From positions 1,054,001 through 1,118,000 of the forward strand of contig NZ_CP028858.1 of NCBI RefSeq assembly GCF_003058365.1: a stretch of DNA of 64,000 nucleotides, written 5' to 3'. The notes under the pieces were generated by a model that saw only the letters and a program-made list of their open reading frames with translations, was not told the origin of the DNA and made no database searches. Positions within the stretch are counted from its first letter, which is position 1. Every line of letters starts with the position of its first letter. The position numbers and the translations under genes are program-made. Below are positions 1-64,000 of the stretch, piece after piece. The DNA is from Halococcoides cellulosivorans (GTDB lineage: Archaea; Halobacteriota; Halobacteria; Halobacteriales; Haloarculaceae).

Positions 1-1102
1 GGTGGACGAGTGTCGCGCTTTCCTCCTCGACCTCGTTCGGTCCGACCTCGATACGTAGCGGGACGCCCTTGAGCTCCCACTCGTTGTACTTGAATCCCGG
101 ATTGCGGTTGTCGCGGTCGTCCAGTCCGACCCGGAGGCCTGCGCTATCGAGGTCTGCAGCGATCTCATCGGCGTATTCGAGGACGTGCTCTTTCGAGTCG
201 GCGTCCCAGATCGGAACGATCACGACCTGTTCGGGCGCGAGCGTCGGCGGGAGGACGAGCCCCTGCTCGTCGCTGTGGAGCATGACGAGCGCGCCGATCG
301 CTCGCCACGAGAGTCCCCACGAGGTGGTGTGGGCGACACAGTCGTCCTCGTCTTCGTCGGCGTAGGTGATGTCGAACGCCTCCGCGAAGGAGGTTCCGAG
401 ATAGTGCGAGGTCGCGGCCTGGACCGACTTACCGTCGGGCATCAGCGTCTCGACGGTCGTCGTCATCTCCGCGCCGGGGAATTTGTCGTGGTCGGGCTTG
501 CGCCCCGTCAGCGCGGGCATCGCGAGGACGTCCTCGTACAGCCGTTCGTACTGATCCAGCCGTGTCATCGTCTCCTCGCGGGCCGACTGCTCGTCGCGGT
601 GGGCGGTGTGGCCTTCCTGCCAGAGGAACTCCTTGGTCCGGAAAAACGGCTTCGTCTCGGTGGCTTCCCACCGGACGACCGAACACCACTGGTTGAGCCG
701 CATCGGCAGGTCCCGATGCGAGCGGATCCAGTCGGCCATGAAGGGGGCGATGATCGACTCGCTGGTCGGGCGGACCGCCAGTCGCTCGTCGAGTTCCTCG
801 TGGCCGCCGTGGGTGGTCCAGGCCACCTCGGGGTCGAACCCCTCGACGATGTCCTTTTCGCGTTCGAGAAAGCTCTCGGGGATGAACATCGGGAAGTAGG
901 TGTTCTGGACGCCCGTCGCCTTGAACTCGGCGTCGAGGTGGTCCTGAATGCCCTCCCAGATGGCGTAGCCACGCGGGCGTGTGACGATGAACCCACCCAT
1001 CGGCGCGTAGTCAGCGAGTTCGGCTTTCTGGACGACTTCGGCGTACCAGTCGCCCGTCGCGTGGGACTTCGATTCGGTGATCCCCAGGTCCTGTTCGCTC
1101 AT
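1..1102 (-). CDS. proS: prolyl-tRNA synthetase, 3' part outside the window
   Basis: Charges tRNA-Pro with proline in the cytoplasm. The visible 367 residues begin MSEQDLGITESK and contain the class II core: the stretch starting RPTSES (motif 2 loop region, followed by FMADWIRSHRDLP) and the YLGTSFAEAFD segment typical of archaeal/eukaryal-type ProRS. The anticodon-binding domain starts near the window edge (LAPEQVVIVPIWD) and the C-terminus lies outside. The start ATG is at 1102; upstream lies a 102-base gap shared divergently with a response regulator. Family assignment is firm; only the C-terminal end cannot be described. Confidence 0.96.
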   Translation of the reverse strand, partial: MSEQDLGITESKSHATGDWYAEVVQKAELADYAPMGGFIVTRPRGYAIWEGIQDHLDAEFKATGVQNTYFPMFIPESFLEREKDIVEGFDPEVAWTTHGGHEELDERLAVRPTSESIIAPFMADWIRSHRDLPMRLNQWCSVVRWEATETKPFFRTKEFLWQEGHTAHRDEQSAREETMTRLDQYERLYEDVLAMPALTGRKPDHDKFPGAEMTTTVETLMPDGKSVQAATSHYLGTSFAEAFDITYADEDEDDCVAHTTSWGLSWRAIGALVMLHSDEQGLVLPPTLAPEQVVIVPIWDADSKEHVLEYADEIAADLDSAGLRVGLDDRDNRNPGFKYNEWELKGVPLRIEVGPNEVEEESATLVH

Positions 1103-1204
1103 ACGGGCACCAGCCAGGCGGCGTTGAAACCGTCTCCGATTTCGACGGGGGAGTCGTTTCAAAACCAGAAGTCGATCGCCCTGCTTTTACATACGGGGGC
1201 CCCT

Positions 1205-1627
1205 ATGTCACGAAGTACCATGCACGTGTCGGGGGACGATCGATCGGCGACCGAGGTGACACAGACCCGAGTGCTGGTCGTCGACGACGATCCGACGGTC
1301 GTGGATCTGGCGAGTCAGTACCTCGAACACGACCTCGTGGACGTCTCGATCACGGTCGAGACCGACCCCCAGGCGGCGATCGAGCGGATCCGGACCGGCG
1401 CGATCGACTGTGTGATCTGTGATTACAGCATGCCGACCGTCGACGGACTGGACGTTCTCGACGTCGTCGAGCGCGAGGCTCCGGGGACGGCGTTCGTGTT
1501 GTTCACCGGCTCGCCCGACGAGGCCGTCTACGACCGCATCGACGACGAGAGCGTCGATCGGTTCATCCGCAAGGGTGAGGCGGACGCGTTCGGTCGCCTC
1601 GCTACGGCGGTCGAGGAGTTGCGGTAA
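1205..1627 (+). CDS. single-domain response regulator
   Basis: A 140-residue receiver protein with no output domain. Visible features are the acidic pair in VVDDDP, the phospho-acceptor Asp in CVICDYSMP, the FTG segment at beta4 and the conserved Lys in FIRKGEAD. Such lone receivers are common in haloarchaea and pass phosphate or signal through protein contacts. Two in-frame ATGs (1205 and 1220) are close together; the first was chosen, but the receiver fold starts at TRVLVVDDD, so either is possible. No histidine kinase lies nearby. A second lone receiver follows on the opposite strand, converging with this one. Confidence 0.88.
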   Translation: MSRSTMHVSGDDRSATEVTQTRVLVVDDDPTVVDLASQYLEHDLVDVSITVETDPQAAIERIRTGAIDCVICDYSMPTVDGLDVLDVVEREAPGTAFVLFTGSPDEAVYDRIDDESVDRFIRKGEADAFGRLATAVEELR

Positions 1628-1676
1628 GTGGGCGCGGTCCAACAGGTAGTCGGAGGTCGGGGTTCTGGGCGGCCGC

Positions 1677-2057
1677 TCAGTTCGTGACGGCGTCGCGGAT
1701 GTCGTCGGCCAGTTGGGTGTACTGGTCTGGTCCCTCACCCTTCCGGACGTAGCCCGTCGGAGATTCGTCGTCGAGTTCCTGGCGAATATCGCGGGCGTCG
1801 CGGCCCGTAAACAGGAAAAACGGCATCGACGCGTCGCGATCGCGGATCGCTTCGAGGAGGTCGGTCCCCGTCATCTCGGGCATCGTGTAGTCGCTGACGA
1901 CACAGTCGACTGGTTCGGTCTCGAAGTGATCGAGCGCCGCGCTGGTGGAGGTGACGGCCGTCACCGAGAGGTCGTCAGACTGTTCGAGAAACGTCTCCGC
2001 GAGTTCGAGAACGTCGGTGTCCTCGTCGACGAGGAGCACACTGATCGCTTCTGACAT
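1677..2057 (-). CDS. single-domain response regulator
   Basis: A 126-residue receiver domain starting MSEAISVLLVDED. It has the acidic pocket (VDED), the phospho-acceptor Asp in CVVSDYTMPEM, an FTG segment and the Lys in YVRKGEGP. It resembles the receiver at 1205-1627 in length, in the FLFTG motif and in the RKGE motif, so the two are probably distant paralogues, arranged tail to tail. The reading frame is open upstream to 2102, but the ATG at 2057 starts exactly at the receiver fold and the extra 15 residues look unrelated. No output domain or kinase is present. Confidence 0.88.
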   Translation of the reverse strand: MSEAISVLLVDEDTDVLELAETFLEQSDDLSVTAVTSTSAALDHFETEPVDCVVSDYTMPEMTGTDLLEAIRDRDASMPFFLFTGRDARDIRQELDDESPTGYVRKGEGPDQYTQLADDIRDAVTN

Positions 2058-2102
2058 GCGCTCACAAATTTGGGCCGTGGCCTTGAGTGTTTCCCGACGC
2101 AC

Positions 2103-2813
2103 TCAGCGCCGGCGGGCGACCAGGGCGGCGATCGCGAGGAACGCGGCGACGACGCCGAACCCGGGCCCGTCTTCGGTCGTCACCGGGACCGGGGTGGGCG
2201 TGTCGGTGTCGATCGTCGACGCGTCGGTGGTCGTCTCGTCCGCCGGGTCGTCCGACTCTGCGCTGGTGTCGTCGGTAGTCGTCTCGTCCGCCGGGTCGTC
2301 CGACTCCGCGCTGGTCTGGCTGTCGGTCGACGCGTCCGTCGTGGTCGTCTCGATGTCGACCTGGTCGTTCGCGAGGCCGCCAGCCCCGCCACTCTCGTCG
2401 CCCGAGTCTGCGTTCGCGTCGTCAGCTTCCGGTGCGACGGTGATCGTGAACGTCGTCGTCTCCTCCCCGTCGTCTCCGTAGAACGACTGGACGGTCAATT
2501 CGTGGGTTCCGCTCGCGGACTCGGGAACGGTGAACGATATCGAAACGTCGGTACTCGGGTGGAACAATCTGAGGACCTGCGTGTCGCCCGCGTCGTAAAC
2601 GTTTCCTTCTCGGCTCCCGTCGACCGAGACGTCCCAGTCTCCGGGGACGTCCTCGATTTCGAGCGCGGCGGCGTCGCCTATCTCGGGCGTGAGTTCGACA
2701 GTCCCGCCGGGGTTGACGGTCTGATCTGCGATCGTAACGCCCGCTCCGACAGCGGGTGCGACGACGGCGAGGAGGGCCACGGTCGCCAGGAGGGCGGGCA
2801 CCATTCGGTTCAC
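2103..2813 (-). CDS. secreted PGF-CTERM surface protein
   Basis: A 236-residue exported protein. It has an N-terminal Sec-type signal (about residues 1-24, hydrophobic LLATVALLAVVAPAVGAG), a beta-rich ectodomain of about 110 residues, then a Ser/Thr/Asp-rich linker with a repeated SDDPADETTTD segment suited to O-glycosylation. It ends with PGFGVV plus a hydrophobic stretch and a final ARRR. That ending is the PGF-CTERM sorting signal of haloarchaeal proteins handled by archaeosortase A, which replaces the C-terminal helix with a lipid anchor. The ectodomain was not recognised. The protein is expected on the cell surface. Confidence 0.87.
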   Translation of the reverse strand: MNRMVPALLATVALLAVVAPAVGAGVTIADQTVNPGGTVELTPEIGDAAALEIEDVPGDWDVSVDGSREGNVYDAGDTQVLRLFHPSTDVSISFTVPESASGTHELTVQSFYGDDGEETTTFTITVAPEADDANADSGDESGGAGGLANDQVDIETTTTDASTDSQTSAESDDPADETTTDDTSAESDDPADETTTDASTIDTDTPTPVPVTTEDGPGFGVVAAFLAIAALVARRR

Positions 2814-2939
2814 ACGTTCCCTTCGCGTTCGATTGACGTAAATTTAGTGGGATAGGTTGTGATATTGGACGGTTTGTTCGTCTTCTCCGGTCGGTTCCCA
2901 CTCCTCGGGGGTTAAGGGCCCCTGGACCCTGACGACGGT

Positions 2940-3461
2940 ATGGTCTACACGGGCCGCGGCGATGCGGGACGGACGGATCTGGGCGACGGCCAGCGCGTCT
3001 CGAAGACCGACGCGCGGATCGAGGCGTACGGCACCGTCGACGAACTGAACGCCGTTCTGGGGCGGGTCCGGGCCGAGACCGAGACCGACACCGACATCGC
3101 TGGCCTCCAGCAGGACCTGCATACGATCCAGGCCGCGCTCGCGATGCCAGACGATCCCGAGGCCCCGACGCTCGCGGACGACGCCGTCGCGGAGCTGGAG
3201 GACACCATCGACGAGTACCAGGCCGCCCTCCCGGATCGCGACCGGTTCGTCGTCGCGGGTGACAGCGCAGCGGGCGCGTCGTTTCAGCACGCTCGCGCGG
3301 TCTGTCGACGGGCCGAACGCCGCGTGGTCGCGCTCGCTGAGGCGGAGGCGGTCCCCGACCCGATCGGTGCGTATCTGAATCGCCTCTCGGATCTCCTCTT
3401 CGTGTGTGCGCGCCGCGCGGACGACGCCGCGGGGGTCGACCCAGACGCGCCCGCGTACTGA
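2940..3461 (+). CDS. cob(I)alamin adenosyltransferase, PduO type
   Basis: Transfers adenosyl from ATP to cob(I)alamin to make adenosylcobalamin. The 173-residue protein opens with VYTGRGDAGRTDLGDGQRVSK, which matches the ATP-binding N-terminus of PduO/CobO-like trimeric enzymes (TGxGD-GxT), followed by the DARIEAYGTVDELNA helix. The late conserved segment ARAVCRRAERRVVAL and the ending YLNRLSDLLFVCAR are also diagnostic. Length and motif order fit the family fully. It is followed 47 bases later by a small conserved haloarchaeal gene on the same strand. Confidence 0.95.
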   Translation: MVYTGRGDAGRTDLGDGQRVSKTDARIEAYGTVDELNAVLGRVRAETETDTDIAGLQQDLHTIQAALAMPDDPEAPTLADDAVAELEDTIDEYQAALPDRDRFVVAGDSAAGASFQHARAVCRRAERRVVALAEAEAVPDPIGAYLNRLSDLLFVCARRADDAAGVDPDAPAY

Positions 3462-3508
3462 CCCGCCGCCTCCACAACGCTTAGAGGGCGGTCGGTCGTT
3501 GTGACCGT

Positions 3509-3760
3509 ATGAAGCGGCTGATCGTCCACGGCGATCCGGGGATCCGCCGGGACGCCGTGATCGACGTCGACGGTGAAGAGTACGTCTGTTTTGCGATCAA
3601 TCGCCAGGGCGAGTTCCACGGGCCGAGCGAGGTGCAACTCTGGTGTACGGTCGGCGCGCGCGACGAACGCGACGCCTTCGAGCGCCGGGAGTTCATTCCG
3701 ATGCATCTGGAGACCGTCGCGGTCGACGCCGAGGACGTGTCCGTCCGCGAGGCGGCCTGA
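3509..3760 (+). CDS. small conserved haloarchaeal protein (HAH_0734-like)
   Basis: An 83-residue acidic protein starting MKRLIVHGDPGIRRDAVIDVDGEEYVC-. It resembles the haloarchaeal HAH_0734 family of unknown function, judged from memory of that family's opening and of its EFIPMHLETV segment. There are no membrane segments and no obvious metal or nucleotide motif beyond a single Cys in YVCFAI and one in LWCTVG. It lies downstream of the cobalamin adenosyltransferase, but no functional link is shown. Its role is unknown. Confidence 0.8.
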   Translation: MKRLIVHGDPGIRRDAVIDVDGEEYVCFAINRQGEFHGPSEVQLWCTVGARDERDAFERREFIPMHLETVAVDAEDVSVREAA

Positions 3761-3772
3761 CCGGGACGGCGG

Positions 3773-5812
3773 TCAGTCGGTCTCGACGCGATAGATCGTC
3801 ACCGTCGGCCAGTCTTCGCTCGCCGTGATCGGGTCGAGACTCGATCGGTCGTCGAGTGTCAGCCGTCCGTACGCCGCTCGTTCGGCCGGCCCGGCGTAGA
3901 CGTAGCGGACGTCGTAGGTCGCGAGCGCGTCTCGCTGTGCGGTGGCCGGGCCGGTGTAGATCGTCTCGACGGCGCTGACCCGACGCTCGGAGCGGGCGGG
4001 GGTCGGTGGCCCGGCGACGGTCGGGAGGCCGCTGATCGCGGCGGGGAGGGCGGCCCGTCCCGATCGTGGGGCGGTGGCGATCGTGGGCGATCCCGATCGG
4101 CGGTTCAGCCACTCCAGCGCCGACCGCTCGCTGGGCGTCAGGTCGAGGCCGGCGGTCACCGAGAGGTCGCGATCGGTGCCCGCGTGGTCCTGGGCGGCGA
4201 GCAGTGGCGTCGTGAGCGTGCCCGCGAGGACGACGGCGACGGCGATCGCTCGCAGCGCGCGTTGCCCTGCCGGCCACGACCGCCCCGCCGGACTCGGCAG
4301 GTGGTGGGTCCCGAGGCGGACGAGCGCGGGCCCCGTCGCGATGGCGAACAGCGTCCAGGCCTGTCGGGTGAACGACGCGCTCGCGGCGGGGTCGGAGACG
4401 ACCGCTCGGGCGAGGACGGCGAGTGCACCCACGGCGATCAGGACCGCCGCAAACCCCGGTGCGGGGCGGTCGTCGAGGGCGTCGGTCCGGGCCAGGCCCA
4501 CCGCGAGGACGGCGAGTCCGCCCGCGAGCGCGGCGACCGGACGGTCGTGGACCGCGATCAGCCAGACGAGGACGCTCGCGACGAGGACGACGGCGATCGG
4601 TCGGTCCCAGCGCGCCCGGAGGAACGCCCAGAGCGTGACCGTCAGGACGACGGCGAGCAGGCCGACCGCGAGCAGCGTGGTGTCGATCGTGGGGCCGGCC
4701 CCGCGGGTGAGTTCGAACGCCGTCCGGAGACGCTCCCGGTCGGGCCAGGCGACGGCGACGCCGACCGCTCCGATCCCGACCGTGACGACCGCCGCGATCA
4801 CCCAGCGCGATGGCTCGGACAGCCACGCCGGTCGGTCCTCGAGCGCGATCGGTGGCGTCGGCGCGAGTGCGACCGTCAGGCCCGCGAGTGCGAGGATCGT
4901 CGGGCCGACCCAGGGGTCGACCGTCGTGGCGACGCCCGCGACCGGCCCGACCGCGACCAGGGTCAGCCACCGCTCGCGACGCTGTCCGGGTGGCCACCGG
5001 TAGGTGGCGGCGAGCAAGCCCACCGCGAGGACGAGCGTCAGCGTCGCGAGCGTCGCCCCGTCGAACGGCCCGAACAGCCAGGCGGCGGGCGTCGCCGCGC
5101 CCGTGGGGACCGCGACCCCCACCAGATCGAGCGCGCGATCGATCGGGACGGGACCGGCGAGGCCGAGAACCGCCGCCGTGGCGATCCCGCTCGCGACGCG
5201 ACGGTGTCCCGTCCGGTCGAGGGCGCTGCCCAGGCCGTAGGCTGCGGTGAGGAGGGCGGCGTAGCTGAGCGCCGTCCACAGCGGTGCGGCGAACGCGGCG
5301 GGCGTGAGTGTGATCCGGGCGATCAGCGATGCCACGACCGTCCCGGGCGCGGCGGCCGACTCGCCGGCGGCCCAGATCGCGGCGGGCGGCAGGGTCGCGC
5401 TGCGGAGGAGACTGCGAAGCGTTCCGTAGTCCGCGAGTGCGGCGGTCTGGGTTGGATCGAGACCGGTGTGTGACTGGGCGAGGACTGCAGCGCCGAACGC
5501 GACCGCGAACACGCCGAGCGCGACGGGCGATCGGCCCACCGACCCCCCTCGTCGGGCGAGTGTTCCGAGTCCGAACACGAGTGTGAGGCCGGCGAGCAAC
5601 CCCAGCGTGATCGAGCGCGTCCCGATCGGGCGCGCGCCCAGCCAGACGATCACGAGTGCGGCGGGCAGGCCCAGGCTCACGCCGCGATCGGGCAGCGGCC
5701 GGGCGAGGGGCGCGAGGACGGCCCCGCCGACGCCACCGAGGACTACGGCGAGACCGATCCAGACGAGTGCAAACCCACTCCCCATCGTGGGCGTCTGTGA
5801 CGCGCTGATCAA
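3773..5812 (-). CDS. polytopic membrane protein, divergent DUF2298 (YYY) family
   Basis: A very hydrophobic 679-residue protein with a dozen or more predicted membrane segments and a soluble C-terminal domain (from about residue 545) that ends YRVETD. The N-terminus (VWIGLAVVLGGVGG...LPDRGVSLGLPAALVIVWLGA), the DYGTLRSLLRS segment and the PPAAIWAAGES region align by eye with the haloarchaeal DUF2298 / Chlor_Arch_YYY family, thought to be membrane glycosyltransferase-like. The Tyr triplet that names the family is absent here (see findings). Met10 at 5785 is an equally good start. The substrate is unknown. Confidence 0.75.
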   Translation of the reverse strand: MISASQTPTMGSGFALVWIGLAVVLGGVGGAVLAPLARPLPDRGVSLGLPAALVIVWLGARPIGTRSITLGLLAGLTLVFGLGTLARRGGSVGRSPVALGVFAVAFGAAVLAQSHTGLDPTQTAALADYGTLRSLLRSATLPPAAIWAAGESAAAPGTVVASLIARITLTPAAFAAPLWTALSYAALLTAAYGLGSALDRTGHRRVASGIATAAVLGLAGPVPIDRALDLVGVAVPTGAATPAAWLFGPFDGATLATLTLVLAVGLLAATYRWPPGQRRERWLTLVAVGPVAGVATTVDPWVGPTILALAGLTVALAPTPPIALEDRPAWLSEPSRWVIAAVVTVGIGAVGVAVAWPDRERLRTAFELTRGAGPTIDTTLLAVGLLAVVLTVTLWAFLRARWDRPIAVVLVASVLVWLIAVHDRPVAALAGGLAVLAVGLARTDALDDRPAPGFAAVLIAVGALAVLARAVVSDPAASASFTRQAWTLFAIATGPALVRLGTHHLPSPAGRSWPAGQRALRAIAVAVVLAGTLTTPLLAAQDHAGTDRDLSVTAGLDLTPSERSALEWLNRRSGSPTIATAPRSGRAALPAAISGLPTVAGPPTPARSERRVSAVETIYTGPATAQRDALATYDVRYVYAGPAERAAYGRLTLDDRSSLDPITASEDWPTVTIYRVETD

Positions 5813-5836
5813 TACCAGTTCCGCATCGCGGTCGCC

Positions 5837-6565
5837 CTATCTGTAGTCGTCGACGGTCTCGGTGACCGTGTCCATGTACTCGGAGTGCTGGTAGGCGTCC
5901 ATGGCGGCGAGCGCGCGGATCAGGAGGTCACCGACGACGATGACCAGCATGATGACCGGCCAGACAAACCAGAGTAACAGGCCAACTCCGAGGGTCAAGA
6001 CGCCGAGGACGAAGCCGATGAGACCGATCACGGCTGCGGACCCGACACCGACGAGCCCCCACCCGACGATCACCCAGATGACATAGAAGAGCAAAATCGA
6101 GACGCCACGGTCTTTCTTGCCCTCGACCACCATATGGCCGAGCCCCGGGATCAGGAAAAAGGAGAGTAAGGCCGCGAGGATCGGGTCGTTGCTGCTGTCG
6201 TTCTGGGACGGCTGGCGGGTCTCTTCGGTGGCGGCGGTATCGCCAGTGGCCGTGGCGTCGCCGGTGGCCGTGGCGGCGGTGTCGTCGGTGGCGGCGGTAT
6301 CGTCGGTGGCCGTGGCGTCGCCGGTGGCTCTATCCGCGGTGTCGTCGGTCCTGTCCTGGCCCGTCGTCCGCTCGCTCATCTCGTCGGCCCCCGGTGTCGT
6401 CCCGGTCGTGCTCGTCTCGTCGAAGCGACCGTAGGTGTCGTCGGGGTCGCCACTCCCGGCGTTGCCCGGGTCGTCGTCTTCTGTGTCTCCCGGGTCGTCG
6501 ATCGGTTCGTCGTCGCCTGGCTGCCCACCGTCGGTGACGAGTCGGGTGTCGGATCGTCTCCTCAT
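5837..6565 (-). CDS. membrane protein with acidic, repetitive N-terminal tail
   Basis: A 242-residue protein. Residues 1 to about 130 are a low-complexity, Asp/Gly/Thr-rich soluble tail containing tandem ATATDDTAATDD-like repeats. Residues 130-230 carry several hydrophobic helices, beginning PILAALLSFFLIPGLGHMVVEGKKDRGV. The LIPGLGHMVVEGKKDRGVS motif resembles small TM2-like/DUF6677-type proteins (PGxGHxxxG-K-RG), so the C-terminal half may be a TM2-like fold. The ATG at 6565 was preferred over an upstream in-frame ATG at 6643 because the extra 26 residues are His/Pro-rich and atypical. The function is unknown. Confidence 0.72.
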   Translation of the reverse strand: MRRRSDTRLVTDGGQPGDDEPIDDPGDTEDDDPGNAGSGDPDDTYGRFDETSTTGTTPGADEMSERTTGQDRTDDTADRATGDATATDDTAATDDTAATATGDATATGDTAATEETRQPSQNDSSNDPILAALLSFFLIPGLGHMVVEGKKDRGVSILLFYVIWVIVGWGLVGVGSAAVIGLIGFVLGVLTLGVGLLLWFVWPVIMLVIVVGDLLIRALAAMDAYQHSEYMDTVTETVDDYR

Positions 6566-6778
6566 GGGCGTAGGGTTGTGGGGGTGGGTATTGAATGTGA
6601 AGGGATCGTCGACCTGGTGCCGGATGGGGTGAGTCGGGGTCACGGGTCGAGGACCGAAGCGCGGAGGTCGACCTGTCGCTCACGGAGGTCACCGAACTGG
6701 TCCACGACGCTCGCGACGAGTAAGTTAACCCACGGCTACAGCTGTGGGGTGGGGGTGGCGATCGCCGTCCGATGACGA
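6566..6778. other. intergenic stretch with a possible gene remnant
   Basis: About 210 bases between a membrane protein and a toxin gene, with no intact gene. In the + frame ending with the stop at 6721-6723 there is a short coding-like stretch (residues AEVDLSLTEVTELVHDARDE) without a start, possibly the 3' tail of a lost gene. It is followed at once by the hairpin at 6729-6748. Confidence 0.35.
6729..6748. repeat. isolated 9-bp-stem hairpin, IS200/IS605-end-like
   Basis: CCCACGGCT and AGCTGTGGG pair around a two-base loop with one G-T wobble, just after TTAAC. From memory, this sequence type resembles the subterminal hairpins at the ends of haloarchaeal IS200/IS605 (TnpB-type) elements. No TnpA or TnpB is nearby, so if genuine it is a solo end or a miniature derivative. 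Confidence 0.35.
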
Positions 6779-7189
6779 TCAGTCCGCACGAGGGTCGTAT
6801 GGGGCGACCGAGAGCACGCTTTGCACGTCGTCGTCCCAGAAGTGGCGTTCCGCCGTCGCGAACCTGGCGCCGTGTTCGCGAGCCGACGCCGCGATGAGCG
6901 CATCGGGATGGTCGGCGGGCAGTCCTCGTTCGAGGAGCGCTTCCTGGAGGGCGGTGGCTTCCGCGGCGGTCCGTTCGGTCACCGGGAGGACGTCCATCGC
7001 GGTGGTGATCGCCTGGGTCAGCGTTTGTGGGTCGGCGTCGAGAGAGCCGTGGACGGCCCCCATTTGGGCTTCGTAGAGGACGATCGCCGACACGGCCCAG
7101 GCCTCGGATTCGTGGGCGTCGAGGAACTCCCGTGCGGCGTCCCGGCCGTCCAGATAGTCGCTGAGGAGGGTACTATCGAGGACGATCAT
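6779..7189 (-). CDS. vapC: VapC-type PIN-domain toxin
   Basis: A 136-residue PIN-domain ribonuclease, the toxin of a VapBC pair. The acidic catalytic residues are visible: Asp5 in MIVLDSTLLSDYLDG, Glu near residue 40 in IVLYEAQMG, and the later Asp in LPADHPDALIAASAREHG. The length is normal for VapC. The start at 7189 overlaps the upstream antitoxin gene by 17 bases, giving translational coupling. It sits at the edge of the glycan-biosynthesis region, the first of six toxin-antitoxin modules there. Confidence 0.92.
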   Translation of the reverse strand: MIVLDSTLLSDYLDGRDAAREFLDAHESEAWAVSAIVLYEAQMGAVHGSLDADPQTLTQAITTAMDVLPVTERTAAEATALQEALLERGLPADHPDALIAASAREHGARFATAERHFWDDDVQSVLSVAPYDPRAD

Positions 7190-7412
7190 CGGTGGCCTCG
7201 ATGTCGGCGGTCGTCCCCTCGCGCATCGACTCCCGGATGCGGGTCATCGCTGTTCGGGTGTCACCCTCCGCGTCGTCGAGGACGCCGAACCCGGCCCACT
7301 TCTCGCGCTCGGTGAGTCTCCTGATCACGTCTTCGTAGCTCTCCGACTCGCGTTTGGCGAGATCGAGGCGTCGTTTGCAATCCTCGGAGACCCTGATCGA
7401 GGTCGTTCCCAT
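7173..7412 (-). CDS. vapB: VapB-type antitoxin
   Basis: A 79-residue protein beginning MGTTSIRVSEDCKRRLDLAK, a classic ribbon-helix-helix strand-helix start, followed by an acidic tail that would wrap the PIN toxin. The reading frame is open far upstream, but the ATG at 7412 begins exactly at the beta strand and sits just downstream of an AT-rich ACGTATGCGTATAC stretch that may be the promoter/operator (7420-7440). It overlaps the toxin start by 17 bases. It is expected to bind its own promoter together with the toxin. Confidence 0.9.
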   Translation of the reverse strand: MGTTSIRVSEDCKRRLDLAKRESESYEDVIRRLTEREKWAGFGVLDDAEGDTRTAMTRIRESMREGTTADIEATDDRPR

Positions 7413-7465
7413 GCATGTGCATACGTATGCGTATACAAAAAGGGTGGTGGGGCGAGTGTCGCCGG

Positions 7466-7909
7466 TCAGTCCCAGTCGAGGGCCTCGACGTACTCCTGGA
7501 CATAGGGGTGGGGATCGTCGAGTGGCGGGTGGGCGACGCGGAGGTCGGTGTGTTGGTCGTCGGCGGCGCTGACGGGCGCGTCGGGCGTGACGACGTACGC
7601 CTGGGCGACGTAGTGTTTGGTCGGGACGCCCGCGACGTCGCTCGTCTCGTAGAAATGTTCGAACGTGCCACAGTGGGATTCGATGGTGACGGTGGTGTCC
7701 AGTTCCTCGCGAGCGACGCGGTCGACGGTGTCGGTGAGCGACTCGTTTTTCAGGACGGTCCCGCCCGGGACGAACCACTCGCCCTGTGCGGGGTCGTTCG
7801 TGCGTTTCCCGAGGACGAGGCCGCCCGCCTGGCGGACGAGCAGGTCGACCGAGACCAGTGGGACGTGTTCGACGATGGTCGCCCAGTCGGCGTCGGGCAC
7901 GTGGGGCAT
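7466..7909 (-). CDS. Nudix hydrolase, GDP-mannose mannosyl hydrolase-like
   Basis: A 147-residue Nudix-fold protein. The Nudix region reads GGTVLKNESLTDTVDRVARE- followed by ELD. It keeps GGx4-NE and the AREEL helix but does not follow the strict RExxEE pattern. That departure is known for the GDP-mannose mannosyl hydrolase (Gmm) subfamily, whose members also carry the EHFYE-like segment seen here (GTFEHFYETSD). It would hydrolyse GDP-mannose or a related sugar nucleotide. It lies next to sugar-nucleotide genes, which supports a role in glycan precursor supply. The substrate is inferred. Confidence 0.82.
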   Translation of the reverse strand: MPHVPDADWATIVEHVPLVSVDLLVRQAGGLVLGKRTNDPAQGEWFVPGGTVLKNESLTDTVDRVAREELDTTVTIESHCGTFEHFYETSDVAGVPTKHYVAQAYVVTPDAPVSAADDQHTDLRVAHPPLDDPHPYVQEYVEALDWD

Positions 7910-8244
7910 GGGTGTGGTTGGTGGGGCGATGGGAAGTGGGGTTTGGGTGTTCTCTGGAACGTTCTCGGAGATCGAGGTGGGTTCGGACGCTCTCGGCGCG
8001 CTCGCGGTCGCTGTGCGGGATATCCTCGTCGCGCGACTGTCGTCGCGCTCCTCGGATAGGGCCTGCGTGGGCGGCGACTGCCGCCCACGTCTGGCGGTCG
8101 GCCACGGCCGACCGCCCGCGCACCGACGCGCGAGTGCGCCTCGCCCGTCCACTCCGCCAGGACCTGGCTCGTTTGTCGAGCGACGATGGACTGTTTGCTG
8201 GTCGGAATCGAATTGCCGTCGTGAGCGATGGGCTGTCCGGTCGA
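7910..8244. other. intergenic stretch with perfect hairpins
   Basis: 335 bases between two genes that are both on the minus strand. No coding sequence with haloarchaeal character was seen. It contains two adjacent perfect 10-bp-stem hairpins, 8066-8089 (loop GACT) and 8093-8116 (loop CACG), plus several shorter palindromes. The hairpins may terminate transcription of the sugar-nucleotide gene at 8245-8964 or be part of the dispersed hairpin family seen elsewhere in the window. Confidence 0.6.
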
Positions 8245-8964
8245 TCAGCCTTCGACTTCTTGAAGCCGTTCCTCGGCGCGGTCGCGATCCTCGGGATATC
8301 CCACGTCGACGCGCCAGCCATCCATGCGGATCGCGTCGATCGTTCGCCCACTCCGGATCAAGAGGTCGACCGCCTCGCTGAGTTCGTACTCGCCACGGTT
8401 GGAGGGCTGGACGAGCTTCGCCGCGTGGAAGATTGCCGGTGAGAACGTGTAGAACCCGGTCATCACGAGGTTCGACGGCGGGTCTTCGGGCTTCTCGACG
8501 ACTTCGGTGATCTCGCCGTAGTCGTTGGTCACACAGACGCCGTATCGACTGGCCTCGTCCCACTCGACCTCCTCGACGAGAAAAGCGGCGTCGGTGCGAT
8601 TTTCCTGCTGGCGGCGGACCACATCGTCGAGGTTGGCCTCGAAGACGTTGTCGCCGAGCATCAGCATGAAATCGTCGTCGACGTGTTCCTCGACGGTGAG
8701 CAACGCGTGGGCGAGGCCGTTCTGGTCGCGCTGATGGGTGTAGGTGATCGGGACGCCCTCGTAGGCGTCGTCGTAGTGGGTGATGATGTCCTGCTTGCGA
8801 TAGCCCACGACGACGATCAACTCGTCGGCTCCGAGATCGAGTAAGCGGTCGAACGCGTGGGTCAGTAACGGTTTCCCGTTCACTTCGACCATCGCTTTGG
8901 GTTTGTCGTCGGTCAGTGGCCGCAATCGCGTTCCCTCGCCGGCGGCCAGGACGACTGCTTGCAT
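8245..8964 (-). CDS. aglF: sugar-1-phosphate nucleotidylyltransferase (AglF-like)
   Basis: A 239-residue nucleotidylyltransferase that makes a UDP- or dTDP-sugar from sugar-1-phosphate and NTP. The N-terminal signature MQAVVLAAGEGTRLRPLTDD with KPKAMVEV is textbook; the metal-binding Asp sits in LMLGDNVF, and EKPEDPPSN and the GWRVDVGYPED segment follow. In Haloferax the similar AglF makes UDP-glucose for N-glycosylation, and it pairs with the AglM dehydrogenase, as here. The ATG at 8964 was chosen because the fold starts there. It is divergent from the dehydrogenase, with a 108-base gap carrying their promoters. Confidence 0.9.
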   Translation of the reverse strand: MQAVVLAAGEGTRLRPLTDDKPKAMVEVNGKPLLTHAFDRLLDLGADELIVVVGYRKQDIITHYDDAYEGVPITYTHQRDQNGLAHALLTVEEHVDDDFMLMLGDNVFEANLDDVVRRQQENRTDAAFLVEEVEWDEASRYGVCVTNDYGEITEVVEKPEDPPSNLVMTGFYTFSPAIFHAAKLVQPSNRGEYELSEAVDLLIRSGRTIDAIRMDGWRVDVGYPEDRDRAEERLQEVEG

Positions 8965-9072
8965 GGCCGACACCAATAGGGTGGTCGTCTTGAGCGTTCG
9001 GGGTCGTTCACGGTCGATTCGGTGGAGCATACGTGATCAGAAACCTACTAATCGCGGGGCATAGTACGGCCC

Positions 9073-10368
9073 ATGATGCACATCAACGTCGTCGGAAGCG
9101 GCTATATCGGGACGACGATCGCGGCCTGGTTCGCCGAGATCGGCCACGACGTGACCAACGTCGACATCGACGAGTCGGTCGTCGCGGCGATCAACGACGG
9201 TCGCGCGCCGATTCACGAACCCGGCCTCGACGAACTGATGGCGGCCCACGGCGGGGAGACGCTCGTCGGGACGACCGACTACGACGAGATTTCGGGCGAC
9301 GTGACCTTCCTGGCGTTGCCGACACCCTCGAAAGGGGACGGCAGCATCGACCTGTCGGCGATGGAGGCCGCTGCGGAGTCGCTGGGCGAGGCGATCGCTG
9401 GCGACGGCGAGCACGTGGTCGTGGTGAAAAGTACGGTCGTGCCGGGGACGACCCGGGAGCGCGTCGCGCCGATCGTCGCCGAGGCCGCGGACATGACCGT
9501 CGGCGAGGATCTTCACGTCGCGATGAACCCCGAGTTCCTGCGCGAGGGGTACGCACTGGAGGACTTCAAGAACCCCGACAAGATCGTCGTGGGCAGCGAG
9601 GATTCGGTGGCCTTCGAGACGCTCGCAGACGTGTACGACCCGCTGATGGCGGCCGCCGCCGACGAGACGGCGTACGTCGAGACGGGGCTTCGCGAGGCCG
9701 AGATGATCAAGTACGCCAACAACGCCTTCCTCGCGACCAAGATCAGCCTGATCAACGAGATCGGGAACATCTGCAAGGAGTACGGCGTCGACGCCTACGA
9801 GGTCGCGGACGCGATCGCACTCGACCACCGCATCAGCGAGCAGTTCCTGCGCTCGGGGCTCGGCTGGGGTGGGTCGTGTTTCCCGAAAGACGTCGCGGCG
9901 ATCCGTGCGGCAGCCCGCGAGCGCGGGTACGAACCCGAACTCCTCGACGCCACGGTCGCGGTCAACGACAAACAGCCCGAGCGCCTCCTGGGCCTGCTCG
10001 ACGAGCATCGCGACGTGGCGGGCGAGCGCGTCGCGGTGCTCGGATTGAGCTTCAAGCCCGGGACCGACGACATCCGATACACGCGGGCGATCCCGGTGAT
10101 CGAGGGGTTGCAGTCGCGGGGTGCGGAGGTCGTCGCCTACGACCCCGTCGCGGTCGAGAACATGCGCGCGGAGTTCCCCGACATCGCGTACGCCGACGGC
10201 GCGGCGGCGGCGCTGGAGGGGGCACACGCGGCGCTCGTGGTGACCGACTGGGACGAGTTCGCGGCGCTGGACAGCGAGTTCGACGCGATGGCCGATCCCG
10301 TGGTGATCGACGGGCGGCGCGTGGTCGAGCGGCGCGAGGGGATCACCTACGACGGGCTGACCTGGTGA
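9073..10368 (+). CDS. aglM: UDP-glucose/GDP-mannose 6-dehydrogenase (AglM-like)
   Basis: Oxidises a nucleotide sugar, probably UDP-glucose, to the uronic acid with two NAD+. The 431 residues show the Rossmann motif GSGYIGTT (residues 8-15), the [13 protein letters not shown] segment, the [11 protein letters not shown] substrate loop, a central helix with [18 protein letters not shown], and the catalytic Cys269 in [10 protein letters not shown]. The C-terminal UDP-binding domain has [15 protein letters not shown]. With the AglF-like enzyme it would supply UDP-glucuronate for surface glycans. A perfect family member. It is followed 11 bases later by a fragment of a flippase gene. Confidence 0.95.
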
Positions 10369-10379
10369 GCGGTGGCGTG

Positions 10380-10493
10380 TCAGGCGACGATCTGGAGGGT
10401 TCGACTCACCCAGGCGTCGACCGGTTCGGGGACGCGGTCGGTGAGTGGGTCGAGTTCGGCGACGTCGATGGCGCGCGTGCGGAGCGCGAGGAC
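10380..10493 (-). pseudogene. orphan copy of the flippase gene's 3' end
   Basis: The last 37 codons and stop of a flippase-like gene without any upstream part. The translation VLALRTRAIDVAELDPLTDR- followed by VPEPVDAWVSRTLQIVA differs at only about 7 of 37 positions from the end of the intact flippase at 11388-12896. The homology begins just before the stop codon and is lost at about 10493. Between the two copies lies a toxin-antitoxin module. It is therefore either the remnant of an older flippase gene or the duplicated end left by insertion or exchange of the module. Confidence 0.85.
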
Positions 10494-10528
10494 TGATTCG
10501 ACGACCGTGGGCTGATCGGTCGGCGTGA

Positions 10529-11017
10529 TCAATCTGTGCGTGCGTCTCGAAGGGCTCTCTCGAAGAGGTCGTCGCTGATCCAGAATCCCGCGTCCCGGAG
10601 AGCGTCGAGTTCGCCCTGTAGGTCGGCAACTGGGCCGTCCACGGCGGCGCGGATCAAAATTCCGATCGCTCCCGTCACGTCGAGGTCGTGACGGCGGGCG
10701 ACCCGACGACCTTCGCGTTCGTCGATCAAGACCCGGTCGGCGTCGATGTCGAGAGCGTGTGCAATCGCGGCGGCTTCGCCGCTGTCGAGACGGGTCGTCA
10801 GTTCCCGAACAAGACTGGATCGATCGACCGGGACGACCGTGACGTCGTCGCTTCGTCGAAACGCCTGAATTTCGCGGAGTCCGTCTTCCCCAGCGGTGAG
10901 TTCTGCCCAGACTGGCTGGGGAATTGTGATAGTGCCGAACTGTCGGGTGAGACAATCGAGACGCTCGATCAGTGCGAGATTGAGGAGTGGCGAGGAATAG
11001 TGTGACGACGTGCTCAC
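10529..11017 (-). CDS. DUF3368 PIN-like toxin, first acidic residue replaced
   Basis: A 162-residue PIN-like protein paired with a UPF0175 antitoxin. It shows SSPLLNLALIERLDCL at the N-terminus, IPQPVWAEL (second acidic residue), LDSGEAAAIAHA and DADRVLIDEREGRRVARRHDL, all typical of DUF3368. The family's first acidic or Asn residue just before the SPL motif is Tyr here. It begins with a GTG at 11017 that overlaps the antitoxin stop by four bases. The UPF0175/DUF3368 pairing is an established type II toxin-antitoxin layout. Whether the nuclease is active is uncertain. Confidence 0.85.
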   Translation of the reverse strand: MSTSSHYSSPLLNLALIERLDCLTRQFGTITIPQPVWAELTAGEDGLREIQAFRRSDDVTVVPVDRSSLVRELTTRLDSGEAAAIAHALDIDADRVLIDEREGRRVARRHDLDVTGAIGILIRAAVDGPVADLQGELDALRDAGFWISDDLFERALRDARTD

Positions 11018-11262
11018 TCTCGGGCATAGTCGAGGTCTTCGTCGAGTTCCTCGCTCGTGTAGTGGCGCTCGATCTGGCGGTCGCCCAAGAGGCGGTGGAA
11101 CTCTCGGGCAGAGTGGTCGGCCAGTTGTCGGGCCTTTCCGAACGAGAGGACACCGCGGTCGTACAGCGAGACCGCGAGTTCGGTCTTCATCGTAGCGTCT
11201 CGGTCTGGTTCGGGAAGCTCCATGGCCTCGTACACACCGTCGGGAATCTCGATGTCGGCCAT
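11014..11262 (-). CDS. UPF0175 antitoxin
   Basis: An 82-residue protein of the UPF0175 family (MADIEIPDGVYEAMELPEPD...). The core ELAVSLYDRGVLSFGKARQLADHSAREFHRLLGDR is a helix-turn-helix-like segment typical of the family, followed by an acidic tail. It is the upstream partner of the DUF3368 protein, overlapping it by four bases. The ATG at 11262 starts exactly at the family's N-terminus; the upstream extension of the open frame was rejected. It is related to the UPF0175 protein at 18323-18616. Confidence 0.88.
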   Translation of the reverse strand: MADIEIPDGVYEAMELPEPDRDATMKTELAVSLYDRGVLSFGKARQLADHSAREFHRLLGDRQIERHYTSEELDEDLDYARE

Positions 11263-11387
11263 ATCGGTCGTTCGTTGTCCGCTCGCTTGAGTCTTCGGCC
11301 CACGGATCGCGGCGCGAAGATCACGAGCGGTCCGAACGAGGTGAGTCTCCCGTGGTCGGGTCACTGTCGTCGATCGGTGGTCGCGTG

Positions 11388-12896
11388 TCAGGCGACGATC
11401 GACAGCGTTCGACTCACCCAGGCGTCGACCGGTTCGGGGACGCGCTCGACGATCGGGTCGAGTTCGTCGACGTCGATCACTCGCGTTCGCAGTACGAGGA
11501 CGCCGTAGACGACGAAGCCCACGGGCGGGACGACGACCAGCGAGAGGATCGAGTGGGGGATGGCCAGCGAGAGGCCGACGATCACCGGCGCGGAGACGCC
11601 GGCGGTGATTGCAATCCGCGCGAGACGGAGGTCACGGAAGGGGTCGTAGCCGATCCGCCGGGCGGCGATGCCGTGGAAGACGAGCATCGAGCCATAGCCC
11701 ACGCTGGTGGCGACGCCAGCGCCGACCATGCCGTACTGGGGGATCAAAAGGAGGTTCAAGACGAGGTTGATCGCCGCCGCCGCGCCGGTGGCGACGATCA
11801 GCGGGCGCAGCGTCCCCTTGCCCTGGCCGACGGCCATGATCGGCCGCGTGACCGCGAAGCCGAGCGTGCCCGGGAGGAGCAAGAGGAGCGGCAGCACCGC
11901 CTGCTGGAAGTCGGGCCCGTAGTAGATCGGCACGAAGTCCGCCGCGAGCGATCCGAGGCCGAGGATGAGCAACAGCGTGAACGTGACGTTGAAGCGGGTC
12001 AGTTGTGAGATCATGTCCGAGACCTCGTCGCTTCCTTTGGTCGTCCACATCTCCGAACTCGAATGCAGGAGGACGGTCTGGAGCGCGCGCGGTGCGAACC
12101 AGAGGAACTGGGCGATGACCAGCGCGGCCTTGTAGAACCCGGCCTGGTCGCTGCCCGTGAGTGGTCGAATCAGGAGGATGTCGACGTGGTACAGCGAGAA
12201 GATCAGGAAAATTAATACAATGCTCAGTCCATTAAATGCTAATAGCTCTTTCCTCGGGAAGTCATCTGGGAGTTTTTTAAAAATATATTTTATATTAATG
12301 TGTCTTGATAATAATATGTACCCAATTGTGCCAACGATTGTGAATGCGAAAATGCGGCCAATTAACACCCCAACAACGTCTAACCCCAATAATGCAAGAC
12401 AGATCGCTGATAAGCCAAATAAAAACTTTCGAAGGACAACAAGTGGTTCACTTTGGTGTTCTAAACTAAGTCCCATTAATCCCCCACGAGAAGTATTGCT
12501 GTATTGTTTCGCCAGCAAAAGTATTCCCACAAGTATGAAGTATAGGTCGAATGGTGGGCCGAAAATAAAACTAGACAAACCAAACCAAGATATGAGTGAA
12601 TATATTATTAAAGCAAATCCGGCTAATATAGCACCTACACGGAGGTAATATCCTATGACATACTCTGTCCAGTTTGCGAATTCCCGGTTTTCGGCAATGA
12701 ATTTGCGAGTCCCGTCGAATGTGCCTGCATTCACAAGTATAAATGAAACTGCCGTTAACGATAATAAGAATGAGTAATCTCCATAACCACTACTTCCGAG
12801 TAATCTCACCAATATCGGCGTGATCACGAACATCAAAACTAAGTTGGATACTTTCGCCCCGAAAATAGATATAAATCCTTTTAAAATAGTAGCCAT
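11388..12896 (-). CDS. polysaccharide flippase (Wzx/AglR-like), mosaic gene
   Basis: A 502-residue, roughly 12-14-helix MATE/MVF-type flippase that would move a lipid-linked glycan across the membrane. The start MATILKGFISIFGAKVSNLVLM and the mid-protein TGSDQAGFYKAALVIAQFLW are typical. The coding sequence changes abruptly: residues 1 to about 230 (12896 down to about 12205) are AT-rich with codons such as ATA and TTA, and residues after about 230 are GC-rich like the rest of the chromosome. The open frame is intact across the join. This implies homologous recombination inside the gene. Its last 37 codons are duplicated at 10380-10493. Confidence 0.93.
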   Translation of the reverse strand: MATILKGFISIFGAKVSNLVLMFVITPILVRLLGSSGYGDYSFLLSLTAVSFILVNAGTFDGTRKFIAENREFANWTEYVIGYYLRVGAILAGFALIIYSLISWFGLSSFIFGPPFDLYFILVGILLLAKQYSNTSRGGLMGLSLEHQSEPLVVLRKFLFGLSAICLALLGLDVVGVLIGRIFAFTIVGTIGYILLSRHINIKYIFKKLPDDFPRKELLAFNGLSIVLIFLIFSLYHVDILLIRPLTGSDQAGFYKAALVIAQFLWFAPRALQTVLLHSSSEMWTTKGSDEVSDMISQLTRFNVTFTLLLILGLGSLAADFVPIYYGPDFQQAVLPLLLLLPGTLGFAVTRPIMAVGQGKGTLRPLIVATGAAAAINLVLNLLLIPQYGMVGAGVATSVGYGSMLVFHGIAARRIGYDPFRDLRLARIAITAGVSAPVIVGLSLAIPHSILSLVVVPPVGFVVYGVLVLRTRVIDVDELDPIVERVPEPVDAWVSRTLSIVA

Positions 12897-13039
12897 ATGT
12901 TAATCTATAATAATTGTGTCCACCTTCAAAATCATATCGGATCAAACTGGCTGGCATTTGTGTTTGCCACATCACATTTACTATGCATCAGGTTAGATGG
13001 AAAGGATTACAACACGGTGGTGGCTTGAATCGAATTAGC

Positions 13040-14170
13040 ATGGACATAGCATTCATTACTCCAAGGTATCCCCCAACAGTAGTTGGTGGTGGGGAAATCA
13101 GTCTAAAATTATTATCGGAAAATTTGGCTAAACAAGACTGGGTTGATCGCGTTTCCGTCTATTCATTCGACGGCCGGGACAGCAACCTGAAAAATGGGGT
13201 AGAGGTCGTTCGAGTCTCTGATTTGACAATTAGTATAAAGGAAACGACAAATTATTTTGCTTACCGCGCACTTCAACCATATGTCGATGATTTGTGTGAA
13301 TTTGATATAGTCCATTCATACAATATGAAGTTCCATCCCCTAGTTGGGTATTTGGCGAAAAAGTACAACATATCTGCCGTAGCAACGTTAAATTCGTTCG
13401 AATTCATATCCGAGAAAAAAATCAATATGGGATGGTCGAGACCACTTCGTCGAATATACAAGGAGATCTCGTTGAAATTGATGTCGAATTTTACCCTCAA
13501 ATGGAAGGATGAAGTTGACGTAATTACTGCATTAAGTAACTCGATTCGGTCAATATATGTCAATAATGGCTTCCCGACTTCAAAAATCCATGTTATACCT
13601 AACATGGTTGACCCTGAGCTGTATTCCGGAAATACAAGGACGAGAGGAAATGGAACCCGACTACTCTACGTTGGTGCTTTGAAGAAGACTAAGGGAGTTG
13701 CAGATCTGGTGAAGTCTCTAAAGTATTTACCTGATGAATTCACCTTACGCGTGGGTGGTACTGGGAGTGATTCAGGCAGAATAAAAGACATCGTCGATGA
13801 GAACAATTTAAATCAACGCGTTGAATTTGCTGGGTGGGTTGATCATGAGGAGATATCTGAATTCTATTCATCTGGCGACATATTCGTTCACCCGGGGATT
13901 TGGCCAGAACCTTTTGGTCGGACATTGATCGAAGCTATGCAACACGGTCTTCCGGTTGTGGCAACGAATATTGGCGCAGCTCCCGAGATTATCCCCCAAG
14001 ATAATCTATTGTGTGAACCGGGTTCCCCGCAGGACATTGCGAGAGCGATAACTGAAGCACATGACGACCACAAACGCTATGGGGAATCTAACATGTCCTA
14101 TGTAAATGATGAGTACGCCCCCAAACGCGTACTCAACAAATACAATGAGATCTATAGCTCAATAGCATAA
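13040..14170 (+). CDS. GT4-family glycosyltransferase in the AT-rich block
   Basis: A 376-residue retaining glycosyltransferase (GT-B fold). It has MDIAFITPRYPPTVVGGGEI at the start, HVIPNMVDPELY at the domain junction, LLYVGALKKTKGVADLV, and the donor-site motif HPGIWPEPFGRTLIEAMQHGLPV, an E-x7-E signature. The ATG at 13040 starts the fold; the 42 codons of open frame upstream are Cys/His-rich and look non-coding. The gene lies entirely in the AT-rich block and is divergent from the flippase. Donor and acceptor sugars are unknown; the context points to a surface glycan. Confidence 0.92.
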   Translation: MDIAFITPRYPPTVVGGGEISLKLLSENLAKQDWVDRVSVYSFDGRDSNLKNGVEVVRVSDLTISIKETTNYFAYRALQPYVDDLCEFDIVHSYNMKFHPLVGYLAKKYNISAVATLNSFEFISEKKINMGWSRPLRRIYKEISLKLMSNFTLKWKDEVDVITALSNSIRSIYVNNGFPTSKIHVIPNMVDPELYSGNTRTRGNGTRLLYVGALKKTKGVADLVKSLKYLPDEFTLRVGGTGSDSGRIKDIVDENNLNQRVEFAGWVDHEEISEFYSSGDIFVHPGIWPEPFGRTLIEAMQHGLPVVATNIGAAPEIIPQDNLLCEPGSPQDIARAITEAHDDHKRYGESNMSYVNDEYAPKRVLNKYNEIYSSIA

Positions 14171-14174
14171 ATAC

Positions 14175-15773
14175 ATGAATGGCAAAAATACTAAGAAAAT
14201 TTCAGTAATTCTTGGGAATCTATTCATCGCTACCGTTGTATATCTCACTTCCTTGTATATACCGACCAATTCATTTAGGGACGTATTTTTTTATGCCGAA
14301 TACTGGGTAGCGAATGAAATCATTCGTCAAGGTTCTGTCCCACAATCTGGGATCGAGTACGGCTTAAACCCGGGCGGGGTTCCAGTCATGAATTTATGGG
14401 GGAAAATTGGCTCTGACATCACCCTACCTATAACATCCATTATTGAAGCAGAGCTTAGTCTTGTCACGGGAATAGGTGTTAATGAGTGGTTGATTTCATT
14501 CCCGTCATTTATTGTAATCGCATTAAGTTACTTCCTTATTATTGATAATATGGTGGATGATCGCCGGATTTCAGTACCAATTAGTTTAGCTGGTGGTGTA
14601 AGTCCAGTGAAGCCACCCGATGCAATTTTGAGTATTGGTAGTACAGAAATAGCAATTTTCCTAATCTCAATGTATGTTGTTTCCATGGGGTATGCCGAAA
14701 ATGACTCATCGGATGATTGGGGGAAGGCAACCATAGTGTTACTTCCGATCATGTCCATCTGGTTGGCCTTCAATACACCTTCATTATTTCTGTTATTCAC
14801 AATGTGCCTGATTGCAGTGATAATCGTGAAATTGGTGGTTGAAAGGTCCATCCCACGGTACTTAACACCTGTCGCTATTGTCAGTGTGTTAGTTCCACGT
14901 ATTTTGCAAGAGGGGAATTATGTGACATATGGTATTGCCGCTCTTCAAAATTTGAGAAAATTAGATATATCGAACCCGTTTGGTAGTAATACAGCAACGC
15001 CTGATTCAATATTGCCTGTTGAAAGCTATGGCTTGATCGTCATCGTTGTCCTCTTCCCTCTTGGATTAATTGGCGGGGTATTGGTTCTGAACCGAATCAG
15101 AACGTACGTGAGGACAAAAGAGCCTGTAATTGAGGTCGTATTGTTTGTTTGGGGTATTGTCATATTCGGGATGACTACCATATTCTTGTCGACAGGAGAA
15201 TATTTCCTCGTAACTCGTGCTTATACATTTTCTTTCCCATTACTTGTTGTAGGAGCAGCTATTGGCATAGCATATTTGAACAATAACGCTCAAATTCTCA
15301 TACCAATAATAACTACAATATTGGTTGTGTTTGCTTTAGTATTCGGTCTTCAGGTCACAACCCCACATCAGGACATTCAAACATACAATCAAAATAGTCC
15401 ATCATGGAGTGAGTGGGTGATGGATTATGAAAACAAAATGTTGGTGGGGGATATGAAGATGGGATCACCATTAGTATCTTCGGGGTATTATGACTACTAT
15501 TATCCGAGAAGTGAAACACAACTGAATAATATATATTATAGCACTAATATGGGTGCCTTTTGTAATGAGATGGATCAAATTGGAGCTGATCATATTGTAT
15601 TGACGGGTGAAATGCGAGAGAAAGGGTTGTATATTCCAAATTACGCTAGAGTTCCGTTGAATTCATCTTCTTTCTGGCTAAGAAGTAATGAATTGGGCAA
15701 AATATACAGCAATGGAGGTCAGCGGATATTGACTTCAAGACAATCAAAGAAATGTAGAATCAGCAATAATTAG
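14175..15773 (+). CDS. polytopic membrane protein of unknown family in the AT-rich block
   Basis: A 532-residue protein with about ten hydrophobic helices and a C-terminal polar domain of about 130 residues (from about residue 405, starting TTPHQDIQTYNQNSPSW, with YYDYYYPRSE). The N-terminal loop after the first helix (NSFRDVFFYAEYWVANEIIRQ) could be the acidic extracytoplasmic loop of a GT-C glycosyltransferase. This and a Wzy-like polymerase are only guesses. It starts four bases after the upstream glycosyltransferase ends, so the two are probably co-transcribed. Its 3' end overlaps the convergent glycosyltransferase by 14 bases. Confidence 0.8.
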   Translation: MNGKNTKKISVILGNLFIATVVYLTSLYIPTNSFRDVFFYAEYWVANEIIRQGSVPQSGIEYGLNPGGVPVMNLWGKIGSDITLPITSIIEAELSLVTGIGVNEWLISFPSFIVIALSYFLIIDNMVDDRRISVPISLAGGVSPVKPPDAILSIGSTEIAIFLISMYVVSMGYAENDSSDDWGKATIVLLPIMSIWLAFNTPSLFLLFTMCLIAVIIVKLVVERSIPRYLTPVAIVSVLVPRILQEGNYVTYGIAALQNLRKLDISNPFGSNTATPDSILPVESYGLIVIVVLFPLGLIGGVLVLNRIRTYVRTKEPVIEVVLFVWGIVIFGMTTIFLSTGEYFLVTRAYTFSFPLLVVGAAIGIAYLNNNAQILIPIITTILVVFALVFGLQVTTPHQDIQTYNQNSPSWSEWVMDYENKMLVGDMKMGSPLVSSGYYDYYYPRSETQLNNIYYSTNMGAFCNEMDQIGADHIVLTGEMREKGLYIPNYARVPLNSSSFWLRSNELGKIYSNGGQRILTSRQSKKCRISNN

Positions 15774-16818
15774 TTAATATTTTAAACAATTGGTCGGTAG
15801 AATCGTCCCAAGTGAATTTGTTTGAATGACATACGAGGTCGTCTTCGTTATCATTCAAATCATTATCACAAAGCGCATCTTCAATATCTTCAGTACAATA
15901 TGGATCCACAAAGGTCGCGTGCCCGTCCAATATCTCGGGCAATGAACTACTGTTCGCCGCGATGACCGGTGTCCCACAGGCCATCGCTTCGAGCGGTGGC
16001 AATCCGAATCCCTCGTAGAGCGACGGAAACAGGAACGCGTCGGCGTTCTCGTAGGCATACTTCAGCTGGGGCCGCGGAACGAATCCCGGTGTGATGATGT
16101 TCTCGGACGCCTCCACGTCCATCGTCTTGAACATCGACTTGTTCCGTGGACCGATCAGCACGAGTTTCTGGTCGATCTCGTCGTGGATCTGTGTGTACGC
16201 GTCGACGAGTCTGCGAACGTTCTTTCTCGGGTTCATCGCCCCGACGTACAGGAAATAATCGTCGGGGAGGTCCATCGGCTCGCTCCCACCGTCCTGCAGG
16301 AAGAACTCGTCGACGCCGTTGTAGACCACGTGAACATCCTCCGGGTCGACGGGCAGATGGTCCACGATCTCTCCTTTCGAGAACTCCGAGACGGTGACGA
16401 TGGCCTCGGAGTTCCGCACACCGAGCGGGACCATGGTCCGGCGGTAGATCTGATGCACCCAACTCGACATCCCCTTCAGGGCGTTCACGTCGTGGACGTA
16501 GGTGACGATCGGCACGCCCACGCCGACCGGGGGCGCGTTCCCGTTCGGACAGAGCAGCACGTCGATCTCGTCGGCATCGACGAGCATCGGCAGGACCGTG
16601 CGCTCCCAGAGGACGCCGAAGAACGGTGAGTTCGAGAAGAACCCACCACTGTGCACCTGCGTAGCGTTGGGAAACTCGCCGCTGAGACACGAATTACCGT
16701 ACAGAACGACGGAAACATCGTCTCGCTGGATCAACTCGCGGGTGATCTTTCGCATCGACTGGACAGACCCGCCAGGTTCGTCCACAGAGAATGTTCTCGC
16801 ATTCACCCCGATTCTCAT
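15760..16818 (-). CDS. GT4-family glycosyltransferase, mosaic gene
   Basis: A 352-residue GT-B glycosyltransferase resembling mannosyltransferases (MRIGVNARTF, VTYVHDVNALKG, VSEFSKGEIVDHL, VVYNGVDEFFL, FLYVGAMNPRKNVRRLV, and the donor motif FLFPSLYEGFGLPPLEAMACGTPVIAAN). Residues 1 to about 300 are GC-rich; the last 50 codons (about 15910 to 15760) are AT-rich and continue the foreign block. The frame is uninterrupted. The overlap of 14 bases with the convergent membrane protein gene lies within the AT-rich part. The substrate is unknown. It is the left-over partner of the recombination that placed the AT-rich block. Confidence 0.92.
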   Translation of the reverse strand: MRIGVNARTFSVDEPGGSVQSMRKITRELIQRDDVSVVLYGNSCLSGEFPNATQVHSGGFFSNSPFFGVLWERTVLPMLVDADEIDVLLCPNGNAPPVGVGVPIVTYVHDVNALKGMSSWVHQIYRRTMVPLGVRNSEAIVTVSEFSKGEIVDHLPVDPEDVHVVYNGVDEFFLQDGGSEPMDLPDDYFLYVGAMNPRKNVRRLVDAYTQIHDEIDQKLVLIGPRNKSMFKTMDVEASENIITPGFVPRPQLKYAYENADAFLFPSLYEGFGLPPLEAMACGTPVIAANSSSLPEILDGHATFVDPYCTEDIEDALCDNDLNDNEDDLVCHSNKFTWDDSTDQLFKILTNYC

Positions 16819-17187
16819 CGTTGCTTTTTGGCTGTGGATCTGTATTTGTCTTCCGCATTCTCAATAATGGACTCGCGAGCGGTGGGTCTTAGAACAATGA
16901 GATCTGCCTTGGAACTCGGATCCGCACGTCTGGCGAGAGGTATCGCGTGCTCTGTCTCCCATCCTGGTCGGCCCGACGCTCGACCGTCTCGACGAGCACC
17001 GCGGGACCCGAGCGAGGACTCAAGGCAGTTCTCCCCGCTCGAACCCACACCAAGCGACTCCATCGCCTCGAAGGCCCTCGTGGCACCACAACTGCGAGAC
17101 ACGATGTCCCCCGGGTCGGAACCATCGACGAGGGCCACTTCGAGGGTGGAGCAGTGACTACCCGCTCGGGTCCGCTGGCGTCCTGAC
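16819..17187. other. intergenic stretch with a possible gene tail and direct repeat A
   Basis: About 370 bases with no intact gene. Reading minus, the last 30 codons before the glycosyltransferase start (16815 to about 16905; ADLIVLRPTARESIIENAED then KYRSTAKKQR) look coding and end four bases inside the next gene, as an operon neighbour would. Upstream of that the frame loses coding character, so this may be the stump of a deleted gene. Repeat A (16983-17017) lies within. Confidence 0.45.
16983..17017 (+). repeat. direct repeat A
   Basis: 35 bases that match 19165-19199 with two mismatches. The shared core starts CGTCTCGACGAGC and continues through CCGCGGGACCCGAGCGAGG. It belongs to the same family as copies B (17625-17659) and C (19175-19209). 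Copies A and B bracket a small membrane protein gene. Confidence 0.8.
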
Positions 17188-17400
17188 TCACGCCACGAAT
17201 TTCTTCGCAGACCGATACAGGGTCAGTCCCACGAGTGAGTTCATCGAGAGACTCGATACGAGAAGCGACAGGTTGCGTCTCGTCGCCCACTCCGATCGCT
17301 CGTGATCGCCATCCGCTCGGAGCCCGCGAACGAGAGTGACTCCAGCGACGATCCATCCCGCTATCGCGATCGTGAGTAAGGTGAGCGACAGTCGACGCAT
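17188..17400 (-). CDS. small two-helix membrane protein
   Basis: A 70-residue protein (MRRLSLTLLTIAIAGWIVAG...). It has one hydrophobic segment at residues 4-24 and a second, weaker one near residues 46-62, separated by a charged RGLRADGDHERSEWATRR loop. No family was recognised. Its start at 17400 is followed upstream by AT-rich sequence (CATAAGTATGAG at 17427-17438) that could be a promoter. The gene lies between repeats A and B. It could be a spurious frame, but codon use and the membrane topology favour a real gene. Confidence 0.5.
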   Translation of the reverse strand: MRRLSLTLLTIAIAGWIVAGVTLVRGLRADGDHERSEWATRRNLSLLVSSLSMNSLVGLTLYRSAKKFVA

Positions 17401-17747
17401 ACCCAGTATACGCGGGAGGACCCCACATAAGTATGAGTGACCACAGGGTCGGTGGGCACACGATACCATCGAGACAGTCGACGAGTCGCCGGGCCCAGAC
17501 GATCCGATGGAATGACGGACGATGTCTCGGAGCGAGTCACGACCGGCCCGAGTACCGTCCTCGATCCGTCACGGGACGCGTGATTGGTCCTCACGAGCCC
17601 CGTGGACCAGGTCGGTGACCGCCGCGAGCGCCGCGGGACCCGAGCGAGGGTGTTCGAGGCCGACCACCCGACTCGAACCCCTCACGAAAGACGACCCGAT
17701 CCCTTCGAATAACACTGAATAGGATCGAATACATACTGATACACACG
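17401..17747. other. intergenic stretch with direct repeat B
   Basis: Roughly 350 bases between a minus-strand small membrane protein and a plus-strand regulator. No intact gene was seen. It contains repeat B (17625-17659). The final part (17700-17747) is AT-rich relative to its surroundings and probably carries the promoter of the downstream regulator. Confidence 0.6.
17625..17659 (+). repeat. direct repeat B, flanks a toxin-antitoxin cassette
   Basis: 35 bases (starting CGAGCGCCGCGGGACCCGAG and ending TGTTCGAGG) identical to 19175-19209. Together the two copies bracket the winged-helix gene and the UPF0175/DUF3368 pair. Sequences on either side of the two copies differ. Confidence 0.88.
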
Positions 17748-18125
17748 ATACCGATCTCGAAAGACCAGTTCCAGACGATCGAGGAGGACGGCCCACTCCT
17801 CGATCTCTCACCCGACACGACCCAGGGCGCGATCTACCGATTCCTCCTCGCCAACGCCGACACGGCGTTTCGCCAGCGCGAAATCGTCAACGCCGTCGAC
17901 GTGCCCCAGGGCAGCGTCGGCCCGACGCTCGCGCGTCTCGAAGGGCACGGCATCGTCGACCACCGCGCCCAGTACTGGACGATCGCCGACGCCGAGCACG
18001 CGACCGCCTCGGCGGGCCATCTCGGTGCCGAGGCGGCGGAGGCGACCGACGGTGGGTTTTCCGACGAGGAGATCGCAGCGTGGATGGAGACCGCTGTCGA
18101 TCCGATCGAGGACCGGGACGAATAG
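17748..18125 (+). CDS. winged-helix regulator with an ATA in place of the start codon
   Basis: An open frame of 125 codons encoding a small winged-helix DNA-binding protein. The order is PISKDQFQTIEEDGPLLD, TTQGAIYRFLLANADTAFRQ, the recognition helix region REIVNAVDVPQGSVGPTLAR, the wing VDHRAQYWTI, and an acidic tail ending AVDPIEDRDE. Haloarchaeal relatives begin M-P-I-S-K-D; here that position is ATA at 17748-17750 and no ATG or GTG lies upstream in frame. The first in-frame GTG, at 17901, would delete most of the helix-turn-helix. Either a rare ATA start is used or the gene has lost its start. It precedes a toxin-antitoxin pair. Confidence 0.7.
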   Translation: MPISKDQFQTIEEDGPLLDLSPDTTQGAIYRFLLANADTAFRQREIVNAVDVPQGSVGPTLARLEGHGIVDHRAQYWTIADAEHATASAGHLGAEAAEATDGGFSDEEIAAWMETAVDPIEDRDE

Positions 18126-18322
18126 ATGGCGTCGCGCGGCACAGTCGTCTGGGCTCCCGACCCGTTCAAATCGGGCGACGAGGCCGTTCGAACCCCTCGC
18201 GATCGAGTCACTCCGACCGACGCGGGCCCCGCGGCCGTTCAGCGATGACCGACCACGCTCGATCACGCCCTCGACTCCGCCACGCGACGACAATTTAAGG
18301 GTCGACCGACCCAACAGAGCGT

Positions 18323-18616
18323 ATGATCGACGTCGACGACACGATCGACGGCCTTCGCGAGGTCGGTGCCTACGACACCGACGCGGAGGTGATCGAGGAC
18401 GCCATTCGAACCCTCTTGCGGACGAAGCCGGAACTTCGGACCGAACTCGCGGTCGAGCAGTACCGCTCGGGCGGCGTCAGCCTCAACCGCGCCGCCGAGA
18501 CCGCCGGGATGAGTCCGACCGCGTTCCGCGAGCTCCTCGCCGATCGCGGCGACCGCCGACCGGCTGGATTCCTCTCCGAGAGCGACCGCGACGATCGACT
18601 CGACGATCTCGAATGA
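18323..18616 (+). CDS. UPF0175 antitoxin
   Basis: A 97-residue UPF0175 protein (MIDVDDTIDGLREVGAYDTD...). The family core ELAVEQYRSGGVSLNRAAETAGMSPTAFRELLADRG is clear, with a helix-turn-helix-like pattern, followed by an acidic C-terminus for toxin binding. The stop overlaps the next start as ATGA, so toxin and antitoxin are translationally coupled. It has an upstream AT-rich element (GACAATTTAAGGG at 18289-18301), about 25 bases before the start, consistent with a leaderless haloarchaeal promoter. Confidence 0.88.
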   Translation: MIDVDDTIDGLREVGAYDTDAEVIEDAIRTLLRTKPELRTELAVEQYRSGGVSLNRAAETAGMSPTAFRELLADRGDRRPAGFLSESDRDDRLDDLE

Positions 18617-19128
18617 CGCTGGTCGATAACAACGTCTGTTCCAGCCTCGCGAAGATCGACCGGCTGGAGCTGCTCCCGACCGTCTTCGAGAGCGTCGCCA
18701 CCACGCCCGCCGTCGTCGAGGAGTTCCACCGCGACGAGGTGAGCGGCTACGCGTTCGTCGATCGCATCGACGAGGTCGAGGCTCACGCTGGCGGCTGGCT
18801 CGACACGATCACGCCCACCGAGACCGAACGCACGCGAACCGACGAGATTCTCGATCGATCGCTCTCTCGCGTCGACGCCCAACTGATCGCGATCGCGGAG
18901 GTCCGCGACGAGCGATTGCTCACCGACGACGGGCACGTCCACACCATCGCATCACACCGTGGCGTCGAAATCGTCGATCTCGTCGTCCTCCTCCGGGCGG
19001 CCTGCGAACGCGACGCGATTACGTCCGCCGAAGAGCTCCGGACCGTCCTCGCCGACCTCCGTCGGGAAGACCACTACGAGTTCGCGACGGACGACGAACA
19101 GTACCTGTTCGAAGCGTTTGAAGAGTGA
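18613..19128 (+). CDS. DUF3368 PIN-like toxin
   Basis: A 171-residue PIN-like nuclease partner of the UPF0175 antitoxin. The first acidic residue is present (Asp5 in MTLVDNNVCSSLAKIDRLELL), followed by PAVVEEFHRDEV (second acidic residue) and SRVDAQLIAIAEVRDERLLTDDGHVHTIA with further Asp residues. The ATG at 18613 overlaps the antitoxin stop by four bases. The open frame extends further upstream, but that part is antitoxin-antiparallel reading and was rejected. The intact acidic site contrasts with the DUF3368 protein at 10529-11017. Confidence 0.86.
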   Translation: MTLVDNNVCSSLAKIDRLELLPTVFESVATTPAVVEEFHRDEVSGYAFVDRIDEVEAHAGGWLDTITPTETERTRTDEILDRSLSRVDAQLIAIAEVRDERLLTDDGHVHTIASHRGVEIVDLVVLLRAACERDAITSAEELRTVLADLRREDHYEFATDDEQYLFEAFEE

Positions 19129-19174
19129 GCGTCCCGGAATCGCGAGTGTTCGTGGATCGTGAGTGCCGTCTCGA

Positions 19175-19209
19175 CGAGCGCCGCGGGACCCGAGCGAGGG
19201 TGTTCGAGG
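19175..19209 (+). repeat. direct repeat C, flanks a toxin-antitoxin cassette
   Basis: An exact copy of repeat B (17625-17659), placed 46 bases after the stop codon of the DUF3368 gene. A 14-base piece of the same repeat (CGAGCGCCGCGGGA) recurs at 20106-20119 within the hairpin array on the other side of the next toxin-antitoxin pair. Confidence 0.88.
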
Positions 19210-19243
19210 TGGGTCCGTCTCCCGCGCTCCGCATCGCCCCCAC

Positions 19244-19546
19244 TCAGGCCGACTCGTCCCGCCAGGACCCCCAGACCTCGCGATACCGACCCAACTCGCG
19301 ATACTCTCGTGTACGCTCGAACACGTCGATGGCGTACAGCGTCTCGCTGTCCTTGTCCCAGTCGATCAGCACACGAAAGTCACCGACGCGGAGCTTGTAC
19401 CCGGGGTGGTCTTTCAGCCGATCGAGAAAATGACCCGGGAACTCCAGCACGTCGTCCAGTTTCGAGACGATGCGCTGCGCATCTTCTCGCTCCAACTGCT
19501 CCAGCGTCTCCTGAATCGTCGCCGTATATTCCAGGTCGTGGGCCAC
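19244..19546 (-). CDS. relE: RelE/ParE-family toxin
   Basis: A 100-residue RelE-fold ribosome-dependent mRNA nuclease candidate. It shows the helix QRIVSKLDDVLEFPGHFLDRL, then KLRVGDFRVLIDWDKDSETLYAIDVFERTREY, the conserved strand block of the family with basic residues (KLRVGDFRV) that bind RNA. Length and pattern are normal. Its start lies three bases after the upstream antitoxin stop on the same strand. The module is placed between repeat C and the hairpin array. Confidence 0.9.
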   Translation of the reverse strand: MAHDLEYTATIQETLEQLEREDAQRIVSKLDDVLEFPGHFLDRLKDHPGYKLRVGDFRVLIDWDKDSETLYAIDVFERTREYRELGRYREVWGSWRDESA

Positions 19547-19549
19547 GCC

Positions 19550-19819
19550 TTACTCCTCGTCGAGTCCGAACTGCGAGGTCATCTCGTCGTGACTGACCGT
19601 GCGGCCCGCCGCGACGTCGGCGTACCCTTCCGAGACCCCCTCCTGGGCCCCGGGCGTCAAGATCGGCTCCGTCGTGTCCCGGAGCACTTCACGCACGAAC
19701 TCGGAGCGATTCGTGTACTGCAGTTCGTCCGCCAGCTCGTCGATGTCGTCGAGGAGTCGCCGCGGAACTTTGACGTTCAGCTTTACCATGTCCCCGTCGT
19801 CCGAGGCGTCGTCGGTCAT
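19550..19819 (-). CDS. ribbon-helix-helix antitoxin
   Basis: An 89-residue antitoxin paired with RelE. It carries the ribbon-helix-helix core KLNVKVPRRLLDDIDELADE followed by YTNRSEFVREVLRD, then an acidic toxin-binding tail (DEMTSQFGLDEE). The ATG is at 19819; the ATG at codon 11 (MVKLNVKVP) is an alternative. It probably represses its own promoter in the AT-poor region upstream. It belongs to the same broad class as the antitoxin at 21482-21763 but the sequences differ. Confidence 0.88.
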   Translation of the reverse strand: MTDDASDDGDMVKLNVKVPRRLLDDIDELADELQYTNRSEFVREVLRDTTEPILTPGAQEGVSEGYADVAAGRTVSHDEMTSQFGLDEE

Positions 19820-20272
19820 GCTCTGTGGTACGTCGGTGGTACTGGAAAACCCTCCGCCAGTGTCGTCGGTGGTCTACAGACACGGACTGAACGGAGAACC
19901 AGCTTCCCGCGTCAGCCAGCCGAATCCTGGTGGACTGAAAGGGGAGGGGCGGCTCGACGAACCCCGGCGACGCAAGCCGCGAGGCGCTACGCGCCTCGGG
20001 CCGTGCGAACGGCGAAGCCGTGAGCAGACACCGCAACGGAGCGAGGAGCGCAGCGAGAGCGAGACTCGAACGAAGTGAGAGTCTCGACCGCGAGCGGCGA
20101 AGCCGCGAGCGCCGCGGGAGTGCTGCGAACGAAGTGAGCAGCACCGCGAAAGACGAGCATCGCGAGTCTTTCGCTGGTCGAGCGCCCCGAGGGCTTTCGA
20201 AGCGGTCCCACCACCCGAACGAGAACCACCCAACCGAAACCCGTTTCCACCCGACACGAATACGCACCGTCA
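19820..20272. repeat. intergenic hairpin array with a conserved loop
   Basis: About 450 bases without a gene. From 19981 to 20174 it is a chain of six perfect hairpins: 19981-19997, 20009-20021, 20060-20086, 20094-20106, 20120-20144 and 20146-20174. Two of them (20060-20086 and 20120-20144) have unrelated 8- and 7-bp stems but the same 11-base loop GAACGAAGTGA. The last has loop GAGCATCGCGA. The short ones share a GAA loop. Stems are fully complementary although different in sequence. Confidence 0.85.
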
Positions 20273-21418
20273 ATGCGGATCGCGTTCTTGTCAAATGTCG
20301 TCTATCCCTGGGTCAACGGAGGCGCAGAAAAGCGCATCCACGAGATCGGTAGTCGCCTCGCCGAGGACCACGCAGTCACGGTCTACCCCCGCAAGTTCTG
20401 GGACGGACCCGACGAGATCGACCACCACGGCATGACCCTTCGCGCGGTCGCCCCCGAGACCGACCTTTACGTCGAGGAGGGCCGCCGCTCGATCACCGAG
20501 GCGATCGACTACGCCGCCCGCCTCACGCCGCCACTCCGCCGCTCGATCGACGACCACGACGTCCTGGTCGCGAGCGTCTTCCCCTACTTCCCCGTCCTCG
20601 CCGCCAGCCTCGCGCGCCTGCGCACCGACACCCCGCTGGTCACCACCTGGCACGAGGTCTGGGGCGAGTACTGGGACGACTACCTCGGTCGCCTCGCGAT
20701 CGGCGGCCGCGTCACCGAACACGTCACCGCGCGGGTCCCTCAACACCCGATCGCGGTCTCGGGGGTCACCGCCGATCGACTCGCTCAACTCGGGTCCGAC
20801 CGCGCGATCCTCCCGAGCGGTCCCGACCGCGCAGACATCGCGGTCGTCCCGAACGGCATCGACGTCGCACAGGTCCGCGAGACCGACCCCGCCGACGATC
20901 CCGCCGATGTCCTCTACGCGGGCCGACTCATCGCAGACAAGCGCGTCGACCGCCTGATCGACGCGTTCGAACAGGTCGCGAGCGACGCCACCCTCCGGAT
21001 CGTCGGTGACGGGCCCAAACGCGACGAACTCGAACGCCAGGCCCGCCGTTCCCCCGCGAGCGATCGCATCGAATTCACGGGCTTTCTCGACGAGTACACC
21101 GACGTGCTCCGCGAGATGCGCGCCGCCCCGATTTTCGCCTCCCCCTCCACGCGCGAAGGCTTCGGGATCACCTACGTCGAGGCGATGGCCGCCGACTGTA
21201 CCGTGATCGGGGCCGACCACCCCGAGTCGGCCGCCGGTGAGGTGATCGCCGACGCGGGCTTCGTCCCCGAACCGACGACCGATGCGCTCGCAGACACCCT
21301 CGATCGTGCCCTGTCGGGCGAACGCCCCCCGACCGATCCGACCGCCCGCGCCGCCGAGTACGACTGGGACGCCATCGCTCGAATGGCCGAACGCGCCTAT
21401 CGCGACGCGATCGGGTGA
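20273..21418 (+). CDS. GT4-family glycosyltransferase
   Basis: A 381-residue GT-B glycosyltransferase (MRIAFLSNVVYPWVNGGAEK, VTTWHEVWGEYW, VVPNGIDVAQV, VLYAGRLIADKRVDRLIDAF, and the donor motif FASPSTREGFGITYVEAMAADCTVI). It belongs to surface-glycan assembly by context. Codon use is GC-rich like the backbone. Its last 40 codons (TLDRALSGERPPTDPTARAA then EYDWDAIARMAERAYRDAIG) recur as orphan fragments at 22112-22237 and 22883-22945, each time beyond a toxin-antitoxin module. The start ATG lies at the fold start. Donor sugar unknown. Confidence 0.93.
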   Translation: MRIAFLSNVVYPWVNGGAEKRIHEIGSRLAEDHAVTVYPRKFWDGPDEIDHHGMTLRAVAPETDLYVEEGRRSITEAIDYAARLTPPLRRSIDDHDVLVASVFPYFPVLAASLARLRTDTPLVTTWHEVWGEYWDDYLGRLAIGGRVTEHVTARVPQHPIAVSGVTADRLAQLGSDRAILPSGPDRADIAVVPNGIDVAQVRETDPADDPADVLYAGRLIADKRVDRLIDAFEQVASDATLRIVGDGPKRDELERQARRSPASDRIEFTGFLDEYTDVLREMRAAPIFASPSTREGFGITYVEAMAADCTVIGADHPESAAGEVIADAGFVPEPTTDALADTLDRALSGERPPTDPTARAAEYDWDAIARMAERAYRDAIG

Positions 21419-21481
21419 GGGAGAATCTCACCTCGCAAACGGTCCCAAACACAGAAGGGCCCAGAACCCGAATACGAACGT

Positions 21482-21763
21482 ATGTCGAACGCAGATACGA
21501 GCGGGTCGTCCGATCCCGACAAGACCAACATCAACGTCCGCTTGACGGAGTCGTTTCTCGGAGACATCGACGCGACGTGGCGTGAGGAAGGCTTCAACTC
21601 GCGAAGCGAGTTCATCCGTCATGTCCTCCGTGATGCCGTCAAACACCCGGGGTTGAGTCGTGAAGCCTGGAAAGATATTGTGGCGACCGAGCACCAGCGT
21701 CGAACCGGATCGCCCGAGACGCTGACGCGCGAGGACGTTCTCGACCGGGACGATGACGAGTGA
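21482..21763 (+). CDS. ribbon-helix-helix antitoxin
   Basis: A 93-residue antitoxin. The ribbon-helix-helix core is NINVRLTESFLGDIDATWRE then GFNSRSEFIRHVLRDAV, followed by an acidic tail ending DVLDRDDDE. It overlaps the RelE toxin start by 11 bases, a usual coupling. It lies 63 bases after the glycosyltransferase stop. An AT-richer stretch (CCCGAATACGAACG, 21468-21481) precedes the start and may hold promoter elements. It presumably binds there as autorepressor with the toxin. Confidence 0.88.
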   Translation: MSNADTSGSSDPDKTNINVRLTESFLGDIDATWREEGFNSRSEFIRHVLRDAVKHPGLSREAWKDIVATEHQRRTGSPETLTREDVLDRDDDE

Positions 21764-22037
21764 CGAGTGGGGGTGGCGACTGTATCCACGCGCTCGCCAG
21801 CAGTTCGAGGCGCTCGACGATCACGCTCGCGACCGAATCGAATCCAAACTCGAAGAGATCGTGACCGACGAGTGGCGCGACCCCGATGCGTACGTCGAAC
21901 CACTCACAGGCGTCCCGCACTCCAAACTCCGGATCGGACAGTTCCGGCTCGGCTGTGAACTCGACCACGACGCCAGCGAGATTCAAGTCTATACGATCGA
22001 TCGCCGGGAAAATGCCTATCAACCTGGTGACGACTGA
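21753..22037 (+). CDS. RelE-family toxin
   Basis: A 94-residue RelE-fold toxin (WGWRLYPRARQQFEALDDHA then RDRIESKLEEIV). The conserved beta-strand block is VPHSKLRIGQFRLGCELDHDASEIQVYTIDRRENAY, with basic residues for RNA binding. It overlaps its antitoxin by 11 bases. Downstream, 75 bases after the stop, begins an orphan copy of the preceding glycosyltransferase's 3' end, so the module sits between two copies of the same gene tail. Confidence 0.88.
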   Translation: MTSDEWGWRLYPRARQQFEALDDHARDRIESKLEEIVTDEWRDPDAYVEPLTGVPHSKLRIGQFRLGCELDHDASEIQVYTIDRRENAYQPGDD

Positions 22038-22111
22038 ATCGAGTGGCGATTCACTCAGTATTCTGTGCTTCGTGGACGGGTCGTTTATTCCGTGAGTCGT
22101 TGGGACGCTTT

Positions 22112-22237
22112 GCGAACACTCTCGATCCCCGTGCCGGCGAGCGCCCCGCGATCGACCCGACCGAACGCGCCGCAGAGTACGACTGGGACGCCATTGCTCG
22201 AATGGCCGAACGCGCGTATCGCGACGCGATCGCGTGA
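22112..22237 (+). pseudogene. second copy of the glycosyltransferase 3' end
   Basis: The last 41 codons and stop of a glycosyltransferase like that at 20273-21418, without its body. Translation ANTLDPRAGERPAIDPTERA then AEYDWDAIARMAERAYRDAIA aligns with the intact C-terminus with one residue gap. The nucleotide match is near-perfect over the final 75 bases. Sequence upstream of 22112 is unrelated. It is interpreted as debris of a former gene or as the duplicated boundary of the toxin-antitoxin cassette before it. Confidence 0.88.
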
Positions 22238-22264
22238 GAAGGGACCCTCGACGTCACGTGCTGA

Positions 22265-22522
22265 TTACCGGTGAGTGTCGATCCACTCGCAGAACGCCTC
22301 GAACTCCGCCGCGCCGGCATCGTCAGCGATGTCGTGCAGTGTTCCGATGCTGATCGAGTCGTGCGCTGGAACGGTAACGACTCGAACGTCCGTCTGCTCG
22401 TGGCTCTCGGGTGGATCCCACCGCAAGATGAGGTGGTCGCCAGTCGTGCGGACGTGCCGAAACCCGCCGACGGTGACCAGAACTTTCTACCCGTCTTCGA
22501 CAGAGAAGTCTCGCGTCACCAT
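22265..22522 (-). pseudogene. hicA: HicA-like toxin broken by an in-frame amber codon
   Basis: Reading from the ATG at 22522, the frame gives MVTRDFSVEDG, then TAG at 22489-22487. It then continues KVLVTVGGFRHVRTTGDHLI- and LRWDPPESHEQTDVRVVTVP, AHDSISIGTLHDIADDAGAA to the stop at 22265. The content is a complete HicA-type small toxin (the TTGDHLIL segment holds the catalytic His). One CAG-to-TAG change explains the stop. No good start lies after it. The toxin is therefore probably inactive while its antitoxin is intact. Confidence 0.82.
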
Positions 22523-22524
22523 CG

Positions 22525-22791
22525 TTACTGCAAGACATCGGGAAGATCGTTATTCTGCGATCGAGCGACGTCCGGGTCGACACCCAGCGCCTCCAGGTCC
22601 TCGTCGGTCGGGGCCCGCCCACCGTCGCCCTCGACGACCGCATCCAGGGTGTCGAGCACCTCGCTGCGAGTGTCCCCCTGAGCAGTGACACCGACGCGGA
22701 GATCACGAGCGGTCCACTGCCCGTCCGGATTTTTCAGCAAGCGGATCTCCCGGTCGGGAGCGTCCGCGCTGCCCGGGTCGGCTTGTGCCAT
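22525..22791 (-). CDS. hicB: HicB-like antitoxin
   Basis: An 88-residue protein located just upstream of the broken HicA gene, two bases away. The sequence DREIRLLKNPDGQWTARDLR then VGVTAQGDTRSEVLDTLDAV fits the partial RNase-H-like fold of haloarchaeal HicB antitoxins (a strand pair, then an ARDLRVGVTAQG turn and a helix). It is acidic at the C-terminus. The ATG at 22791 was chosen over an upstream ATG at 22908, because the extra 39 residues overlap the orphan glycosyltransferase tail on the other strand. Confidence 0.82.
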   Translation of the reverse strand: MAQADPGSADAPDREIRLLKNPDGQWTARDLRVGVTAQGDTRSEVLDTLDAVVEGDGGRAPTDEDLEALGVDPDVARSQNNDLPDVLQ

Positions 22792-22882
22792 ACACCACGG
22801 TACTGTATTAAGAAGCAAAACGGTTCGGGAGCCTGGACGGCGGTCCCGGACTGTGGTCGAGGATTGTCTCGGAGTATCGGCC

Positions 22883-22945
22883 CAGTTCGACTGGGACGCC
22901 ATCGCCAACGTGGCCGAACGCGCCTATCGCGACGCCATCGCATGA
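22883..22945 (+). pseudogene. third copy of the glycosyltransferase 3' end
   Basis: The last 20 codons and stop of the same glycosyltransferase tail (QFDWDAIANVAERAYRDAIA). They are 85-90% identical to the ends at 21357-21418 and 22175-22237. Similarity to the second copy continues beyond the stop for about 20 bases (a shared CG-CGTCACG stretch after the stop). It lies beyond the HicAB module, completing the alternation gene, module, tail, module, tail. Confidence 0.85.
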
Positions 22946-23026
22946 GGAGAGATCTTCGGCGTCACGCTACCGTCCGGTCGACCGCTCCACCCCAGCACTC
23001 AGGACCGTCCCGCCCCAATCACAGCT

Positions 23027-23605
23027 ATGTGCGGCCGATTCGGACTGTTCGCTGATCCCGCGACGATCGCTGAGCGGACGGGCACTCGCGTGCCCGACGC
23101 CTACACGCCGAGCTACAACCTCGCACCCGGCGATCGGGTGCTCGCAGTCGAGCCTAGCGAGACCGCGACACTCACCCGGTGGGCCGAGCGGTTCAACGCC
23201 CGCATCGAGACTGCCGTCGACGAATCGGCGTGGGCCGAGCCCTGCCTCCTCCCGACCTCGGGATTCTACGAGTGGCGACCCGACGGCCAACCGGTCCGGA
23301 TCTATCGTGAGGGCGACCCGATCCTCGCGCTCGCGGGCCTCCGCCTTCCCGATGGCGTCACCGTCCTGACGACCGACGCGCGCCCACCGGTCGACGCGAT
23401 CCACGATCGGATGCCCGTCACACTCGCTCCCGACCGCGAAGCCGACTGGCTCGCGGACCGCGATCGCGAGGTGATCACCGCCGACCCGGCGACCGATCTG
23501 GCGATCGACCCCGTCGACCCCCGCCTGGGCGATCCGACCGTCGACGGCCCGGCCCTGATCGACGGCCCGGATCACGAACAGCGTGATCTCGACGCGTTCG
23601 GCTGA
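23027..23605 (+). CDS. SRAP-domain protein (YedK/HMCES-like), compact
   Basis: Protects abasic sites in single-stranded DNA by forming a thiazolidine crosslink through Cys2. The start MCGRFGLF, the SYNLAPGDRVL motif, FNARIET, the GFYEW Glu and the IHDRMPV His are all present, so the active site is complete. At 192 residues it is about 30 shorter than most family members: the usual long segment between YNxAPG and NARxET (carrying RWGLIPSW) is cut to LTRWAERFNAR. No SOS genes are nearby. Start ATG is fixed because Cys must be residue 2. Confidence 0.94.
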   Translation: MCGRFGLFADPATIAERTGTRVPDAYTPSYNLAPGDRVLAVEPSETATLTRWAERFNARIETAVDESAWAEPCLLPTSGFYEWRPDGQPVRIYREGDPILALAGLRLPDGVTVLTTDARPPVDAIHDRMPVTLAPDREADWLADRDREVITADPATDLAIDPVDPRLGDPTVDGPALIDGPDHEQRDLDAFG

Positions 23606-23823
23606 CTCCGTCACGGGACTACTCCCGACGGTCGATCGACCCCGTTCGGTCGCTCCGCCGTCAGTGCACACGTAGGCAATATATACCTCCGAATCCCCGA
23701 TTCACTGGTGAGAGGCCGCTGAACGACCCAAAATCGACGCTCCGAGACGATGAATTTTTACACAATAATTTTACCCGGTCCTCCCCAAAGTTGGAATACG
23801 CGGGGCGACCGCGGGGGAGAACG
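23606..23823. promoter_or_regulatory. AT-rich leader and probable promoter of the GH12 gene
   Basis: A 218-base gap, with AT-rich stretches unusual for the neighbourhood: GGCAATATATACC at about 23674-23686 and GATGAATTTTTACACAATAATTTT at about 23750-23773. Either could contain the TATA element of the secreted glycoside hydrolase gene. The second is about 50-70 bases before the start, the first about 140. No gene is seen here. Confidence 0.5.
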
Positions 23824-25431
23824 ATGACAGGGGACAATCAGACGCGATCAGACGTACCGAGAGGTATCGACGCGGACAACTACACACGACGGCACTTCCT
23901 CAAAGGGGGCGTCGCAGCGGCCGGTGCACTGACACTCGGGAGCGCCGCGACCGTCAGCGGGGCCGATCAGGTCTGTAACAGCGACTACGGCACGATCGAC
24001 GTGTCGAACACGTTCACGCTGATGGACAACCGCTGGGGGATGGACGACGCCGACCAGTGCATCTGGCTGAACGACGACGGCACCTACGGGTACGACTTCG
24101 ACGCCTCGACGACCAGTGGCGGGATCAACTACCCCGAAGTGTTCACCGGGACGCGCCCGTGGGGCGACGACACGGGCGTCCCGGAGTTCCCGCTCCGACG
24201 GGGCGACGTTGACGACCTCGTGATGGAGGTCGACGCCGACCTGTCGATCGGTGGCGGCGAGTGGGACTGGGCCGAGGAGTGGTGGCTCTGTACGGACGAC
24301 CCCACAGTGAATCCCGAGACCCACCAGTACGAGATCATGCTCCTGCTCGACTGGGGCGGCGGGCACGATCACGGGACCGTCCAGGATCCCGAGGCCTGGA
24401 CCGACCAGTTCGGCAACACCGTCTCGCTGTGGACGGTCTACGAGGAAGGCGGGACGAGCGCCGACTTCTACATCTTCCGCATCGAGGGCGGCCACGACGG
24501 CGGCAAGATCGACATGGCCGAGATCGTCGACTACTTGAGCGCCAACGAGGGCATCAGCGAAGACCTCCTGATCACTGGCTTCGAACTCGGCAACGAGTAC
24601 TGGGGCGGCGCGAGTGGCGAGGTCACCTACAACCAGTTCGACGTGACCGTCAACGGCGCGACCTACACCAGCGGGCCCGGCGGATCGACGAGTTCGACGA
24701 CCGAGGAGTCGACCACGACGACCGAAGAGGATCCCACGACCGAAGCGGAGACCACGACCGACGACTCGGCCGACGACTCGACGACCGATGCCTCCAGCGA
24801 CGCGATCGCAGTGATCGATCCGAGCACGACGACGCCCGCTGTCGGAGAGTACGTCGATTTCCACATCGAGGACACCAGCGGCAACGGACGCTGGATCACC
24901 GATCTCGCGTGGGACCTCGGGGACGGCGCGACAGGTACGGGGTGGCACGCCGGCCACAGCTACGCGAGTGCCGGCGAGTACGTCGTCGAACTCACGGCGA
25001 CCGCCAACGATGGCAGTACGAGCGTCGACACCGTGACCGTCGTCGTCGGTGACGGGGGCAGCCCTACCGAGGAGACCACGACCGACGAGGAGACGACCAC
25101 CGACGAGGAGACGACGACCACCGAAGAGACCACGTCCGACGACTCGACGTCCGGCGATTCCACATCTGACTCCTCGACGGACCCGTACGGCGAAATCGCC
25201 CCGAGCGCGACGACCGTGGACGTCGGTGAGACGGTCTATCTCGAACTCGACGCCAACGAGTCCTGGCTGACCGGCATCGAGTGGGACCTGGGTGACGGCA
25301 CGACCGACTCGGGATCCTGGCACATTGCGCACGCCTACGACGAGGCCGGGAGCTACACCGTCACGCTCGACACCCAGTCCGGCAGCACCGGTGAGTGGAC
25401 GACCGACAGCGTGACGATCGACGTCGTCTGA
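23824..25431 (+). CDS. secreted GH12-like endoglucanase with two PKD domains
   Basis: A 535-residue Tat-exported protein. The Tat motif TRRHFLKGG (residues 21-29) precedes a hydrophobic stretch. Residues about 50-285 resemble the GH12 beta-jelly-roll: NRWGMDDADQCIWLNDDGTY, INYPEVFTG, HQYEIMLLLDWGG with the candidate nucleophile Glu170, and GFELGNEYWGGASGEVTYNQF with the candidate acid/base Glu258. Two PKD-type beta-sandwich repeats (about 333-411 and 457-535; each with WDLGDG) follow, joined by Thr/Glu/Asp-rich linkers. It probably cleaves beta-1,4-glucan outside the cell. The GH12 assignment is by eye. The ATG at 23824 was preferred to a start at 23791. Confidence 0.85.
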   Translation: MTGDNQTRSDVPRGIDADNYTRRHFLKGGVAAAGALTLGSAATVSGADQVCNSDYGTIDVSNTFTLMDNRWGMDDADQCIWLNDDGTYGYDFDASTTSGGINYPEVFTGTRPWGDDTGVPEFPLRRGDVDDLVMEVDADLSIGGGEWDWAEEWWLCTDDPTVNPETHQYEIMLLLDWGGGHDHGTVQDPEAWTDQFGNTVSLWTVYEEGGTSADFYIFRIEGGHDGGKIDMAEIVDYLSANEGISEDLLITGFELGNEYWGGASGEVTYNQFDVTVNGATYTSGPGGSTSSTTEESTTTTEEDPTTEAETTTDDSADDSTTDASSDAIAVIDPSTTTPAVGEYVDFHIEDTSGNGRWITDLAWDLGDGATGTGWHAGHSYASAGEYVVELTATANDGSTSVDTVTVVVGDGGSPTEETTTDEETTTDEETTTTEETTSDDSTSGDSTSDSSTDPYGEIAPSATTVDVGETVYLELDANESWLTGIEWDLGDGTTDSGSWHIAHAYDEAGSYTVTLDTQSGSTGEWTTDSVTIDVV

Positions 25432-25492
25432 TCGGTTCTCAGACGATTGGAGCGGGCCGACCGATTTTACGCTCTCAGATCGAATCGCCGCC

Positions 25493-26473
25493 GTGACCGA
25501 CTGGCGTGACGCGATCGACGGCCTCCAGACCGATCTGCTCGCGAGCTACCGCCGTGGCGTGCCGATCGCGGGGCGACCGTACGAGCGGATGGCCTCCGCC
25601 CTCGACGCCACGCCCGACGCGGTCCGATCTGCGCTGACGGACCTCCAGCGGGCGGGCGTGATCAGGCGAATCGGGCCCGCGATCGCGACCCGTCACGTCG
25701 GGGCCTCAACGCTCGCCGCGCTGGCCGTGCCCGACCAGGCGGTCGATCGGGTCGGCCGGCAGGTCGCCGCTCGCGACCCCATTACGCACGCCTATCGGCG
25801 CGACCATCGCTATTCGCTGTGGATCGTGCTCACCGCGGGCGACCGGGCGGCACTCGACGCCCACCTCGCTGGCGTCGCCACGCAGACCGGGATCGAGCCG
25901 CTCGATCTGCCGGCCGACGCGGTCTACGCCCACGATCTGGCGTTTCCGGTCCTCGATCGCGAGCCACTGCCCGCGACCCGCGATCGCCCGCCGGCGACGC
26001 CCAACCGGTCGATCGATCCCGCGGATCGCCGCCTGCTCGCCGCGCTCCAGGACGGCCTCCCGATCGCGCCCCGACCGTACGAGCGGGTCGCTGACCGCCT
26101 GGATCGCGACCGCGACGCCGTCGTCGAAACGCTCGGCGCGCTCCAGACGGCGGGCTTCGTCCGCCGGACGGGCCTGGTCGTCAGCCACCACGCGACGGGC
26201 TACGATGCGACGGCGATGGTCGCGTGGGCGGTGCCGGATAGCGACCTCGACCGGGCGGGCCGGGCCGCTGCGCAAGTCGACGGCGTCACGAAGGTGTACG
26301 CCCGTCCCGCTCGTCCGGAGCGCGACTGGCCCTATTCGCTGTTTACGATGATTCACGCGCGAACGCCCGCGGCGCGCGACCGCGCGATCGATCGATTGGA
26401 GGATGCCATTGGCCACGCATTCGAGCGCCTGGAGACTGTCACGCGCTACGGCCAGTCGGGCGCGCGACTCTGA
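25493..26473 (+). CDS. fused AhbA/AhbB-like siroheme decarboxylase
   Basis: A 326-residue protein made of two Lrp/AsnC-like repeats. Each has a winged-helix part (residues about 1-65, beginning LQTDLLASYRRGVPIAGRPY, and about 167-225, LLAALQDGLPIAPRPY) and an RAM-like part (with ITHAYRRDHRYSLWIVL and VTKVYARPARPERDWPYSLF). The repeated GRPYERxA and Y-SL[WF] segments match siroheme decarboxylase subunits AhbA and AhbB (NirD/L-type), which remove acetate carboxyls in the alternative haem pathway. Here both halves are in one chain, as in haloarchaea. It starts with GTG at 25493. Confidence 0.85.
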   Translation: MTDWRDAIDGLQTDLLASYRRGVPIAGRPYERMASALDATPDAVRSALTDLQRAGVIRRIGPAIATRHVGASTLAALAVPDQAVDRVGRQVAARDPITHAYRRDHRYSLWIVLTAGDRAALDAHLAGVATQTGIEPLDLPADAVYAHDLAFPVLDREPLPATRDRPPATPNRSIDPADRRLLAALQDGLPIAPRPYERVADRLDRDRDAVVETLGALQTAGFVRRTGLVVSHHATGYDATAMVAWAVPDSDLDRAGRAAAQVDGVTKVYARPARPERDWPYSLFTMIHARTPAARDRAIDRLEDAIGHAFERLETVTRYGQSGARL

Positions 26474-26548
26474 TCGGACGCATCGCTGAGCGACGAGTGT
26501 TGACCGTATCCACAACACTCACGCGCTCCGATACCGAATTGTCCGATC

Positions 26549-26953
26549 ATGGCACCGACTGGTGACGACACGACCACGCTTCACGTCCGGTATCGCGAGG
26601 GAAGTACCCTGGAATCGACGCTCGCGGCGATCGACCGGGGTGAGGATTCCGATCCCCACTACGAGGTGATCTTCGACGATCCGGACGACCTCCATCGCGT
26701 CACGCGCCCACGATCGGTCGAACTCCTCCGGACGATCGTCCACCACGACCCAGCGAGCATTCGTGAGACGGCCCGTCTCGTCGATCGTGACGTGAGTCAG
26801 GTCCACGAGACTGTCACGGAACTCGAAGGGCTCCACCTGCTCGAACTGCACGAGGAGGGCGCCTCGAAACGACCGGTCGTCTGGTACGACGCGATCGATA
26901 TCGACCTGCCGCTGACGAGTGAGACGTCTGGGGCCGAGGACGTGACTGCCTGA
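26549..26953 (+). CDS. HVO_A0114-type putative DNA-binding protein
   Basis: A 134-residue winged-helix protein. Residues about 40-110 hold the domain: SVELLRTIVHHDPASIRETA, RLVDRDVSQVHETVTELEGL, then HLLELHEEGASKRPVVWYDA forming the wing. This order and the KRPVVWYDAIDIDLP ending match the haloarchaeal HVO_A0114 family as remembered. The target is unknown. It converges on the hypothetical gene at 26958-27845 with only four bases between the stops. Confidence 0.82.
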   Translation: MAPTGDDTTTLHVRYREGSTLESTLAAIDRGEDSDPHYEVIFDDPDDLHRVTRPRSVELLRTIVHHDPASIRETARLVDRDVSQVHETVTELEGLHLLELHEEGASKRPVVWYDAIDIDLPLTSETSGAEDVTA

Positions 26954-26957
26954 CTGC

Positions 26958-27845
26958 TCACCACTCGGTCGGGTCGCCGATCGTGTCTCGGATGGTGTGG
27001 TCGATCCGAAACTGGTCCGCCGGACCGGTATCTGCCCGGTCGAGTGTCGCTCGCGGCTTGACGAGTAGTGCGTTCGCGGCGTCGACCCACGCGTCGAACT
27101 GATCGGTGTCGGCTCGAACAGGCCCGTGTGTCAACGCGTACGTCGCCCCGGAGTACAGCGTCCAGGCGTCGACCTCGCCGGAGGGGTCGTGGGCCTGTGC
27201 GACCCGTCGAGCGGCGACTGTCGCCACCCGGGCGGGCAGGCCGATGGACTCGTAGACTGCCCGGACCGACGTGGGTGTCTCGATGGTGGTCGCGTGAGCG
27301 GTCGCGACGGCCGCCCCGAGGTCGTCGTCGAGGGTCCCGAGTGCGTGGAGTTCGTCGGCCCAGGTCTCTCGAACGGCGGTAGGTCTACCGTCGGTTTGCT
27401 CGGTCCGCTCGGTGAGCTGTCGCATCGAGTTTCGACAACTGGTGTCCTGGGCGACCCCTTCGATCAGCAGCCGCGGCCGTGAGCCTCGTTCGAGACGACC
27501 GGAGACGCCGATCGCCAGCGGATCACCCTGGTGGGCGACGGTGACACCCTCGAACAGCACGTCAACAGCGACACGTCCCGTGCTCGACGACGTGCGAAGT
27601 TCGCCGAACGCCCGCCGTCTCAGTGAGCGTCCATCGATCTCGATCGACCGAAGCAGGTCGACCAACGGATCGAATGCCGCTTTGGCCGACATTCGTGACC
27701 GTTTGGGGGAGCCGACAGTGTGTTCCGAGACCGCATCGACGGCAGTCGACAGCGACTGGACCTCGTCTGGATTGCCGTACCACGCGGGCACCGCCCGAGT
27801 GCCGGTGACACCTGCGAAGACCGTTCGATCTGTGGTCTGAGTCAT
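26958..27845 (-). CDS. paralogue 1 of an unrecognised haloarchaeal family
   Basis: A 295-residue soluble protein with no signal or membrane segments. It is a clear paralogue of the adjacent gene at 27855-29066: both have MTQ-TRTVFAGV at the start, then a middle segment EGVAQDTSCRNSMRQLTER and a late segment DAWTLYSGATYALTHGP. The TCxNSMRQL and WTLYSGxTYALTH motifs recall the phage/plasmid-like DUF932 family (which has an N-terminal fold, xVCxN and WGLYNA motifs), but this is a distant guess. The gap of nine bases suggests one transcript with its paralogue. Function unknown. Confidence 0.75.
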   Translation of the reverse strand: MTQTTDRTVFAGVTGTRAVPAWYGNPDEVQSLSTAVDAVSEHTVGSPKRSRMSAKAAFDPLVDLLRSIEIDGRSLRRRAFGELRTSSSTGRVAVDVLFEGVTVAHQGDPLAIGVSGRLERGSRPRLLIEGVAQDTSCRNSMRQLTERTEQTDGRPTAVRETWADELHALGTLDDDLGAAVATAHATTIETPTSVRAVYESIGLPARVATVAARRVAQAHDPSGEVDAWTLYSGATYALTHGPVRADTDQFDAWVDAANALLVKPRATLDRADTGPADQFRIDHTIRDTIGDPTEW

Positions 27846-27854
27846 GAGTGCACT

Positions 27855-29066
27855 CTACCGATCGAAACCGCGGCCCGTGCGGGCAGCGGTCGTGCGAATC
27901 GACCGACTGCGCGTCGTGGCGGGATCGCCCGTCCGGGTGAGCAGCGTCGTGGGAAGCGTCGGTGCCTCGACCGTCCGGGGTGTCGTCCCGTCGGACTCCA
28001 GCAGGTCGATCGCCTGACCGGGGGCGACCAGCAACTGGTTGAGCAGGCGGACGTGCTCGTCGAAGGTCGCCCCTTCCGAGCCCGGGTGCTCGTGGGTCAG
28101 CGCGTACGTCCCGCCCGAGTACAGCGTCCACAGATCGATCGCCATGCCGTCGGTCTCTGTGTCCTGTGATCCGGTCGTGGGCTCGGCGTCTGATCCGGCG
28201 TTGTCGTCTGGCCCAGCACCACCCTCAGCGTCTGGCCCAGCATCGTCTTCGTCGTCTGGCCCAGCACCGCCCTCAGCGTCTGGCCCAGCACCGCCCTCAG
28301 CGTCTGGCCCAGCACCGTCTTCGTCGTCTGGCCCAGCACCGTCTTCGTCGTCTGAATCCGGCAAGAACTTCGACTCGTCCAGTTCGGTGTCTACCTCCCG
28401 ATCGACGGATTCGCTGTCGGTCTCTGCGATGACCCGTTCGGCCGCGCTGGTGGCGAGTGAGGGCGGCCACCCGATCGACTCGTACAGCGTGGGCACCAAC
28501 TCTGGCTCGACCACGGTCTCGATCTCCTGAGCGGCCTCGATCGCGTTGCCGAGTCTCGAACTGACGAGCTCCATCTCCTGGAGATGCGCCCTCCACCACG
28601 ATTCGAGGCTGTCCCGACTCGGCCTGGTCAGTTCTGATCGCTCGGTGAGCTGTCGCATCGAATTCGTGCAGGTGATGTCCTGTGCGAACCCGTCGGCGCT
28701 GACTGTCTCGTCCTCGAATCGGGTCGACAGGCCCATCGTGACCGGTTCGTCCCGGGAGAGGGTCGCCTCCAGACCGTCGAAGAGGATATCGACCTGTACT
28801 CGATCGGCCGATCGGTAGGTCCGAATCTCGCCGAAGGTAATCTCGCCCAGCCGTCGCCCGTCGACGCCGGCCCGGTGGCACAACTCGTAGATCGGCGAAT
28901 ACGCGTCGATCGGATCGAACCGGTCGGTGTCGATGGATCGGCTCACCGTTCGGACCGCCCGACTGAACGGGACCGGATCGGGGTCTGAATCGTACCAGTC
29001 CGGTATCTCGGCGTTCGATCTCGTGTCCACTCCGGCGAAGACGGTCCGTGTGTCTGGCTGGGTCAT
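27855..29066 (-). CDS. paralogue 2 with an inserted acidic tandem repeat
   Basis: A 403-residue paralogue of the neighbour (MTQPDTRTVFAGVDTRS; FAQDITCTNSMRQLTERSEL; DLWTLYSGGTYALTHEHP). It differs by an insertion of about 90 residues before the WTLYSG motif. The insertion is mostly six tandem 8-residue units such as DDEDGAGP and DAEGGAGP. The ATG at 29066 aligns with the start of the paralogue; the open frame reaches 29228 but the extra 54 residues are not conserved. It would be co-transcribed with the paralogue and lies downstream of the RNase P RNA. No function can be assigned. Confidence 0.75.
   Translation of the reverse strand: MTQPDTRTVFAGVDTRSNAEIPDWYDSDPDPVPFSRAVRTVSRSIDTDRFDPIDAYSPIYELCHRAGVDGRRLGEITFGEIRTYRSADRVQVDILFDGLEATLSRDEPVTMGLSTRFEDETVSADGFAQDITCTNSMRQLTERSELTRPSRDSLESWWRAHLQEMELVSSRLGNAIEAAQEIETVVEPELVPTLYESIGWPPSLATSAAERVIAETDSESVDREVDTELDESKFLPDSDDEDGAGPDDEDGAGPDAEGGAGPDAEGGAGPDDEDDAGPDAEGGAGPDDNAGSDAEPTTGSQDTETDGMAIDLWTLYSGGTYALTHEHPGSEGATFDEHVRLLNQLLVAPGQAIDLLESDGTTPRTVEAPTLPTTLLTRTGDPATTRSRSIRTTAARTGRGFDR
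28206..28349 (-). repeat. coding minisatellite, six 24-bp units
   Basis: Six contiguous 24-bp units at 28206, 28230, 28254, 28278, 28302 and 28326, each beginning GTCTGGCCCAGCA on the + strand. Two endings alternate (CCCTCAGC and GTCTTCGTC). The units encode octapeptides ending GAGP in the minus-strand gene. Units 3 and 4 are identical, as are units 5 and 6, so recent slippage is likely. Confidence 0.95.
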
Positions 29067-29188
29067 GGTGGCTCCTGGGGGCCGTCTGTGGCCCGATCGG
29101 CCGATCCGTCGAGTATGTACCGTCGTGAGGATCCCTGTCCCATCCCGAACGGCCCCGTCGACTAGTGGTCCGAATCTGTTAAGAAACC

Positions 29189-29210
29189 AGACCCCACACA
29201 CTGTGGGTCT
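29189..29210 (-). terminator. hairpin downstream of RNase P RNA
   Basis: AGACCC(C)ACA and TGTGGGTCT pair around a three-base loop with one bulged C. It lies about 40-60 bases beyond the 3' end of the RNase P RNA and before the start of the following minus-strand gene. It is probably a transcription end or processing hairpin; the role is inferred. Confidence 0.45.
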
Positions 29211-29249
29211 GTCTCCCGGGCGACCCAATCGCGTCGCTGGTCGGTCTTC

Positions 29250-29675
29250 GTGGCTGCGGGGAGTAAGCCCCCTTCTGTTCGATCCGGCATTCGGCTGAGC
29301 GTCCGCGCCGTCACCCGTGAGGGTGCTCGCCGTGTGGCGGTGGTGTCGGACTACCTGTCGCGCGGACTTGCACCGGCGAGGGTCGCCGTTCCATCCGTTC
29401 GCGGCCGTCGGCCCTCGGTGGGGTCTTCCCCGTGCTTGACCGGCCTTCGACCCGCGTGCCTTGCGACGGCGGGCCGCAGACCTTCATCGCGTGGGGGTCG
29501 CACACCTCGTTGGTCGGGCCGCGCGGTCTCGTTTCTGTTCGAGTGCCGGCGGTCGCCCGTCCCGGGCGTGGGCCCGGTCGCCTGCCCGCACGGTGGGGGG
29601 ACTTTCCTCGTGCCCTGAGGGCACGGGAGCCGGACTCCCGCTGCCACTCGAACCTCGGCGGGCCCGCCCGTTAAG
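29250..29675 (-). ncRNA. rnpB: RNase P RNA
   Basis: The catalytic RNA of RNase P, which trims tRNA 5' ends. Reading minus, the 5' P3-like hairpin CGGGAG-TCCGG-CTCCCG is followed by GCACGAGGAAAGTCCCCCCA, the universally conserved CR I/P4 5' strand. Near the 3' end comes ACAGAAGGGGGCTTACTCCC, the matching CR V/P4 3' strand. The central part is GC-rich and full of stems, and no frame through it looks coding. A length of about 425 bases suits archaeal type A RNA. Exact ends are approximate by about 10-15 bases. Confidence 0.94.
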
Positions 29676-29715
29676 CGTTCGGTCACGCCCGCCCCGAACG
29701 CCAGCGGTTTTCACG

Positions 29716-30396
29716 ATGGCCGTCGATGCCCCGAGCGTGATCGCAGACTGGACCGCCGTCGCCGTCGCGCTCGCCGTCCCGATCGCGGTGCTCGTCGTCC
29801 AAACCGCACGCCGCCCCCCGCGTCGAGACTGTCTCGTGGCGACGTTCGCCGTCGCCGGACTCGCCCCCGTCCTGGCGCTGCCGCTGTTGGCCTGGCTCGG
29901 CGCCCGCACCGTTTCGACCGTCGATCCAGCCCCCATTGGTCGTGTCGGACCCGTTCCGATCGCCGCGCTCGCGGTCGTCGCGGCGAGCGCACTCCTCGTG
30001 GGCCTGCTCGTCTGGCGGATCGGCCGCGTCGAGGCCCGGCCCGCCGTCGCTCGCACCGACCGCGCGTGGGGCACAGTCGCCGGCCTCGCGATCGCGGCCG
30101 TCGGTGTCGCGGTGGCCGTCCGCGTCGACCCTGCTCTCGGCGCGACGCTGGTCTGGGCCGGGCCACTCCTGGGGGTTCAGTGGGCCGTCGACTGGCGGAT
30201 CGTCTGGGCCCGTCGACGGTCGGTCGCGTGGGCGGTCGTCGTTCCGACGCTGTATTTCTGGTCGATCGATGTGGTCGCGTTCACTGGCGGGGCCCCGGTC
30301 GGTGGCTGGGGGCCGTCACTCGTCGGGGCGATCCTGGCGCCTGTGGGGTCGCTGCTGGTCGTCCAGATGCTCGTCGTTCACGATCGGCACGCCTGA
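29716..30396 (+). CDS. lycopene-cyclase-domain-like membrane protein without the PxEE motif
   Basis: A 226-residue protein with six or seven hydrophobic helices (MAVDAPSVIADWTAVAVALA...). The second half, LVWAGPLLGVQWAVDWRIVW then ARRRSVAWAVVVPTLYFWSI, resembles the second repeat of CrtYc/d-type lycopene cyclases (WxxPxxxxQW...WxRRR...PTLYLWxxD). Those enzymes then have LPIEE; here the site reads WGPSLVGAILAPVGSLLVVQ, without the acidic pair. It may be an inactive or re-purposed relative. It starts about 40 bases upstream-divergent from RNase P RNA, so promoters overlap. Confidence 0.65.
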   Translation: MAVDAPSVIADWTAVAVALAVPIAVLVVQTARRPPRRDCLVATFAVAGLAPVLALPLLAWLGARTVSTVDPAPIGRVGPVPIAALAVVAASALLVGLLVWRIGRVEARPAVARTDRAWGTVAGLAIAAVGVAVAVRVDPALGATLVWAGPLLGVQWAVDWRIVWARRRSVAWAVVVPTLYFWSIDVVAFTGGAPVGGWGPSLVGAILAPVGSLLVVQMLVVHDRHA

Positions 30397-30421
30397 CGGT
30401 CACTCTCGTCGCGATCGGTCG

Positions 30422-31222
30422 TTACCCCTCGGAGCGACGCAGCCCCGATTCGAGGAGGGGCCGCATCATGCCGACGATCGGAACCGCTCCGCCGTCGGTC
30501 CAGACCGCGCGGTGGTCGTCGGACGCGCCCGCCGCGTGGAGGCGCGTGCTTGCGAGCAAGGCGCTGCCGTCGAGGAGAGCGATCGCTGAGATCGCGCCCT
30601 GCTGGATCGGCACCTCTTCCCACCAGGTCCAGGTTTCGAGCACGGTCGCATGCGGCGCGGCCCGGCGAAGCGCCGCGCGGATCTCCTCACTCGGTGAGGC
30701 GGCCAGCATCTCGACTTCGCGTGCGTCGGCGTCGGTGATCGCCGCCCGGAGGTCGTCGGTCAACAGCGACGGATCGGCCAGGGCGAGCAACACCTCGGCC
30801 TCGGCCGCACCGATCAGGCCCTCCAGACGGTCGGCAACCGGCGCGACGCCTTCGAGCACCCAGACGTCACCGCTCTCGGACCCCCGTTCCGGGGCCGACA
30901 GCGCTGCCAGTCGCGCGTGCAACTGATCCAGCTGTCGAGTCGTCCGGCGCTCGATCGTCGCGATGGCCTCGTCGTGGTCGACCGCGCGGAAGGTTCGGGG
31001 TGAGCCCTCCTGGACGTCGACGACCCCGCGCTCGGCCAGCGCTTCCATACAGCCGTACACGCGTGCCCGAGGGACCTGTGAGACCTCGTCGACGTCGCGG
31101 GCCGACCCCTGACCGATCCGACAGAGGGCCACGAACGATCGGGCCTCGTACTCGGTGAACTCGAACCGTTCCAGCAGGTCGACGGCGGCTTCGATCGTGT
31201 CGGCGTCCTCGGACGTCGTCAC
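30422..31222 (-). CDS. TrmB-family transcription regulator
   Basis: A 266-residue regulator. The N-terminal winged helix (about residues 10-85) shows FEFTEYEARSFVALCRIGQG, SARDVDEVSQVPRARVYGCM, LAERGVVDVQEGSPRTFRAV, typical of TrmB. A coiled helix follows (TTRQLDQLHARLAAL), then an alpha/beta effector domain of PLD-like type (VWVLEGVAPVADRLEGLIGA; TWTWWEEVPIQ). No sugar-binding C-terminal barrel is present, so it is the short class. It is divergent from a TFB gene, and an inverted repeat with TrmB-like TACT/AGTA ends lies between them. It probably controls that TFB and itself. Confidence 0.9.
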   Translation of the reverse strand: MTTSEDADTIEAAVDLLERFEFTEYEARSFVALCRIGQGSARDVDEVSQVPRARVYGCMEALAERGVVDVQEGSPRTFRAVDHDEAIATIERRTTRQLDQLHARLAALSAPERGSESGDVWVLEGVAPVADRLEGLIGAAEAEVLLALADPSLLTDDLRAAITDADAREVEMLAASPSEEIRAALRRAAPHATVLETWTWWEEVPIQQGAISAIALLDGSALLASTRLHAAGASDDHRAVWTDGGAVPIVGMMRPLLESGLRRSEG

Positions 31223-31281
31223 GCCGTGCCGTTCGATCTGCCGGGCAATAACCGTTCGTCTCGGGGATCGAAGTCTGTTTC

Positions 31282-31304
31282 TACTCCAGTAAAAAACTGA
31301 AGTA
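31282..31304. promoter_or_regulatory. inverted repeat operator between trmB-like gene and tfb
   Basis: TACTCCAGT and ACTGAAGTA form a 9-bp inverted repeat (one mismatch) spaced by AAAAA. TACT and AGTA half-sites are typical of known TrmB targets. The TATA-like ACTTATACT at 31307-31315 follows it, about 35-43 bases before the tfb start. The repeat is 60 bases before the trmB-like start on the other strand. It would let one protein control both genes. Confidence 0.7.
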
Positions 31305-31349
31305 AGACTTATACTCGTGGGTCGCTAATTCGTCGTACGCGACTTCCTC

Positions 31350-32330
31350 ATGTCACGAGTCGACACGCGACCCGACGACGGCGCGACGGGCGAAGCACGC
31401 ACGGACGAACAGCGTCGGGATGCCCGGCCCGCCCAGCGCACCGAGTGTCCGGAGTGTGGTGGCGAGGTCGTCCCCGACGGCGACGTCGACCGCGTCTGTA
31501 CCGACTGTGGTGCGGTGATCGAGACCGACCGCATCGACCACGGCCCGGAGTGGCGGGCGTTTTCGGCGGCCGAACGCGACGAGCGATCGCGTGTCGGCGC
31601 CCCGACGACGAAACTCCTCCACGACGAGGGTCTCTCGACGACGATCGGGTGGGCCGACGTGGATTCCAGCGGAGCGACGCTCTCTCCAGAGAAGCGCTCC
31701 CAGATGCGCCGCCTGCGCGTGTGGGACGAGCGGTTTCGCACGCGCGATGCGAAAGATCGCAATCTCAAACAGGCGCTCGGTGAGATCGATCGCATGGCCG
31801 CCGCCGTCGGACTCCCCGAGGACGTTCGCGAGACCGCGGGCGTGATCTATCGTCGCGCGCTCGACGAGGACCTCCTCCCCGGGCGGTCGATCGAGGCGAT
31901 GGCGACCGCCGCGCTGTATGCCGCCGCGCGGCGGGCGAACACGCCACGCAGCCTCGACGAGTTCGAACCCGTGAGTCGCGTCCCACGCGTCGAGTACGCC
32001 CGGGCGTATCGGTATCTCGCTCGCGAACTCGATCTCGGTGTCGCGCCCGCCGATCCCACCGCGTACCTCCCACGATACATCTCCGCGCTGGACGCCGACG
32101 AGGACATCGAACGGCGGGCCCGCGAACTGCTCGACGCCGCCAAAGAGCGGGGCGTCCACAGCGGCAAGGACCCGACCGGTCTCGCCGCGGGCGCGATCTA
32201 CGCCGCGTCGCTGCTGGTGGGCGATCGTCTCACTCAACAGCGGATCGCGGACGCCGCAGACGTGAGCGCGGTGACGATCCGCGATCGGTACAGCGAGTTA
32301 CTCGACGCTCGCGATCAGTCGCGCCGATAA
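31350..32330 (+). CDS. tfb: transcription initiation factor IIB (TFB)
   Basis: Recruits RNA polymerase to TBP-bound promoters. The 326-residue protein has the N-terminal zinc ribbon (CPECGGEVVPDG...CTDCGAV), the B-finger/linker segment DHGPEWRAFSAAERDERSRV, and two cyclin folds (from about residue 125, NLKQALGEIDRMAAAVGLPE, and about 220, YLPRYISALDADEDIERRAR). The second ends with the helix-turn-helix LTQQRIADAADVSAVTIRDR for BRE contact. Haloarchaea have several TFBs; this one, next to its own TrmB-like regulator, is likely a specialised paralogue. It overlaps the convergent gene by 16 bases. Confidence 0.96.
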   Translation: MSRVDTRPDDGATGEARTDEQRRDARPAQRTECPECGGEVVPDGDVDRVCTDCGAVIETDRIDHGPEWRAFSAAERDERSRVGAPTTKLLHDEGLSTTIGWADVDSSGATLSPEKRSQMRRLRVWDERFRTRDAKDRNLKQALGEIDRMAAAVGLPEDVRETAGVIYRRALDEDLLPGRSIEAMATAALYAAARRANTPRSLDEFEPVSRVPRVEYARAYRYLARELDLGVAPADPTAYLPRYISALDADEDIERRARELLDAAKERGVHSGKDPTGLAAGAIYAASLLVGDRLTQQRIADAADVSAVTIRDRYSELLDARDQSRR

Positions 32331-33391
32331 TCCTCGATCGCGAGGTGCGTGCGGACGAGTGCCTCCATCGCGTCGATCGGGCCCGCCGGATCGTACGTCG
32401 AGAGGCCGTGTTCGGCCTCGCGAAGGCGGTCACGCCGCTCTCTGAAGTCTCGGGCGAACCCGGCTGGAATCCCACTCGCGGCGATCCGGTCGGCGATCGC
32501 TCGTCGCTCGTCGTCGCCGTCCGCCGCCAGCAGCTCCGCATACTCGACGACGCCGTGGCGGATCGCCTCTCGGAAGATCGCCGCCGAAAAATCTCCCTCA
32601 GCGAGTTCGCGCCGCCAGGTCGTCACCCAGTTGCCGATCCGCCAGAGGCGCTCGCACTCGGTCACGAGTTCCCGAAATCGCCGGTACTCGGCGGCGTCGA
32701 TCGACGGGCCGTACGCCAGATCGACGTGGAAGAAGGGCAGCGCGCCGATCGCGGTGGTCTCGTACGCCCAGCCGTCGGCGCGGTTGTACAATCCTGGTGA
32801 CTCGGCGGCCACCCGAGCGTGGTCCATCGCGACCAGACTGGCCCGGAGATCGAACGACACCGGCGCTCGCAGCGCTGGCCCGTTCGGTGCGGCCTCGAAT
32901 CGCTCCAGAAAGCCCGTGAGTGCGCGCTCGGCCGCCCGGACGGCGTCGCTCGCCTCCGAGAGGACCCTCTCGTCGGGTGACTGGCCGGGCATCGTCGCGC
33001 GAGCGAGTTCCCAGAACGCACGTCCGTCGCCGTCTCTCTCAGCGATGTCGTCCACGAGTGTCGTGAACGCGGCGGCGAAAAAACGCGTCTCCTGGACCGC
33101 ATCGCGCCGATCGGCGGGGACCTCGGGGAGCGTCAGCACGTCACCACAGACGTAATAGATCCACTGCCAGACGAACGGGCGGCGCCCACCGACGTCCAGC
33201 CCATCGAAGATCCTCTCAACAGCCGCCGGCAGCGATGTCTCTTCGATCGTCCGGCGGAGTCGACGGCCGACGCGATCGTCGTAGCCGACGTCGAACGTCG
33301 GCGTCGTGTCGGTCGCCGTGACCTGCCGGACGCTCGGCGCTTCGACGGCGATCGCATCGCTTCTGGTCTCGATGTCGGGGTCGAAAGACAT
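32315..33391 (-). CDS. class I terpene-synthase-fold protein
   Basis: A 358-residue helical protein. It carries an acidic motif FTTLVDDIAERDGD (DDxxxxD, about residues 113-126) and later RIGNWVTTWRRELAEGDFS, where N-x-V-x-T-xxx-E matches the NSE metal motif of class I terpene cyclases. Spacing of about 140 residues between the two fits that fold. It may cyclise a prenyl diphosphate; product unknown, and other all-helical prenyl-binding roles are possible. It is convergent with tfb and has an AT-rich promoter upstream of 33391. Confidence 0.65.
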   Translation of the reverse strand: MSFDPDIETRSDAIAVEAPSVRQVTATDTTPTFDVGYDDRVGRRLRRTIEETSLPAAVERIFDGLDVGGRRPFVWQWIYYVCGDVLTLPEVPADRRDAVQETRFFAAAFTTLVDDIAERDGDGRAFWELARATMPGQSPDERVLSEASDAVRAAERALTGFLERFEAAPNGPALRAPVSFDLRASLVAMDHARVAAESPGLYNRADGWAYETTAIGALPFFHVDLAYGPSIDAAEYRRFRELVTECERLWRIGNWVTTWRRELAEGDFSAAIFREAIRHGVVEYAELLAADGDDERRAIADRIAASGIPAGFARDFRERRDRLREAEHGLSTYDPAGPIDAMEALVRTHLAIEDYRRD

Positions 33392-33655
33392 ACATCTGAT
33401 AATCCAATCACTACAATAGGTAATTATGGTATATATAATGATAACAAATACGGGAATCTGACTCTCTTCTTCGTCGAAAGCATCTGCTATCCGTCACGAG
33501 CCGGACGAGTTCAGGGTCGATGCGGTCGTCTCGGCTCCGTCCATAAATTTAGCCGTTTGGACCGGTCGATTTTATGACGTGGTTCAATGGACCAACGCAC
33601 GTTTGTTCGGTAATTTATAATTAATTATAGGAGGGGTTCGCTGCTCTTCGGAGGT
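33392..33655. promoter_or_regulatory. AT-rich intergenic region with divergent promoters
   Basis: 264 bases without a gene. The left end has TAATTATGGTATATATAATG at 33421-33440, in position to serve the minus-strand terpene-synthase-like gene. The right end has AATTTATAATTAATTATAGG at 33612-33631, 25-45 bases before the plus-strand gene, as expected for a TATA element. A GGAGGT Shine-Dalgarno-like stretch (33649-33654) touches the ATGATG start pair. Confidence 0.65.
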
Positions 33656-34249
33656 ATGATGTCGACTGAATTCGACCCGATCCAGCACCACCCCGACGCC
33701 GAGGCACAGGGCCGATATCTCCAGCACTTTCTTCAGAGCACCGAGGACGTCTTGCCAGCGCTCAGACGGCGGACACAGGACGTACTCGCCGCGAAAGGGA
33801 TCGAGGACGTCGATCGAGAGGCCTACTATCCGATCGAGGACGTCGCGGGCGTGTTTCAGAACATCGCTGCCTCGATGGGCGAACGGACGCTGAGTCGCGG
33901 CGCCGAGAAGATGGGGCTCGATCTGCCCGTCCCGGCGTCGGTCGACAGCCCCCATGCCGCTCTCGAACGTCTCGACGACCGCCACCGAGAGAGCTGTCGA
34001 ATCTCACCGGACGCCGACGAATCGGGACCGGCCGCCACGGACCCGGCGGGCGGGTACGACGTCACGTTCGTCGACCCGGCCACCGCCCGGGTCGCCATCA
34101 CCGACCGGTATCCGTTCCCCGACGTGATGGCCGGGGGCATCGTCCGCGGCGCGGTGAACCGACTGACCGACGCGAACACGTCCGTCCGGACCGAACGGGT
34201 CCCGACCGACCACGGTGAACGGGCGGCCTGGGAGATCACCTGGGCCTAA
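33656..34249 (+). CDS. hypothetical protein, 197 residues
   Basis: A soluble protein starting MMSTEFDPIQHHPDAEAQGR. The N-terminal part is helical (YLQHFLQSTEDVLPALRRRT; VAGVFQNIAASMGERTLSRG), and the C-terminal 70 residues are predicted alpha/beta with YDVTFVDPATARVAITDRYP then FPDVMAGGIVRGAVNRLTDA. The second half loosely recalls haem-NO-binding/V4R-type sensory folds, but this is weak. The second ATG (33659) has better spacing to the GGAGGT at 33649. It has its own strong AT-rich promoter and no operon partner. Function unknown. Confidence 0.7.
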   Translation: MMSTEFDPIQHHPDAEAQGRYLQHFLQSTEDVLPALRRRTQDVLAAKGIEDVDREAYYPIEDVAGVFQNIAASMGERTLSRGAEKMGLDLPVPASVDSPHAALERLDDRHRESCRISPDADESGPAATDPAGGYDVTFVDPATARVAITDRYPFPDVMAGGIVRGAVNRLTDANTSVRTERVPTDHGERAAWEITWA

Positions 34250-34344
34250 GCTGTCAGCGGCGTCTCGTCTGGCCTGACGGGTGTTCGTCGCGACGTGATC
34301 GCTGGTCTCCGGGCGTTTTTGTGTTCTCCGACGATAGAGTGCGT

Positions 34345-35517
34345 ATGCCACGCTTGACGATCGGTCGGGCCTTCGGGATCCCGATCCGTCTCGACATCAC
34401 GTTCGTACTCGTCCTCCCATTGCTGGCCTGGCTCATCGGCTCGGAGGTCGGCAACTGGGTGGAGATCATCGACGCGATGGGCGTCAGCCTCGCCGCCGAG
34501 ACCCTCGAAGCGGGCCTGACGCCGTGGATTCTGGGAACGGTCGCCGCGATCGGCCTGTTCGCTGGCGTCGTCGCTCACGAACTCGGGCACTCGCTGGTCG
34601 CGATGCACTACGGCTACCCCATCGAGTCGATCACGCTCTGGATCTTCGGCGGGATCGCGAAACTCGAAGAGATGCCCGAACACTGGAGTCAGGAACTCGC
34701 GGTCGCGCTCGCGGGCCCCGCGGTGAGCCTCGCGATCGCGGGACTCGCCTTTCTCGCCCTCCCGATCGTGCCCGTCTCGGGGACGATCACCGCCTCGATC
34801 GCGTTCGTGTTGGGCTATCTCGCCCTCATGAACCTCGTGCTCGCGGCGTTCAACCTCCTCCCTGGATTCCCGATGGACGGCGGGCGCGTCCTGCGTGCCC
34901 TCCTCGCCCGAACACGCCCGTACGCCCAGGCCACCCAGATCGCCGCTCGTGTCGGGAAGATGTTCGCGGTCGTGCTCGGCCTCCTCGGCCTGTTCGTGCT
35001 GGGGAATCTCTTCTTGGTCGCGATCGCATTCTTCATCTATCTCGGCGCGGCCGGTGAAGCCCAGATGACGGTGATGAAAGCGGCCTTCGAGGGCGTCGAG
35101 GTCCGGGACGTGATGACGCCCGCCGACCGGATTGCGACGGTCGACGCCGAGGCGACGGTCGCGGACCTCGTCGATCGGATGGTTCGAGAGCGCCACACGG
35201 GCTATCCCGTCGTCGAGGGCGACCGGATCCTCGGGATCGTCACACTCGACGACGCCCGCGCGGTCCGAGAGGTCGAACGCGAGGCGTTTACCGTCCGGGA
35301 GGTCATGACGACCGATCTGGAGACGATCGCGCCCGGCGAGGACGCCATGTCGGCGCTCACCCGGCTCCAGAGCCGGAACGTGGGCCGTCTTCTGGTCTAC
35401 GAGGACGACGAGTTCCGCGGGCTGATCACGCGCTCGGATCTCATGACCGCGTTCGACGTGATCCAGTCGAGCGGGTGGACGAGTCCGGAGACGACGCTCG
35501 CGGGCCAGCGAGTCTGA
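34345..35517 (+). CDS. site-2 protease family zinc metalloprotease with CBS pair
   Basis: An intramembrane protease of the SpoIVFB/S2P type, 390 residues. Membrane segments carry the zinc motif VVAHELGHSLVAMHYG (HExxH) and the third ligand in FNLLPGFPMDGGRVLRAL (NxxPxxPxDGG). Residues about 255-375 form two CBS motifs (VRDVMTPADRIATVDAEATV; FTVREVMTTDLETIAPGEDA) that may sense adenine nucleotides. The start ATG at 34345 was chosen over an in-frame GTG at 34321 because GRAFGIPIRLDITF follows at the usual distance. The substrate is unknown. Confidence 0.95.
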   Translation: MPRLTIGRAFGIPIRLDITFVLVLPLLAWLIGSEVGNWVEIIDAMGVSLAAETLEAGLTPWILGTVAAIGLFAGVVAHELGHSLVAMHYGYPIESITLWIFGGIAKLEEMPEHWSQELAVALAGPAVSLAIAGLAFLALPIVPVSGTITASIAFVLGYLALMNLVLAAFNLLPGFPMDGGRVLRALLARTRPYAQATQIAARVGKMFAVVLGLLGLFVLGNLFLVAIAFFIYLGAAGEAQMTVMKAAFEGVEVRDVMTPADRIATVDAEATVADLVDRMVRERHTGYPVVEGDRILGIVTLDDARAVREVEREAFTVREVMTTDLETIAPGEDAMSALTRLQSRNVGRLLVYEDDEFRGLITRSDLMTAFDVIQSSGWTSPETTLAGQRV

Positions 35518-35557
35518 GTCGGTCTGCTGGCTGTGGCCAGCGGTCCTGCCGCAGTAT

Positions 35558-36052
35558 TCAGGCGGGAAGATCGATTCGTCCTGCCGGGGTGTGCCGATTC
35601 GCGTCGTAGAACTGTAACTCCTCGATCGACCAGCGGTGTGTATCGATCGACGCCGAGCGGACTCGCTCGGCCCCTGCGCCGCGAGCGACGGTCACGTGCG
35701 GGCGATAGGCTTCTTCCTCGATGCCCTCGGCGGGGTCGAAATACTCACACAACTGCTCGTGGAGCGCGACGAGTCCGGGACTCTCGACCGACAGCGCGAC
35801 GACGGGGGCGGGCCCGGCGGGCGGGTCCTCGAAGACGACCAGTCCCGCGACCCGTGCGGCGACCGGAGGCTGGCCGGCGAGCGCCTCGCGGGCGCGAGCG
35901 GAGAGTCGGGCCGCGTCGCTTTGCGCGCCCAGCCGTTTGAGAACGAGAGTGCGATCCGCATGCGGGCGGACGGTCGCCGGCGGGGCCTCGCGGGCGAGTT
36001 CGTCCGCAATTCGGTTCACCGCGCTGGGGATCGGGACGTTCAGACTGAACAC
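35558..36052 (-). CDS. 2'-5' RNA ligase-like (2H) protein with one degenerate motif
   Basis: A 164-residue member of the 2H phosphoesterase superfamily. The second HxT motif is clear (EAYRPHVTVARG) and the beta-strand pattern RWSIEELQFYDANRHTPAGR fits the family end. The first motif, normally HxTLKFLG, reads RTLVLKRLG, so its His and Thr are lost. Start is a GTG at 36052 (VFSLNVPIPSAVN). It lies alone between a site-2 protease and a divergent small membrane protein. Activity is doubtful if both His residues are needed. Confidence 0.82.
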   Translation of the reverse strand: MFSLNVPIPSAVNRIADELAREAPPATVRPHADRTLVLKRLGAQSDAARLSARAREALAGQPPVAARVAGLVVFEDPPAGPAPVVALSVESPGLVALHEQLCEYFDPAEGIEEEAYRPHVTVARGAGAERVRSASIDTHRWSIEELQFYDANRHTPAGRIDLPA

Positions 36053-36129
36053 GCACGATCCAGATTGGCCGGCGGTGAAAACCCGTCGGACGACACAACC
36101 GATTTGAGTGCGGCCGACCCAGATCAGGT

Positions 36130-36312
36130 ATGGACATCGATCTGAAGACCATGCTGACGGTGGTGCTGGGGCTGGTGGCGGTGTGGATCGTCGTGGAGAT
36201 CCTCTCGGAACTGATGGGCTGGATCGGCTGGCTACTCGGGCCGTTGCGTCCCGTGATCGGCCTGCTCGTCCTGGTCGCGATCGCGCTGTTCGTCTACGAT
36301 CGCTTCCTCTAG
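36130..36312 (+). CDS. small two-helix membrane protein
   Basis: A 60-residue hydrophobic protein (MDIDLKTMLTVVLGLVAVWI...). Two membrane helices (about 8-30 and 38-58) are linked by a short GWLLGPLRPV turn. It resembles a small haloarchaeal family often annotated only as a DUF next to NreA; the role is unknown. Its stop overlaps the convergent nreA stop by four bases. A promoter probably lies in the 77-base gap to the divergent 2H gene. Confidence 0.78.
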   Translation: MDIDLKTMLTVVLGLVAVWIVVEILSELMGWIGWLLGPLRPVIGLLVLVAIALFVYDRFL

Positions 36313-37592
36313 AAGTCACTCAGTCCCGATTGCCGGCCCGCGACGAGCGTGGACTTCCGGCGGAGCGCCCCCCGCGAGATCGGGAGTTCGCGCTGGACGA
36401 GTCGGTCGATCGCGCTCGCGAACGTCTCCGAGTTGCCGGGCCGCCCCTGCATCGAGTCGGGCACGCCCGCGGGGTCGTCGAAGGCGTGGCGGACGCCCTC
36501 GCGAACCTGCCAGACCCCGACGGGCGCCCAGTACGCGTCGGTGACTTCCCGGAGCACGAGACACTTCGCCTGCCGATCGCGCTCGGAGAGGTGTTCGAGG
36601 ACGCCGAGTCGGGCGGCGTAGTATGCGCCCGCGGTCTCCTCGACGTAGCCCGTCCGCCCATTCTGTCCTTCGTGGGCACTCGCGAGATAGTGCGTTTCGC
36701 CGGTCGGGTTCCAGACGCTGTCGGGCGCTTTCATCTCGACGAGTTCGAACTCCCAGGTGCCGGGCGAGAGCACGATCCAGTAGCGATTGCCCATGTAGTC
36801 GTTGTGCCAGACCTCGACCTCGTCGATCGTGTCCGCGCTCCGGGTCGTCCCACGGAGGTACTTCCCCACCGCATCGTCGACGGCGGTGATCGACCATCGG
36901 GTGGGCACGAGCCGTCGGTTCGGCCCGCGCCCGAGTGCGCCCGCCGAGAGGATGGTGTTGACGTCGTAGACGTCGAACCCCCGGCGATACAGATACGTCA
37001 TCGCGCCCTCGGCACGCCACTCGTCGTCACTCAGCGTCTTCTCGACCGCGCGTGGGACGTGGGGGTTCTCCCCGAGCGTCGCGTCGGTCGCACTCGCGCG
37101 CGGGCCCGTCGGCGTCGCGACGTCGTCGACCGAGAGGTCGAACTCGGGGGTTTCGGAGAGGCCGACCTCCACGTCGACGGGGTGGTCTGCGATCGCGACC
37201 TCGCGTTGGGTGCCGACGAACCCGTCCCAGACGTCTTCGACGTTGACCCGGGCCGACCGTTGGGCGTTCAGGAGGCCGGTCCGGCGTTCGAGGACGCCCT
37301 CGATCTGGAGGCCGCGATCGTACCAGTCGCCACTCGTCGCGAAGCCCGCGGCGTCGGCGTCGGGATCGACCGGCGAGAGCACCCCCGTCGAGACTTCTGG
37401 GTAGGAGGATCGCCCGACGAAGATCTCGGGGGCGGTCGACCCGTAGAGATCGCCACCCGAGACAGACTGCTCGAACTGGCGCTCGACGTCGTCGAGGTGA
37501 TCGACGATCGCGTAGGACTTTTCCTCAGCGAGGCGGCGTCGCTCGGCCTCGTCGTCCCGATCGACCCCGTCGAGGTACTCGTCGAGTCGCAT
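36309..37592 (-). CDS. nreA: DNA repair protein NreA with PCNA-binding tail
   Basis: A 427-residue archaeal repair protein that acts with PCNA and UvrABC-related excision. The order is MRLDEYLDGVD..., GSTAPEIFVGRSSYPEVSTG, LQIEGVLERRTGLLNAQRSA, then the NPHVPRAVEKTLSDDEWRAE segment, WHNDYMGNRYWIVLSPGTWE and RREVTDAYWAPVG-type motifs of the Nre family. The last residues QSGLSDF are a PIP-box-like sequence (QxxLxxF) that would hook PCNA. N-terminal Cys motifs found in some NreA proteins are absent. Length is normal. It is followed by pinA in the same direction upstream. Confidence 0.94.
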   Translation of the reverse strand: MRLDEYLDGVDRDDEAERRRLAEEKSYAIVDHLDDVERQFEQSVSGGDLYGSTAPEIFVGRSSYPEVSTGVLSPVDPDADAAGFATSGDWYDRGLQIEGVLERRTGLLNAQRSARVNVEDVWDGFVGTQREVAIADHPVDVEVGLSETPEFDLSVDDVATPTGPRASATDATLGENPHVPRAVEKTLSDDEWRAEGAMTYLYRRGFDVYDVNTILSAGALGRGPNRRLVPTRWSITAVDDAVGKYLRGTTRSADTIDEVEVWHNDYMGNRYWIVLSPGTWEFELVEMKAPDSVWNPTGETHYLASAHEGQNGRTGYVEETAGAYYAARLGVLEHLSERDRQAKCLVLREVTDAYWAPVGVWQVREGVRHAFDDPAGVPDSMQGRPGNSETFASAIDRLVQRELPISRGALRRKSTLVAGRQSGLSDF

Positions 37593-37644
37593 CGATCGAA
37601 ACTACCGCGTCGATACCCTTGAACCATCAGGTCGCATCGGTCCG

Positions 37645-39501
37645 TCAACTCGGCACGATCGTGACCTGCCGGCCGCGGTCGATCGCACGTTCGAGTTCTT
37701 CAGCGATCGCGCTCCCGCGCGAGACCTGGACTTCGCCACTCCTGGAGACCGTCGCCGTAAAGAGGTATTCGTCGCCAGCCCGGACCTCGACGGTCTCGCC
37801 CGCGAAGTCGTCGGCGGGGACGATCACGTGTCGGGAGGTAACGTCGGGCGTGACGATCCGCCCGGCAGTCGGCCCGTCGGCGCTCCCGCTCGACCCCGCG
37901 TCCGGTGCCGTCGGCGCGTCGTCCTCGCGGTCCTCGAACGTCCGGACATCGATCTCCAGGCCCAGGCGGTCCTCGACCGCGCCGATCCGATCGCCGTTCT
38001 TGCCGATGACCTGTGAGATGTCACGATCCTCGACGTAGACGACCGCGCTGTTGGGGCCCTGTAACTCCACGTCGACGCGTCCGTTCGCGATCGAGCGGAT
38101 CTCGCTGGTGAGTTGCTCGCGCGCGATGCCTTCGACGCCCGACTCGTCGGCCGCGCCGTCGAGTGGCACCGTCACGACCTGGCGATTGAACGAGTAGATC
38201 TCGAAGGCTGGCTCGCCGGTCTCGAAGTCCTCGACCATCACGACCGGACGGGCGAGATCGGCTTCCATCAGGCCCTTCGGAACCTTGACCTCGGTGGAGA
38301 CGTCGTACACCTGGGCGACTTCGCCCGCCTCGATGTAGATCACGGTGTCGACGACCTGCGGGATCAGTCCGAGTTCGACCCGACCGATCAACCGCTGGAG
38401 CGCGTCGACCCCACGGGTCGCGTGGACGACGCCGATCATGCCGACGCCCGCCAGGCGCATGTCCGCGAATACCTCCACGTCGTCGGTGGTGCGCACTTCG
38501 TCGTAGATGGTGTAGTCGGGCCGGACCATCAACAGGGCGTCGGCGGTGGTCTCCATCGATCCCGCGAGCGCGGTGTACTGGCTGATGCGCTCGTCGACCT
38601 GGAGGTCGCGGGGTTTCTCCATGGTCTTGACGGCGTGACCCGCGTCCGCGAGCATCGTCGCGACGGCCTGGGCGAACGTCGACTTGCCAGCGCCGGGCGC
38701 GCCCGCGATGAGGACGCCGCGCTGGCCGTCCTGGAGGCGTTCGCGCAAGTCGTCGGCGTGAGCGTAGTCGTCGAGACTCGTCTCGACGATCGGGCGGACG
38801 GCCGTGATCTCCATGCCGTCGGCGAACGGCGGGCGGGCGATCGCGATCCGGTCGGTGCCCAACTGGACGATCGTCATGCCCGGTTCGTCGATCTCGACGA
38901 ACCCGTCGGCCCGAGCCGCGGCGGCCGTCTCGATCTCGCGGGCGTATCGCTGGAGTTCCGCCTCGGTACTCTCCGCGTCAGCGATCGGCTCGTAGGCCAT
39001 CTCACCGACCGATCCGCGCTTGGCGCGTGGCTGGGCCCCCACCCGGAGGTGGACGCTCATCGTCTGGTCGTCGAAGAACTGCTCGATCGCCAACTCGTCG
39101 TGGCCCCGCGGATCGGGATCGAGCAATGTGACGTCGATGCCGCGCGCGGCGGCGACGTCACGCTGGACGTCGTCGCTCGTGACGAGCGTGGCGTCGCGCT
39201 CGCCAGCCAGGTCTCGAATCGCTGCGTCGATCGCGCCCGCCGCGGCGTTCGCGCGCTCGGCGGGACTCGCTCGCTCGCCCGCGAATTCGAGGTCGATGTC
39301 GCCGGCATCAGCGAGTCGTCGCAACGACTGCAGTTCGTCGAGGCCGTCGGCACCCGTGCGCCGCCCGTCGTTGGCTTGCGCTTCGAGTTCGCCCAGGACG
39401 GCCTCGTGAACGAGAACGTCGGCACCCACAAATTTGTCGTCAGCGATCGCCGTCGTAACCTGCCCGTCGACGATCACGCTCGTGTCCGGAACGATCTCCA
39501 T
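37645..39501 (-). CDS. pinA: PINA-type ATPase (PIN, ATPase and KH domains)
   Basis: A 618-residue archaeal ATPase known from Sulfolobus to interact with Holliday-junction enzymes. Domains: PIN (residues 1 to about 130, VPDTSVIVDGQVTTA with catalytic Asp, VHEAVLGELEAQA, LVTSDDVQRDVA), linker, ATPase (about 255-430, Walker A GAPGAGKST, Walker B TIYDEVRTTDD), and KH (about 505-550, VYVEDRDISQVIGKNGDRIG). An extra C-terminal 60-residue beta domain (VTSRHVIVPADDFAGETVEV) follows. All key motifs are intact. It is 50 bases upstream of nreA on the same strand, suggesting a joint DNA-repair transcript. Confidence 0.95.
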   Translation of the reverse strand: MEIVPDTSVIVDGQVTTAIADDKFVGADVLVHEAVLGELEAQANDGRRTGADGLDELQSLRRLADAGDIDLEFAGERASPAERANAAAGAIDAAIRDLAGERDATLVTSDDVQRDVAAARGIDVTLLDPDPRGHDELAIEQFFDDQTMSVHLRVGAQPRAKRGSVGEMAYEPIADAESTEAELQRYAREIETAAAARADGFVEIDEPGMTIVQLGTDRIAIARPPFADGMEITAVRPIVETSLDDYAHADDLRERLQDGQRGVLIAGAPGAGKSTFAQAVATMLADAGHAVKTMEKPRDLQVDERISQYTALAGSMETTADALLMVRPDYTIYDEVRTTDDVEVFADMRLAGVGMIGVVHATRGVDALQRLIGRVELGLIPQVVDTVIYIEAGEVAQVYDVSTEVKVPKGLMEADLARPVVMVEDFETGEPAFEIYSFNRQVVTVPLDGAADESGVEGIAREQLTSEIRSIANGRVDVELQGPNSAVVYVEDRDISQVIGKNGDRIGAVEDRLGLEIDVRTFEDREDDAPTAPDAGSSGSADGPTAGRIVTPDVTSRHVIVPADDFAGETVEVRAGDEYLFTATVSRSGEVQVSRGSAIAEELERAIDRGRQVTIVPS

Positions 39502-39549
39502 GCTGGGTCTGCGTCGGGCGGACTGAAAAGGCCGTGGACGCGACCCCGA

Positions 39550-40389
39550 TCAGGCTGGTGACGAGTCACCGGCGTCGTCGGGCGATTCGTCGGGGTCCTC
39601 CGGCGTCCCCGGTGACTCCTCGGTCGGTTCGTCGCTCTCCGGTTCACCTGTGGTCTCGGTGTCATCGTCGTCGATCGCCGCGCGGACGCCGAGGCCGACC
39701 TGTCGGACGGCGACGACCTGGGTATAAAAGAGAACGAAGAAGCCGACGACGAAGACGAGCAGCCATTGGGCCATCAGTCCGCCGATCACCCAGGCGGCGA
39801 ACGCGACGAGCCACCGGACGGCGTAGCGTCGATCGGTCGCGATCGAGCGGTACCGACCGACGGCCATCGTTCCCGACAGGCCGTCTCGAACGTACAGTGC
39901 GACCGAGATGGGGAGCAGATACCAGGACAGGACGGCGTAGAGGCCACCGATCGGGACGCCGAGCAGTGCGACGACGAGCAAAAGCAGGCCCTGGTCGTTT
40001 GCCACCGACGAGACGACCATCCCGAGGACGAGCGACGCGGCGGCGATCACGACCAGCGGGATCAGGTACGCGATCGTGATCGCGATCACTGCGAGGCCGT
40101 CTTTGAGTCGGGCGCTGAGGTCCGCGAACGTCGGCGGTGCGTCCGCTCCGTCGAGTGTCGACCGGAGCACGTCGACGTAGTACCCGAACACCGGGAGCGC
40201 GACGAGGAGGCCCACGAGCGTGACCAGTGGCTGGACGACCACCGCGAACACGAGGAGGAACATCGACATGATGCTCCCGATCAGCGTGAGCGCCTGACTG
40301 CCGAACAGGAGTCCCCCGCCGGCAGCGACCGTCGAGAGCCAATCGTCTTTGCGTGTCGGATATCGCACCGCCGCTTCGAGGTCGACCAT
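39550..40389 (-). CDS. DUF4013 membrane protein, paralogue 1
   Basis: A 279-residue protein with about six membrane helices. It starts MVDLEAAVRYPTRKDDWLST and includes the GYYVDVLRSTLDGADAPPTF loop, features of the DUF4013 family (W-x-T start and Y-x-xxLR). The final 50 residues are an acidic, Glu/Pro-rich cytoplasmic tail (DTETTGEPESDEPTEESPGT). It is a close relative of the next gene at 40438-41211 and lies 48 bases downstream of it. The pair probably arose by tandem duplication. Function unknown. Confidence 0.88.
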   Translation of the reverse strand: MVDLEAAVRYPTRKDDWLSTVAAGGGLLFGSQALTLIGSIMSMFLLVFAVVVQPLVTLVGLLVALPVFGYYVDVLRSTLDGADAPPTFADLSARLKDGLAVIAITIAYLIPLVVIAAASLVLGMVVSSVANDQGLLLLVVALLGVPIGGLYAVLSWYLLPISVALYVRDGLSGTMAVGRYRSIATDRRYAVRWLVAFAAWVIGGLMAQWLLVFVVGFFVLFYTQVVAVRQVGLGVRAAIDDDDTETTGEPESDEPTEESPGTPEDPDESPDDAGDSSPA

Positions 40390-40437
40390 ATCTCGTCTCT
40401 ATAATATTCGGTACAAAGGGCCTTCGAAACGAGCGCG

Positions 40438-41211
40438 TCAGTCCGCGCTGTCCAGGTCCATCGCCGCCACGTAGCCCAGGCCGTACAGTCGGACCGTGAC
40501 CACTCCCAGGTAAAACTGGAGGAAAACGCCGATCACCGCGAGGTACAACAGGCCGATGAACTGGCCGGCGACGAACTGGATCCCGAACGCGATCGTCCAG
40601 TAGATCGCGAACGCCTTCGTGAACGCGACCTGCGTGATTCGATCGTGGTCGAACGCCGTGCGGAGGTCGCCCTCGTGAGCGTAGATCGCCATCGAGATCG
40701 GCACGAAATACGGCATCACGGTCACGTACACCGCCACCACGAGACTGAAGACGACCACCCCCAGGCTACCGATCAGCAGGCCACCGACGACGGCCGCGTC
40801 GCCCCCGAGGGTCGTGACGATTCCGACTCCGAGTGCCGCCAGAACTCCGACGACCACCAGGACGACCACCAGCGGGACGGTGTACACGAGACTCACGGCG
40901 ATCGGGATCAGGCCGTCTTCGAACAGTCGTTCCCAGTCCTCGAAGCGGGGTGGGTCGTCGTCGCCCTCGATGGTCGCCCGCAGGACCGCCATATAGTAGC
41001 CACCGACGGGGAGCGTAATCGCCACCCCGAGCAGGATGACGAGCGGAAACAGAGCGACACCGACGAAAACGAGGCTGAGTATCGCAGCCACGAGCAAGCC
41101 GACACCGACCACCGCGAGATTCACCACGAACAGTCCGCCACCGATCCCGATCGTCGACAGCCAGTCGTCGTCTTCCAGTGGATAGGTGATCGCGTCTTCG
41201 AACTCGACCAT
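40438..41211 (-). CDS. DUF4013 membrane protein, paralogue 2
   Basis: A 257-residue, roughly six-helix protein starting MVEFEDAITYPLEDDDWLST, which parallels the start of paralogue 1. The loop GGYYMAVLRATIEGDDDPPR matches it too. It lacks the acidic tail. The ATG at 41211 was preferred to one at 41238 on that alignment. Both paralogues have the YxxPxxxxDWLST opening and probably act as membrane partners. A promoter likely lies in the 41212-41260 stretch (ATAATGCAGTACTCG). Confidence 0.88.
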   Translation of the reverse strand: MVEFEDAITYPLEDDDWLSTIGIGGGLFVVNLAVVGVGLLVAAILSLVFVGVALFPLVILLGVAITLPVGGYYMAVLRATIEGDDDPPRFEDWERLFEDGLIPIAVSLVYTVPLVVVLVVVGVLAALGVGIVTTLGGDAAVVGGLLIGSLGVVVFSLVVAVYVTVMPYFVPISMAIYAHEGDLRTAFDHDRITQVAFTKAFAIYWTIAFGIQFVAGQFIGLLYLAVIGVFLQFYLGVVTVRLYGLGYVAAMDLDSAD

Positions 41212-41269
41212 GGTCGAATCGTTACCGTCCGGCATCAAAATAATGCAGTACTCGTCACCACTCGGCCGG

Positions 41270-41660
41270 TTCGTCGGGGCTCGGGGACTCGCGAGGCGGT
41301 TCCGCCTCCCCGTTCCGATTCGAGGCGTCTCCGTGCGCTGGCGCTTACTCGCGGGTCACTGCGTTCCCCGCTCGTGATTTCGAGACGCTCCCGATGGTCG
41401 CGTCTCGCTTTACTCAGACGCCTCGCCGTTCTCCACGGCTCGCGCAGAGCGCTCGCCGTTCCGTTCCGAGGGTGTCTCCTTCAGTTCGTTCAGTCGCCAC
41501 CCTCGCCGTTCTCCGCGGGTCGGCTCCGCCTCCCCGCTCCGATTCGAGGCGTCTTCGTTCGCTCCGCTCACTCAGACGCCTCGCCTTTCTCCACGGCTCC
41601 CTGACGGTCGCCGTTCCGATTCGAGGCTTCTCCGTGCGCTACGCTTACTCCGAAGCCTCG
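41270..41660. repeat. hairpin array downstream of the rhodanese gene
   Basis: About 390 bases, non-coding except at its right edge. Inverted arms: 41293-41308 (GAGGCGG/CCGCCTC); 41321-41330 with 41416-41425; 41381-41388 with 41400-41407; 41467-41474 with 41498-41505 (CGAGGGTG/CACCCTCG); 41545-41554 with 41574-41583 (CGAGGCGTCT/AGACGCCTCG); 41622-41630 with 41652-41660 (CGAGGCTTC/GAAGCCTCG). Stem changes are matched on both arms. Loops keep CGTTCGCTCCGCTCA-like sequence. The last arm lies inside the rhodanese coding end. Confidence 0.85.
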
Positions 41661-42505
41661 CCCTTCACTATCGGCGCACCCACGAGGTTACCCCACTCAG
41701 TCCACGAGCCGTCGTAGTTGACGGCGTCGTAGCCGAGCAGTTCGTGCAGCGCGAACCAGGCGACCGAGGAGCGCTCTCCGATCCGGCAGTACGCGACTGT
41801 CGTCTCCGATCCCTCGATGCCGACGTCGGCGTACAGGGCTTCGAGTTCGTCGCGGCTCTTGAACAGGCCGTCCTCGTCGGTGACGGCGGCCCAGGAGACG
41901 TTCTGGGCACCGGGGACGTGGCCGCCGCGCTGGGCGGTCTCGGTCAGGCCCGGCGGGGCGAGGACTTCGCCGCTGAACTCCTCGGGCGAGCGGACGTCCA
42001 CGAGCGGCAGGTCGCGCTCGATGGCGTTTTCGACGTCTTCGCGGTACGCGCGGATCGTCTCGCGGGGACCGCCGGCGTCGTACTCGACGCTCGGGTAGTC
42101 CGGGACCTCCGTCGTCGTCGGGTAGTCGTTCTCGATCCAGTACTCGCGCCCGCCGTCGAGCAGTTTCACGTCGTCGTGGCCGTAGTACTTGAACTGCCAG
42201 TAGGCGTAGGCAGCGAACCAGTTGGCGTTGTCGCCGTACAGGACGACCGTCGAATCCTCGGTGATGCCGGCCTCACCGAGCAGCGCCTCGAAGTCCGATT
42301 TCGTGAGGATGTCCCGCGTCGTCTGATCCTGGAGTTGGGTCTCCCAGTTGAATCCGATCGCGCCGGGCGCGTGGCTCTCGTCGTAGGACTCGGTGTCCAC
42401 GTCGACCTCGACGAGTCGATACTCGGAATCGTCGGACTGGAAGGCGTCCAGATTGTCGTCGACCCACTCCGCCGAAACGATGACGTCGTTCGCGTAGTCG
42501 CTCAT
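41645..42505 (-). CDS. sulfurtransferase with two rhodanese domains
   Basis: Moves sulfane sulfur between donors and acceptors such as cyanide or thiols. The 286 residues hold an inactive first rhodanese domain (about 10-140, VSAEWVDDNLDAFQSDDSEY; DGGREYWIE) and a second with the active Cys in VAYCRIGERSSVAW. GGHVPGAQNVSW is the typical linker motif. It is a full-length member of the thiosulfate sulfurtransferase class. The last codons (GEASE) lie inside one arm of the hairpin 41622-41660, which is the right end of a hairpin array. Confidence 0.95.
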   Translation of the reverse strand: MSDYANDVIVSAEWVDDNLDAFQSDDSEYRLVEVDVDTESYDESHAPGAIGFNWETQLQDQTTRDILTKSDFEALLGEAGITEDSTVVLYGDNANWFAAYAYWQFKYYGHDDVKLLDGGREYWIENDYPTTTEVPDYPSVEYDAGGPRETIRAYREDVENAIERDLPLVDVRSPEEFSGEVLAPPGLTETAQRGGHVPGAQNVSWAAVTDEDGLFKSRDELEALYADVGIEGSETTVAYCRIGERSSVAWFALHELLGYDAVNYDGSWTEWGNLVGAPIVKGEASE

Positions 42506-42646
42506 TGCATTCCACCCTACTGGCGGGGGTCATAAAGCGCCGTGCGAAGAGGCAGGTTCGGTCATCCCTCCGCGGTCTCGACAACACTCTCCGGGAGGTC
42601 ACCATCGCCCCGATTCGGACCGCCCACGGGCGAGACCGCGCTGGCC

Positions 42647-43231
42647 TCACACCGGCAACGATTGCCGAAACTCCGGACGGTGGTGGGCCAGGACAGCGAG
42701 TGCGAGGAGTGCGAGTGTGAGTCCGCCGACGGTTTCGAGCGGAGTGTGGACACCCGCGCCGACGCGAGCGGGCATCATGAGAAGGGGGATGACCACGAGG
42801 ACGACCGCGCGTCTGTCCGCGAGCGCGACGAGGCCGAGCGGCGTCATCGAAAACAGGACGTGCCCGGAGAGGTTCCAGAACGGTACGATCGCGGTGTGCA
42901 CCACAGTGACGGCTCCGAGCGTCAGACACGCCCATAGGACGTGATCGCCCCAGTCTCGGGACTGCCAGACGGCGACGATGACTGCCAGGCCGACGAGCAA
43001 GGCGAGACTCGCCTGTAGATCGCCCGCTGACTCCCCGACGAGCAGTTCGGGTGTCGCGGCGATCACTCCGACTGTAACCCCTGCTCCGAGCACGACCGTG
43101 ACGACGCGCCCGACGGTCTCGATCGGTTCGGCATCGGACGCGTTGGCTTCGACGAGTGCCATCACCGTGAGACCGAGGACGACCATCTGTTCCGGAGCGA
43201 ACACCGCCGAGTACGTTTCGGAGAGCCCCAT
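42647..43231 (-). CDS. PAP2-like membrane protein with altered catalytic motifs
   Basis: A 194-residue, six-helix protein (MGLSETYSAVFAPEQMVVLG...). The segment FWNLSGHVLFSMTPLGLVAL resembles PAP2 motif 2 (PSGH, here LSGH), and PARVGAGVHTPLETVGG resembles motif 3 (SRxxxxxHxxxD, here ARxxxGVHTPLE). The first motif (KxxxxxxRP) is not seen. It may act on lipid phosphates or be inactive. The ATG at 43231 was chosen because upstream frame runs antisense to the channel gene. Expected in the cytoplasmic membrane. Confidence 0.72.
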   Translation of the reverse strand: MGLSETYSAVFAPEQMVVLGLTVMALVEANASDAEPIETVGRVVTVVLGAGVTVGVIAATPELLVGESAGDLQASLALLVGLAVIVAVWQSRDWGDHVLWACLTLGAVTVVHTAIVPFWNLSGHVLFSMTPLGLVALADRRAVVLVVIPLLMMPARVGAGVHTPLETVGGLTLALLALAVLAHHRPEFRQSLPV

Positions 43232-43442
43232 AGCTGATCGTTCGTGAACACCGACCTGGCAGTTTTGATTCTCGATCGAGCGACTACTGTCCCAATATTT
43301 TTGACCGTTGACGGAGTTTTCGACGTATGCGAAACCGACGTTCCGGGTGGCTCCCCCACCGCTCTCGACATCGCCTCTCTCCGGGCGTGATCCGGGCGTG
43401 ACGCCGACGCCGTCGGGGAACACCACGGCCACCATCTTCCCG

Positions 43443-44513
43443 ATGGAGTGGGGATCGGGATTGCCGCTGCCAGACTGGGCTGTCTCGTTCGGTGAGGCCG
43501 TGATCGTGTTCGCTCTGGCGTACGTCATTCAGCGACTGTTGGCACGTCTTTTGGCCGATCGGATGCGGAAGCGGTTCGACCGCCAGAGTCTCAGTCGGAC
43601 GGCGATGCGTGCCATTCGCGTGGGGATCTTCGCGTTCGCGGTACTGATCGTCCTCGACAGTTACGGTTTCAATCTCGCTGATTTCACTCTCTCCGTGGCG
43701 GTCTTCTCGGCGGTGGTCGGTGTGATCCTCGCACCGATCGTCGGGAGTCTGATCAGCGGGGTCTTCCTGTTGGCCGACCAGCCCTACGAGATCGGTGACA
43801 TGGTCGAGATTCAAGACACCGGCCAGCGGGGGTTCGTCGAGGACATCACACTCCGCCACACCAAGATATTCACGCTCGACAATACGTTCATCGTCGTGCC
43901 GAACGGGACGATCCGCGAGCGAGACGTGATCAACTACTCCGCCGAGGACGCCCGGACCCGCCAGACCATCGACGTGGTCGTCACCTACGAGAGCGACCTC
44001 GATCGGGCGCGGAAACTCCTCGTCCGGGTGGCCCGGAGGACCGACGCCGTCATCGAAGGCGGGCCAGACATTCGAATCGGTGCCGCACGGTATCCCTCCG
44101 AACCGGTGGTGTTGCTCGAAGAGTTTGGCGATCACGGTATCGGCCTGCGCCTGCGCTACTGGATCGAGCAGCCATACCGCCTCAACGCGATCAAATCCTC
44201 GATTCAGACCGCCTACGAGGACGCAATTCAAGACGAACCCGTCGCCATCGCGTACCCCCACTCGCATCTCGTCTTCGACGACACGAGCGGGTCGCTCACG
44301 ATCGATCGCGACGGTATTGGGTCCTCCGGTCGCGCGGGGGGCGAGCGCACCGGCGACGCCGGGACCGATGCCGCGACCGACGTCGAGACCGACGGTGGGG
44401 CTGGCGGAAACGTCGACGGCACGACCGACCCCGTCAGCGGTGGAGAGGCCGACCCAGAGGCCGGCAGCGGGACCGACGGCACCGACGATTCGGAGCCATC
44501 GGTAGGGTCTTGA
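43443..44513 (+). CDS. MscS-family mechanosensitive channel
   Basis: A 356-residue channel. Three helices come first (WAVSFGEAVIVFALAYVIQR...; TAMRAIRVGIFAFAVLIVLD; SVAVFSAVVGVILAPIVGSL, the pore-lining helix), then the MscS beta domain (GVFLLADQPYEIGDMVEIQD; DNTFIVVPNGTIRERDVINY, which holds the PN-G motif) and an alpha/beta domain. The last 60 residues are a disordered Gly/Thr/Asp tail. The start is uncertain: the ATG at 43443 was used; an in-frame GTG at 43398 is an alternative. It opens on membrane tension, releasing solutes after hypo-osmotic shock. The NikR gene follows 22 bases later. Confidence 0.92.
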   Translation: MEWGSGLPLPDWAVSFGEAVIVFALAYVIQRLLARLLADRMRKRFDRQSLSRTAMRAIRVGIFAFAVLIVLDSYGFNLADFTLSVAVFSAVVGVILAPIVGSLISGVFLLADQPYEIGDMVEIQDTGQRGFVEDITLRHTKIFTLDNTFIVVPNGTIRERDVINYSAEDARTRQTIDVVVTYESDLDRARKLLVRVARRTDAVIEGGPDIRIGAARYPSEPVVLLEEFGDHGIGLRLRYWIEQPYRLNAIKSSIQTAYEDAIQDEPVAIAYPHSHLVFDDTSGSLTIDRDGIGSSGRAGGERTGDAGTDAATDVETDGGAGGNVDGTTDPVSGGEADPEAGSGTDGTDDSEPSVGS

Positions 44514-44535
44514 GTCCACCGCCGGAATCCGGTCC

Positions 44536-44952
44536 ATGAGCGAGGTCGATCGGATCAGTCTCACCCTCCCGCCCGCGATGGTCGAGCGACTCGACGGCAT
44601 CGTCGAGGACTGGGAGTACGCCAGTCGGTCGGAGGCCGTTCGCGACGCACTCAGAGACTTTTTCACCACCTACGCCTGGGAGCGCGGCGGCGACGGTGAC
44701 CACCAGGGGACAATCGTCGTGGTCCACGATCACGACCACGACAGCGACGTGGCCGGACGGATCCAGCACGTCCAACACGAAATGGCCGACGTCGTCACCT
44801 CGGTCCAGCATATCCATCTCGATCACGACTCCTGTATGGAGACCATCGTCGTCGACGGGCAGGCCGCGACGATCGAGGAGCTCGCCAATCGCCTCCGCGC
44901 GATGGACGGCGTCCGCCAGGTCAAGGTCGTTGTCGTCGGCAACGGCGAGTGA
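44536..44952 (+). CDS. nikR: NikR-type nickel-responsive regulator
   Basis: A 138-residue repressor. The N-terminal ribbon-helix-helix (RISLTLPPAMVERLDGIVED; YASRSEAVRDALRDFF) binds DNA, and the C-terminal ACT-like domain binds metal. Nickel ligands are visible: HEMADVVTSVQHIHLDHDSC supplies His, His, His and Cys in the NikR pattern (H...HxHxxxxxC). The HDHDHDS segment adds His residues. No nickel transporter lies in the window, so targets are elsewhere. It is 22 bases downstream of the channel gene and may be co-transcribed. Confidence 0.93.
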   Translation: MSEVDRISLTLPPAMVERLDGIVEDWEYASRSEAVRDALRDFFTTYAWERGGDGDHQGTIVVVHDHDHDSDVAGRIQHVQHEMADVVTSVQHIHLDHDSCMETIVVDGQAATIEELANRLRAMDGVRQVKVVVVGNGE

Positions 44953-45034
44953 GGTCTCGACGCGACCGCGACCGTCTCCGACCGCCGTGAGTCGCCGTCG
45001 AAACCCTTAGGCAACGCCACCCCGTCGATCGGAC

Positions 45035-45199
45035 ATGGCCAACGACGACAGCGGCGGACTCATGTCGAGTGCGGGTCTCGTCCGGTATTTCGACGCCGAG
45101 GACAGCAACGCCATCCAGATCGATCCGCGCACCATCGTCGCACTCGGCGTCGCGACGGGGCTGATCGTCATCGTCGCGCGCGTGCTGATGGTCCTGTAG
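45035..45199 (+). CDS. preprotein translocase subunit Sec61-beta (SecG-type)
   Basis: A 54-residue tail-anchored protein ([20 protein letters not shown], then [20 protein letters not shown] with a final helix [13 protein letters not shown]). The [15 protein letters not shown] segment and the single C-terminal helix define the archaeal Sec61-beta subunit of the protein-conducting channel. It is short but complete. A plausible promoter lies just upstream (AACCCTTAGG, 45002-45011, about 24-33 bases before the start). It is followed 11 bases later by the FAU-1-like gene. Confidence 0.95.
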
Positions 45200-45209
45200 C
45201 GACGGATCG

Positions 45210-46601
45210 ATGGACGAGACGAGTCACGACGACGATTCGTCGATCGGCGTTCGGATTCGGGGCATCTACACCACGGCAGCGACCGCTCGGCTACTCGACG
45301 CTGGCGTGAGTGTCGTCCAGCCGTCGCCGGCGATCCGCGAGCGATTCGACGCTTCGTTCGGGGCGGGGCCCGCCGACGCGTCGGTCCGGACCAGTGACGA
45401 CGGCATCGCGATCGGCGTGCACGGCGCTCCCGACGCCGTCGACCGGGTCACCGACGTGCTGGCGGTCGGCCGCGATACACTCACACACGACGTCCTCCCG
45501 GAGGGTGGGGTCTATCGCGCAGAAGTCACGGACACGAGTTCGCGGAGTGCGGTCGTCGATCTCGGCGTGGGTGAGGCACTGCTCCCCGCTCACGACGTCG
45601 AGGGGCACGTCGAGACCGGCGACGAACGACTGGTCCAGGTCAGCGAGGCGCGCCCACCGTGGGCCGATCGCCCGCTGGTCGAGTCGCCACTCCGCGTCGA
45701 AGGTGGCCTCGCCACGCTCGTCCGCGGTGGGTCGTCGACCACGCGTGGCGGGCCCGACCTCACCACGCTGATCGACCCCGATCTGCCCGACGGGTGGGCG
45801 ATCCGGTACGGTGCGGACGCCGACGTGGACTGTCTCGACGCGATCACCGCGACGATCGATCGGCTCTCCGATCGCGCCCGGGCGATCGACGCCGCCATCG
45901 CCGCGACCGACGCGGGCCCGGGCCCGGTCTGGACCGATCGCGCGAGTCGGTGGCTCCGTCTCGGGCGGGAGGGTCGGGCGGCGCTCGACGACGACCGCCG
46001 CACGGTCACGCCGACCGTCCCGGGCCACCATCGCATCAAAGCCGGTGGGCACACCGCGGGCCGGGGCGTCGACTTCCTGGAGGCGACCGACGCGCCCGAT
46101 TCGATCGACGAGCCACCGATCGCCGCCGCGATGGAGGCGTTCGGACCGGGCGAGGGCGATCGCGTCGCGATCGAGCACGGCAAGCCCGACGGGCGGGCCT
46201 TCGAGTTGGGCACGGGCACGGTCACCGACCGCGACGGCACGACGATCGACCTCGAACGCGAGATGCACTCTTCGGGCACCTACGACGGTCTCGGCACCCC
46301 CCGGGAGGCGGGCGACACTGCGACGACGACCTACACCGAGGGCCAGTGGTGGGCTCCGACGGTGTATCGCAGCGACGGCGCGTATCGGGGGACGTACGTC
46401 AACGTCTCGACGCCCGTGGAGATCTTTCCCGACACCGTCCGGTACGTCGACCTGCACGTCGACGTGGTCAAACGACCCGACGGCGAGGTCGAACGCGTCG
46501 ACGATGACGAACTCGCGGCGGCGGTCGAGGCCGGCGATCTGAGCGCGGAGTTGGCCGAGCGGGCACGGACGGTCGCCGATGCGGTCGAGAATGCGCTGTG
46601 A
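45210..46601 (+). CDS. FAU-1-like RNA-binding protein with DUF402 domain
   Basis: A 463-residue protein. It has an N-terminal half related to RNase E/G-type S1 modules (VYRAEVTDTSSRSAVVDLGV; EALLPAHDVEGHVETGDERL; VQVSEARPPWADRPLVESP), a central helical part, and a C-terminal DUF402 domain (about 340-440; GQWWAPTVYRSDGAYRGTYV, FPDTVRYVDLHVDVVKRPDG). This arrangement matches the archaeal FAU-1 (AU-rich RNA binding) family, thought to process RNA. The start ATG at 45210 follows Sec61-beta by 11 bases, so they are probably co-transcribed. Confidence 0.9.
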   Translation: MDETSHDDDSSIGVRIRGIYTTAATARLLDAGVSVVQPSPAIRERFDASFGAGPADASVRTSDDGIAIGVHGAPDAVDRVTDVLAVGRDTLTHDVLPEGGVYRAEVTDTSSRSAVVDLGVGEALLPAHDVEGHVETGDERLVQVSEARPPWADRPLVESPLRVEGGLATLVRGGSSTTRGGPDLTTLIDPDLPDGWAIRYGADADVDCLDAITATIDRLSDRARAIDAAIAATDAGPGPVWTDRASRWLRLGREGRAALDDDRRTVTPTVPGHHRIKAGGHTAGRGVDFLEATDAPDSIDEPPIAAAMEAFGPGEGDRVAIEHGKPDGRAFELGTGTVTDRDGTTIDLEREMHSSGTYDGLGTPREAGDTATTTYTEGQWWAPTVYRSDGAYRGTYVNVSTPVEIFPDTVRYVDLHVDVVKRPDGEVERVDDDELAAAVEAGDLSAELAERARTVADAVENAL

Positions 46602-46755
46602 GGGGTCGTAGCGTACTTTTTCGATCGACTTCGATTCTTTTCGGTGGATTTTCGAAAAATTTGCGATCTACGGGCGGCATCCCGCCGAGCACAGCGAGGC
46701 GGGGTTCAGGAGCGTCGCTCCTGGCACATCGAACGACGACCGAAGGGAAGAGAGA
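46602..46755. other. intergenic stretch downstream of tRNA-Gly
   Basis: 154 bases. It holds small palindromes (for example AGGAGCGTCGCTCCT around 46710-46725) and AT-rich TTTTTCGATCGACTTCGA (46617-46634), which may terminate the FAU-1-like transcript. No gene is seen. Confidence 0.5.
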
Positions 46756-46826
46756 TGTGCCGGCCGGGAATTGAACCCGGGCTATGAGCTTGGGAAGCTC
46801 ATGTCCTACCACTAGACCACCGGCAC
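46756..46826 (-). tRNA. tRNA-Gly(CCC)
   Basis: Reading minus, a complete cloverleaf: acceptor GTGCCGG/CCGGCAC, D arm GTCTAGTGGTAGGAC, anticodon arm TGAGC-TTCCCAA-GCTCA with anticodon CCC, and T arm CCGGGTTCAATTCCCGG. Discriminator base is A. It decodes GGG glycine codons. No intron is visible and no CCA is encoded. Its 5' end sequence is copied several times upstream (46827-47030). Confidence 0.97.
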
Positions 46827-47105
46827 TCGTTCACTGCGTTCACTCGTGCCGTGCATCGACGGACATCGTCCGTCTCAACACCGGCACTCACTCGCATTCG
46901 CTCGTTCGTGCCGTGGATCGCAAATCCGACGGATTTGCTCACCACCGGCACTCGTCCGCGCCGAGGCCCACGACGCTTCCCGATCGCGTGACCTCGGCAC
47001 TCGATTCGGGCGTTTCGCCCGACGGCACTTGAACGTAGCGTTCCTCGCTGGCGAGCGGTGCGCACACCCGGACGGTGAAGTGGCTCGGGTGTGGAGATCG
47101 ATGCG
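46827..47105. repeat. array of hairpins carrying copies of the tRNA 5' end
   Basis: About 280 bases before nadE without a gene. The 14-mer CCACCGGCACTCGT at the tRNA-Gly 5' end (46817-46830) recurs exactly at 46942-46955 and partly at 46877-46889. Each copy's CGGCAC arm pairs with a GTGCCG further on (around 46847-46852 and 46908-46913). Other perfect hairpins lie between (GACGGA/TCCGTC near 46858-46874; GCAAATCCG/CGGATTTGC 46920-46938). The nadE promoter must lie in or beyond this array. Confidence 0.8.
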
Positions 47106-47930
47106 ATGACTGATTCCGATCTGGCGACGGCGGACGACCCACTGGATCTGCGCTTTTCGGACGAGGAACTCGCCGCACGTCGGGACCACGTCACCGACTT
47201 CGTTCGCGAGTTCGTCGATCGAGCGGGCGTGGAGCGCGCGGTGATCGGACTCTCGGGCGGCGTCGACAGTTCGACGGTCGCGGCGGTCGCGAGCGAGGCG
47301 CTCGGTCCGGACGCCGTCCATGGCCTCGTGATGCCGAGTTCGGTCGACGACGACGAGATCATGAGCGACGCCGAACGACTCGCTGAACAGCTCGGCATTG
47401 CCTACGACGTGCTCCCGGTCGGTGAGATCGTCGAGACGACCGCCGATCTCGCCCCCGAGGTCCGCGACGATCGCATGGCGATGGGCAACCTTCGCGTGCG
47501 CGCGCGGACGCTCGTCAACTACTCCGTCGCGAACGCCGAGGACGCGATCGTGCTCGGGACGGGCAATCGCACCGAGTCGCTGATCGGCTATTTCACCAAA
47601 TACGGCGACGGCGCGGTCGACTGCCTCCCGATCGCGAACCTCTACAAACAGCAGGTTCGCCAACTCGCCCGGGATCTCGGTGTGCCCGAATCGATCGCCG
47701 GGCGGACGCCGACGGCGGGCATGTGGCTCGATCAGACCGACGAAGCGGAACTCGGCGTCGAATACGACACGCTCGACTCGATTCTCGCACTCCACGTCGA
47801 GGGTGGCGTGCCCGCGACGGCGACCGCCAGGACGATCGGCGTCGATCGCGAGGTGGTCAGAGACGTTCGCGAACTGTACGAACGGAGCGCGCACAAGCGA
47901 TCGATGCCGCCCGGTCCGGATCGGCCCTGA
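47106..47930 (+). CDS. nadE: NAD+ synthase, ammonia-dependent
   Basis: Converts nicotinate adenine dinucleotide to NAD+ with ATP and ammonia. The 274 residues show the PP-loop motif VIGLSGGVDSSTVAAV, the MAMGNLRVRARTLVNYSVAN segment, LGTGNRTESLIGYFTKYGDG, the catalytic CLPIANLYKQQVRQLARDLG and the AGMWLDQTDEAELGVEYDTL ending, all canonical. No glutaminase domain is attached. The ATG at 47106 was preferred to a start at 47091 by fit to the family. It converges with the chemotaxis operon downstream. Confidence 0.96.
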   Translation: MTDSDLATADDPLDLRFSDEELAARRDHVTDFVREFVDRAGVERAVIGLSGGVDSSTVAAVASEALGPDAVHGLVMPSSVDDDEIMSDAERLAEQLGIAYDVLPVGEIVETTADLAPEVRDDRMAMGNLRVRARTLVNYSVANAEDAIVLGTGNRTESLIGYFTKYGDGAVDCLPIANLYKQQVRQLARDLGVPESIAGRTPTAGMWLDQTDEAELGVEYDTLDSILALHVEGGVPATATARTIGVDREVVRDVRELYERSAHKRSMPPGPDRP

Positions 47931-47959
47931 CGCCCAGGCGCGGCGGGCGTCCGGCCGAC

Positions 47960-48772
47960 CTAGACGACCCGATAGATCCGGCGGCGCTTGTCGACTGCTT
48001 CGAACCGGTCGCGCAGGCTGATCGGGACGGTCTCGGTCATCCCGATCACGAGGTAATCACCCGAATCGAGGCCGTCGACGAGCGTCTCGAAGATCGGCTC
48101 TTTGTACGCCGCGTCGATGTAGATCAGGAGGTTCCGACAGAACGCGATGTCGAACGATCCAGGGGCGGACCCGCTGACCAGGTCGTGGCGCTCGAAGGTG
48201 ACCATTTCGCGGACCTCGTCGGTGACGGTGAACGTCGAGCCCTCGCGGTCGACGTACGCCGTCGGATCCGACAGCGGTTCGAGTTCGGTGGCGATATCGG
48301 AGGTCGTCGAGGTCTCGTAGGTGCCCGCTCGCGCCCGTTCGAGGACGTCCGCGTTGATGTCTGTCCCGAGGATGTCGATGTTGGTGTGATCGATCTCGTC
48401 GGCGTCCAGCGCGAGCATCGCGACCGAGTACGGTTCGCGCCCGTCGGCACAGGGCGCGTTCCAGACGTCGACGGTCTGGCGCTCGTCGGTCAACTCCGCG
48501 AGGATGGGCCGTAACTGCTCCCAGACCTCGGGGTTGCGGAAAAACCCCGTCACGTTGATCGACAGCGAGTCGAGCAGCGCCTCGCGCTCGTCGGGGTCGT
48601 CGAGCAACTGGCGGTAGGCGTCGTAGTCCTCCACGCCGGTCCGGCGGATCCGGGCGGTGATTCGCCGGTCGAGGTACGCCTGGTTGTAGAAATCCGATTC
48701 GAAGTCCATCCCCGAGTCGATGGCGTCGAGGAGGCGCTCGAACGCCGCCTCCGATCCCGAGCGCCGGCTCAT
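47960..48772 (-). CDS. cheR: chemotaxis protein methyltransferase CheR
   Basis: Methylates glutamates in chemoreceptors using S-adenosylmethionine. The 270 residues hold the N-terminal helical domain (YLDRRITARIRRTGVEDYDA), SINVTGFFRNPEVWEQL, the SAM-site VDVWNAPCADGREPYSVAML (a form of GCSTGEEPYS where the Cys-Ser-Thr-Gly-Glu is replaced by PCADGR), ILGTDINADVLERARAGTYE and FDIAFCRNLLIYIDAAYK. It overlaps the cheA stop by four bases and is the last gene of cheB-cheA-cheR. Function is firm despite the SAM-loop variant. Confidence 0.94.
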   Translation of the reverse strand: MSRRSGSEAAFERLLDAIDSGMDFESDFYNQAYLDRRITARIRRTGVEDYDAYRQLLDDPDEREALLDSLSINVTGFFRNPEVWEQLRPILAELTDERQTVDVWNAPCADGREPYSVAMLALDADEIDHTNIDILGTDINADVLERARAGTYETSTTSDIATELEPLSDPTAYVDREGSTFTVTDEVREMVTFERHDLVSGSAPGSFDIAFCRNLLIYIDAAYKEPIFETLVDGLDSGDYLVIGMTETVPISLRDRFEAVDKRRRIYRVV

Positions 48773-50709
48773 AGCGTGACCACGTCGATGATGTGGACGA
48801 TGTTCCCGTCGCCCAGGACGGCCGTCCCCGAGAGCCCGGGTGTTCCACTCAAAATGCCTTCGAGGGGCTTGACGACGACTTCCTCTTGGGCCTCGACGGC
48901 GTCACAGTGCAGCGCCACACGACGTTCGGACTCCCGGACGCGCACGAGCATGCCGTCACCGTTCGTCCGAGCGCCGGGCACGTCGAACGCCTCCCCGAGG
49001 TCGATCACCGGATAGATCTCGTCGTTGTGCCGGATGACGGGCCGACCGTTGATCGTCTCGGACTCCGTCGACCGCGTGATCTCGTCGACGTTTTTGATCG
49101 GGATGCCGTAGCGTTCGCCCGCGACCGAGACAAAGAGGACCTTCACGATCGCCATCGTCACCGGCAATCGCAACGAGACGGTCGTCCCCTCGCCCAGCGT
49201 CGAGGCGACGTCGACCGAGCCGTCGAGTTGGGAGACCGTCTCGTGGACGACGTCCATCCCGACGCCACGCCCGCTGACGTCGGTCACTTCCTCGCTCGTC
49301 GAAAATCCGGGGTGGAAGACGAGGTCGTACACCTCGTCGTCGCTCATCGCGTCGAGTTCGTCACTCGATCGGACGCCCTCGCGCCGCGCCTGATCGCGAA
49401 TCTCGTCGGCGTCCAGCCCCGCGCCGTCGTCTTCGACCGTGATGACGACGTGATCGCGTTCCCGGGTGGCCCGGAGTTCGATTTGGCCCTCGCGGGGCTT
49501 CCCGGCGGCTTCGCGCTCGTCCGGCCGTTCGATGCCGTGATCCACCGAGTTCCGCAGGATGTGCATCAGCGGGTCGCTGATCTCGGTGAGGATCGTCCGG
49601 TCGAGTTCGATGTCCTCGCCGTCGATCTCGAAGGTGATCTCCTTGTCCAGATCGCGAGCCAGGTCTCGAACCAGGCGGGGGAACTTCCCGACGACTTTCT
49701 TCAGCGGCACCAGCCGCATGTCCATGACCGTGTTCTGGAGATTCGCGGTCACCTTGTCGAGTTCGTTCAGAGTGTCGTTCGCGCTGTTGAAGTTGCGATC
49801 CTCGACGGCCCGGCGGAGCTTGATCCGGCTGGTGACCAGTTGTTCGACCTGTCCGTGGAGGTCGTCGAGTTGGTCCACGTCGACACGGACCGATTTGATC
49901 TCCTGGGCAGACTGGGCGCTGGCGAGGTCGCCATCGCTCTCTGAGGTGTCGCCCTGGTCTCTCGCATCGTCGATCCGCTCGGGAGCGATGGTGTCGATCG
50001 CACGGATCTCGGCGTCGCCCGCCGCGTCGATGGCCTCCCGAGCGACGGTATCGTCGGGGGCGTCGAGGGCGATCAGGAACGACTCCTCGAAGGCTCCGTC
50101 TTCGACGTCCTCTCGGTCGGGCACGGTTCCGAGGATGGCGACCTGGTCTTCGATTGCCTCCAGAGCGAGCATGGCGTCGACGCCGGGCATCTCCCCGCCG
50201 ACGGCGAGTTCGGCGGCGACCAGCCCCTCGGTGGGGTCGGTGTCGACGGCTTCGAGGACGGTCACCGGATCGGCCCCGCCCTCTGTGGCCCCGGTCTGCT
50301 CGGTCGTGACTGCCTCGGCGTCGCCGGACTCGTGGGCCTCGTGAGTCGCGCGCAACTCGTCGACGAGATCCGCCGTCGCGGTGTCGGTCTCGCCGGTCTC
50401 GTCGATCTCGGTGACGATCGCCTCGATCCGGTCGACGCCCTCGAAGATCAGGTCCATCACGTCGCCGCTGACCGGGACCGACTCGTCGCGCATCCCGTCG
50501 AGGAGGTCCTCGATCGCATGCGCGAGTTCGCTCGCCTCCTCGAACCCCATCGCCCCAAAATTGCCTTTGAGAGTATGTGCCGTCCTGAATATCTGCTCCA
50601 TCGCCGCTTCGTCGTCGGGATCGGACTCCAGATCGAGCAGCGAGTTGTTGAGCGCTGTGATGGCTTCCTCGCTCTCCCGGACGAACTCCTCTAGATACTG
50701 GTCACTCAT
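48769..50709 (-). CDS. cheA: chemotaxis histidine kinase CheA
   Basis: A 646-residue sensor kinase passing phosphate to CheY and CheB. Domains: HPt (residues 1 to about 105, phospho-His45 in FRTAHTLKGNFGAMGF), a variable 150-residue acidic region in place of a full P2, dimerisation (VRVDVDQLDDLHGQVEQLVT), ATPase (HILRNSVDHGIERPDEREAA, N box; DDGAGLDADEIRDQA, G box; GRGVGMDVVHETV) and CheW-like C-terminus (VLFVSVAGERYGIPIKNVDE). The start ATG at 50709 lies eight bases inside the end of cheB. The upstream open frame was rejected because the HPt starts here. Confidence 0.96.
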   Translation of the reverse strand: MSDQYLEEFVRESEEAITALNNSLLDLESDPDDEAAMEQIFRTAHTLKGNFGAMGFEEASELAHAIEDLLDGMRDESVPVSGDVMDLIFEGVDRIEAIVTEIDETGETDTATADLVDELRATHEAHESGDAEAVTTEQTGATEGGADPVTVLEAVDTDPTEGLVAAELAVGGEMPGVDAMLALEAIEDQVAILGTVPDREDVEDGAFEESFLIALDAPDDTVAREAIDAAGDAEIRAIDTIAPERIDDARDQGDTSESDGDLASAQSAQEIKSVRVDVDQLDDLHGQVEQLVTSRIKLRRAVEDRNFNSANDTLNELDKVTANLQNTVMDMRLVPLKKVVGKFPRLVRDLARDLDKEITFEIDGEDIELDRTILTEISDPLMHILRNSVDHGIERPDEREAAGKPREGQIELRATRERDHVVITVEDDGAGLDADEIRDQARREGVRSSDELDAMSDDEVYDLVFHPGFSTSEEVTDVSGRGVGMDVVHETVSQLDGSVDVASTLGEGTTVSLRLPVTMAIVKVLFVSVAGERYGIPIKNVDEITRSTESETINGRPVIRHNDEIYPVIDLGEAFDVPGARTNGDGMLVRVRESERRVALHCDAVEAQEEVVVKPLEGILSGTPGLSGTAVLGDGNIVHIIDVVTL

Positions 50710-51763
50710 TGGTTGCAGTCTCCCGTTCGATAGCGTCCTGAATCGCACGCGGCAGGTCCTCCAGCGCGGCGACGGTGTCGACACAGCCCGTTTCGGCGGC
50801 CCGTGTTGGCATCCCGTCGACCGCCGAGGTGGCGGCGTCCTGAGCGATCGTGCGCCCGCCGGCGGCTTTGATCGCCTCGATGCCCGCGGCACCGTCCCGG
50901 CCCATGCCGGTCACGACGACGCCCACGAGTGGATCGGTCACCACGTCGGCGGCCGAGGTCATCGTCACGTCCACCGAGGGGCGGACGCTGTTGACCGGTG
51001 GCTCTTCGGAGAGCGCGACCGACAGGCGACCGCGATCGTAGGTATCGACGACGAGGTGGTAGTCGCCGGGGGCGACGAGCGCGTCGCCGCCGCCGATGGT
51101 ATCGCCGTGACTGGCCTCGCGAACGCTGTACGCCGAGTGGGCGTCCAGTCGATCCGCGAACCGAGCGGTGAAATCTTTCGGCATGTGCTGGACGACGAGG
51201 ATCCGGAAGTCGGCCTCGATCGGCAGCGATTCGAGGATGTGCTCGACGACGCTCGGGCCGCCGGTCGACGAGCCGATGACGAGCGTCGGGCGGTCGAGGG
51301 TGGCCCCCCGCGACGTCGTCGTCGTCGTCGACTGTGGGACGCCACCCGCGGACACGTCGGCACTGGCCACCGTTCGGACGGTCTCTCGGATCGAGTCTTC
51401 GAGACTCGAAATCGTCGCTGACACCTCGCCGCCGGGCTTGGCGACGAAATCGACCGCGCCCCGGTCGAGCGCCTCGAAGGTCACGTCCGCGCCCTCGCTG
51501 GTGTGGGCGCTGAGCATGACGATCGGTGTCGGATGCTCGTCCATGATCCGCTCGACGGCGTCGAGGCCGTTCATCGTCGGCATCTCCACGTCCATCGTCA
51601 CGACGTCGGGGTCGTGTTCCCGGACGGCCCGAACGGCCTCGCGACCGTTCGCGGCGGTCGCGACGACGTCGATCCCACCCTCGTCGAGGACGTCGGAGAT
51701 GACGCTTCGCATGAAGTGGGAATCGTCGGCAACGACGGCCCGAATCGATGCTGTGTGGTCCAT
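50702..51763 (-). CDS. cheB: protein-glutamate methylesterase CheB
   Basis: Removes methyl groups from chemoreceptors and deamidates glutamine. The 353 residues consist of a receiver (Asp58 in VVTMDVEMPTMNG, and Lys in FVAKPGGE), a linker, and the methylesterase domain with the catalytic Ser in VIGSSTGGPSV, His in VVQHMPKDFTARFADRLD and Asp in VVTGMGRDGAAGIEAIKAAG. It is the first gene of cheB-cheA-cheR. Upstream, a 156-base gap is shared with the divergent cheW. Confidence 0.96.
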   Translation of the reverse strand: MDHTASIRAVVADDSHFMRSVISDVLDEGGIDVVATAANGREAVRAVREHDPDVVTMDVEMPTMNGLDAVERIMDEHPTPIVMLSAHTSEGADVTFEALDRGAVDFVAKPGGEVSATISSLEDSIRETVRTVASADVSAGGVPQSTTTTTSRGATLDRPTLVIGSSTGGPSVVEHILESLPIEADFRILVVQHMPKDFTARFADRLDAHSAYSVREASHGDTIGGGDALVAPGDYHLVVDTYDRGRLSVALSEEPPVNSVRPSVDVTMTSAADVVTDPLVGVVVTGMGRDGAAGIEAIKAAGGRTIAQDAATSAVDGMPTRAAETGCVDTVAALEDLPRAIQDAIERETATNE

Positions 51764-51919
51764 GGCAATGATGCCCGACGGGCGCGTTGATCCCGGCGCC
51801 GTCGGACGCTTACCAGATCTTCTTCCAGAATCCGCAAAAGTGTACTGCCCACGGAATCAGACCTGATAGTTTCGCGGACATGCTTTTGGCCGGAATCGCG
51901 CTAGACAGAGGTAGCAATC
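51764..51919. promoter_or_regulatory. cheB/cheW divergent promoter region
   Basis: 156 bases between two divergent chemotaxis genes. It must carry both promoters. AT-richer stretches occur at about 51815-51845 (AGATCTTCTTCCAGAATCCG) and about 51868-51885 (CTGATAGTTTCGCGGAC). No clear operator palindrome was seen. Confidence 0.5.
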
Positions 51920-52357
51920 ATGTCAGCGACGATCGCCGCAGACGAGCGCGTTCAGGTGCTGGAGTTCGGACTCGGGACCGAACGCTACTGTGTGGCCATC
52001 GAGTACGTCACCGAAATCGTCGACGTCGGCACGGTCACGGCCGTTCCGAACGCCCCTCGCTATGTCGAGGGTGTCATGGACCTTCGTGGCCGGACGACGT
52101 CGATCGTCGACCCGACGGTTCTGCTCGGTGTCGACGGCGAGAGTGACCCCCAGCGGATCGTCGTGTTCGACCCGGAGACGGTCGGCGAGGATCGGGCTGT
52201 CGGCTGGCTCGTCGACGAGGTCTATCAGGTCCTCGACGTGGAATCCGGTGACGTCGAGGAGTCGCCGGCCTGGGACGACTCCGGAGAGATCAGTGGCGTC
52301 GTCAAGCGCGAAAACGGCTTTCTGATCTGGGTCGATCCGCAGTCGATTCACGCCTGA
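51920..52357 (+). CDS. cheW: chemotaxis adaptor CheW
   Basis: Couples chemoreceptors to CheA. A 145-residue single CheW domain (VQVLEFGLGTERYCVAIEYV, TAVPNAPRYVEGVMDLRGRT, the conserved G-x-MxLRG-xxSIVD motif, then VVFDPETVGEDRAVGWLVDE and VKRENGFLIWVDPQSI). It is divergent from cheB. No receptor or cheY is in the window, so those lie elsewhere. It is a full-length and ordinary family member. Confidence 0.95.
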   Translation: MSATIAADERVQVLEFGLGTERYCVAIEYVTEIVDVGTVTAVPNAPRYVEGVMDLRGRTTSIVDPTVLLGVDGESDPQRIVVFDPETVGEDRAVGWLVDEVYQVLDVESGDVEESPAWDDSGEISGVVKRENGFLIWVDPQSIHA

Positions 52358-52488
52358 TCGCGTTTTTCACACGAGTCGGGTCGGGCCGGCATTCTGTCGG
52401 TACGTCGGTGAAGACCGTCACGTGCGGAAGCTATCGATCCCCGACGGTAAGCCACGACCGTTAAGACGGTGCGGGTGAATGTTCGAGT

Positions 52489-52686
52489 ATGTCCGTCCTT
52501 TCGTTCGACGAGACGGGTGTGGACGTCGTCTACGAGGGTCACGAGTTCCGCCTCGACAAGTCGTTGATCGAGGACGCGACCCAGCGATCCTATCCCGACG
52601 TCACCGATCACGAGGTGCTCAAACTCGTCGAACCCAACCCTGCGCTCGGCGGCGAACCGCGTCGGATCGCGGACATTCTGGACTGA
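52489..52686 (+). CDS. small conserved haloarchaeal protein (DUF5800-like)
   Basis: A 65-residue acidic soluble protein starting MSVLSFDETGVDVVYEGHEF. It looks like a family often annotated DUF5800 in haloarchaea, with the VTDHEVLKLVEPNP and GEPRRIADIL segments, from memory. No motif suggests a reaction. It has its own promoter: a TTAAGA-like element in CGACCGTTAAGACGG lies about 25-35 bases upstream of the start. The role is unknown. Confidence 0.82.
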   Translation: MSVLSFDETGVDVVYEGHEFRLDKSLIEDATQRSYPDVTDHEVLKLVEPNPALGGEPRRIADILD

Positions 52687-52956
52687 GGACCTCGAATCAC
52701 ATCAGAGCCACGTCGAGTCTGGCCCGAACGGTCTCGGTCGACCCAATCGGGGACCAGCGGGCCCCGCGACGGCCGGTCCCCGACCACTGTTTTCGTGTTC
52801 GATACTTCCAATCCCGTCCAACAACATTCGCTCAACTCTGTTCGATCCTCAGTTATGCCGTTATTACCGTCGTATCGTAGTGGGGGCACTCTACGGGTAT
52901 CGGAAATGAGATTTGGGTCCGGGAGTATACGATCGTTTCGACCCATTCGATAGCGT
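52687..52956. other. intergenic stretch upstream of the GH3 gene
   Basis: 270 bases. No gene is seen. The end nearest the GH3 gene has CAGTTATGCCGTTATTACCG at 52850-52869 and GAAATGAGATTTGG at 52902-52915; the latter, about 45 bases before the start, is the likelier promoter. There is no strong palindrome. Confidence 0.5.
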
Positions 52957-55182
52957 ATGGGAACGAGCGAACGCCCGGTCTACCGAGACGAGACACGGTC
53001 AGCGGAGACACGCGTGACGGATCTATTGGATCGCATGACGGTCGCGGAGTTGGCCGGTCAGGCCGTCGGGACCTGGGCGGGGCATTTCGTCGACCACCAG
53101 ACCGTCGACGACGTCGAGCGAATGGTCCGATCACACGGTCTCGGTGCCGTCGCCACGTTCGGCTGGAACGGCGCGAGCGACGTGCTGCTCGAAGACGTAA
53201 TCGAGACGGTCAATCGTCTCCAGCGGACCGCGATCGAGGAGTCCCGCCTCGGCATTCCACTCCTCTTTAGCGTCGACGCCGTCCACGGCCACGCCTACGT
53301 CGAGAACGCGACGGTGTTTCCGAACGGTCTCGGCGCAGCGGCGACGTGGGACCCTGCGCTCGTCGAGCGGTCGGCGTCGATGACCGGCTCGGAGATGCGA
53401 GCGACGGGGGCGGTCCACAACTACGCGCCGGTCGCGGACGTGGCGCGGGACCCACGCTGGGGGCGCACGTTCGAGACGTTCGGGGAGAGCCCGTTTCTCG
53501 TGAGTGAGATGACCGCGGCCGCAGTGCGTGGCTACCAGTCGGGGTCGGCCCGAGGCGGGCCGGTCGCCGCGACGGCCAAACACTTCCCCGCGTACGGGGG
53601 GTCGATTGCCGCCGAAGACGCCGCACCAGCGGATATCTCACGTGATTCCCTCCAGAACGTCTATCTCGCACCGTTCCGACGAGCGATCGCGGAGGGCGTC
53701 GAAGCGATCATGCCAGCCTACAGCAGCGTCGAGGGCCACCCACCCCACGGTTCGCGGTGGATCCTTCAGGACCTCCTCCGCGAGCAGTTGGGCTTCGACG
53801 GCGCGGTCGTCTCCGACTGGGGCGGGGTCGATCACCTCCACAAGGACCACTTCACGACCAGCGACGCCCGCGATTCGGTCGTTCGGACGCGCCGGGCGGG
53901 GATGGACGTCGAATCGACCGGCGGAGCGGATCACGCCGACCGTCTCGTCGCGCTCGTCGAGGCGGGCGTGCTCGACGTCGAGACGCTCCGGGCGAGTGCC
54001 GAGCGCGTGCTCCGCTGGAAAGTCGAGTACGGCCTGTTCGAAGACCCGTTCGTCGAGGCCTGGCACGCCGATCAGATCGTCGGTCACGCGGACCATCACG
54101 CCCACGCCCGCGAGATGGCGACCCAGTCGCTCACCTGCCTCGAAAACGACGGGATTCTCCCCGTCGCCCCGACCGCCGACGTGCTCGTCACCGGCCCGAA
54201 CGCCGACGATCCGGTTGCCCAACTCGGCGGGTGGAGCGTCACCGATCCCGACCACACCGACGCGGTGACCGTTCGGGCGGCGTTCGAATCGTCCCACGAA
54301 GGCAGCGTCGAGTTCGTCCCCGGCGCGTCGGTGACCGACCGGGTGGACGTCGACGCCGCCGCACGTGCCGCCGCGGACGCGGACGTCGCCGTGGTCGTCC
54401 TGGGTGAAGACTGGTACATCCACGAGTTCGGCATGGAAGTGATCACCGGGCGAGCCACGGGTGAGTTCCCCACACGGACGCACCTCGAACTTCCCGAGGC
54501 TCAGCGCGCGTTGCTCGAAGCTGTCGCCGCGACCGACACGCCGACCGTCGCAGTCGTCGTCGGGGGCCGACCGCTGATCCTGGATCGCGAGGCCGACCTC
54601 GCGGACGCACTCCTCTGGGCCTATTACCCGGGATCGGACGGTGGCCCGGCGATTCGAGCGGCGCTGACCGGCGAGACGTCGCCCGGTGGTCGCCTGCCGA
54701 TCACGATCCCCCGATCGCTCGGTCAGATTCCCATCACGGCCGACCGCCTCGCCCGCCCCCGGCCGATCGGTGACGACGAACACTACCCTGACTACGACCC
54801 ACTGTACACGCTCGGTGACGGCCAGACCTACACCACTTTCGAGACCGAGTCGGTCGGCGTCTCCCCCGAGACCGTCGGCCCACGCGGGACGATAACTGTC
54901 GAGGCGACAGTCCACAACGTCGGTACCCGCCGCGGGAGCGAACTTATCCGCGTCGAGGGCAGTGATCGCGCCAGCGATCGGGTGACGCCGGTGCGCGAAC
55001 TCGTCGGCTTCGATCGCGTCACGCTCGGGCCCGGCGAATCGGAAACCGTCTCGATCGACGTGCCGATCGCACGCCTCGCCCGGTACGACGCCGAGGGCCA
55101 CCGCGAGGTCGCCCCTGGCGAGTACGTGCTCGCGGTCGGTGACCACCAGCGCCGCGTCACCGTCGAGCGTCAGTATCACTGA
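52957..55182 (+). CDS. GH3 beta-glucosidase, cytoplasmic
   Basis: A 741-residue glycoside hydrolase family 3 enzyme, releasing glucose or xylose from beta-oligosaccharides. The N-terminal barrel has LLFSVDAVHGHAYVENATVF, then VAATAKHFPAYGG (KHF) and the nucleophile Asp287 in FDGAVVSDWGG. The second alpha/beta domain (ENDGILPVAPTADVLVTGPN; GGWSVTD) and a fibronectin-III-like C-terminus (from about residue 650, VEATVHNVGTRRGSELIRVE) are complete. There is no signal peptide. It would act inside the cell on oligosaccharides that a secreted glucanase such as the GH12 protein releases. Confidence 0.95.
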   Translation: MGTSERPVYRDETRSAETRVTDLLDRMTVAELAGQAVGTWAGHFVDHQTVDDVERMVRSHGLGAVATFGWNGASDVLLEDVIETVNRLQRTAIEESRLGIPLLFSVDAVHGHAYVENATVFPNGLGAAATWDPALVERSASMTGSEMRATGAVHNYAPVADVARDPRWGRTFETFGESPFLVSEMTAAAVRGYQSGSARGGPVAATAKHFPAYGGSIAAEDAAPADISRDSLQNVYLAPFRRAIAEGVEAIMPAYSSVEGHPPHGSRWILQDLLREQLGFDGAVVSDWGGVDHLHKDHFTTSDARDSVVRTRRAGMDVESTGGADHADRLVALVEAGVLDVETLRASAERVLRWKVEYGLFEDPFVEAWHADQIVGHADHHAHAREMATQSLTCLENDGILPVAPTADVLVTGPNADDPVAQLGGWSVTDPDHTDAVTVRAAFESSHEGSVEFVPGASVTDRVDVDAAARAAADADVAVVVLGEDWYIHEFGMEVITGRATGEFPTRTHLELPEAQRALLEAVAATDTPTVAVVVGGRPLILDREADLADALLWAYYPGSDGGPAIRAALTGETSPGGRLPITIPRSLGQIPITADRLARPRPIGDDEHYPDYDPLYTLGDGQTYTTFETESVGVSPETVGPRGTITVEATVHNVGTRRGSELIRVEGSDRASDRVTPVRELVGFDRVTLGPGESETVSIDVPIARLARYDAEGHREVAPGEYVLAVGDHQRRVTVERQYH

Positions 55183-55227
55183 CCGAACCCTGTTCTGCCG
55201 ATGAATGGGCGAATCGCGATTGGTTTT

Positions 55228-56295
55228 TCAGGGCTCGAAGGCTTCGAGCGCCGCGAGTCGCTCGGCGGCCGACCCGTCCGCGATCGCTGCGTCCGCGCGC
55301 TCGACGCCCGTGTCCAGTGAGTCGACGGTCCCACCGGCGTACAGCCGAACGGCCGCGTTCAAGACGACCGCATCGCGGACGGGCCCCTCACGCTCGCCCG
55401 CGAGCACGGCCTCGGTGATCGCCGCCGAGTCGGCGGCCACGTCGTCGACCGCGAGGGCGTCCTCGTCGGTGTCGAGGCCGAAATCGGCGGTCTGGATCTC
55501 CCGATCTGCGATCGCGTCGCCCGCCCACTCGGCCATCGCCGTCGATCCCGGGCGCACGTCGTCGTAGCCTTCCAGCCCCTGGACGAACACGATCCGATCG
55601 AACGACTGGGCGCTCGCTCGCAGCGTCTCGATCATCCGCTTCGCGAACGCGAGATGATAGAACGAACCGAGGTGGACGTCGGCGTTCGCGGGGTTGACCA
55701 GCGTCTCGATCGTGTTGATGAACGTTCGGACGCCCATCGCCGCGCGCCGATCGTACAGCGCGTCGATCTCGGGGGCGAAGTTCGGCTGGAAGTAAAAGCC
55801 GAAGCCCACGTCGTCGGTCATCGCCGCGCTCTCCGGCGGTTCGAGGTCGGTCGCGACGCCGAGTTCGTCGAGTACGTCGTAGTACGCCGGGGCCTCCTGG
55901 GTGGGAATGCCGCTCCCGCTGTGGACGACGACTGGTTGGCCCGCCGCGGCGGCGGTAAGGCCCGCGGCGACGCCGAAGATCGCCGTCTCGGCCTTCCCGT
56001 CGTAGTTTGCCCCGCAGTCGACGGGGTCGACCGACGGCGTCGCGGTCTCGACGCCGCGCTCGCGCGTGACGTCCAGTGTCGCCGCGAGTTCGGTCGGGGT
56101 GTTGGTCTTCCACCGATTGGCGAGCAGGAAGGCGCCGAGCGTCGTCGGATCTGGCTCGCGGTCGAGAATCCGGTCCATCGCGGTGCGGGCCTGGTCGGCG
56201 GTCATGTCGTCGGCGGTCTTCGGCCCCGACCCAACGACGTTCGTCATCAATTCGCGGAGCGTCGGGCCGGACGCTGTCGAGACGGACTCGGGCAT
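55228..56295 (-). CDS. anthranilate phosphoribosyltransferase-like (TrpD2-type) protein
   Basis: A 355-residue member of the TrpD/thymidine-phosphorylase fold. N-terminal helices (LRELMTNVVGSGPKTADDMT; ILDREPDPTTLGAFLLANRW; TPTELAATLDVTRE) precede the alpha/beta part with VDCGANYDGKAETAIFGVAA, then VVVHSGSGIPTQEAPAYYDV. The DCGANYDGK glycine loop differs from the canonical GTGGDG of TrpD, and matches the TrpD2 subgroup of unknown substrate that can bind nucleic acid. The FQPNFAPEIDAL and RTFINTIETLVNP segments fit as well. No trp genes are nearby. ATG at 56295 was chosen. Confidence 0.85.
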   Translation of the reverse strand: MPESVSTASGPTLRELMTNVVGSGPKTADDMTADQARTAMDRILDREPDPTTLGAFLLANRWKTNTPTELAATLDVTRERGVETATPSVDPVDCGANYDGKAETAIFGVAAGLTAAAAGQPVVVHSGSGIPTQEAPAYYDVLDELGVATDLEPPESAAMTDDVGFGFYFQPNFAPEIDALYDRRAAMGVRTFINTIETLVNPANADVHLGSFYHLAFAKRMIETLRASAQSFDRIVFVQGLEGYDDVRPGSTAMAEWAGDAIADREIQTADFGLDTDEDALAVDDVAADSAAITEAVLAGEREGPVRDAVVLNAAVRLYAGGTVDSLDTGVERADAAIADGSAAERLAALEAFEP

Positions 56296-56360
56296 GGTCG
56301 CGGAAAGGTGACTCGCACAATAATGGCTCCGGACTCCGGCGATCACGGCCGGTATCCGGT

Positions 56361-56618
56361 TTAGGGGATGGCTTGCCAGAGCGCGAACAGTGTCAGCGCG
56401 ACGCCAGCGATCACGAACAGCGCGTTCTCCAGATCGATGGATTCGCGCCTCAGCGTCTCTTCGTCGGTGGATTGCAGACCGAACACGCCCTCCATGCCGC
56501 TCTCGTCGGCGCCCTCCTCGGCGCCTGCCCGTTCGGCGTCTTCGTCGCCAGTCCCCTCACCGACGTCGGAAACGGCGAATTTCCACTCTCCGTCCGACTC
56601 TTCTGCGACCTCGACCAT
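56361..56618 (-). CDS. small tail-anchored protein
   Basis: An 85-residue protein starting MVEVAEESDGEWKFAVSDVG. The N-terminal 60 residues are acidic and soluble (GDEDAERAGAEEGADESGME), and residues 66-84 form a single hydrophobic helix (NALFVIAGVALTLFALWQAI) at the C-terminus. The open frame starts at 56687, but Met24 fits better: the upstream part overlaps the metG stop. It is conserved in style with haloarchaeal tail-anchored hypotheticals next to metG; no function can be proposed. Confidence 0.7.
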   Translation of the reverse strand: MVEVAEESDGEWKFAVSDVGEGTGDEDAERAGAEEGADESGMEGVFGLQSTDEETLRRESIDLENALFVIAGVALTLFALWQAIP

Positions 56619-56683
56619 GCCCGACGTTTGGGACGCGGCCCCTAAACCCTCCCGGGTTGCGTGTGAACGTCCCTCGTCCGCCG

Positions 56684-58849
56684 TCACCGGATCACGGTCC
56701 CCGGCGGTGCGTCCTCGTGGGTCGTCAACAGGTCGGCCTCGTCACCGGCGGCGAGCAGCATGCCGTTGGATTCCACACCGAACAGTTCCGCGGGTTCGAG
56801 GTTCGCGAGCACGATCACGCGCGTCCCGGGCAGCGCGTCGAGGTCGTGGAGCCGTTTGATCCCCGCGACGAGTTGGCGGCGCTCGACGCCGAGATCGACC
56901 TCCAGGCGGACGAGGTCGTCGCTGTCCTCGATCGGGTCGGCCGTCTCGATCTCACCGACGCGGATGTCGAGATCCTCGACGGTCTCGAAGGGAACGCGAT
57001 CGTCGTCGATCGCCGGCAGGTCGGCGTCCGCTGTGCCGTCGCCGTCCTGGCCTGTGTCGCTCTCGTCGCCCGCGCCATCGCCGTCCGCGTCGTCAGCCTC
57101 GCCGTGCTCAGCGTCGGTCCCATCGGTGTTGGCGGCGACGCGCTCGTCGAGTTTCGCTTCGAGTTCCGCGACGCGCTCGTCTTCGATCGCCTCGAACAAC
57201 TCGCTGGGCTCGTCGAATTCGGCCGGCGGGTCGTCGAGTGCATCCTCGATGGTCGCCTCGTCGATCGGATCGTCGTGGCCCAGCTGGGCCCAGAGTCGTC
57301 CGGCCGTCCCCGGGATCGTCGGATACAGCATGATCGCGGCGGCGTGGACGATCTGGACGCAGTCGCGGATGACCGGCGCGGCCTCCTCCTCGTCGAGATT
57401 CCAGGGTTCGGACCGCTGGATGTACTCGTTGCCGAAGCCGGTCAACTCGACGGCGATCGCCGTCGCCTCCCGGATGGAGTGGTCGTCGATGGCCGCTCGG
57501 AACTGATCGATCGCGCTGTCGATGCGCTCGCGCACCTCGTCGCTGACCGCCGCGTCGGGCGTCCCCCCGAAGTTCCGATCGGCAAAGAGCAGTGATCGGT
57601 ACGCGAAGTTGCCGACGTTGCCGACGAGTTCGCCGTTCACCCGGCTCTGGAACCGCTCCCAGGAGAAATCCACGTCGTGCTGGAAGTCCGCGACCGTCGC
57701 GAGATAGTACCTGAGGAGGTCCGGATCGAACCCTTCGTCGAGATACTCGTCGGCCCAGATCGCCCGGCCCCGCGAGGTCGAGAAGCCCTCGCCGTCGAGG
57801 TTGACGAAGCCGCTGGCGACGACCGCCCGGGGTTCGGCGTAGCCCGCGACTTCGAGCATCGCTGGCCAGAAGATCGTGTGGTGTTGGATGATGTCTCGCC
57901 CGATGACGTGGACGATCTCGCCACCCTCGCCCGCGCCGGTGTCCGCCCCGATCGGGCCGCGGCGCTTGCCCGTTCGGGCTTCGTCTTTCCAGACGGCCTC
58001 CCAGTCGTAGCTGTCGGGCCCGACTCGTTCGGAGTACTGTTTGGTCGAGGCGATGTACTCGATTGGCGCGTCGACCCAGACGTACAGCACGAGGTCGGTG
58101 TCCGCCTCGGGGTAGTCGATCCCCCAGTCCAGATCCCGCGTGATACACCAGTCCTGCAGGCCGTCCTCGATCCACTGGCGGGGCTGGTTCTGGGCGTTGG
58201 GCGTCCCCTCCAATCGATCGATGAAGCCCGCGAGGTACTCCGAGAGATCGGAGAGCGTGAAGAACTTGTGAGCGCGCTCGCGGTACTCGGCCGCGTTGCC
58301 GGTGACGACGCTGACGGGATCGACGATCTCACCGGGTTCGAGGTGGCGACCACAGCCCTCGTCGCACTCGTCGCCACGGGCCTGTTCGCCACAGTACGGG
58401 CACTCGCCCTCGACGTACCGGTCGGGCAACGGCTGGTCGGCCTCGGGGTCCCACGCGACCTTGATCGGCCGCTCCTCGACGTAGCCCTCGGATTCGAGCG
58501 TGCTGACGATCTCTCGGGTGAGTTCGGTGTTCGTCGCGTCGTGGGTGTGTCCGTAGTTGTCGAACTCGACGCCGAACCGGGGGAACGTCTCGGCGTACGT
58601 CTCGTGATACTCCAGAGCGTACTCTTCGGGGTCGACGCCGTCCTTCCGGGCGTTGACCGCGACGGGCGTGCCGTGCATGTCCGACCCACAGACGAAGGCG
58701 GTCTGCTGGCCGATCGTGCGGAACGCACGCGCGAGTGCGTCGCCGCCGACGTAGGTCCGCAGGTGGCCGATGTGCAGGTCGCCGTTGGCGTACGGCAACC
58801 CGCAGGTCACCACCGCGGGATCGTCGGTCGGCAGTGTCTCGTGGCTCAT
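56684..58849 (-). CDS. metG: methionyl-tRNA synthetase
   Basis: Charges tRNA-Met. The 721 residues include the HIGH motif (YANGDLHIGHLRTYVGGDAL), the zinc knuckle CPYCGEQARGDECDEGCGRH, IGRDIIQHHTIFWPAML, the KMSKS-equivalent GFSTSRGRA, and the anticodon-binding helical domain. Residues about 540-600 form an acidic linker (EADDADGDGAGDESDTGQDG). The C-terminal 110 residues are an EMAP/Tyr-type tRNA-binding OB fold (VEDLDIRVGEIETADPIEDS), fused as in most archaea. Length and order are normal. Confidence 0.96.
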   Translation of the reverse strand: MSHETLPTDDPAVVTCGLPYANGDLHIGHLRTYVGGDALARAFRTIGQQTAFVCGSDMHGTPVAVNARKDGVDPEEYALEYHETYAETFPRFGVEFDNYGHTHDATNTELTREIVSTLESEGYVEERPIKVAWDPEADQPLPDRYVEGECPYCGEQARGDECDEGCGRHLEPGEIVDPVSVVTGNAAEYRERAHKFFTLSDLSEYLAGFIDRLEGTPNAQNQPRQWIEDGLQDWCITRDLDWGIDYPEADTDLVLYVWVDAPIEYIASTKQYSERVGPDSYDWEAVWKDEARTGKRRGPIGADTGAGEGGEIVHVIGRDIIQHHTIFWPAMLEVAGYAEPRAVVASGFVNLDGEGFSTSRGRAIWADEYLDEGFDPDLLRYYLATVADFQHDVDFSWERFQSRVNGELVGNVGNFAYRSLLFADRNFGGTPDAAVSDEVRERIDSAIDQFRAAIDDHSIREATAIAVELTGFGNEYIQRSEPWNLDEEEAAPVIRDCVQIVHAAAIMLYPTIPGTAGRLWAQLGHDDPIDEATIEDALDDPPAEFDEPSELFEAIEDERVAELEAKLDERVAANTDGTDAEHGEADDADGDGAGDESDTGQDGDGTADADLPAIDDDRVPFETVEDLDIRVGEIETADPIEDSDDLVRLEVDLGVERRQLVAGIKRLHDLDALPGTRVIVLANLEPAELFGVESNGMLLAAGDEADLLTTHEDAPPGTVIR

Positions 58850-58946
58850 ACCTCCGGGTCTGGGAGCCTGCGTTGAAAAGCCGCCGGTTCCGAGTGGGCG
58901 CTCCGTCGCGGGGAGGGCGATCGGATCATTGAAATGATGGCTGATC

Positions 58947-59588
58947 GTGACGCCAGCTATGCAGGGATCGGGCCGCCGTCGGGCGCTCCAACGGATGGGA
59001 CTGTCGCTCTCAATTGCGGTCGTACTGCTCTCCGTGGCCGTTCCCGCCGCCGGACAGCGACCGGTCGCGGGGGCACCCGTTCTCGGCCTCTGGCGTGTCG
59101 CGCTGTCGGTCGGACTGACGGCGTTCGGTGGGATCGTCCTGTTGGGGTTCGTCCCGGCGTTCGGCTACGGTGTGATCGATTCGATCGCAGAGAACCCGTT
59201 CGTCACGGGGATGTACGGTCTCGTTGGGACGATCGGACTCCTCGCACTCCTGGTCGTGACCTGGTTTCTCGCGGCCGTCCCGCTGTTCGGCGTCATCGTC
59301 GCGTTCGTCATCGTCGTCCCCGTCTCGTCGATACTCCTCCTGGGGGCTGCGGCGGGATACATCGTCGTCGGTCGGTTTCTCGGCGGCCTCGTGGGGGTCT
59401 CGAACGCCTGGGTGGGGCTGGTGATCGGCGTCGGACTGGCGCTCGTCGTCCAGCTTGTCGGCCCGGTGGTGGCCGTGCCCGTGTCGCTCCCGCTGACGAT
59501 GCTGGGTGTCGGCGGCGGGATGGCCCAGTGGTTCGGATCCGGCGGCGCTCGCGAAGAGCGATCGGTGCCACCGGCGACCCGGGTCTAG
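58947..59588 (+). CDS. membrane protein, four to five helices, unknown
   Basis: A 213-residue protein with a signal-like N-terminal helix (LSLSIAVVLLSVAVPAAGQR) followed by four or five long hydrophobic helices (VALSVGLTAFGGIVLLGFVP; GLVGTIGLLALLVVTWFLAA; GVIVAFVIVVPVSSILLLGA). No polar catalytic motif stands out. The pattern resembles bactofilin-associated or DUF8173-like haloarchaeal membrane proteins, but no identity is claimed. It overlaps the convergent VTT-family gene by four bases. Function unknown. Confidence 0.75.
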   Translation: MTPAMQGSGRRRALQRMGLSLSIAVVLLSVAVPAAGQRPVAGAPVLGLWRVALSVGLTAFGGIVLLGFVPAFGYGVIDSIAENPFVTGMYGLVGTIGLLALLVVTWFLAAVPLFGVIVAFVIVVPVSSILLLGAAAGYIVVGRFLGGLVGVSNAWVGLVIGVGLALVVQLVGPVVAVPVSLPLTMLGVGGGMAQWFGSGGAREERSVPPATRV

Positions 59589-60139
59589 ACGCCGACGAGT
59601 TCGATCCCGGCGACGACCGCTCCGAGGACGATCACCAGACGGCCGATCGATCCGACGAACGTCGCGAGTGCGAACCGTCGCGCGTCGCTGCCGACGACCG
59701 AACAGGCGTACACCGGGAGCGTATCCGGAAAGGTCGGGACCGAGAGCACGACCGCGAGGCCGACGTAGCCGTAGCGACGCGCGATCGCGACCGTCGTCGT
59801 CTCCGAGTAGCCGACGACGTCGATCGGCGCGCGTCGGAACAGATCGAGGACGGGGTCGGATCGGGAGACGCCGTGACCGATGCGGAGTGCGAGCACACTC
59901 CCCAGAGCCTTCCCGGTCGCGCTGACGAGGACGATCGTCGCCAGCGTCGCCGGGTGGCCCACCCCCAGATCGAGCGGCGCGGCGAGCACGAGTTCGCCCG
60001 GGGTGGGGAGGGCGACGACGATCGCGACCGAGTAGACGAAGACGATCACGAGGCCGACGGGCCCGGTCGCGGTCCGCACAGACCGCTCGACCCAGGGACC
60101 GAGCGCGGGTGTCGCGATCACGATCCCGTCGGTGAGCAT
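59585..60139 (-). CDS. VTT-domain (DedA/SNARE-associated) membrane protein
   Basis: A 184-residue integral membrane protein. The segment VVALPTPGELVLAAPLDLGV recalls the DedA E-x-x-P motif start, and TGKALGSVLALRIGHGVSRS corresponds to the G-xxx-GY-xGR-G region of VTT proteins, with Lys and Arg retained. The final YGYVGLAVVLSVPTFPDTLP hairpin repeat fits also. Such proteins are thought to scramble or transport lipids. The start at 60139 agrees with the onset of hydrophobic sequence. Specific role unknown. Confidence 0.82.
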   Translation of the reverse strand: MLTDGIVIATPALGPWVERSVRTATGPVGLVIVFVYSVAIVVALPTPGELVLAAPLDLGVGHPATLATIVLVSATGKALGSVLALRIGHGVSRSDPVLDLFRRAPIDVVGYSETTTVAIARRYGYVGLAVVLSVPTFPDTLPVYACSVVGSDARRFALATFVGSIGRLVIVLGAVVAGIELVGV

Positions 60140-60186
60140 ACAAGCGCGATGCGCCCGGCCCGAATCTATACGTTTCGGCCTCCCGA

Positions 60187-61287
60187 TCAGTACCAGTCCA
60201 GATCCGCCACGAACGAGCGCAGCATCGATCGGGTGACGTGTGGCATACAGACGATGCGCAGATCGCCCGCTCCCGTCCGGGAGATCCGCCAGCCACGCCG
60301 GCGGAGCGCGTCGATGATCGACTGGGAGACGTCGGCGGCGACCAGCGGGAGTTCGGGATCGACCACCTCGTAGCCCCGCTCGCGGAGTTCGTCCGCGAGC
60401 CACGTCGCGTTCGCCATCGCGCGCTCGTGGTTGTCGCGATACCCGTCGGGCCAGAGCGTCTCCATCGCCGCGAGCGCGCCCGCGACGCCCGCGCCGCTGC
60501 GCGTGCCCGTCAGCGTGACCTGCGTGCTCGATTCGAGGTACGGTGTCTCGACTTCGAGGACCTCCAGCAGCGATTCGTCGCGAGCGAGCAGTCCGCCCGC
60601 GGGGATCGGGGCCTGACCGGCCTTGTGGGGGTCGATCGTCATCGTGTCGATCGGCGCGTCCGAAAAGGACCAGTCGTGATCGGTGAAGGGGAGATGAAAG
60701 CCACCCCAGGCGGCGTCGACGTGACAGAGCGCGCCCGCGTCGTGGGCCAACTCCGCGAGCGCGGGGACGGGATCGACGCGCCCGAACTCCGTCGATCCGG
60801 CGACGGCGACGACGAGCGCGGTGTCGGAATCAATCGCCTCGGCGATCGCATCGGGGTCGGCGCGGTAGTCCACGAGCGGTGTCGTCCGGATCTCGACGTC
60901 GAGCATCGCGGCGGCCTTGTGGAAGCTGAAGTGCGCGCTCTCGGGGGCGACCACGACGGGGTCGTCGGTGTCGGCGCGATTGCGCGCGATGCGGACGGCC
61001 TGGATGTTGGCCTCGGTGCCCCCGGTCGCGACGTAGCCCGCGGGATCCGCAAGCTCGGTGATCTCACCGAGGAGGTCGACCGCACGCTCTTCCAGGCGCG
61101 CGATTTCGGGGTAGGTCCCCGGATCGCCGGGGTTCGTCGCGAGAAAGCGGTCGGCAGCCGCTCGTGCGGGGGGACAGGGCTCGGTGCACATCGAAGAGAG
61201 GACGCGCCCGAAGTCCTGGGGCGTGGCTTCGAGCATGGACGGTTCGTCGGGCCCGATCCAATTATCGGTTGTGGGCTGTTCACTCAT
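60187..61287 (-). CDS. mfnA: L-tyrosine/L-aspartate decarboxylase MfnA
   Basis: PLP-dependent group II decarboxylase, 366 residues. In methanogens MfnA makes tyramine for methanofuran; in haloarchaea the aspartate activity supplies beta-alanine for coenzyme A. The signature [54 protein letters not shown] and the PLP-lysine segment [18 protein letters not shown] are all present. The ATG at 61287 overlaps the upstream helix-turn-helix gene by eight bases. Which substrate dominates cannot be told from sequence alone. Confidence 0.94.
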
Positions 61288-61537
61288 GGGTGGTGTCGAG
61301 GGTGGCACTCGGTTCGTACAGCGTCTTCCGGGCGTCCCGAAAGGACGGGCGTTCCCGGACGAGATTGCGACCGTCGAGTCGGGAGAGGGCGTTTCGGACG
61401 GTGCGCGGCGAGAGCCGCGTTCGGTCAGCGATCTGGGCGGTCGTCATCGGGGCCTCGCGTTCGAGCACGAAAAAGACGAACTTGGCGCTCGGAGAGGCCT
61501 CCGCGAGACGCCGGTCGGGCGGGTCGTCGTCGGCCAC
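61280..61537 (-). CDS. winged-helix regulator
   Basis: An 85-residue MarR-like winged-helix protein ([40 protein letters not shown] with the recognition helix, [18 protein letters not shown] forming the wing). It overlaps the mfnA start by eight bases, so the two are co-transcribed and it may control mfnA. The start ATG at 61537 has a TATA-like TACCGTAAAG element (61546-61555) close upstream. No ligand domain is present. Confidence 0.85.
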
Positions 61538-61606
61538 GGATAGTCTACCGTAAAGAGGGCCCGCGCGATCAAACGCGTGTCGATCCCCGACCGCGATCTA
61601 CAGGCC

Positions 61607-62668
61607 TCACCGGCCGGGCCGCTCGATCGGGAGTCTCTCGCCGGCGCGCTCGGCGGTCGTCGCGAGTAACTCCGGGATCGCCACGAGATCGGTGGTGTCG
61701 ATCACCTCGACTGGCGTGTGCATGTATCGATTCGGCAGGCCGACGTTGAGCGCGGGGATCCCGCCGCGAGCGGTGTAGAAGGCGTCGGCGTCGGTCCCCG
61801 TGCGGATGCCTGCGGCCTGCAACTGTACCGACTGGTCGATCGCGTCGGCGGTCGATCGGACCGCTTCGACGAGCGCGGGGTGGTTCGAACTCCCGCGGGT
61901 GACGACGGGCCCGTCCCCCAGATCGATCCCGTTCGACCGGTCGGCCGGCGAGACTGGCTGATCGGTCGCGTGGGTGACGTCCACCGCGATCGCGGCGTCG
62001 GGATCGAGATCGAACCCGACCATCGCCGCGCCTTTGATCCCGAGTTCCTCCTGGACGGTCGAGACTGCCGCGACCGAGACGTCCAGATCGCGGTCAGCGG
62101 CGGCCCGAAGCGTCTCCGCCGCGGTCCAGACGCCGACGCGGTTGTCCAGTCCGCGTGCGGCCAGACGCGTCCCCGCCAACTCGCGAACGCGCTGGTCGAT
62201 CACGACCGGATCGCCACGATCGACGAGTTCGGACGCCTCGTCCCCGTCGCTCGCGCCGATGTCGACGTGTTGTTCGTCGATGTCGGGGACGCCGTCGTCG
62301 TCGGCGTCTCGCAGGTGGATCGCGGTCTGGCCGATCACACCGGGGATCGGGCCCCCGGCGGTCTCGACGGTGACGTGCTGGCCTCGCGAGACCGTGCTGT
62401 CGGCCCCGCCGATCCGATCGATCCGCAAGAATCCGTCGTCGGTCACGTCCCGAACGATGTAGCCGATCTCGTCGGCGTGGCCCACGATGGCGAGCAACGG
62501 GCCGCCGTTGTCGATCGTGGCGACCGCGTTCCCGTAGGCGTCGGTCTCGACTCGATCTGCGATCGGTTCGACGGCGTCGGTCCAGACCGACTGGACGCGG
62601 TCTTCGTAGCCCGACGGACCGGTAGTCGCGAGCAGGTCGTCGAGGAACGCACGTCGTCGCTGGTCCAT
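61607..62668 (-). CDS. M42-family metallopeptidase (TET-like aminopeptidase)
   Basis: A 353-residue zinc/cobalt aminopeptidase. The metal ligands are in VGHADEIGYIV (His), RGLDNRVGVW (Asp), VQEELGIKGA (catalytic Glu pair), AVDVTHATDQP (Asp) and the late LPNRYMHTPVEVID (His). Such proteins form large tetrahedral particles and finish protein breakdown after the proteasome. The ATG at 62668 (MDQRRRAFLDDLLATTGPSG) matches the family start; the open frame upstream is unrelated. No operon partner is obvious. Confidence 0.95.
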   Translation of the reverse strand: MDQRRRAFLDDLLATTGPSGYEDRVQSVWTDAVEPIADRVETDAYGNAVATIDNGGPLLAIVGHADEIGYIVRDVTDDGFLRIDRIGGADSTVSRGQHVTVETAGGPIPGVIGQTAIHLRDADDDGVPDIDEQHVDIGASDGDEASELVDRGDPVVIDQRVRELAGTRLAARGLDNRVGVWTAAETLRAAADRDLDVSVAAVSTVQEELGIKGAAMVGFDLDPDAAIAVDVTHATDQPVSPADRSNGIDLGDGPVVTRGSSNHPALVEAVRSTADAIDQSVQLQAAGIRTGTDADAFYTARGGIPALNVGLPNRYMHTPVEVIDTTDLVAIPELLATTAERAGERLPIERPGR

Positions 62669-62836
62669 ATCGGGGCGAGGGTTGCACGACCAAAGAACGT
62701 CGCGATCGATGGGGCTCGAAGATCGACGGGCATCGATGGGTTCGCGGATCGACGTGGCTCGATGAGACACACGCCGAGAGCCGTCTGGCACCGGTCGGGC
62801 CATACGTTTAAAGCGACCCGATCGGAATGTAGACAC

Positions 62837-63253
62837 ATGCAGGTCGATCGCTTGTCGATGTCCGAACGGGGGCGCGTCGTCGGGGCCGTCCTCGGTTCGT
62901 CGCTGGTGTTGACCGCGTGCTTTCTCGGCATCGTCGCGCTCCTGGAAGGACAGATCGGGACGCTTCCGGGCCGGTTGCCGTACTACGTGCTCGGTGCAGC
63001 CGTCGTGTTCACCGTCGCGATGTTCGCACTCGAAGACCCGACCGATCACGGCGTCCCGATCGTGACGACGACGGCGGCGCTGTCTGTGCTGGGATTCGTC
63101 TTGCTCACCTTCGCTGCCGAGGGCATCTACTACACGATCTACCATCCCGGAAAGGTGTTCACTGCGAACTTGATCGTCTACTTCCTCGCGGCGGGGCTGA
63201 TCTGTACGGCGCTCGGCTACTGGGCGCTGCACCACTGGCGAGAGTTCCTCTGA
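62837..63253 (+). CDS. four-helix membrane protein
   Basis: A 138-residue protein with four predicted helices (GAVLGSSLVLTACFLGIVAL; LPYYVLGAAVVFTVAMFALE; IVTTTAALSVLGFVLLTFAA; NLIVYFLAAGLICTALGYWA). It starts MQVDRLSMSERGRVVGAVLG at 62837, with a TTTAAAG-like TATA element 29 bases upstream (62808-62814), the usual leaderless spacing. The EGIYYTIYHPGKVF loop is distinctive, though no function is known. It looks like a conserved haloarchaeal membrane family. Confidence 0.8.
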   Translation: MQVDRLSMSERGRVVGAVLGSSLVLTACFLGIVALLEGQIGTLPGRLPYYVLGAAVVFTVAMFALEDPTDHGVPIVTTTAALSVLGFVLLTFAAEGIYYTIYHPGKVFTANLIVYFLAAGLICTALGYWALHHWREFL

Positions 63254-63312
63254 CCGGTCGTCGAGTCGGTCCACAGCCAAACCGTTACCCCGCTCGATCG
63301 CCGAGGACGAGT

Positions 63313-64000
63313 GTGGATCTCTCCGTCGTCGACCTCTCGCCCGTTCCGACCGACGGGACTGCGACCGATGCGTACGCGAACACCGTCGAAAGCGCCCAGC
63401 AGGCCGAGAGCCTCGGCTATTCCCGGTTCTGGGTGGCCGAACACCACGGCATGGCGACCACCATCGCCGGCACGACGCCAGAAGTGTTGCTCGGGCATCT
63501 CGCCGCCGAGACCGACTCGATCCGACTCGGGTCGGGCGCGGTCCTGCTCAATCACTACAGCCCGTTCAACGTCGCCGAACAGTTCGGCGTCCTCGACGCG
63601 CTCGCTCCGGGCCGGATCGACGCGGGCCTCGGCCGCGCGAACGGGTCCCCCGCTGCCGATCGCGCGCTGGGCACCGACCGGCGCGTCCAGAATCCCGATG
63701 CGGACCAGACCGAAAAGATCGAGGCCGTGATGGATCACCTCTCCGGTGGCTTCCCCGACGATCATCCGTACGCCGACCTCGAAGTCCCGGGTTCGGGCGC
63801 GGGCCTGCCGGAGCCGTGGGTTCTCGGATCCAGTCCGTCGAGCGCGTCGATCGCCGCCGAGTTGGGCCTTCCCTACTGTTTCGCGGCGTTCATCCGCCCG
63901 CAGTTCGCCGTCCGGGCGTTCGAGACCTACCGCGATCAGTTCCAGTCCACGTCGCTGGCCGGGAGCGTCGACCAGCCTCAGGGGATGCTCGCGGTCAACG
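63313..64000 (+). CDS. LLM-class flavin-dependent oxidoreductase, 3' part outside the window
   Basis: The first 229 residues of a luciferase-like monooxygenase. The GTG start is followed by LSVVDLSPVPTDGTATDAYA, FWVAEHHGMATTIAGTTPEV, RLGSGAVLLNHYSPFNVAEQ, DALAPGRIDAGLGRANGSPA and WVLGSSPSSASIAAELGLPY, all typical of the family that uses FMN or F420 (the AEHH and GSGAVLL motifs). The reading frame is open at the window end. It could act on small aliphatics; the substrate is not predictable. Confidence 0.93.
   Translation, partial: MDLSVVDLSPVPTDGTATDAYANTVESAQQAESLGYSRFWVAEHHGMATTIAGTTPEVLLGHLAAETDSIRLGSGAVLLNHYSPFNVAEQFGVLDALAPGRIDAGLGRANGSPAADRALGTDRRVQNPDADQTEKIEAVMDHLSGGFPDDHPYADLEVPGSGAGLPEPWVLGSSPSSASIAAELGLPYCFAAFIRPQFAVRAFETYRDQFQSTSLAGSVDQPQGMLAVN

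Follow-up and report, generated by a model that had tools for sequence, protein, structure and literature searches.

Repeated gene 3′ ends flank toxin–antitoxin modules and other small inserts in Halococcoides cellulosivorans, and may mark cassettes that spread without an integrase of their own

In Escherichia coli, the icdC sequence is the displaced native tail of the icd gene, lying beyond e14, a 15-kb prophage that carries its own integrase; as at the loci described here, the gene bears a substitute tail and the native one is found past the insert. Homology-facilitated illegitimate recombination, in which the second end joins with little or no homology (mostly 3–10 bp), usually leads to deletion. 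That type of recombination has been proposed for the T6SS effector arrays of Vibrio, where old 3′ ends have been shifted back (PMC5361080). There, as appears to be the case here, a module with a homologous anchor shifts the old 3′ end downstream and repetition builds arrays, but in Vibrio the toxin gene is itself displaced, whereas here housekeeping and polysaccharide genes seem to serve as the anchor and to regain a tail. Restriction-modification (R-M) genes of Helicobacter have been described as inserting with long target duplication (Nobusato et al. 2000, as cited in PMC3031569 and PMC1643837), and share with our loci an addiction-type gene pair, flanking direct repeats of the target, and the lack of a transposase. 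Our cases differ in being haloarchaeal, in involving mostly toxin–antitoxin (TA) modules, in always using gene or tRNA 3′ ends in H. cellulosivorans, and in that the copies, unlike simple duplicates, appear to have accumulated their differences as coding sequence. Single-crossover integration of recircularized fragments during E. coli conjugation has produced end duplications of 109–950 bp, with a duplication present in 56 of 60 clones (PMC3240628); it likewise duplicates the anchoring gene end, but with a cloned gene end in laboratory E. coli, whereas our examples are natural and apparently between diverged lineages. Finally, integron cassettes with TA pairs (PMC2654758) show the same site–cassette–site–cassette–site order, although our inserts contain no integrase and what recurs between the cassettes is the tail of one particular host gene.

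The window analyzed here is a 64,000-nucleotide stretch of the H. cellulosivorans genome (contig NZ_CP028858.1, positions 1,054,001 to 1,118,000), and its features are listed in Table 1. An initial annotation had described the 3′ end of a GT4 glycosyltransferase (GT) gene, whose protein shares 57–68% identity with haloarchaeal orthologues, as present in triplicate and split by RHH/RelE-like and HicAB-like pairs, and nucleotide alignment of the tails bears this out. Tail 1 (21285–21419) and tail 2 (22106–22238) are 86–88% identical over ∼123 aligned bases (145 bits), with 95% identity in the final 60 bases, and tail 3 (∼22880–22952) is 82–86% identical to the other two over 73–83 bases (80 bits); identity across the tails is flat, with no gradient toward the stop codon. 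Tail 2 had been delimited as the last 41 codons: the repeat is real, and its homology extends slightly further 5′, to ∼44 codons with indels. Past the stop codon, tails 2 and 3 agree at 16 of 21 bases, in keeping with the annotation, whereas tail 1 has only 1–6 in common with them. The observation that only the terminal part of the gene is repeated also holds genome-wide: just two matches are confined to the GT C terminus, tails 2 and 3 themselves (protein E 2.3e-13 and 3.6e-4), which excludes chance similarity. As had been noted, there is no integrase in the vicinity.

The inserted pairs are putative TA modules, assigned from family matches to RHH_1 and DUF7387 here and to UPF0175 and DUF3368 at the flippase locus described below. 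The annotation's module names stand for the RHH and DUF7387 proteins and less firmly for their partners. The RelE-like protein (21753–22037) has no family match in Pfam or NCBIfam, so its name derives from its size and its pairing with the RHH_1 protein; homologues occur in 148 of 243 genomes of the order, and an RHH-like gene adjoins the homologue at L289, L299, L305, and L295 among the loci listed. The early in-frame TAG in hicA indicates that the HicAB-like module is probably non-functional.

Table 1. Features of the GT and flippase loci, in window coordinates
Feature	Coordinates	Strand	Basis or remark
Intact GT4 glycosyltransferase gene, 381 aa	20273..21418	+	Pfam PF00534 Glycos_transf_1, E 3.9e-29
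Tail 1, 3′ end of the intact GT4 gene	21285..21419	+	Reference copy for alignments
RHH antitoxin-like gene, inserted module 1	21482..21763	+	PF01402 RHH_1, E 2.8e-4
RelE-like toxin candidate, inserted module 1	21753..22037	+	Size and pairing with RHH_1 protein
Tail 2, probable displaced GT 3′ end with ∼20 post-stop bases common to tail 3	22106..22258	+	
hicA, inserted module 2, in-frame TAG at codon 12	22265..22522	-	PF07927, E 0.0037, part after the stop
hicB-like antitoxin gene (DUF7387), inserted module 2	22525..22794	-	PF24113, E 1.7e-19
Tail 3, shorter probable displaced GT 3′ end, adjoining the downstream SRAP gene	22880..22966	+	
SRAP (HMCES/YedK) gene, first past the array	23027..23605	+	PF02586, E 1.9e-29
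Flippase-like polysaccharide gene, intact tail 11379–11513	11388..12896	-	Weak NCBIfam HfsF match
UPF0175 antitoxin-like gene, behind the flippase gene	11014..11364	-	PF03683, E 2.7e-22
PIN-type toxin candidate (DUF3368), behind the flippase gene	10529..11017	-	PF11848, E 8.9e-10
Probable displaced flippase 3′ end with ∼10 post-stop bases	10371..10505	-	123 bases at 85%

Two further observations concern the DNA just 5′ of the GT gene. Another ParE/RHH pair lies there (19244–19819, minus strand), which brings the count to four TA-like pairs in 5 kb. Three copies of a 35-base sequence, CGAGCGCCGCGGGACCCGAGCGAGGGTGTTCGAGG, two of them identical, lie at 16993–17027, 17625–17659, and 19175–19209; they surround another UPF0175 gene and its neighbor (18323–19128) and are perhaps a worn set of tail-type scars.

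A repeat scan of the window revealed a second case, in which the terminal 123–142 bases of the flippase-like gene recur past a UPF0175/PIN pair. The H. cellulosivorans genome is a single 2.72-Mb contig; scanning less than half of it (1.264 Mb), with genes called by a simple GC3 heuristic and with repeats below ∼45 bits or with many indels escaping detection, we found nine tail-repeat insertions at eight loci, the GT locus counting twice. Besides the GT and flippase loci, the inserts are an alpha/beta hydrolase gene at purQ, a gene for a small membrane protein at a GT-like gene, a PAS/GAF sensor gene plus HalOD1 at dnaJ, an HTH gene plus a PIN-like gene without Pfam match at an XPB-like helicase gene, and a membrane protein gene at a DRG/Obg-type GTPase gene; at a tRNA-Leu gene (L135, 1679454–1684567), the 3′ end is repeated at 87% past a 1381-aa Eco57I-like R-M gene. 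None of the inserts, that of tRNA-Leu included, encodes an integrase; only the genes named are present, in 0.6–4.8 kb of DNA as compared to the 15 kb of e14 with its integrase. All nine remnants lie downstream of the live gene on the same strand, and they are uniformly short (∼20–50 codons). Tandem paralogues and intragenic repeats aside, the scan returned no comparable duplications of gene heads or middles. Upstream of one channel-like gene (L262, 755885–758190) lies a decayed copy of its tail, which is probably the relic of a paralogue and not the scar of an insertion.

The same scan applied to 400 kb from each of two other haloarchaea (G019 and G022) found no gene-tail duplications, and 49 GT-region loci (711 kb) gave no clear ones. 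At the H. cellulosivorans rate, the probability of no insertions in 0.8 Mb is ∼0.003; thus either the insertion rate differs between species or the sampled regions differ.

To examine TA association across the order, we fetched 90 loci centered on RelE-like, UPF0175, or DUF7387 genes and screened the 87 outside H. cellulosivorans for direct repeats that span the module and score 60 bits or more, with 116 loci centered on purQ, helicase, dnaJ, or GT4 genes as controls. Such a repeat was present at 18 of the 87 TA loci and at none of the controls (P = 8e-8, for a single set of loci and thresholds chosen within the same analysis), a contrast to which more frequent insertion of small accessory genes in general, and not TA modules alone, may contribute, since the control genes are larger and mostly housekeeping. 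Two positives (L325 and L365) overlap at one locus, leaving 17 distinct among the 18. The repeat takes in the 3′ end of a gene at no fewer than four of the 18 (L289, L297, L299, and L318). The L299 pair, 145 bp at 99% identity, would fit in-place duplication equally well, and a query for its empty site found no match in same-genus genomes. The pattern for which the annotation proposed a route of TA spread is strongly associated with these modules but not specific to them, given the hydrolase, sensor, membrane protein, and type IIG-like R-M genes among the inserts.

The annotation had suggested seeking strains in which the GT gene has one tail and no module; relatives of that kind, with one tail or no insert, were found for purQ and for a kinase gene. 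In 9 of 29 relatives purQ is followed by a convergent rSAM gene, at a distance of 236–501 bases in six of the nine, and no relative carries a purQ tail fragment; in H. cellulosivorans the rSAM gene lies past the hydrolase gene and the remnant. The kinase gene has a single tail match in three genomes of genus g2 (G161, G213, and G217), with no RelE match beside it among the matches listed. In the same-genus genomes G001 and G020, the kinase gene and an RHH/RelE block are colinear at 91%, and a second kinase-gene tail follows the block in G001 only; the remnant could have been lost from G020 by later deletion. Together with the eight loci above and the cases in other genera, these relatives uphold the annotation's view that cassettes come in at the ends of genes and leave the terminus duplicated. 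For the GT gene itself, 49 orthologue loci and eight longer regions contain no extra tail fragments, the SRAP/TA synteny beside it is not conserved in relatives, and a search for the best match of the tails to orthologues indicated no clear donor. The genus of H. cellulosivorans is represented in the genome sets searched by this species alone.

Differences between tail copies carry information about how the copies arose. If a tail were duplicated in place and one copy then decayed neutrally, the fraction of differences at third codon positions would be 0.39–0.48, according to simulations under several settings. The pooled tail copies have 79 of 128 differences at third positions (0.62; P ≤ 0.001 against this null), and the helicase (16/21) and DRG (13/15) pairs each reject it alone; the G001 copies have 9/9. 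By the same count, third positions account for 11 of the 12 differences in the E. coli icd/icdC pair. The GT locus shows a weak bias (9/15 and 6/10; P 0.1–0.2 each) that is compatible with the pooled result; for the dnaJ, flippase, and L297 copies a clear bias is lacking, which would be expected should remnants go on to decay once displaced. The third-position excess implies that both tails of many pairs diverged as functional gene ends, and hence that one of the two came with the insert. The copies thus appear largely to have diverged as working genes in separate lineages, judging from their sequences. The duplicated termini of the annotation are real, then, but look less like a simple target duplication than like a donor tail and the native tail that it displaced.

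We consider it on balance probable that each remnant is the former 3′ end of the host gene, displaced by a foreign homologous 3′ end together with its downstream neighbor. Donor DNA would bring the 3′ end of a gene plus that neighbor (at the GT locus, a TA pair) and recombine additively with the host gene. The incoming tail would recombine by homology, leaving the gene intact with a donor tail, and the other end of the foreign DNA would be joined within the old tail, leaving the cassette and a short remnant; this could happen by illegitimate joining if the DNA were linear, or the DNA could be circularized and integrated by one crossover. At the GT locus, the HicAB-like module would have entered first, giving rise to tail 3, which is the shorter remnant and adjoins the SRAP gene, the hicA gene being broken. 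The RHH/RelE-like module would then have entered within the remaining tail and produced tail 2, as suggested by the post-stop bases that tail 2 shares with tail 3 and by their difference from tail 1. The third-position bias being weak here, a donor origin of the live GT tail is suggested by the other loci. Donor-like tails and the colinear block of G020 at the kinase locus are consistent with homology at one end, and the events show duplication rather than deletion, as in most clones of PMC3240628. Counting against displacement are the uniform shortness of the remnants, although joining at random could produce far longer remnants, and the lack of clear microhomology at the one junction inspected, that of L289. 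The annotation had suggested an undescribed route; as a kind it is not entirely without precedent, given long target duplication, homology-facilitated illegitimate recombination, and icd/e14.

An alternative that we regard as unlikely overall is long target duplication, in which some staggered insertion process duplicates 50–500 bp in place and the downstream copy decays. A gene would survive such an event only if the duplication passed its stop codon, so that selection would explain why only tail duplications persist. The anatomy is identical to that of the Helicobacter R-M genes, as cited from Nobusato et al. (2000) in PMC3031569 and PMC1643837: direct repeats of tens to hundreds of base pairs flank the inserts, relatives have a single copy at the empty site (purQ, and the kinase gene in the three g2 genomes), and an R-M-like gene is among the inserts here. 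The near-identical L299 pair fits as well, and in-place duplication may have occurred at some loci, this one for example. Yet derivation of both copies from one target is rejected by the pooled third-position test, most strongly at the helicase, DRG, and G001 pairs although individual loci vary, and G020 lacks a second copy despite its colinear gene and module.

Less likely again is site-specific integration of the icd/e14 kind, by which an element would supply a replacement tail through a tyrosine recombinase acting in trans or since lost. The anatomy and third-position pattern are those of icd/icdC, and one of our cases lies at the 3′ end of a tRNA-Leu gene, a classical target. However, the two marks of tyrosine recombinases at gene 3′ ends, an encoded integrase and an identical crossover core, are both lacking in the inserts and loci examined (shared core or motif across loci, P = 0.44), and each locus uses the tail of its own gene, which makes the targets too many for one recombinase. 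That the tails are what is left of tandem paralogues, a second and third GT gene that lost all else, seems very improbable: there are tandem paralogues elsewhere in the genome, and the channel-like gene with its upstream tail copy is such a candidate, but the GT orthologue loci examined show neither additional tails nor a full-length GT gene at the position of tail 2 or 3 (the finding that the annotation had named as favoring paralogues), the remnants are always same-strand downstream tails with no comparable heads, and purQ is single-copy with a conserved neighbor. Coincidental low-complexity similarity, which has nothing but the GC richness of this DNA in its favor, we reject given the scores of 80–145 bits, the protein E of 2.3e-13, and the 0/116 controls.

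Elsewhere in the order, TA arrays are punctuated by a conserved site of ∼40 bases, CTACTAGTAGnnnnTCGCCCGGTAGTGTnnCGGGCGTACA, comprising a palindrome and a hairpin, in the order TA–site–TA–site (L334, L325/L365, L333, and L324); it is also found at L301, L326, L330, L358, and L367. The site occurs in 38 of 243 genomes of the order, the 38 representing 16 genera, a reversed-pattern control giving zero, and often in 2–6 copies per locus in one orientation. At up to three mismatches it is absent from the H. cellulosivorans genome, and it has no match in Rfam, PLSDB plasmids, or IMG/VR. In the nine genomes checked, no PF00589 integrase lies within ∼39 kb of the arrays, which are possibly integron-like TA arrays.

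More broadly, we offer as a tentative reading, about which we remain more doubtful than about displacement itself, that haloarchaeal TA modules are integrase-free cassettes that stack into arrays and have as portable docking tail the 3′ end of whichever gene they follow, and that a related class may use as its dedicated site the conserved ∼40-base sequence CTACTAGTAG...TCGCCCGGTAGTGT..CGGGCGTACA, which interrupts TA arrays in many genera. If so, the tail would travel with the module and replace the host tail harmlessly, and successive modules would stack. The tail of a flanking gene would be both entry site and scar, a testable answer to the question of recombinase-free spread of chromosomal TA modules. 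The signature is searchable: a spanning direct repeat with third-position-biased differences would date and polarize insertions. The spread of TA modules among haloarchaea would thereby be tied to the additive recombination proposed for R-M genes and for Vibrio effectors, and such cassettes may spread without an integrase of their own.

Follow-up and report, generated by a model that had tools for sequence, protein, structure and literature searches.

Tandem units that each begin with the 3′ end of a tRNA are known from the E. coli tyrT locus (the 178-bp repeats and rtT RNA), where they occur at a single locus. DNA mini-hairpins of the d(GCGNAGC) type, with tandem sheared GA pairs in a PyGAPu context, are known from chemistry and aptamers, and the d(cGNAg) kind is very stable in single-stranded DNA. 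We know of no hairpin of the d(GCGNAGC) type that serves as the core of a genomic repeat in archaea. The bacterial REP/BIME repeats resemble the hairpins described here in being short, intergenic and palindromic, in forming two-hairpin clusters and in their many intergenic copies per genome. REP-like repeats have been reported for archaea by RepRanger (PMC12306157). Like the present hairpins, the PATEs and SMRs of Haloquadratum walsbyi are transposase-free palindromic repeats of haloarchaea; the PATEs are IS605-related, have near-terminal palindromes and cause no target duplication (PMC3119063).

The window, a stretch of 64,000 nucleotides from a 2.72-Mb haloarchaeal chromosome, carries a rhodanese-like gene followed at its 3′ end by four related units of ~78 nt each, repeated in tandem with a spacing of 77-80 (Table 1). 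Read on the rhodanese strand, each unit passes from the gene end, or a direct copy of it with a stop codon, through a loop to an inverted arm and then to a short hairpin B. The three units beyond the rhodanese's own end each hold both a direct copy of the gene end and an inverted arm. Within 280 nt the array has four perfect hairpins whose arms reach 8 bp or more, compared to 140 in the whole 64 kb (~0.6 expected). The best direct matches of the rhodanese end to the array are 19/22 and 17/20 nt. With the top three direct matches summed, the rhodanese end ranks first of 560 with a score of 35.5, narrowly ahead of the best of the 559 others (33.5). Its inverted match alone is unexceptional in the genome, as 156 of 559 gene ends score equally high. 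The three variant arm pairs reported in the initial annotation are present and perfectly complementary (CGAGGCGTCT/AGACGCCTCG, CGAGGGTG/CACCCTCG and CGAGGCTTC/GAAGCCTCG), and the loop words of the array match, as it had stated, those of a cluster near 20 kb (window 20072-20159). That annotation also used the rhodanese stop region as an arm of the last hairpin. The right arm of this hairpin does consist of the codons for GEAS, so that on the rhodanese strand the last codons form the left arm of hairpin 1, but the stop codon lies in the loop and the heading given to the feature was slightly off.

Table 1. Rhodanese-like gene, hairpin array units and second hairpin cluster, in window coordinates.
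Feature	Coordinates	Strand	Basis
Rhodanese-like gene (286 aa) with two matches to the rhodanese domain	41645..42505	(-)	ORF; PF00581 E=4.8e-29
Unit 1 hairpin A, arms CGAGGCTTC (41622-41630) / GAAGCCTCG (41652-41660), rhodanese stop 41645-41647 in loop	41622..41660	(-)	
Unit 1 hairpin B, arms ACGGC/GCCGT	41593..41614	(-)	sequence
Unit 2 direct gene-end copy, VEKGEASE*	41568..41594	(-)	
Unit 2 hairpin A, arms CGAGGCGTCT (41545-41554) / AGACGCCTCG (41574-41583)	41545..41583	(-)	
Unit 2 hairpin B, arms GCGGG/CCCGC, differing from unit 1 in both arms	41515..41537	(-)	sequence
Unit 3 direct gene-end copy, diverged, AENGEGGD*	41490..41516	(-)	
Unit 3 hairpin A, arms CGAGGGTG (41467-41474) / CACCCTCG (41498-41505)	41467..41505	(-)	
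Unit 3 hairpin B, arms ACGGC/GCCGT	41435..41459	(-)	sequence
Unit 4 direct gene-end copy, VENGEASE*	41410..41436	(-)	
Unit 4 hairpin A, arms CGAGGCGTCT (41321-41330) / AGACGCCTCG (41416-41425), split by nested hairpins	41321..41425	(-)	sequence
Nested hairpin in unit 4, CGAGACGC-GACCATCGGGA-GCGTCTCG, GA/GA core	41381..41407	(-)	
Nested hairpin in unit 4, GCGGG-GAACGCAGTGA-CCCGC, canonical GA/GNA core	41351..41371	(-)	
Unit 4 terminal hairpin, GAGGCGG/CCGCCTC	41293..41308	(-)	sequence
Second cluster of same hairpin class, three hairpins with GA/GA cores	20060..20174	(+)	

The hairpins form a class with variable arms around a near-invariant core, arm-GA-xC-GNA-Gx′-GA-arm′. The geometry considered was a triloop on two inner pairs, followed by a 2x2 mismatch and by arms of 7 bp or more. 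In 864 kb of the genome (the window and 40 stretches amounting to 29% of the genome, a few of them picked for holding hits), 26 of the 29 hairpins with this geometry have GA/GA as the mismatch (TC/TC when read on the opposite strand). All 49 non-redundant perfect hairpins pooled from several genomes have C-G as the inner pair adjacent to the loop. Their loop is mostly GNA, and a C precedes the GA in 41 of them. Most arm positions carry low information, with 36 distinct arm 7-mers among the 49. The closing C-G, the GNA triloop and the C before GA fit the d(GCGNAGC) mini-hairpins. The loop of hairpin A in unit 2, GAGTGAGCGGAGCGAACGA, has nested GA/GA mismatches and a GGA triloop, and the array loop GA-GT-GA-GC-GGA-GC-GA-AC-GA follows the same grammar in a longer stack, with the stop codon TGA inside it.

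We find the class enriched only in Halobacteriales: in most genomes of the same family and order GAACGNAGTGA occurs well above the level of its reversed control, and in the phylum's other orders it stays close to that level. In Rfam, only tRNA matches were above the gathering score (12 loci searched, the array among them). The literature searched held no published description of the hairpin class, and an exact-sequence literature search with the loop words gave no haloarchaeal match. Two other loci showed runs of hairpins. Three nearly identical tandem 68-nt units with hairpin A and hairpin B are found at L253 (G020:C2:416295-416453), and a long run of back-to-back hairpins comes directly behind the stop codon at L136:9267-9600, where the gene has a GGM-rich end and presumably encodes a thermosome subunit.

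The initial annotation asked whether in related species the arms track the local gene end, and comparison of orthologues showed that they do. In 18 array-bearing orthologues, picked by eye, the sequence after the stop holds the complement of the species' own tail, with a mean of 6.56/7 and 12 of 18 perfect 7-mers. The comparison with species having a different tail gave a mean of 5.37/7 and 1% perfect, with 0/5000 permutations, and it is through this comparison that the link between arm and gene is significant. Across 57 genomes, 8 of 9 exact hits of the D-type ends and 5 of 5 of the E-type were at the rhodanese locus. Orthologues with the same stems but different gene ends, named beforehand as the outcome that would tell against that reading, did not turn up. 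Where the gene end differs, the arms in most species differ as well and match it.

Array presence varies between close species. The site in G042 reads ATCGAGAAGGGCGAGTAAGGTCGCTCACGCGA. In G031, a member of the same genus, ATCGAGAAAGGC and AACTGAGGTCGCTCACGCGA are separated by ~165 nt that contain hairpins and a new stop, with the old stop and flank displaced downstream and GAGAARGGC repeated. From filled and empty sites, the latter of which could also be precise deletions, we conclude that the coding sequence can have an array within it, which supplies a new end and stop and displaces the old end downstream between short direct repeats. Several array-free sites end shorter (EKGN*, EKGE*) and we therefore dropped the idea that GEA is simply the native gene end; other array-free sites end GEADD*. 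In the cleanest pair, G051 differs from G038 by an extra block of ~125 nt, an E-type unit with its own GEAE* end and matched arms (CGAGGCC/GGCCTCG) unlike the old end CGAAGCGGAC. Downstream of the added block, the former GEADD* end is retained with its hairpin. At least in G051, the array thus grew by whole units and not by fresh inverted copying; that the added unit was preformed counts against the fold-back account given below. The proposal in the initial annotation that the array grew by inverted copying of the current gene end is not supported. That reading is right on the arms following the gene end and only partly right on how the array grows. The unit is at least as much a source of the gene end as a copy of it. 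Tandem unit copies, identical in the stretch read, number four in G040 and two in G008, and whole-unit tandem copies are also present in G020.

Unlike REP/BIME elements, the hairpins do not keep one arm sequence across loci; the arms are locus-specific, track the gene and are complementary to the adjacent gene end. The core also differs, being GA/GA plus GNA, and the units extend into the end of the coding sequence and provide its stop. One possibility is that the hairpins are a non-autonomous element of the REP/BIME or PATE type, made of preformed palindromic units and moved by a transposase (IS200/IS605-like or other) preferring gene 3′ ends. Consistent with such an element, the core is common to dispersed loci and some arms recur there. 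The arms GAGACGC, CGTGGCC and GAAAGAC are found at unrelated loci, suggesting dispersal of finished hairpins. Filled and empty sites with short direct repeats are also found, and Haloquadratum is known to carry PATEs with near-terminal palindromes (PMC3119063). However, most arms are locus-specific and match the adjacent gene, unlike an element of fixed sequence, and the target stretch that is repeated ranges in length from about 9 to 70 nt. PATEs and IS605-type elements are said to cause no target duplication, while the present units stand in tandem with gene-end repeats, and direct repeats flank or separate them. We consider a mobile element of this kind a somewhat unlikely explanation.

The explanation we consider best, and think about as likely to be right as wrong, joins a stack of units, their gain and loss by recombination or slippage, and arms that first came from fold-back copying. 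Each unit consists of two hairpins, a hairpin A with locus-specific arms and a stacked GA/GA core, often with a GNA triloop, and the short hairpin B. In the rhodanese gene, the last residues and the stop are also encoded by hairpin A, in its left arm and loop. A newly added unit would become the new gene ending and push the old ending downstream. Recombination or replication slippage at the direct repeats probably adds and removes units, and the recombination may include the passing of preformed units from one strain to another. Gene 3′ ends and tRNA tails may be favoured since a gene goes on working when its end is repeated. The sequences show the unit structure, the tracking of the gene by the arms, displacement of the old end and tandem duplication.

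For the first origin of the arms, fold-back template switching is our best guess. Less surely, the core mini-hairpin might let a 3′ DNA end fold back and prime on its own strand. The folded-back end would copy the adjacent gene end to give a perfect inverted arm, and the polymerase would then return to the original template, repeating the gene end directly. The genomes compared yielded neither a strand-switch intermediate nor a de novo event of very recent date. It is possible, though doubtful, that Halobacteriales carry a self-perpetuating fold-back repeat, in which an ultra-stable GA/GNA mini-hairpin copies the adjoining gene end into a new hairpin and repeats that end, with protein and tRNA termini repeatedly replaced. 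More generally, the hairpin units would show how non-coding repeats can rewrite C-terminal residues and tRNA tails with the gene unbroken, and they provide a natural archive in which template-switch-like events in archaea can be counted. They would also account for the hairpin-rich 3′ flanks of haloarchaeal genomes.

Covariation of the arms alone could also come from selection for pairing. The hairpins might then be 3′-UTR structures acting at the RNA level (in termination, stability or processing) and kept by pairing selection, with tandem duplication as a side effect. The GA hairpins are mostly intergenic, at gene 3′ ends, the GA strand is more often sense relative to genes and the arms are compensated, all in favour of this view. 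Likewise, in Haloferax volcanii hairpins lie upstream of 503 mapped RNA 3′ ends, and one coding-region hairpin terminated 59% of transcripts (PMC7237163). However, the orientation of the GA strand is mixed and presence differs among close species. In addition, of 32 imperfect arm pairs in 81 GA hairpins, perhaps 6 of which we estimate to arise by chance, 10 are GT, 4 AC and 18 other, while all 17 imperfect pairs in the tRNA acceptor stems of the same group are G-U. The minority of GT pairs argues against upkeep by RNA pairing alone, and we find a purely RNA-level explanation unlikely.

The arrangement at the rhodanese locus recurs at at least one other gene with such an ending, where the initial annotation had suggested looking. 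A gene that by eye resembles the one for 30S ribosomal protein S3Ae (L267, G031:C1:454400) ends in GEAE* and has a matching hairpin arm past its stop. A nuoI-like gene (again named by eye) has its last ~70 nt directly repeated past the stop in G075 (L212, about 3545-3605). At the same gene the differences between G063 and G084 are matched changes, and the G091 gene end has no such hairpins. Across protein genes, direct copies of the gene end numbered 9 (~4.45 expected), and inverted copies with matches of at least 12 nt were not in excess (3 seen, 4.35 expected). On these counts we rejected gene-end copying as a universal effect at protein genes.

The tRNA genes show a pattern parallel to the rhodanese array. 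With other tRNAs masked and the expectation taken from the flanks of other tRNAs, 11 of the 22 tRNA genes of the genome have their own 3′ tail copied at most 500 nt downstream (0.24 expected), a count that may be somewhat high as some loci were brought in by array or core hits. The same test found no upstream tail copies. Tail copies are present at 7 of 29 tRNA genes in four other haloarchaeal genomes and at 0 of 26 in three genomes from outside the order. Several tRNA genes also have inverted T-arm copies between the tail copies (6 seen, 1.6 expected, a background raised by the similarity of the T-arm consensus). In the own genome, tail copies are found for example at L101:3916, L116:453, L128:9960 and L138:6568, some in tandem arrays. 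The units resemble the E. coli tyrT repeats in beginning with a tRNA 3′ end, but here about half of the examined tRNA genes in one genome are involved and the hairpins share one grammar.

The tRNA copies span the T-arm to the 3′ end, like tRNA att cores, and the repeated gene and tRNA 3′ ends could accordingly be the attL and attR relics of integrated elements. We consider this very improbable. The copies are mostly 60-250 nt apart with only hairpins between them, too short a distance for an integrase gene. Half of the examined tRNAs are affected, and inverted copies, tandem units and protein genes are involved as well. Behind several tRNA genes, in the flanks L010, L119 and L122, a T-run is followed by antisense-oriented GA hairpins of related sequence, which in L119 and L122 is CACCTGAGCGC..GCGCTCAGTGAAACGGC.
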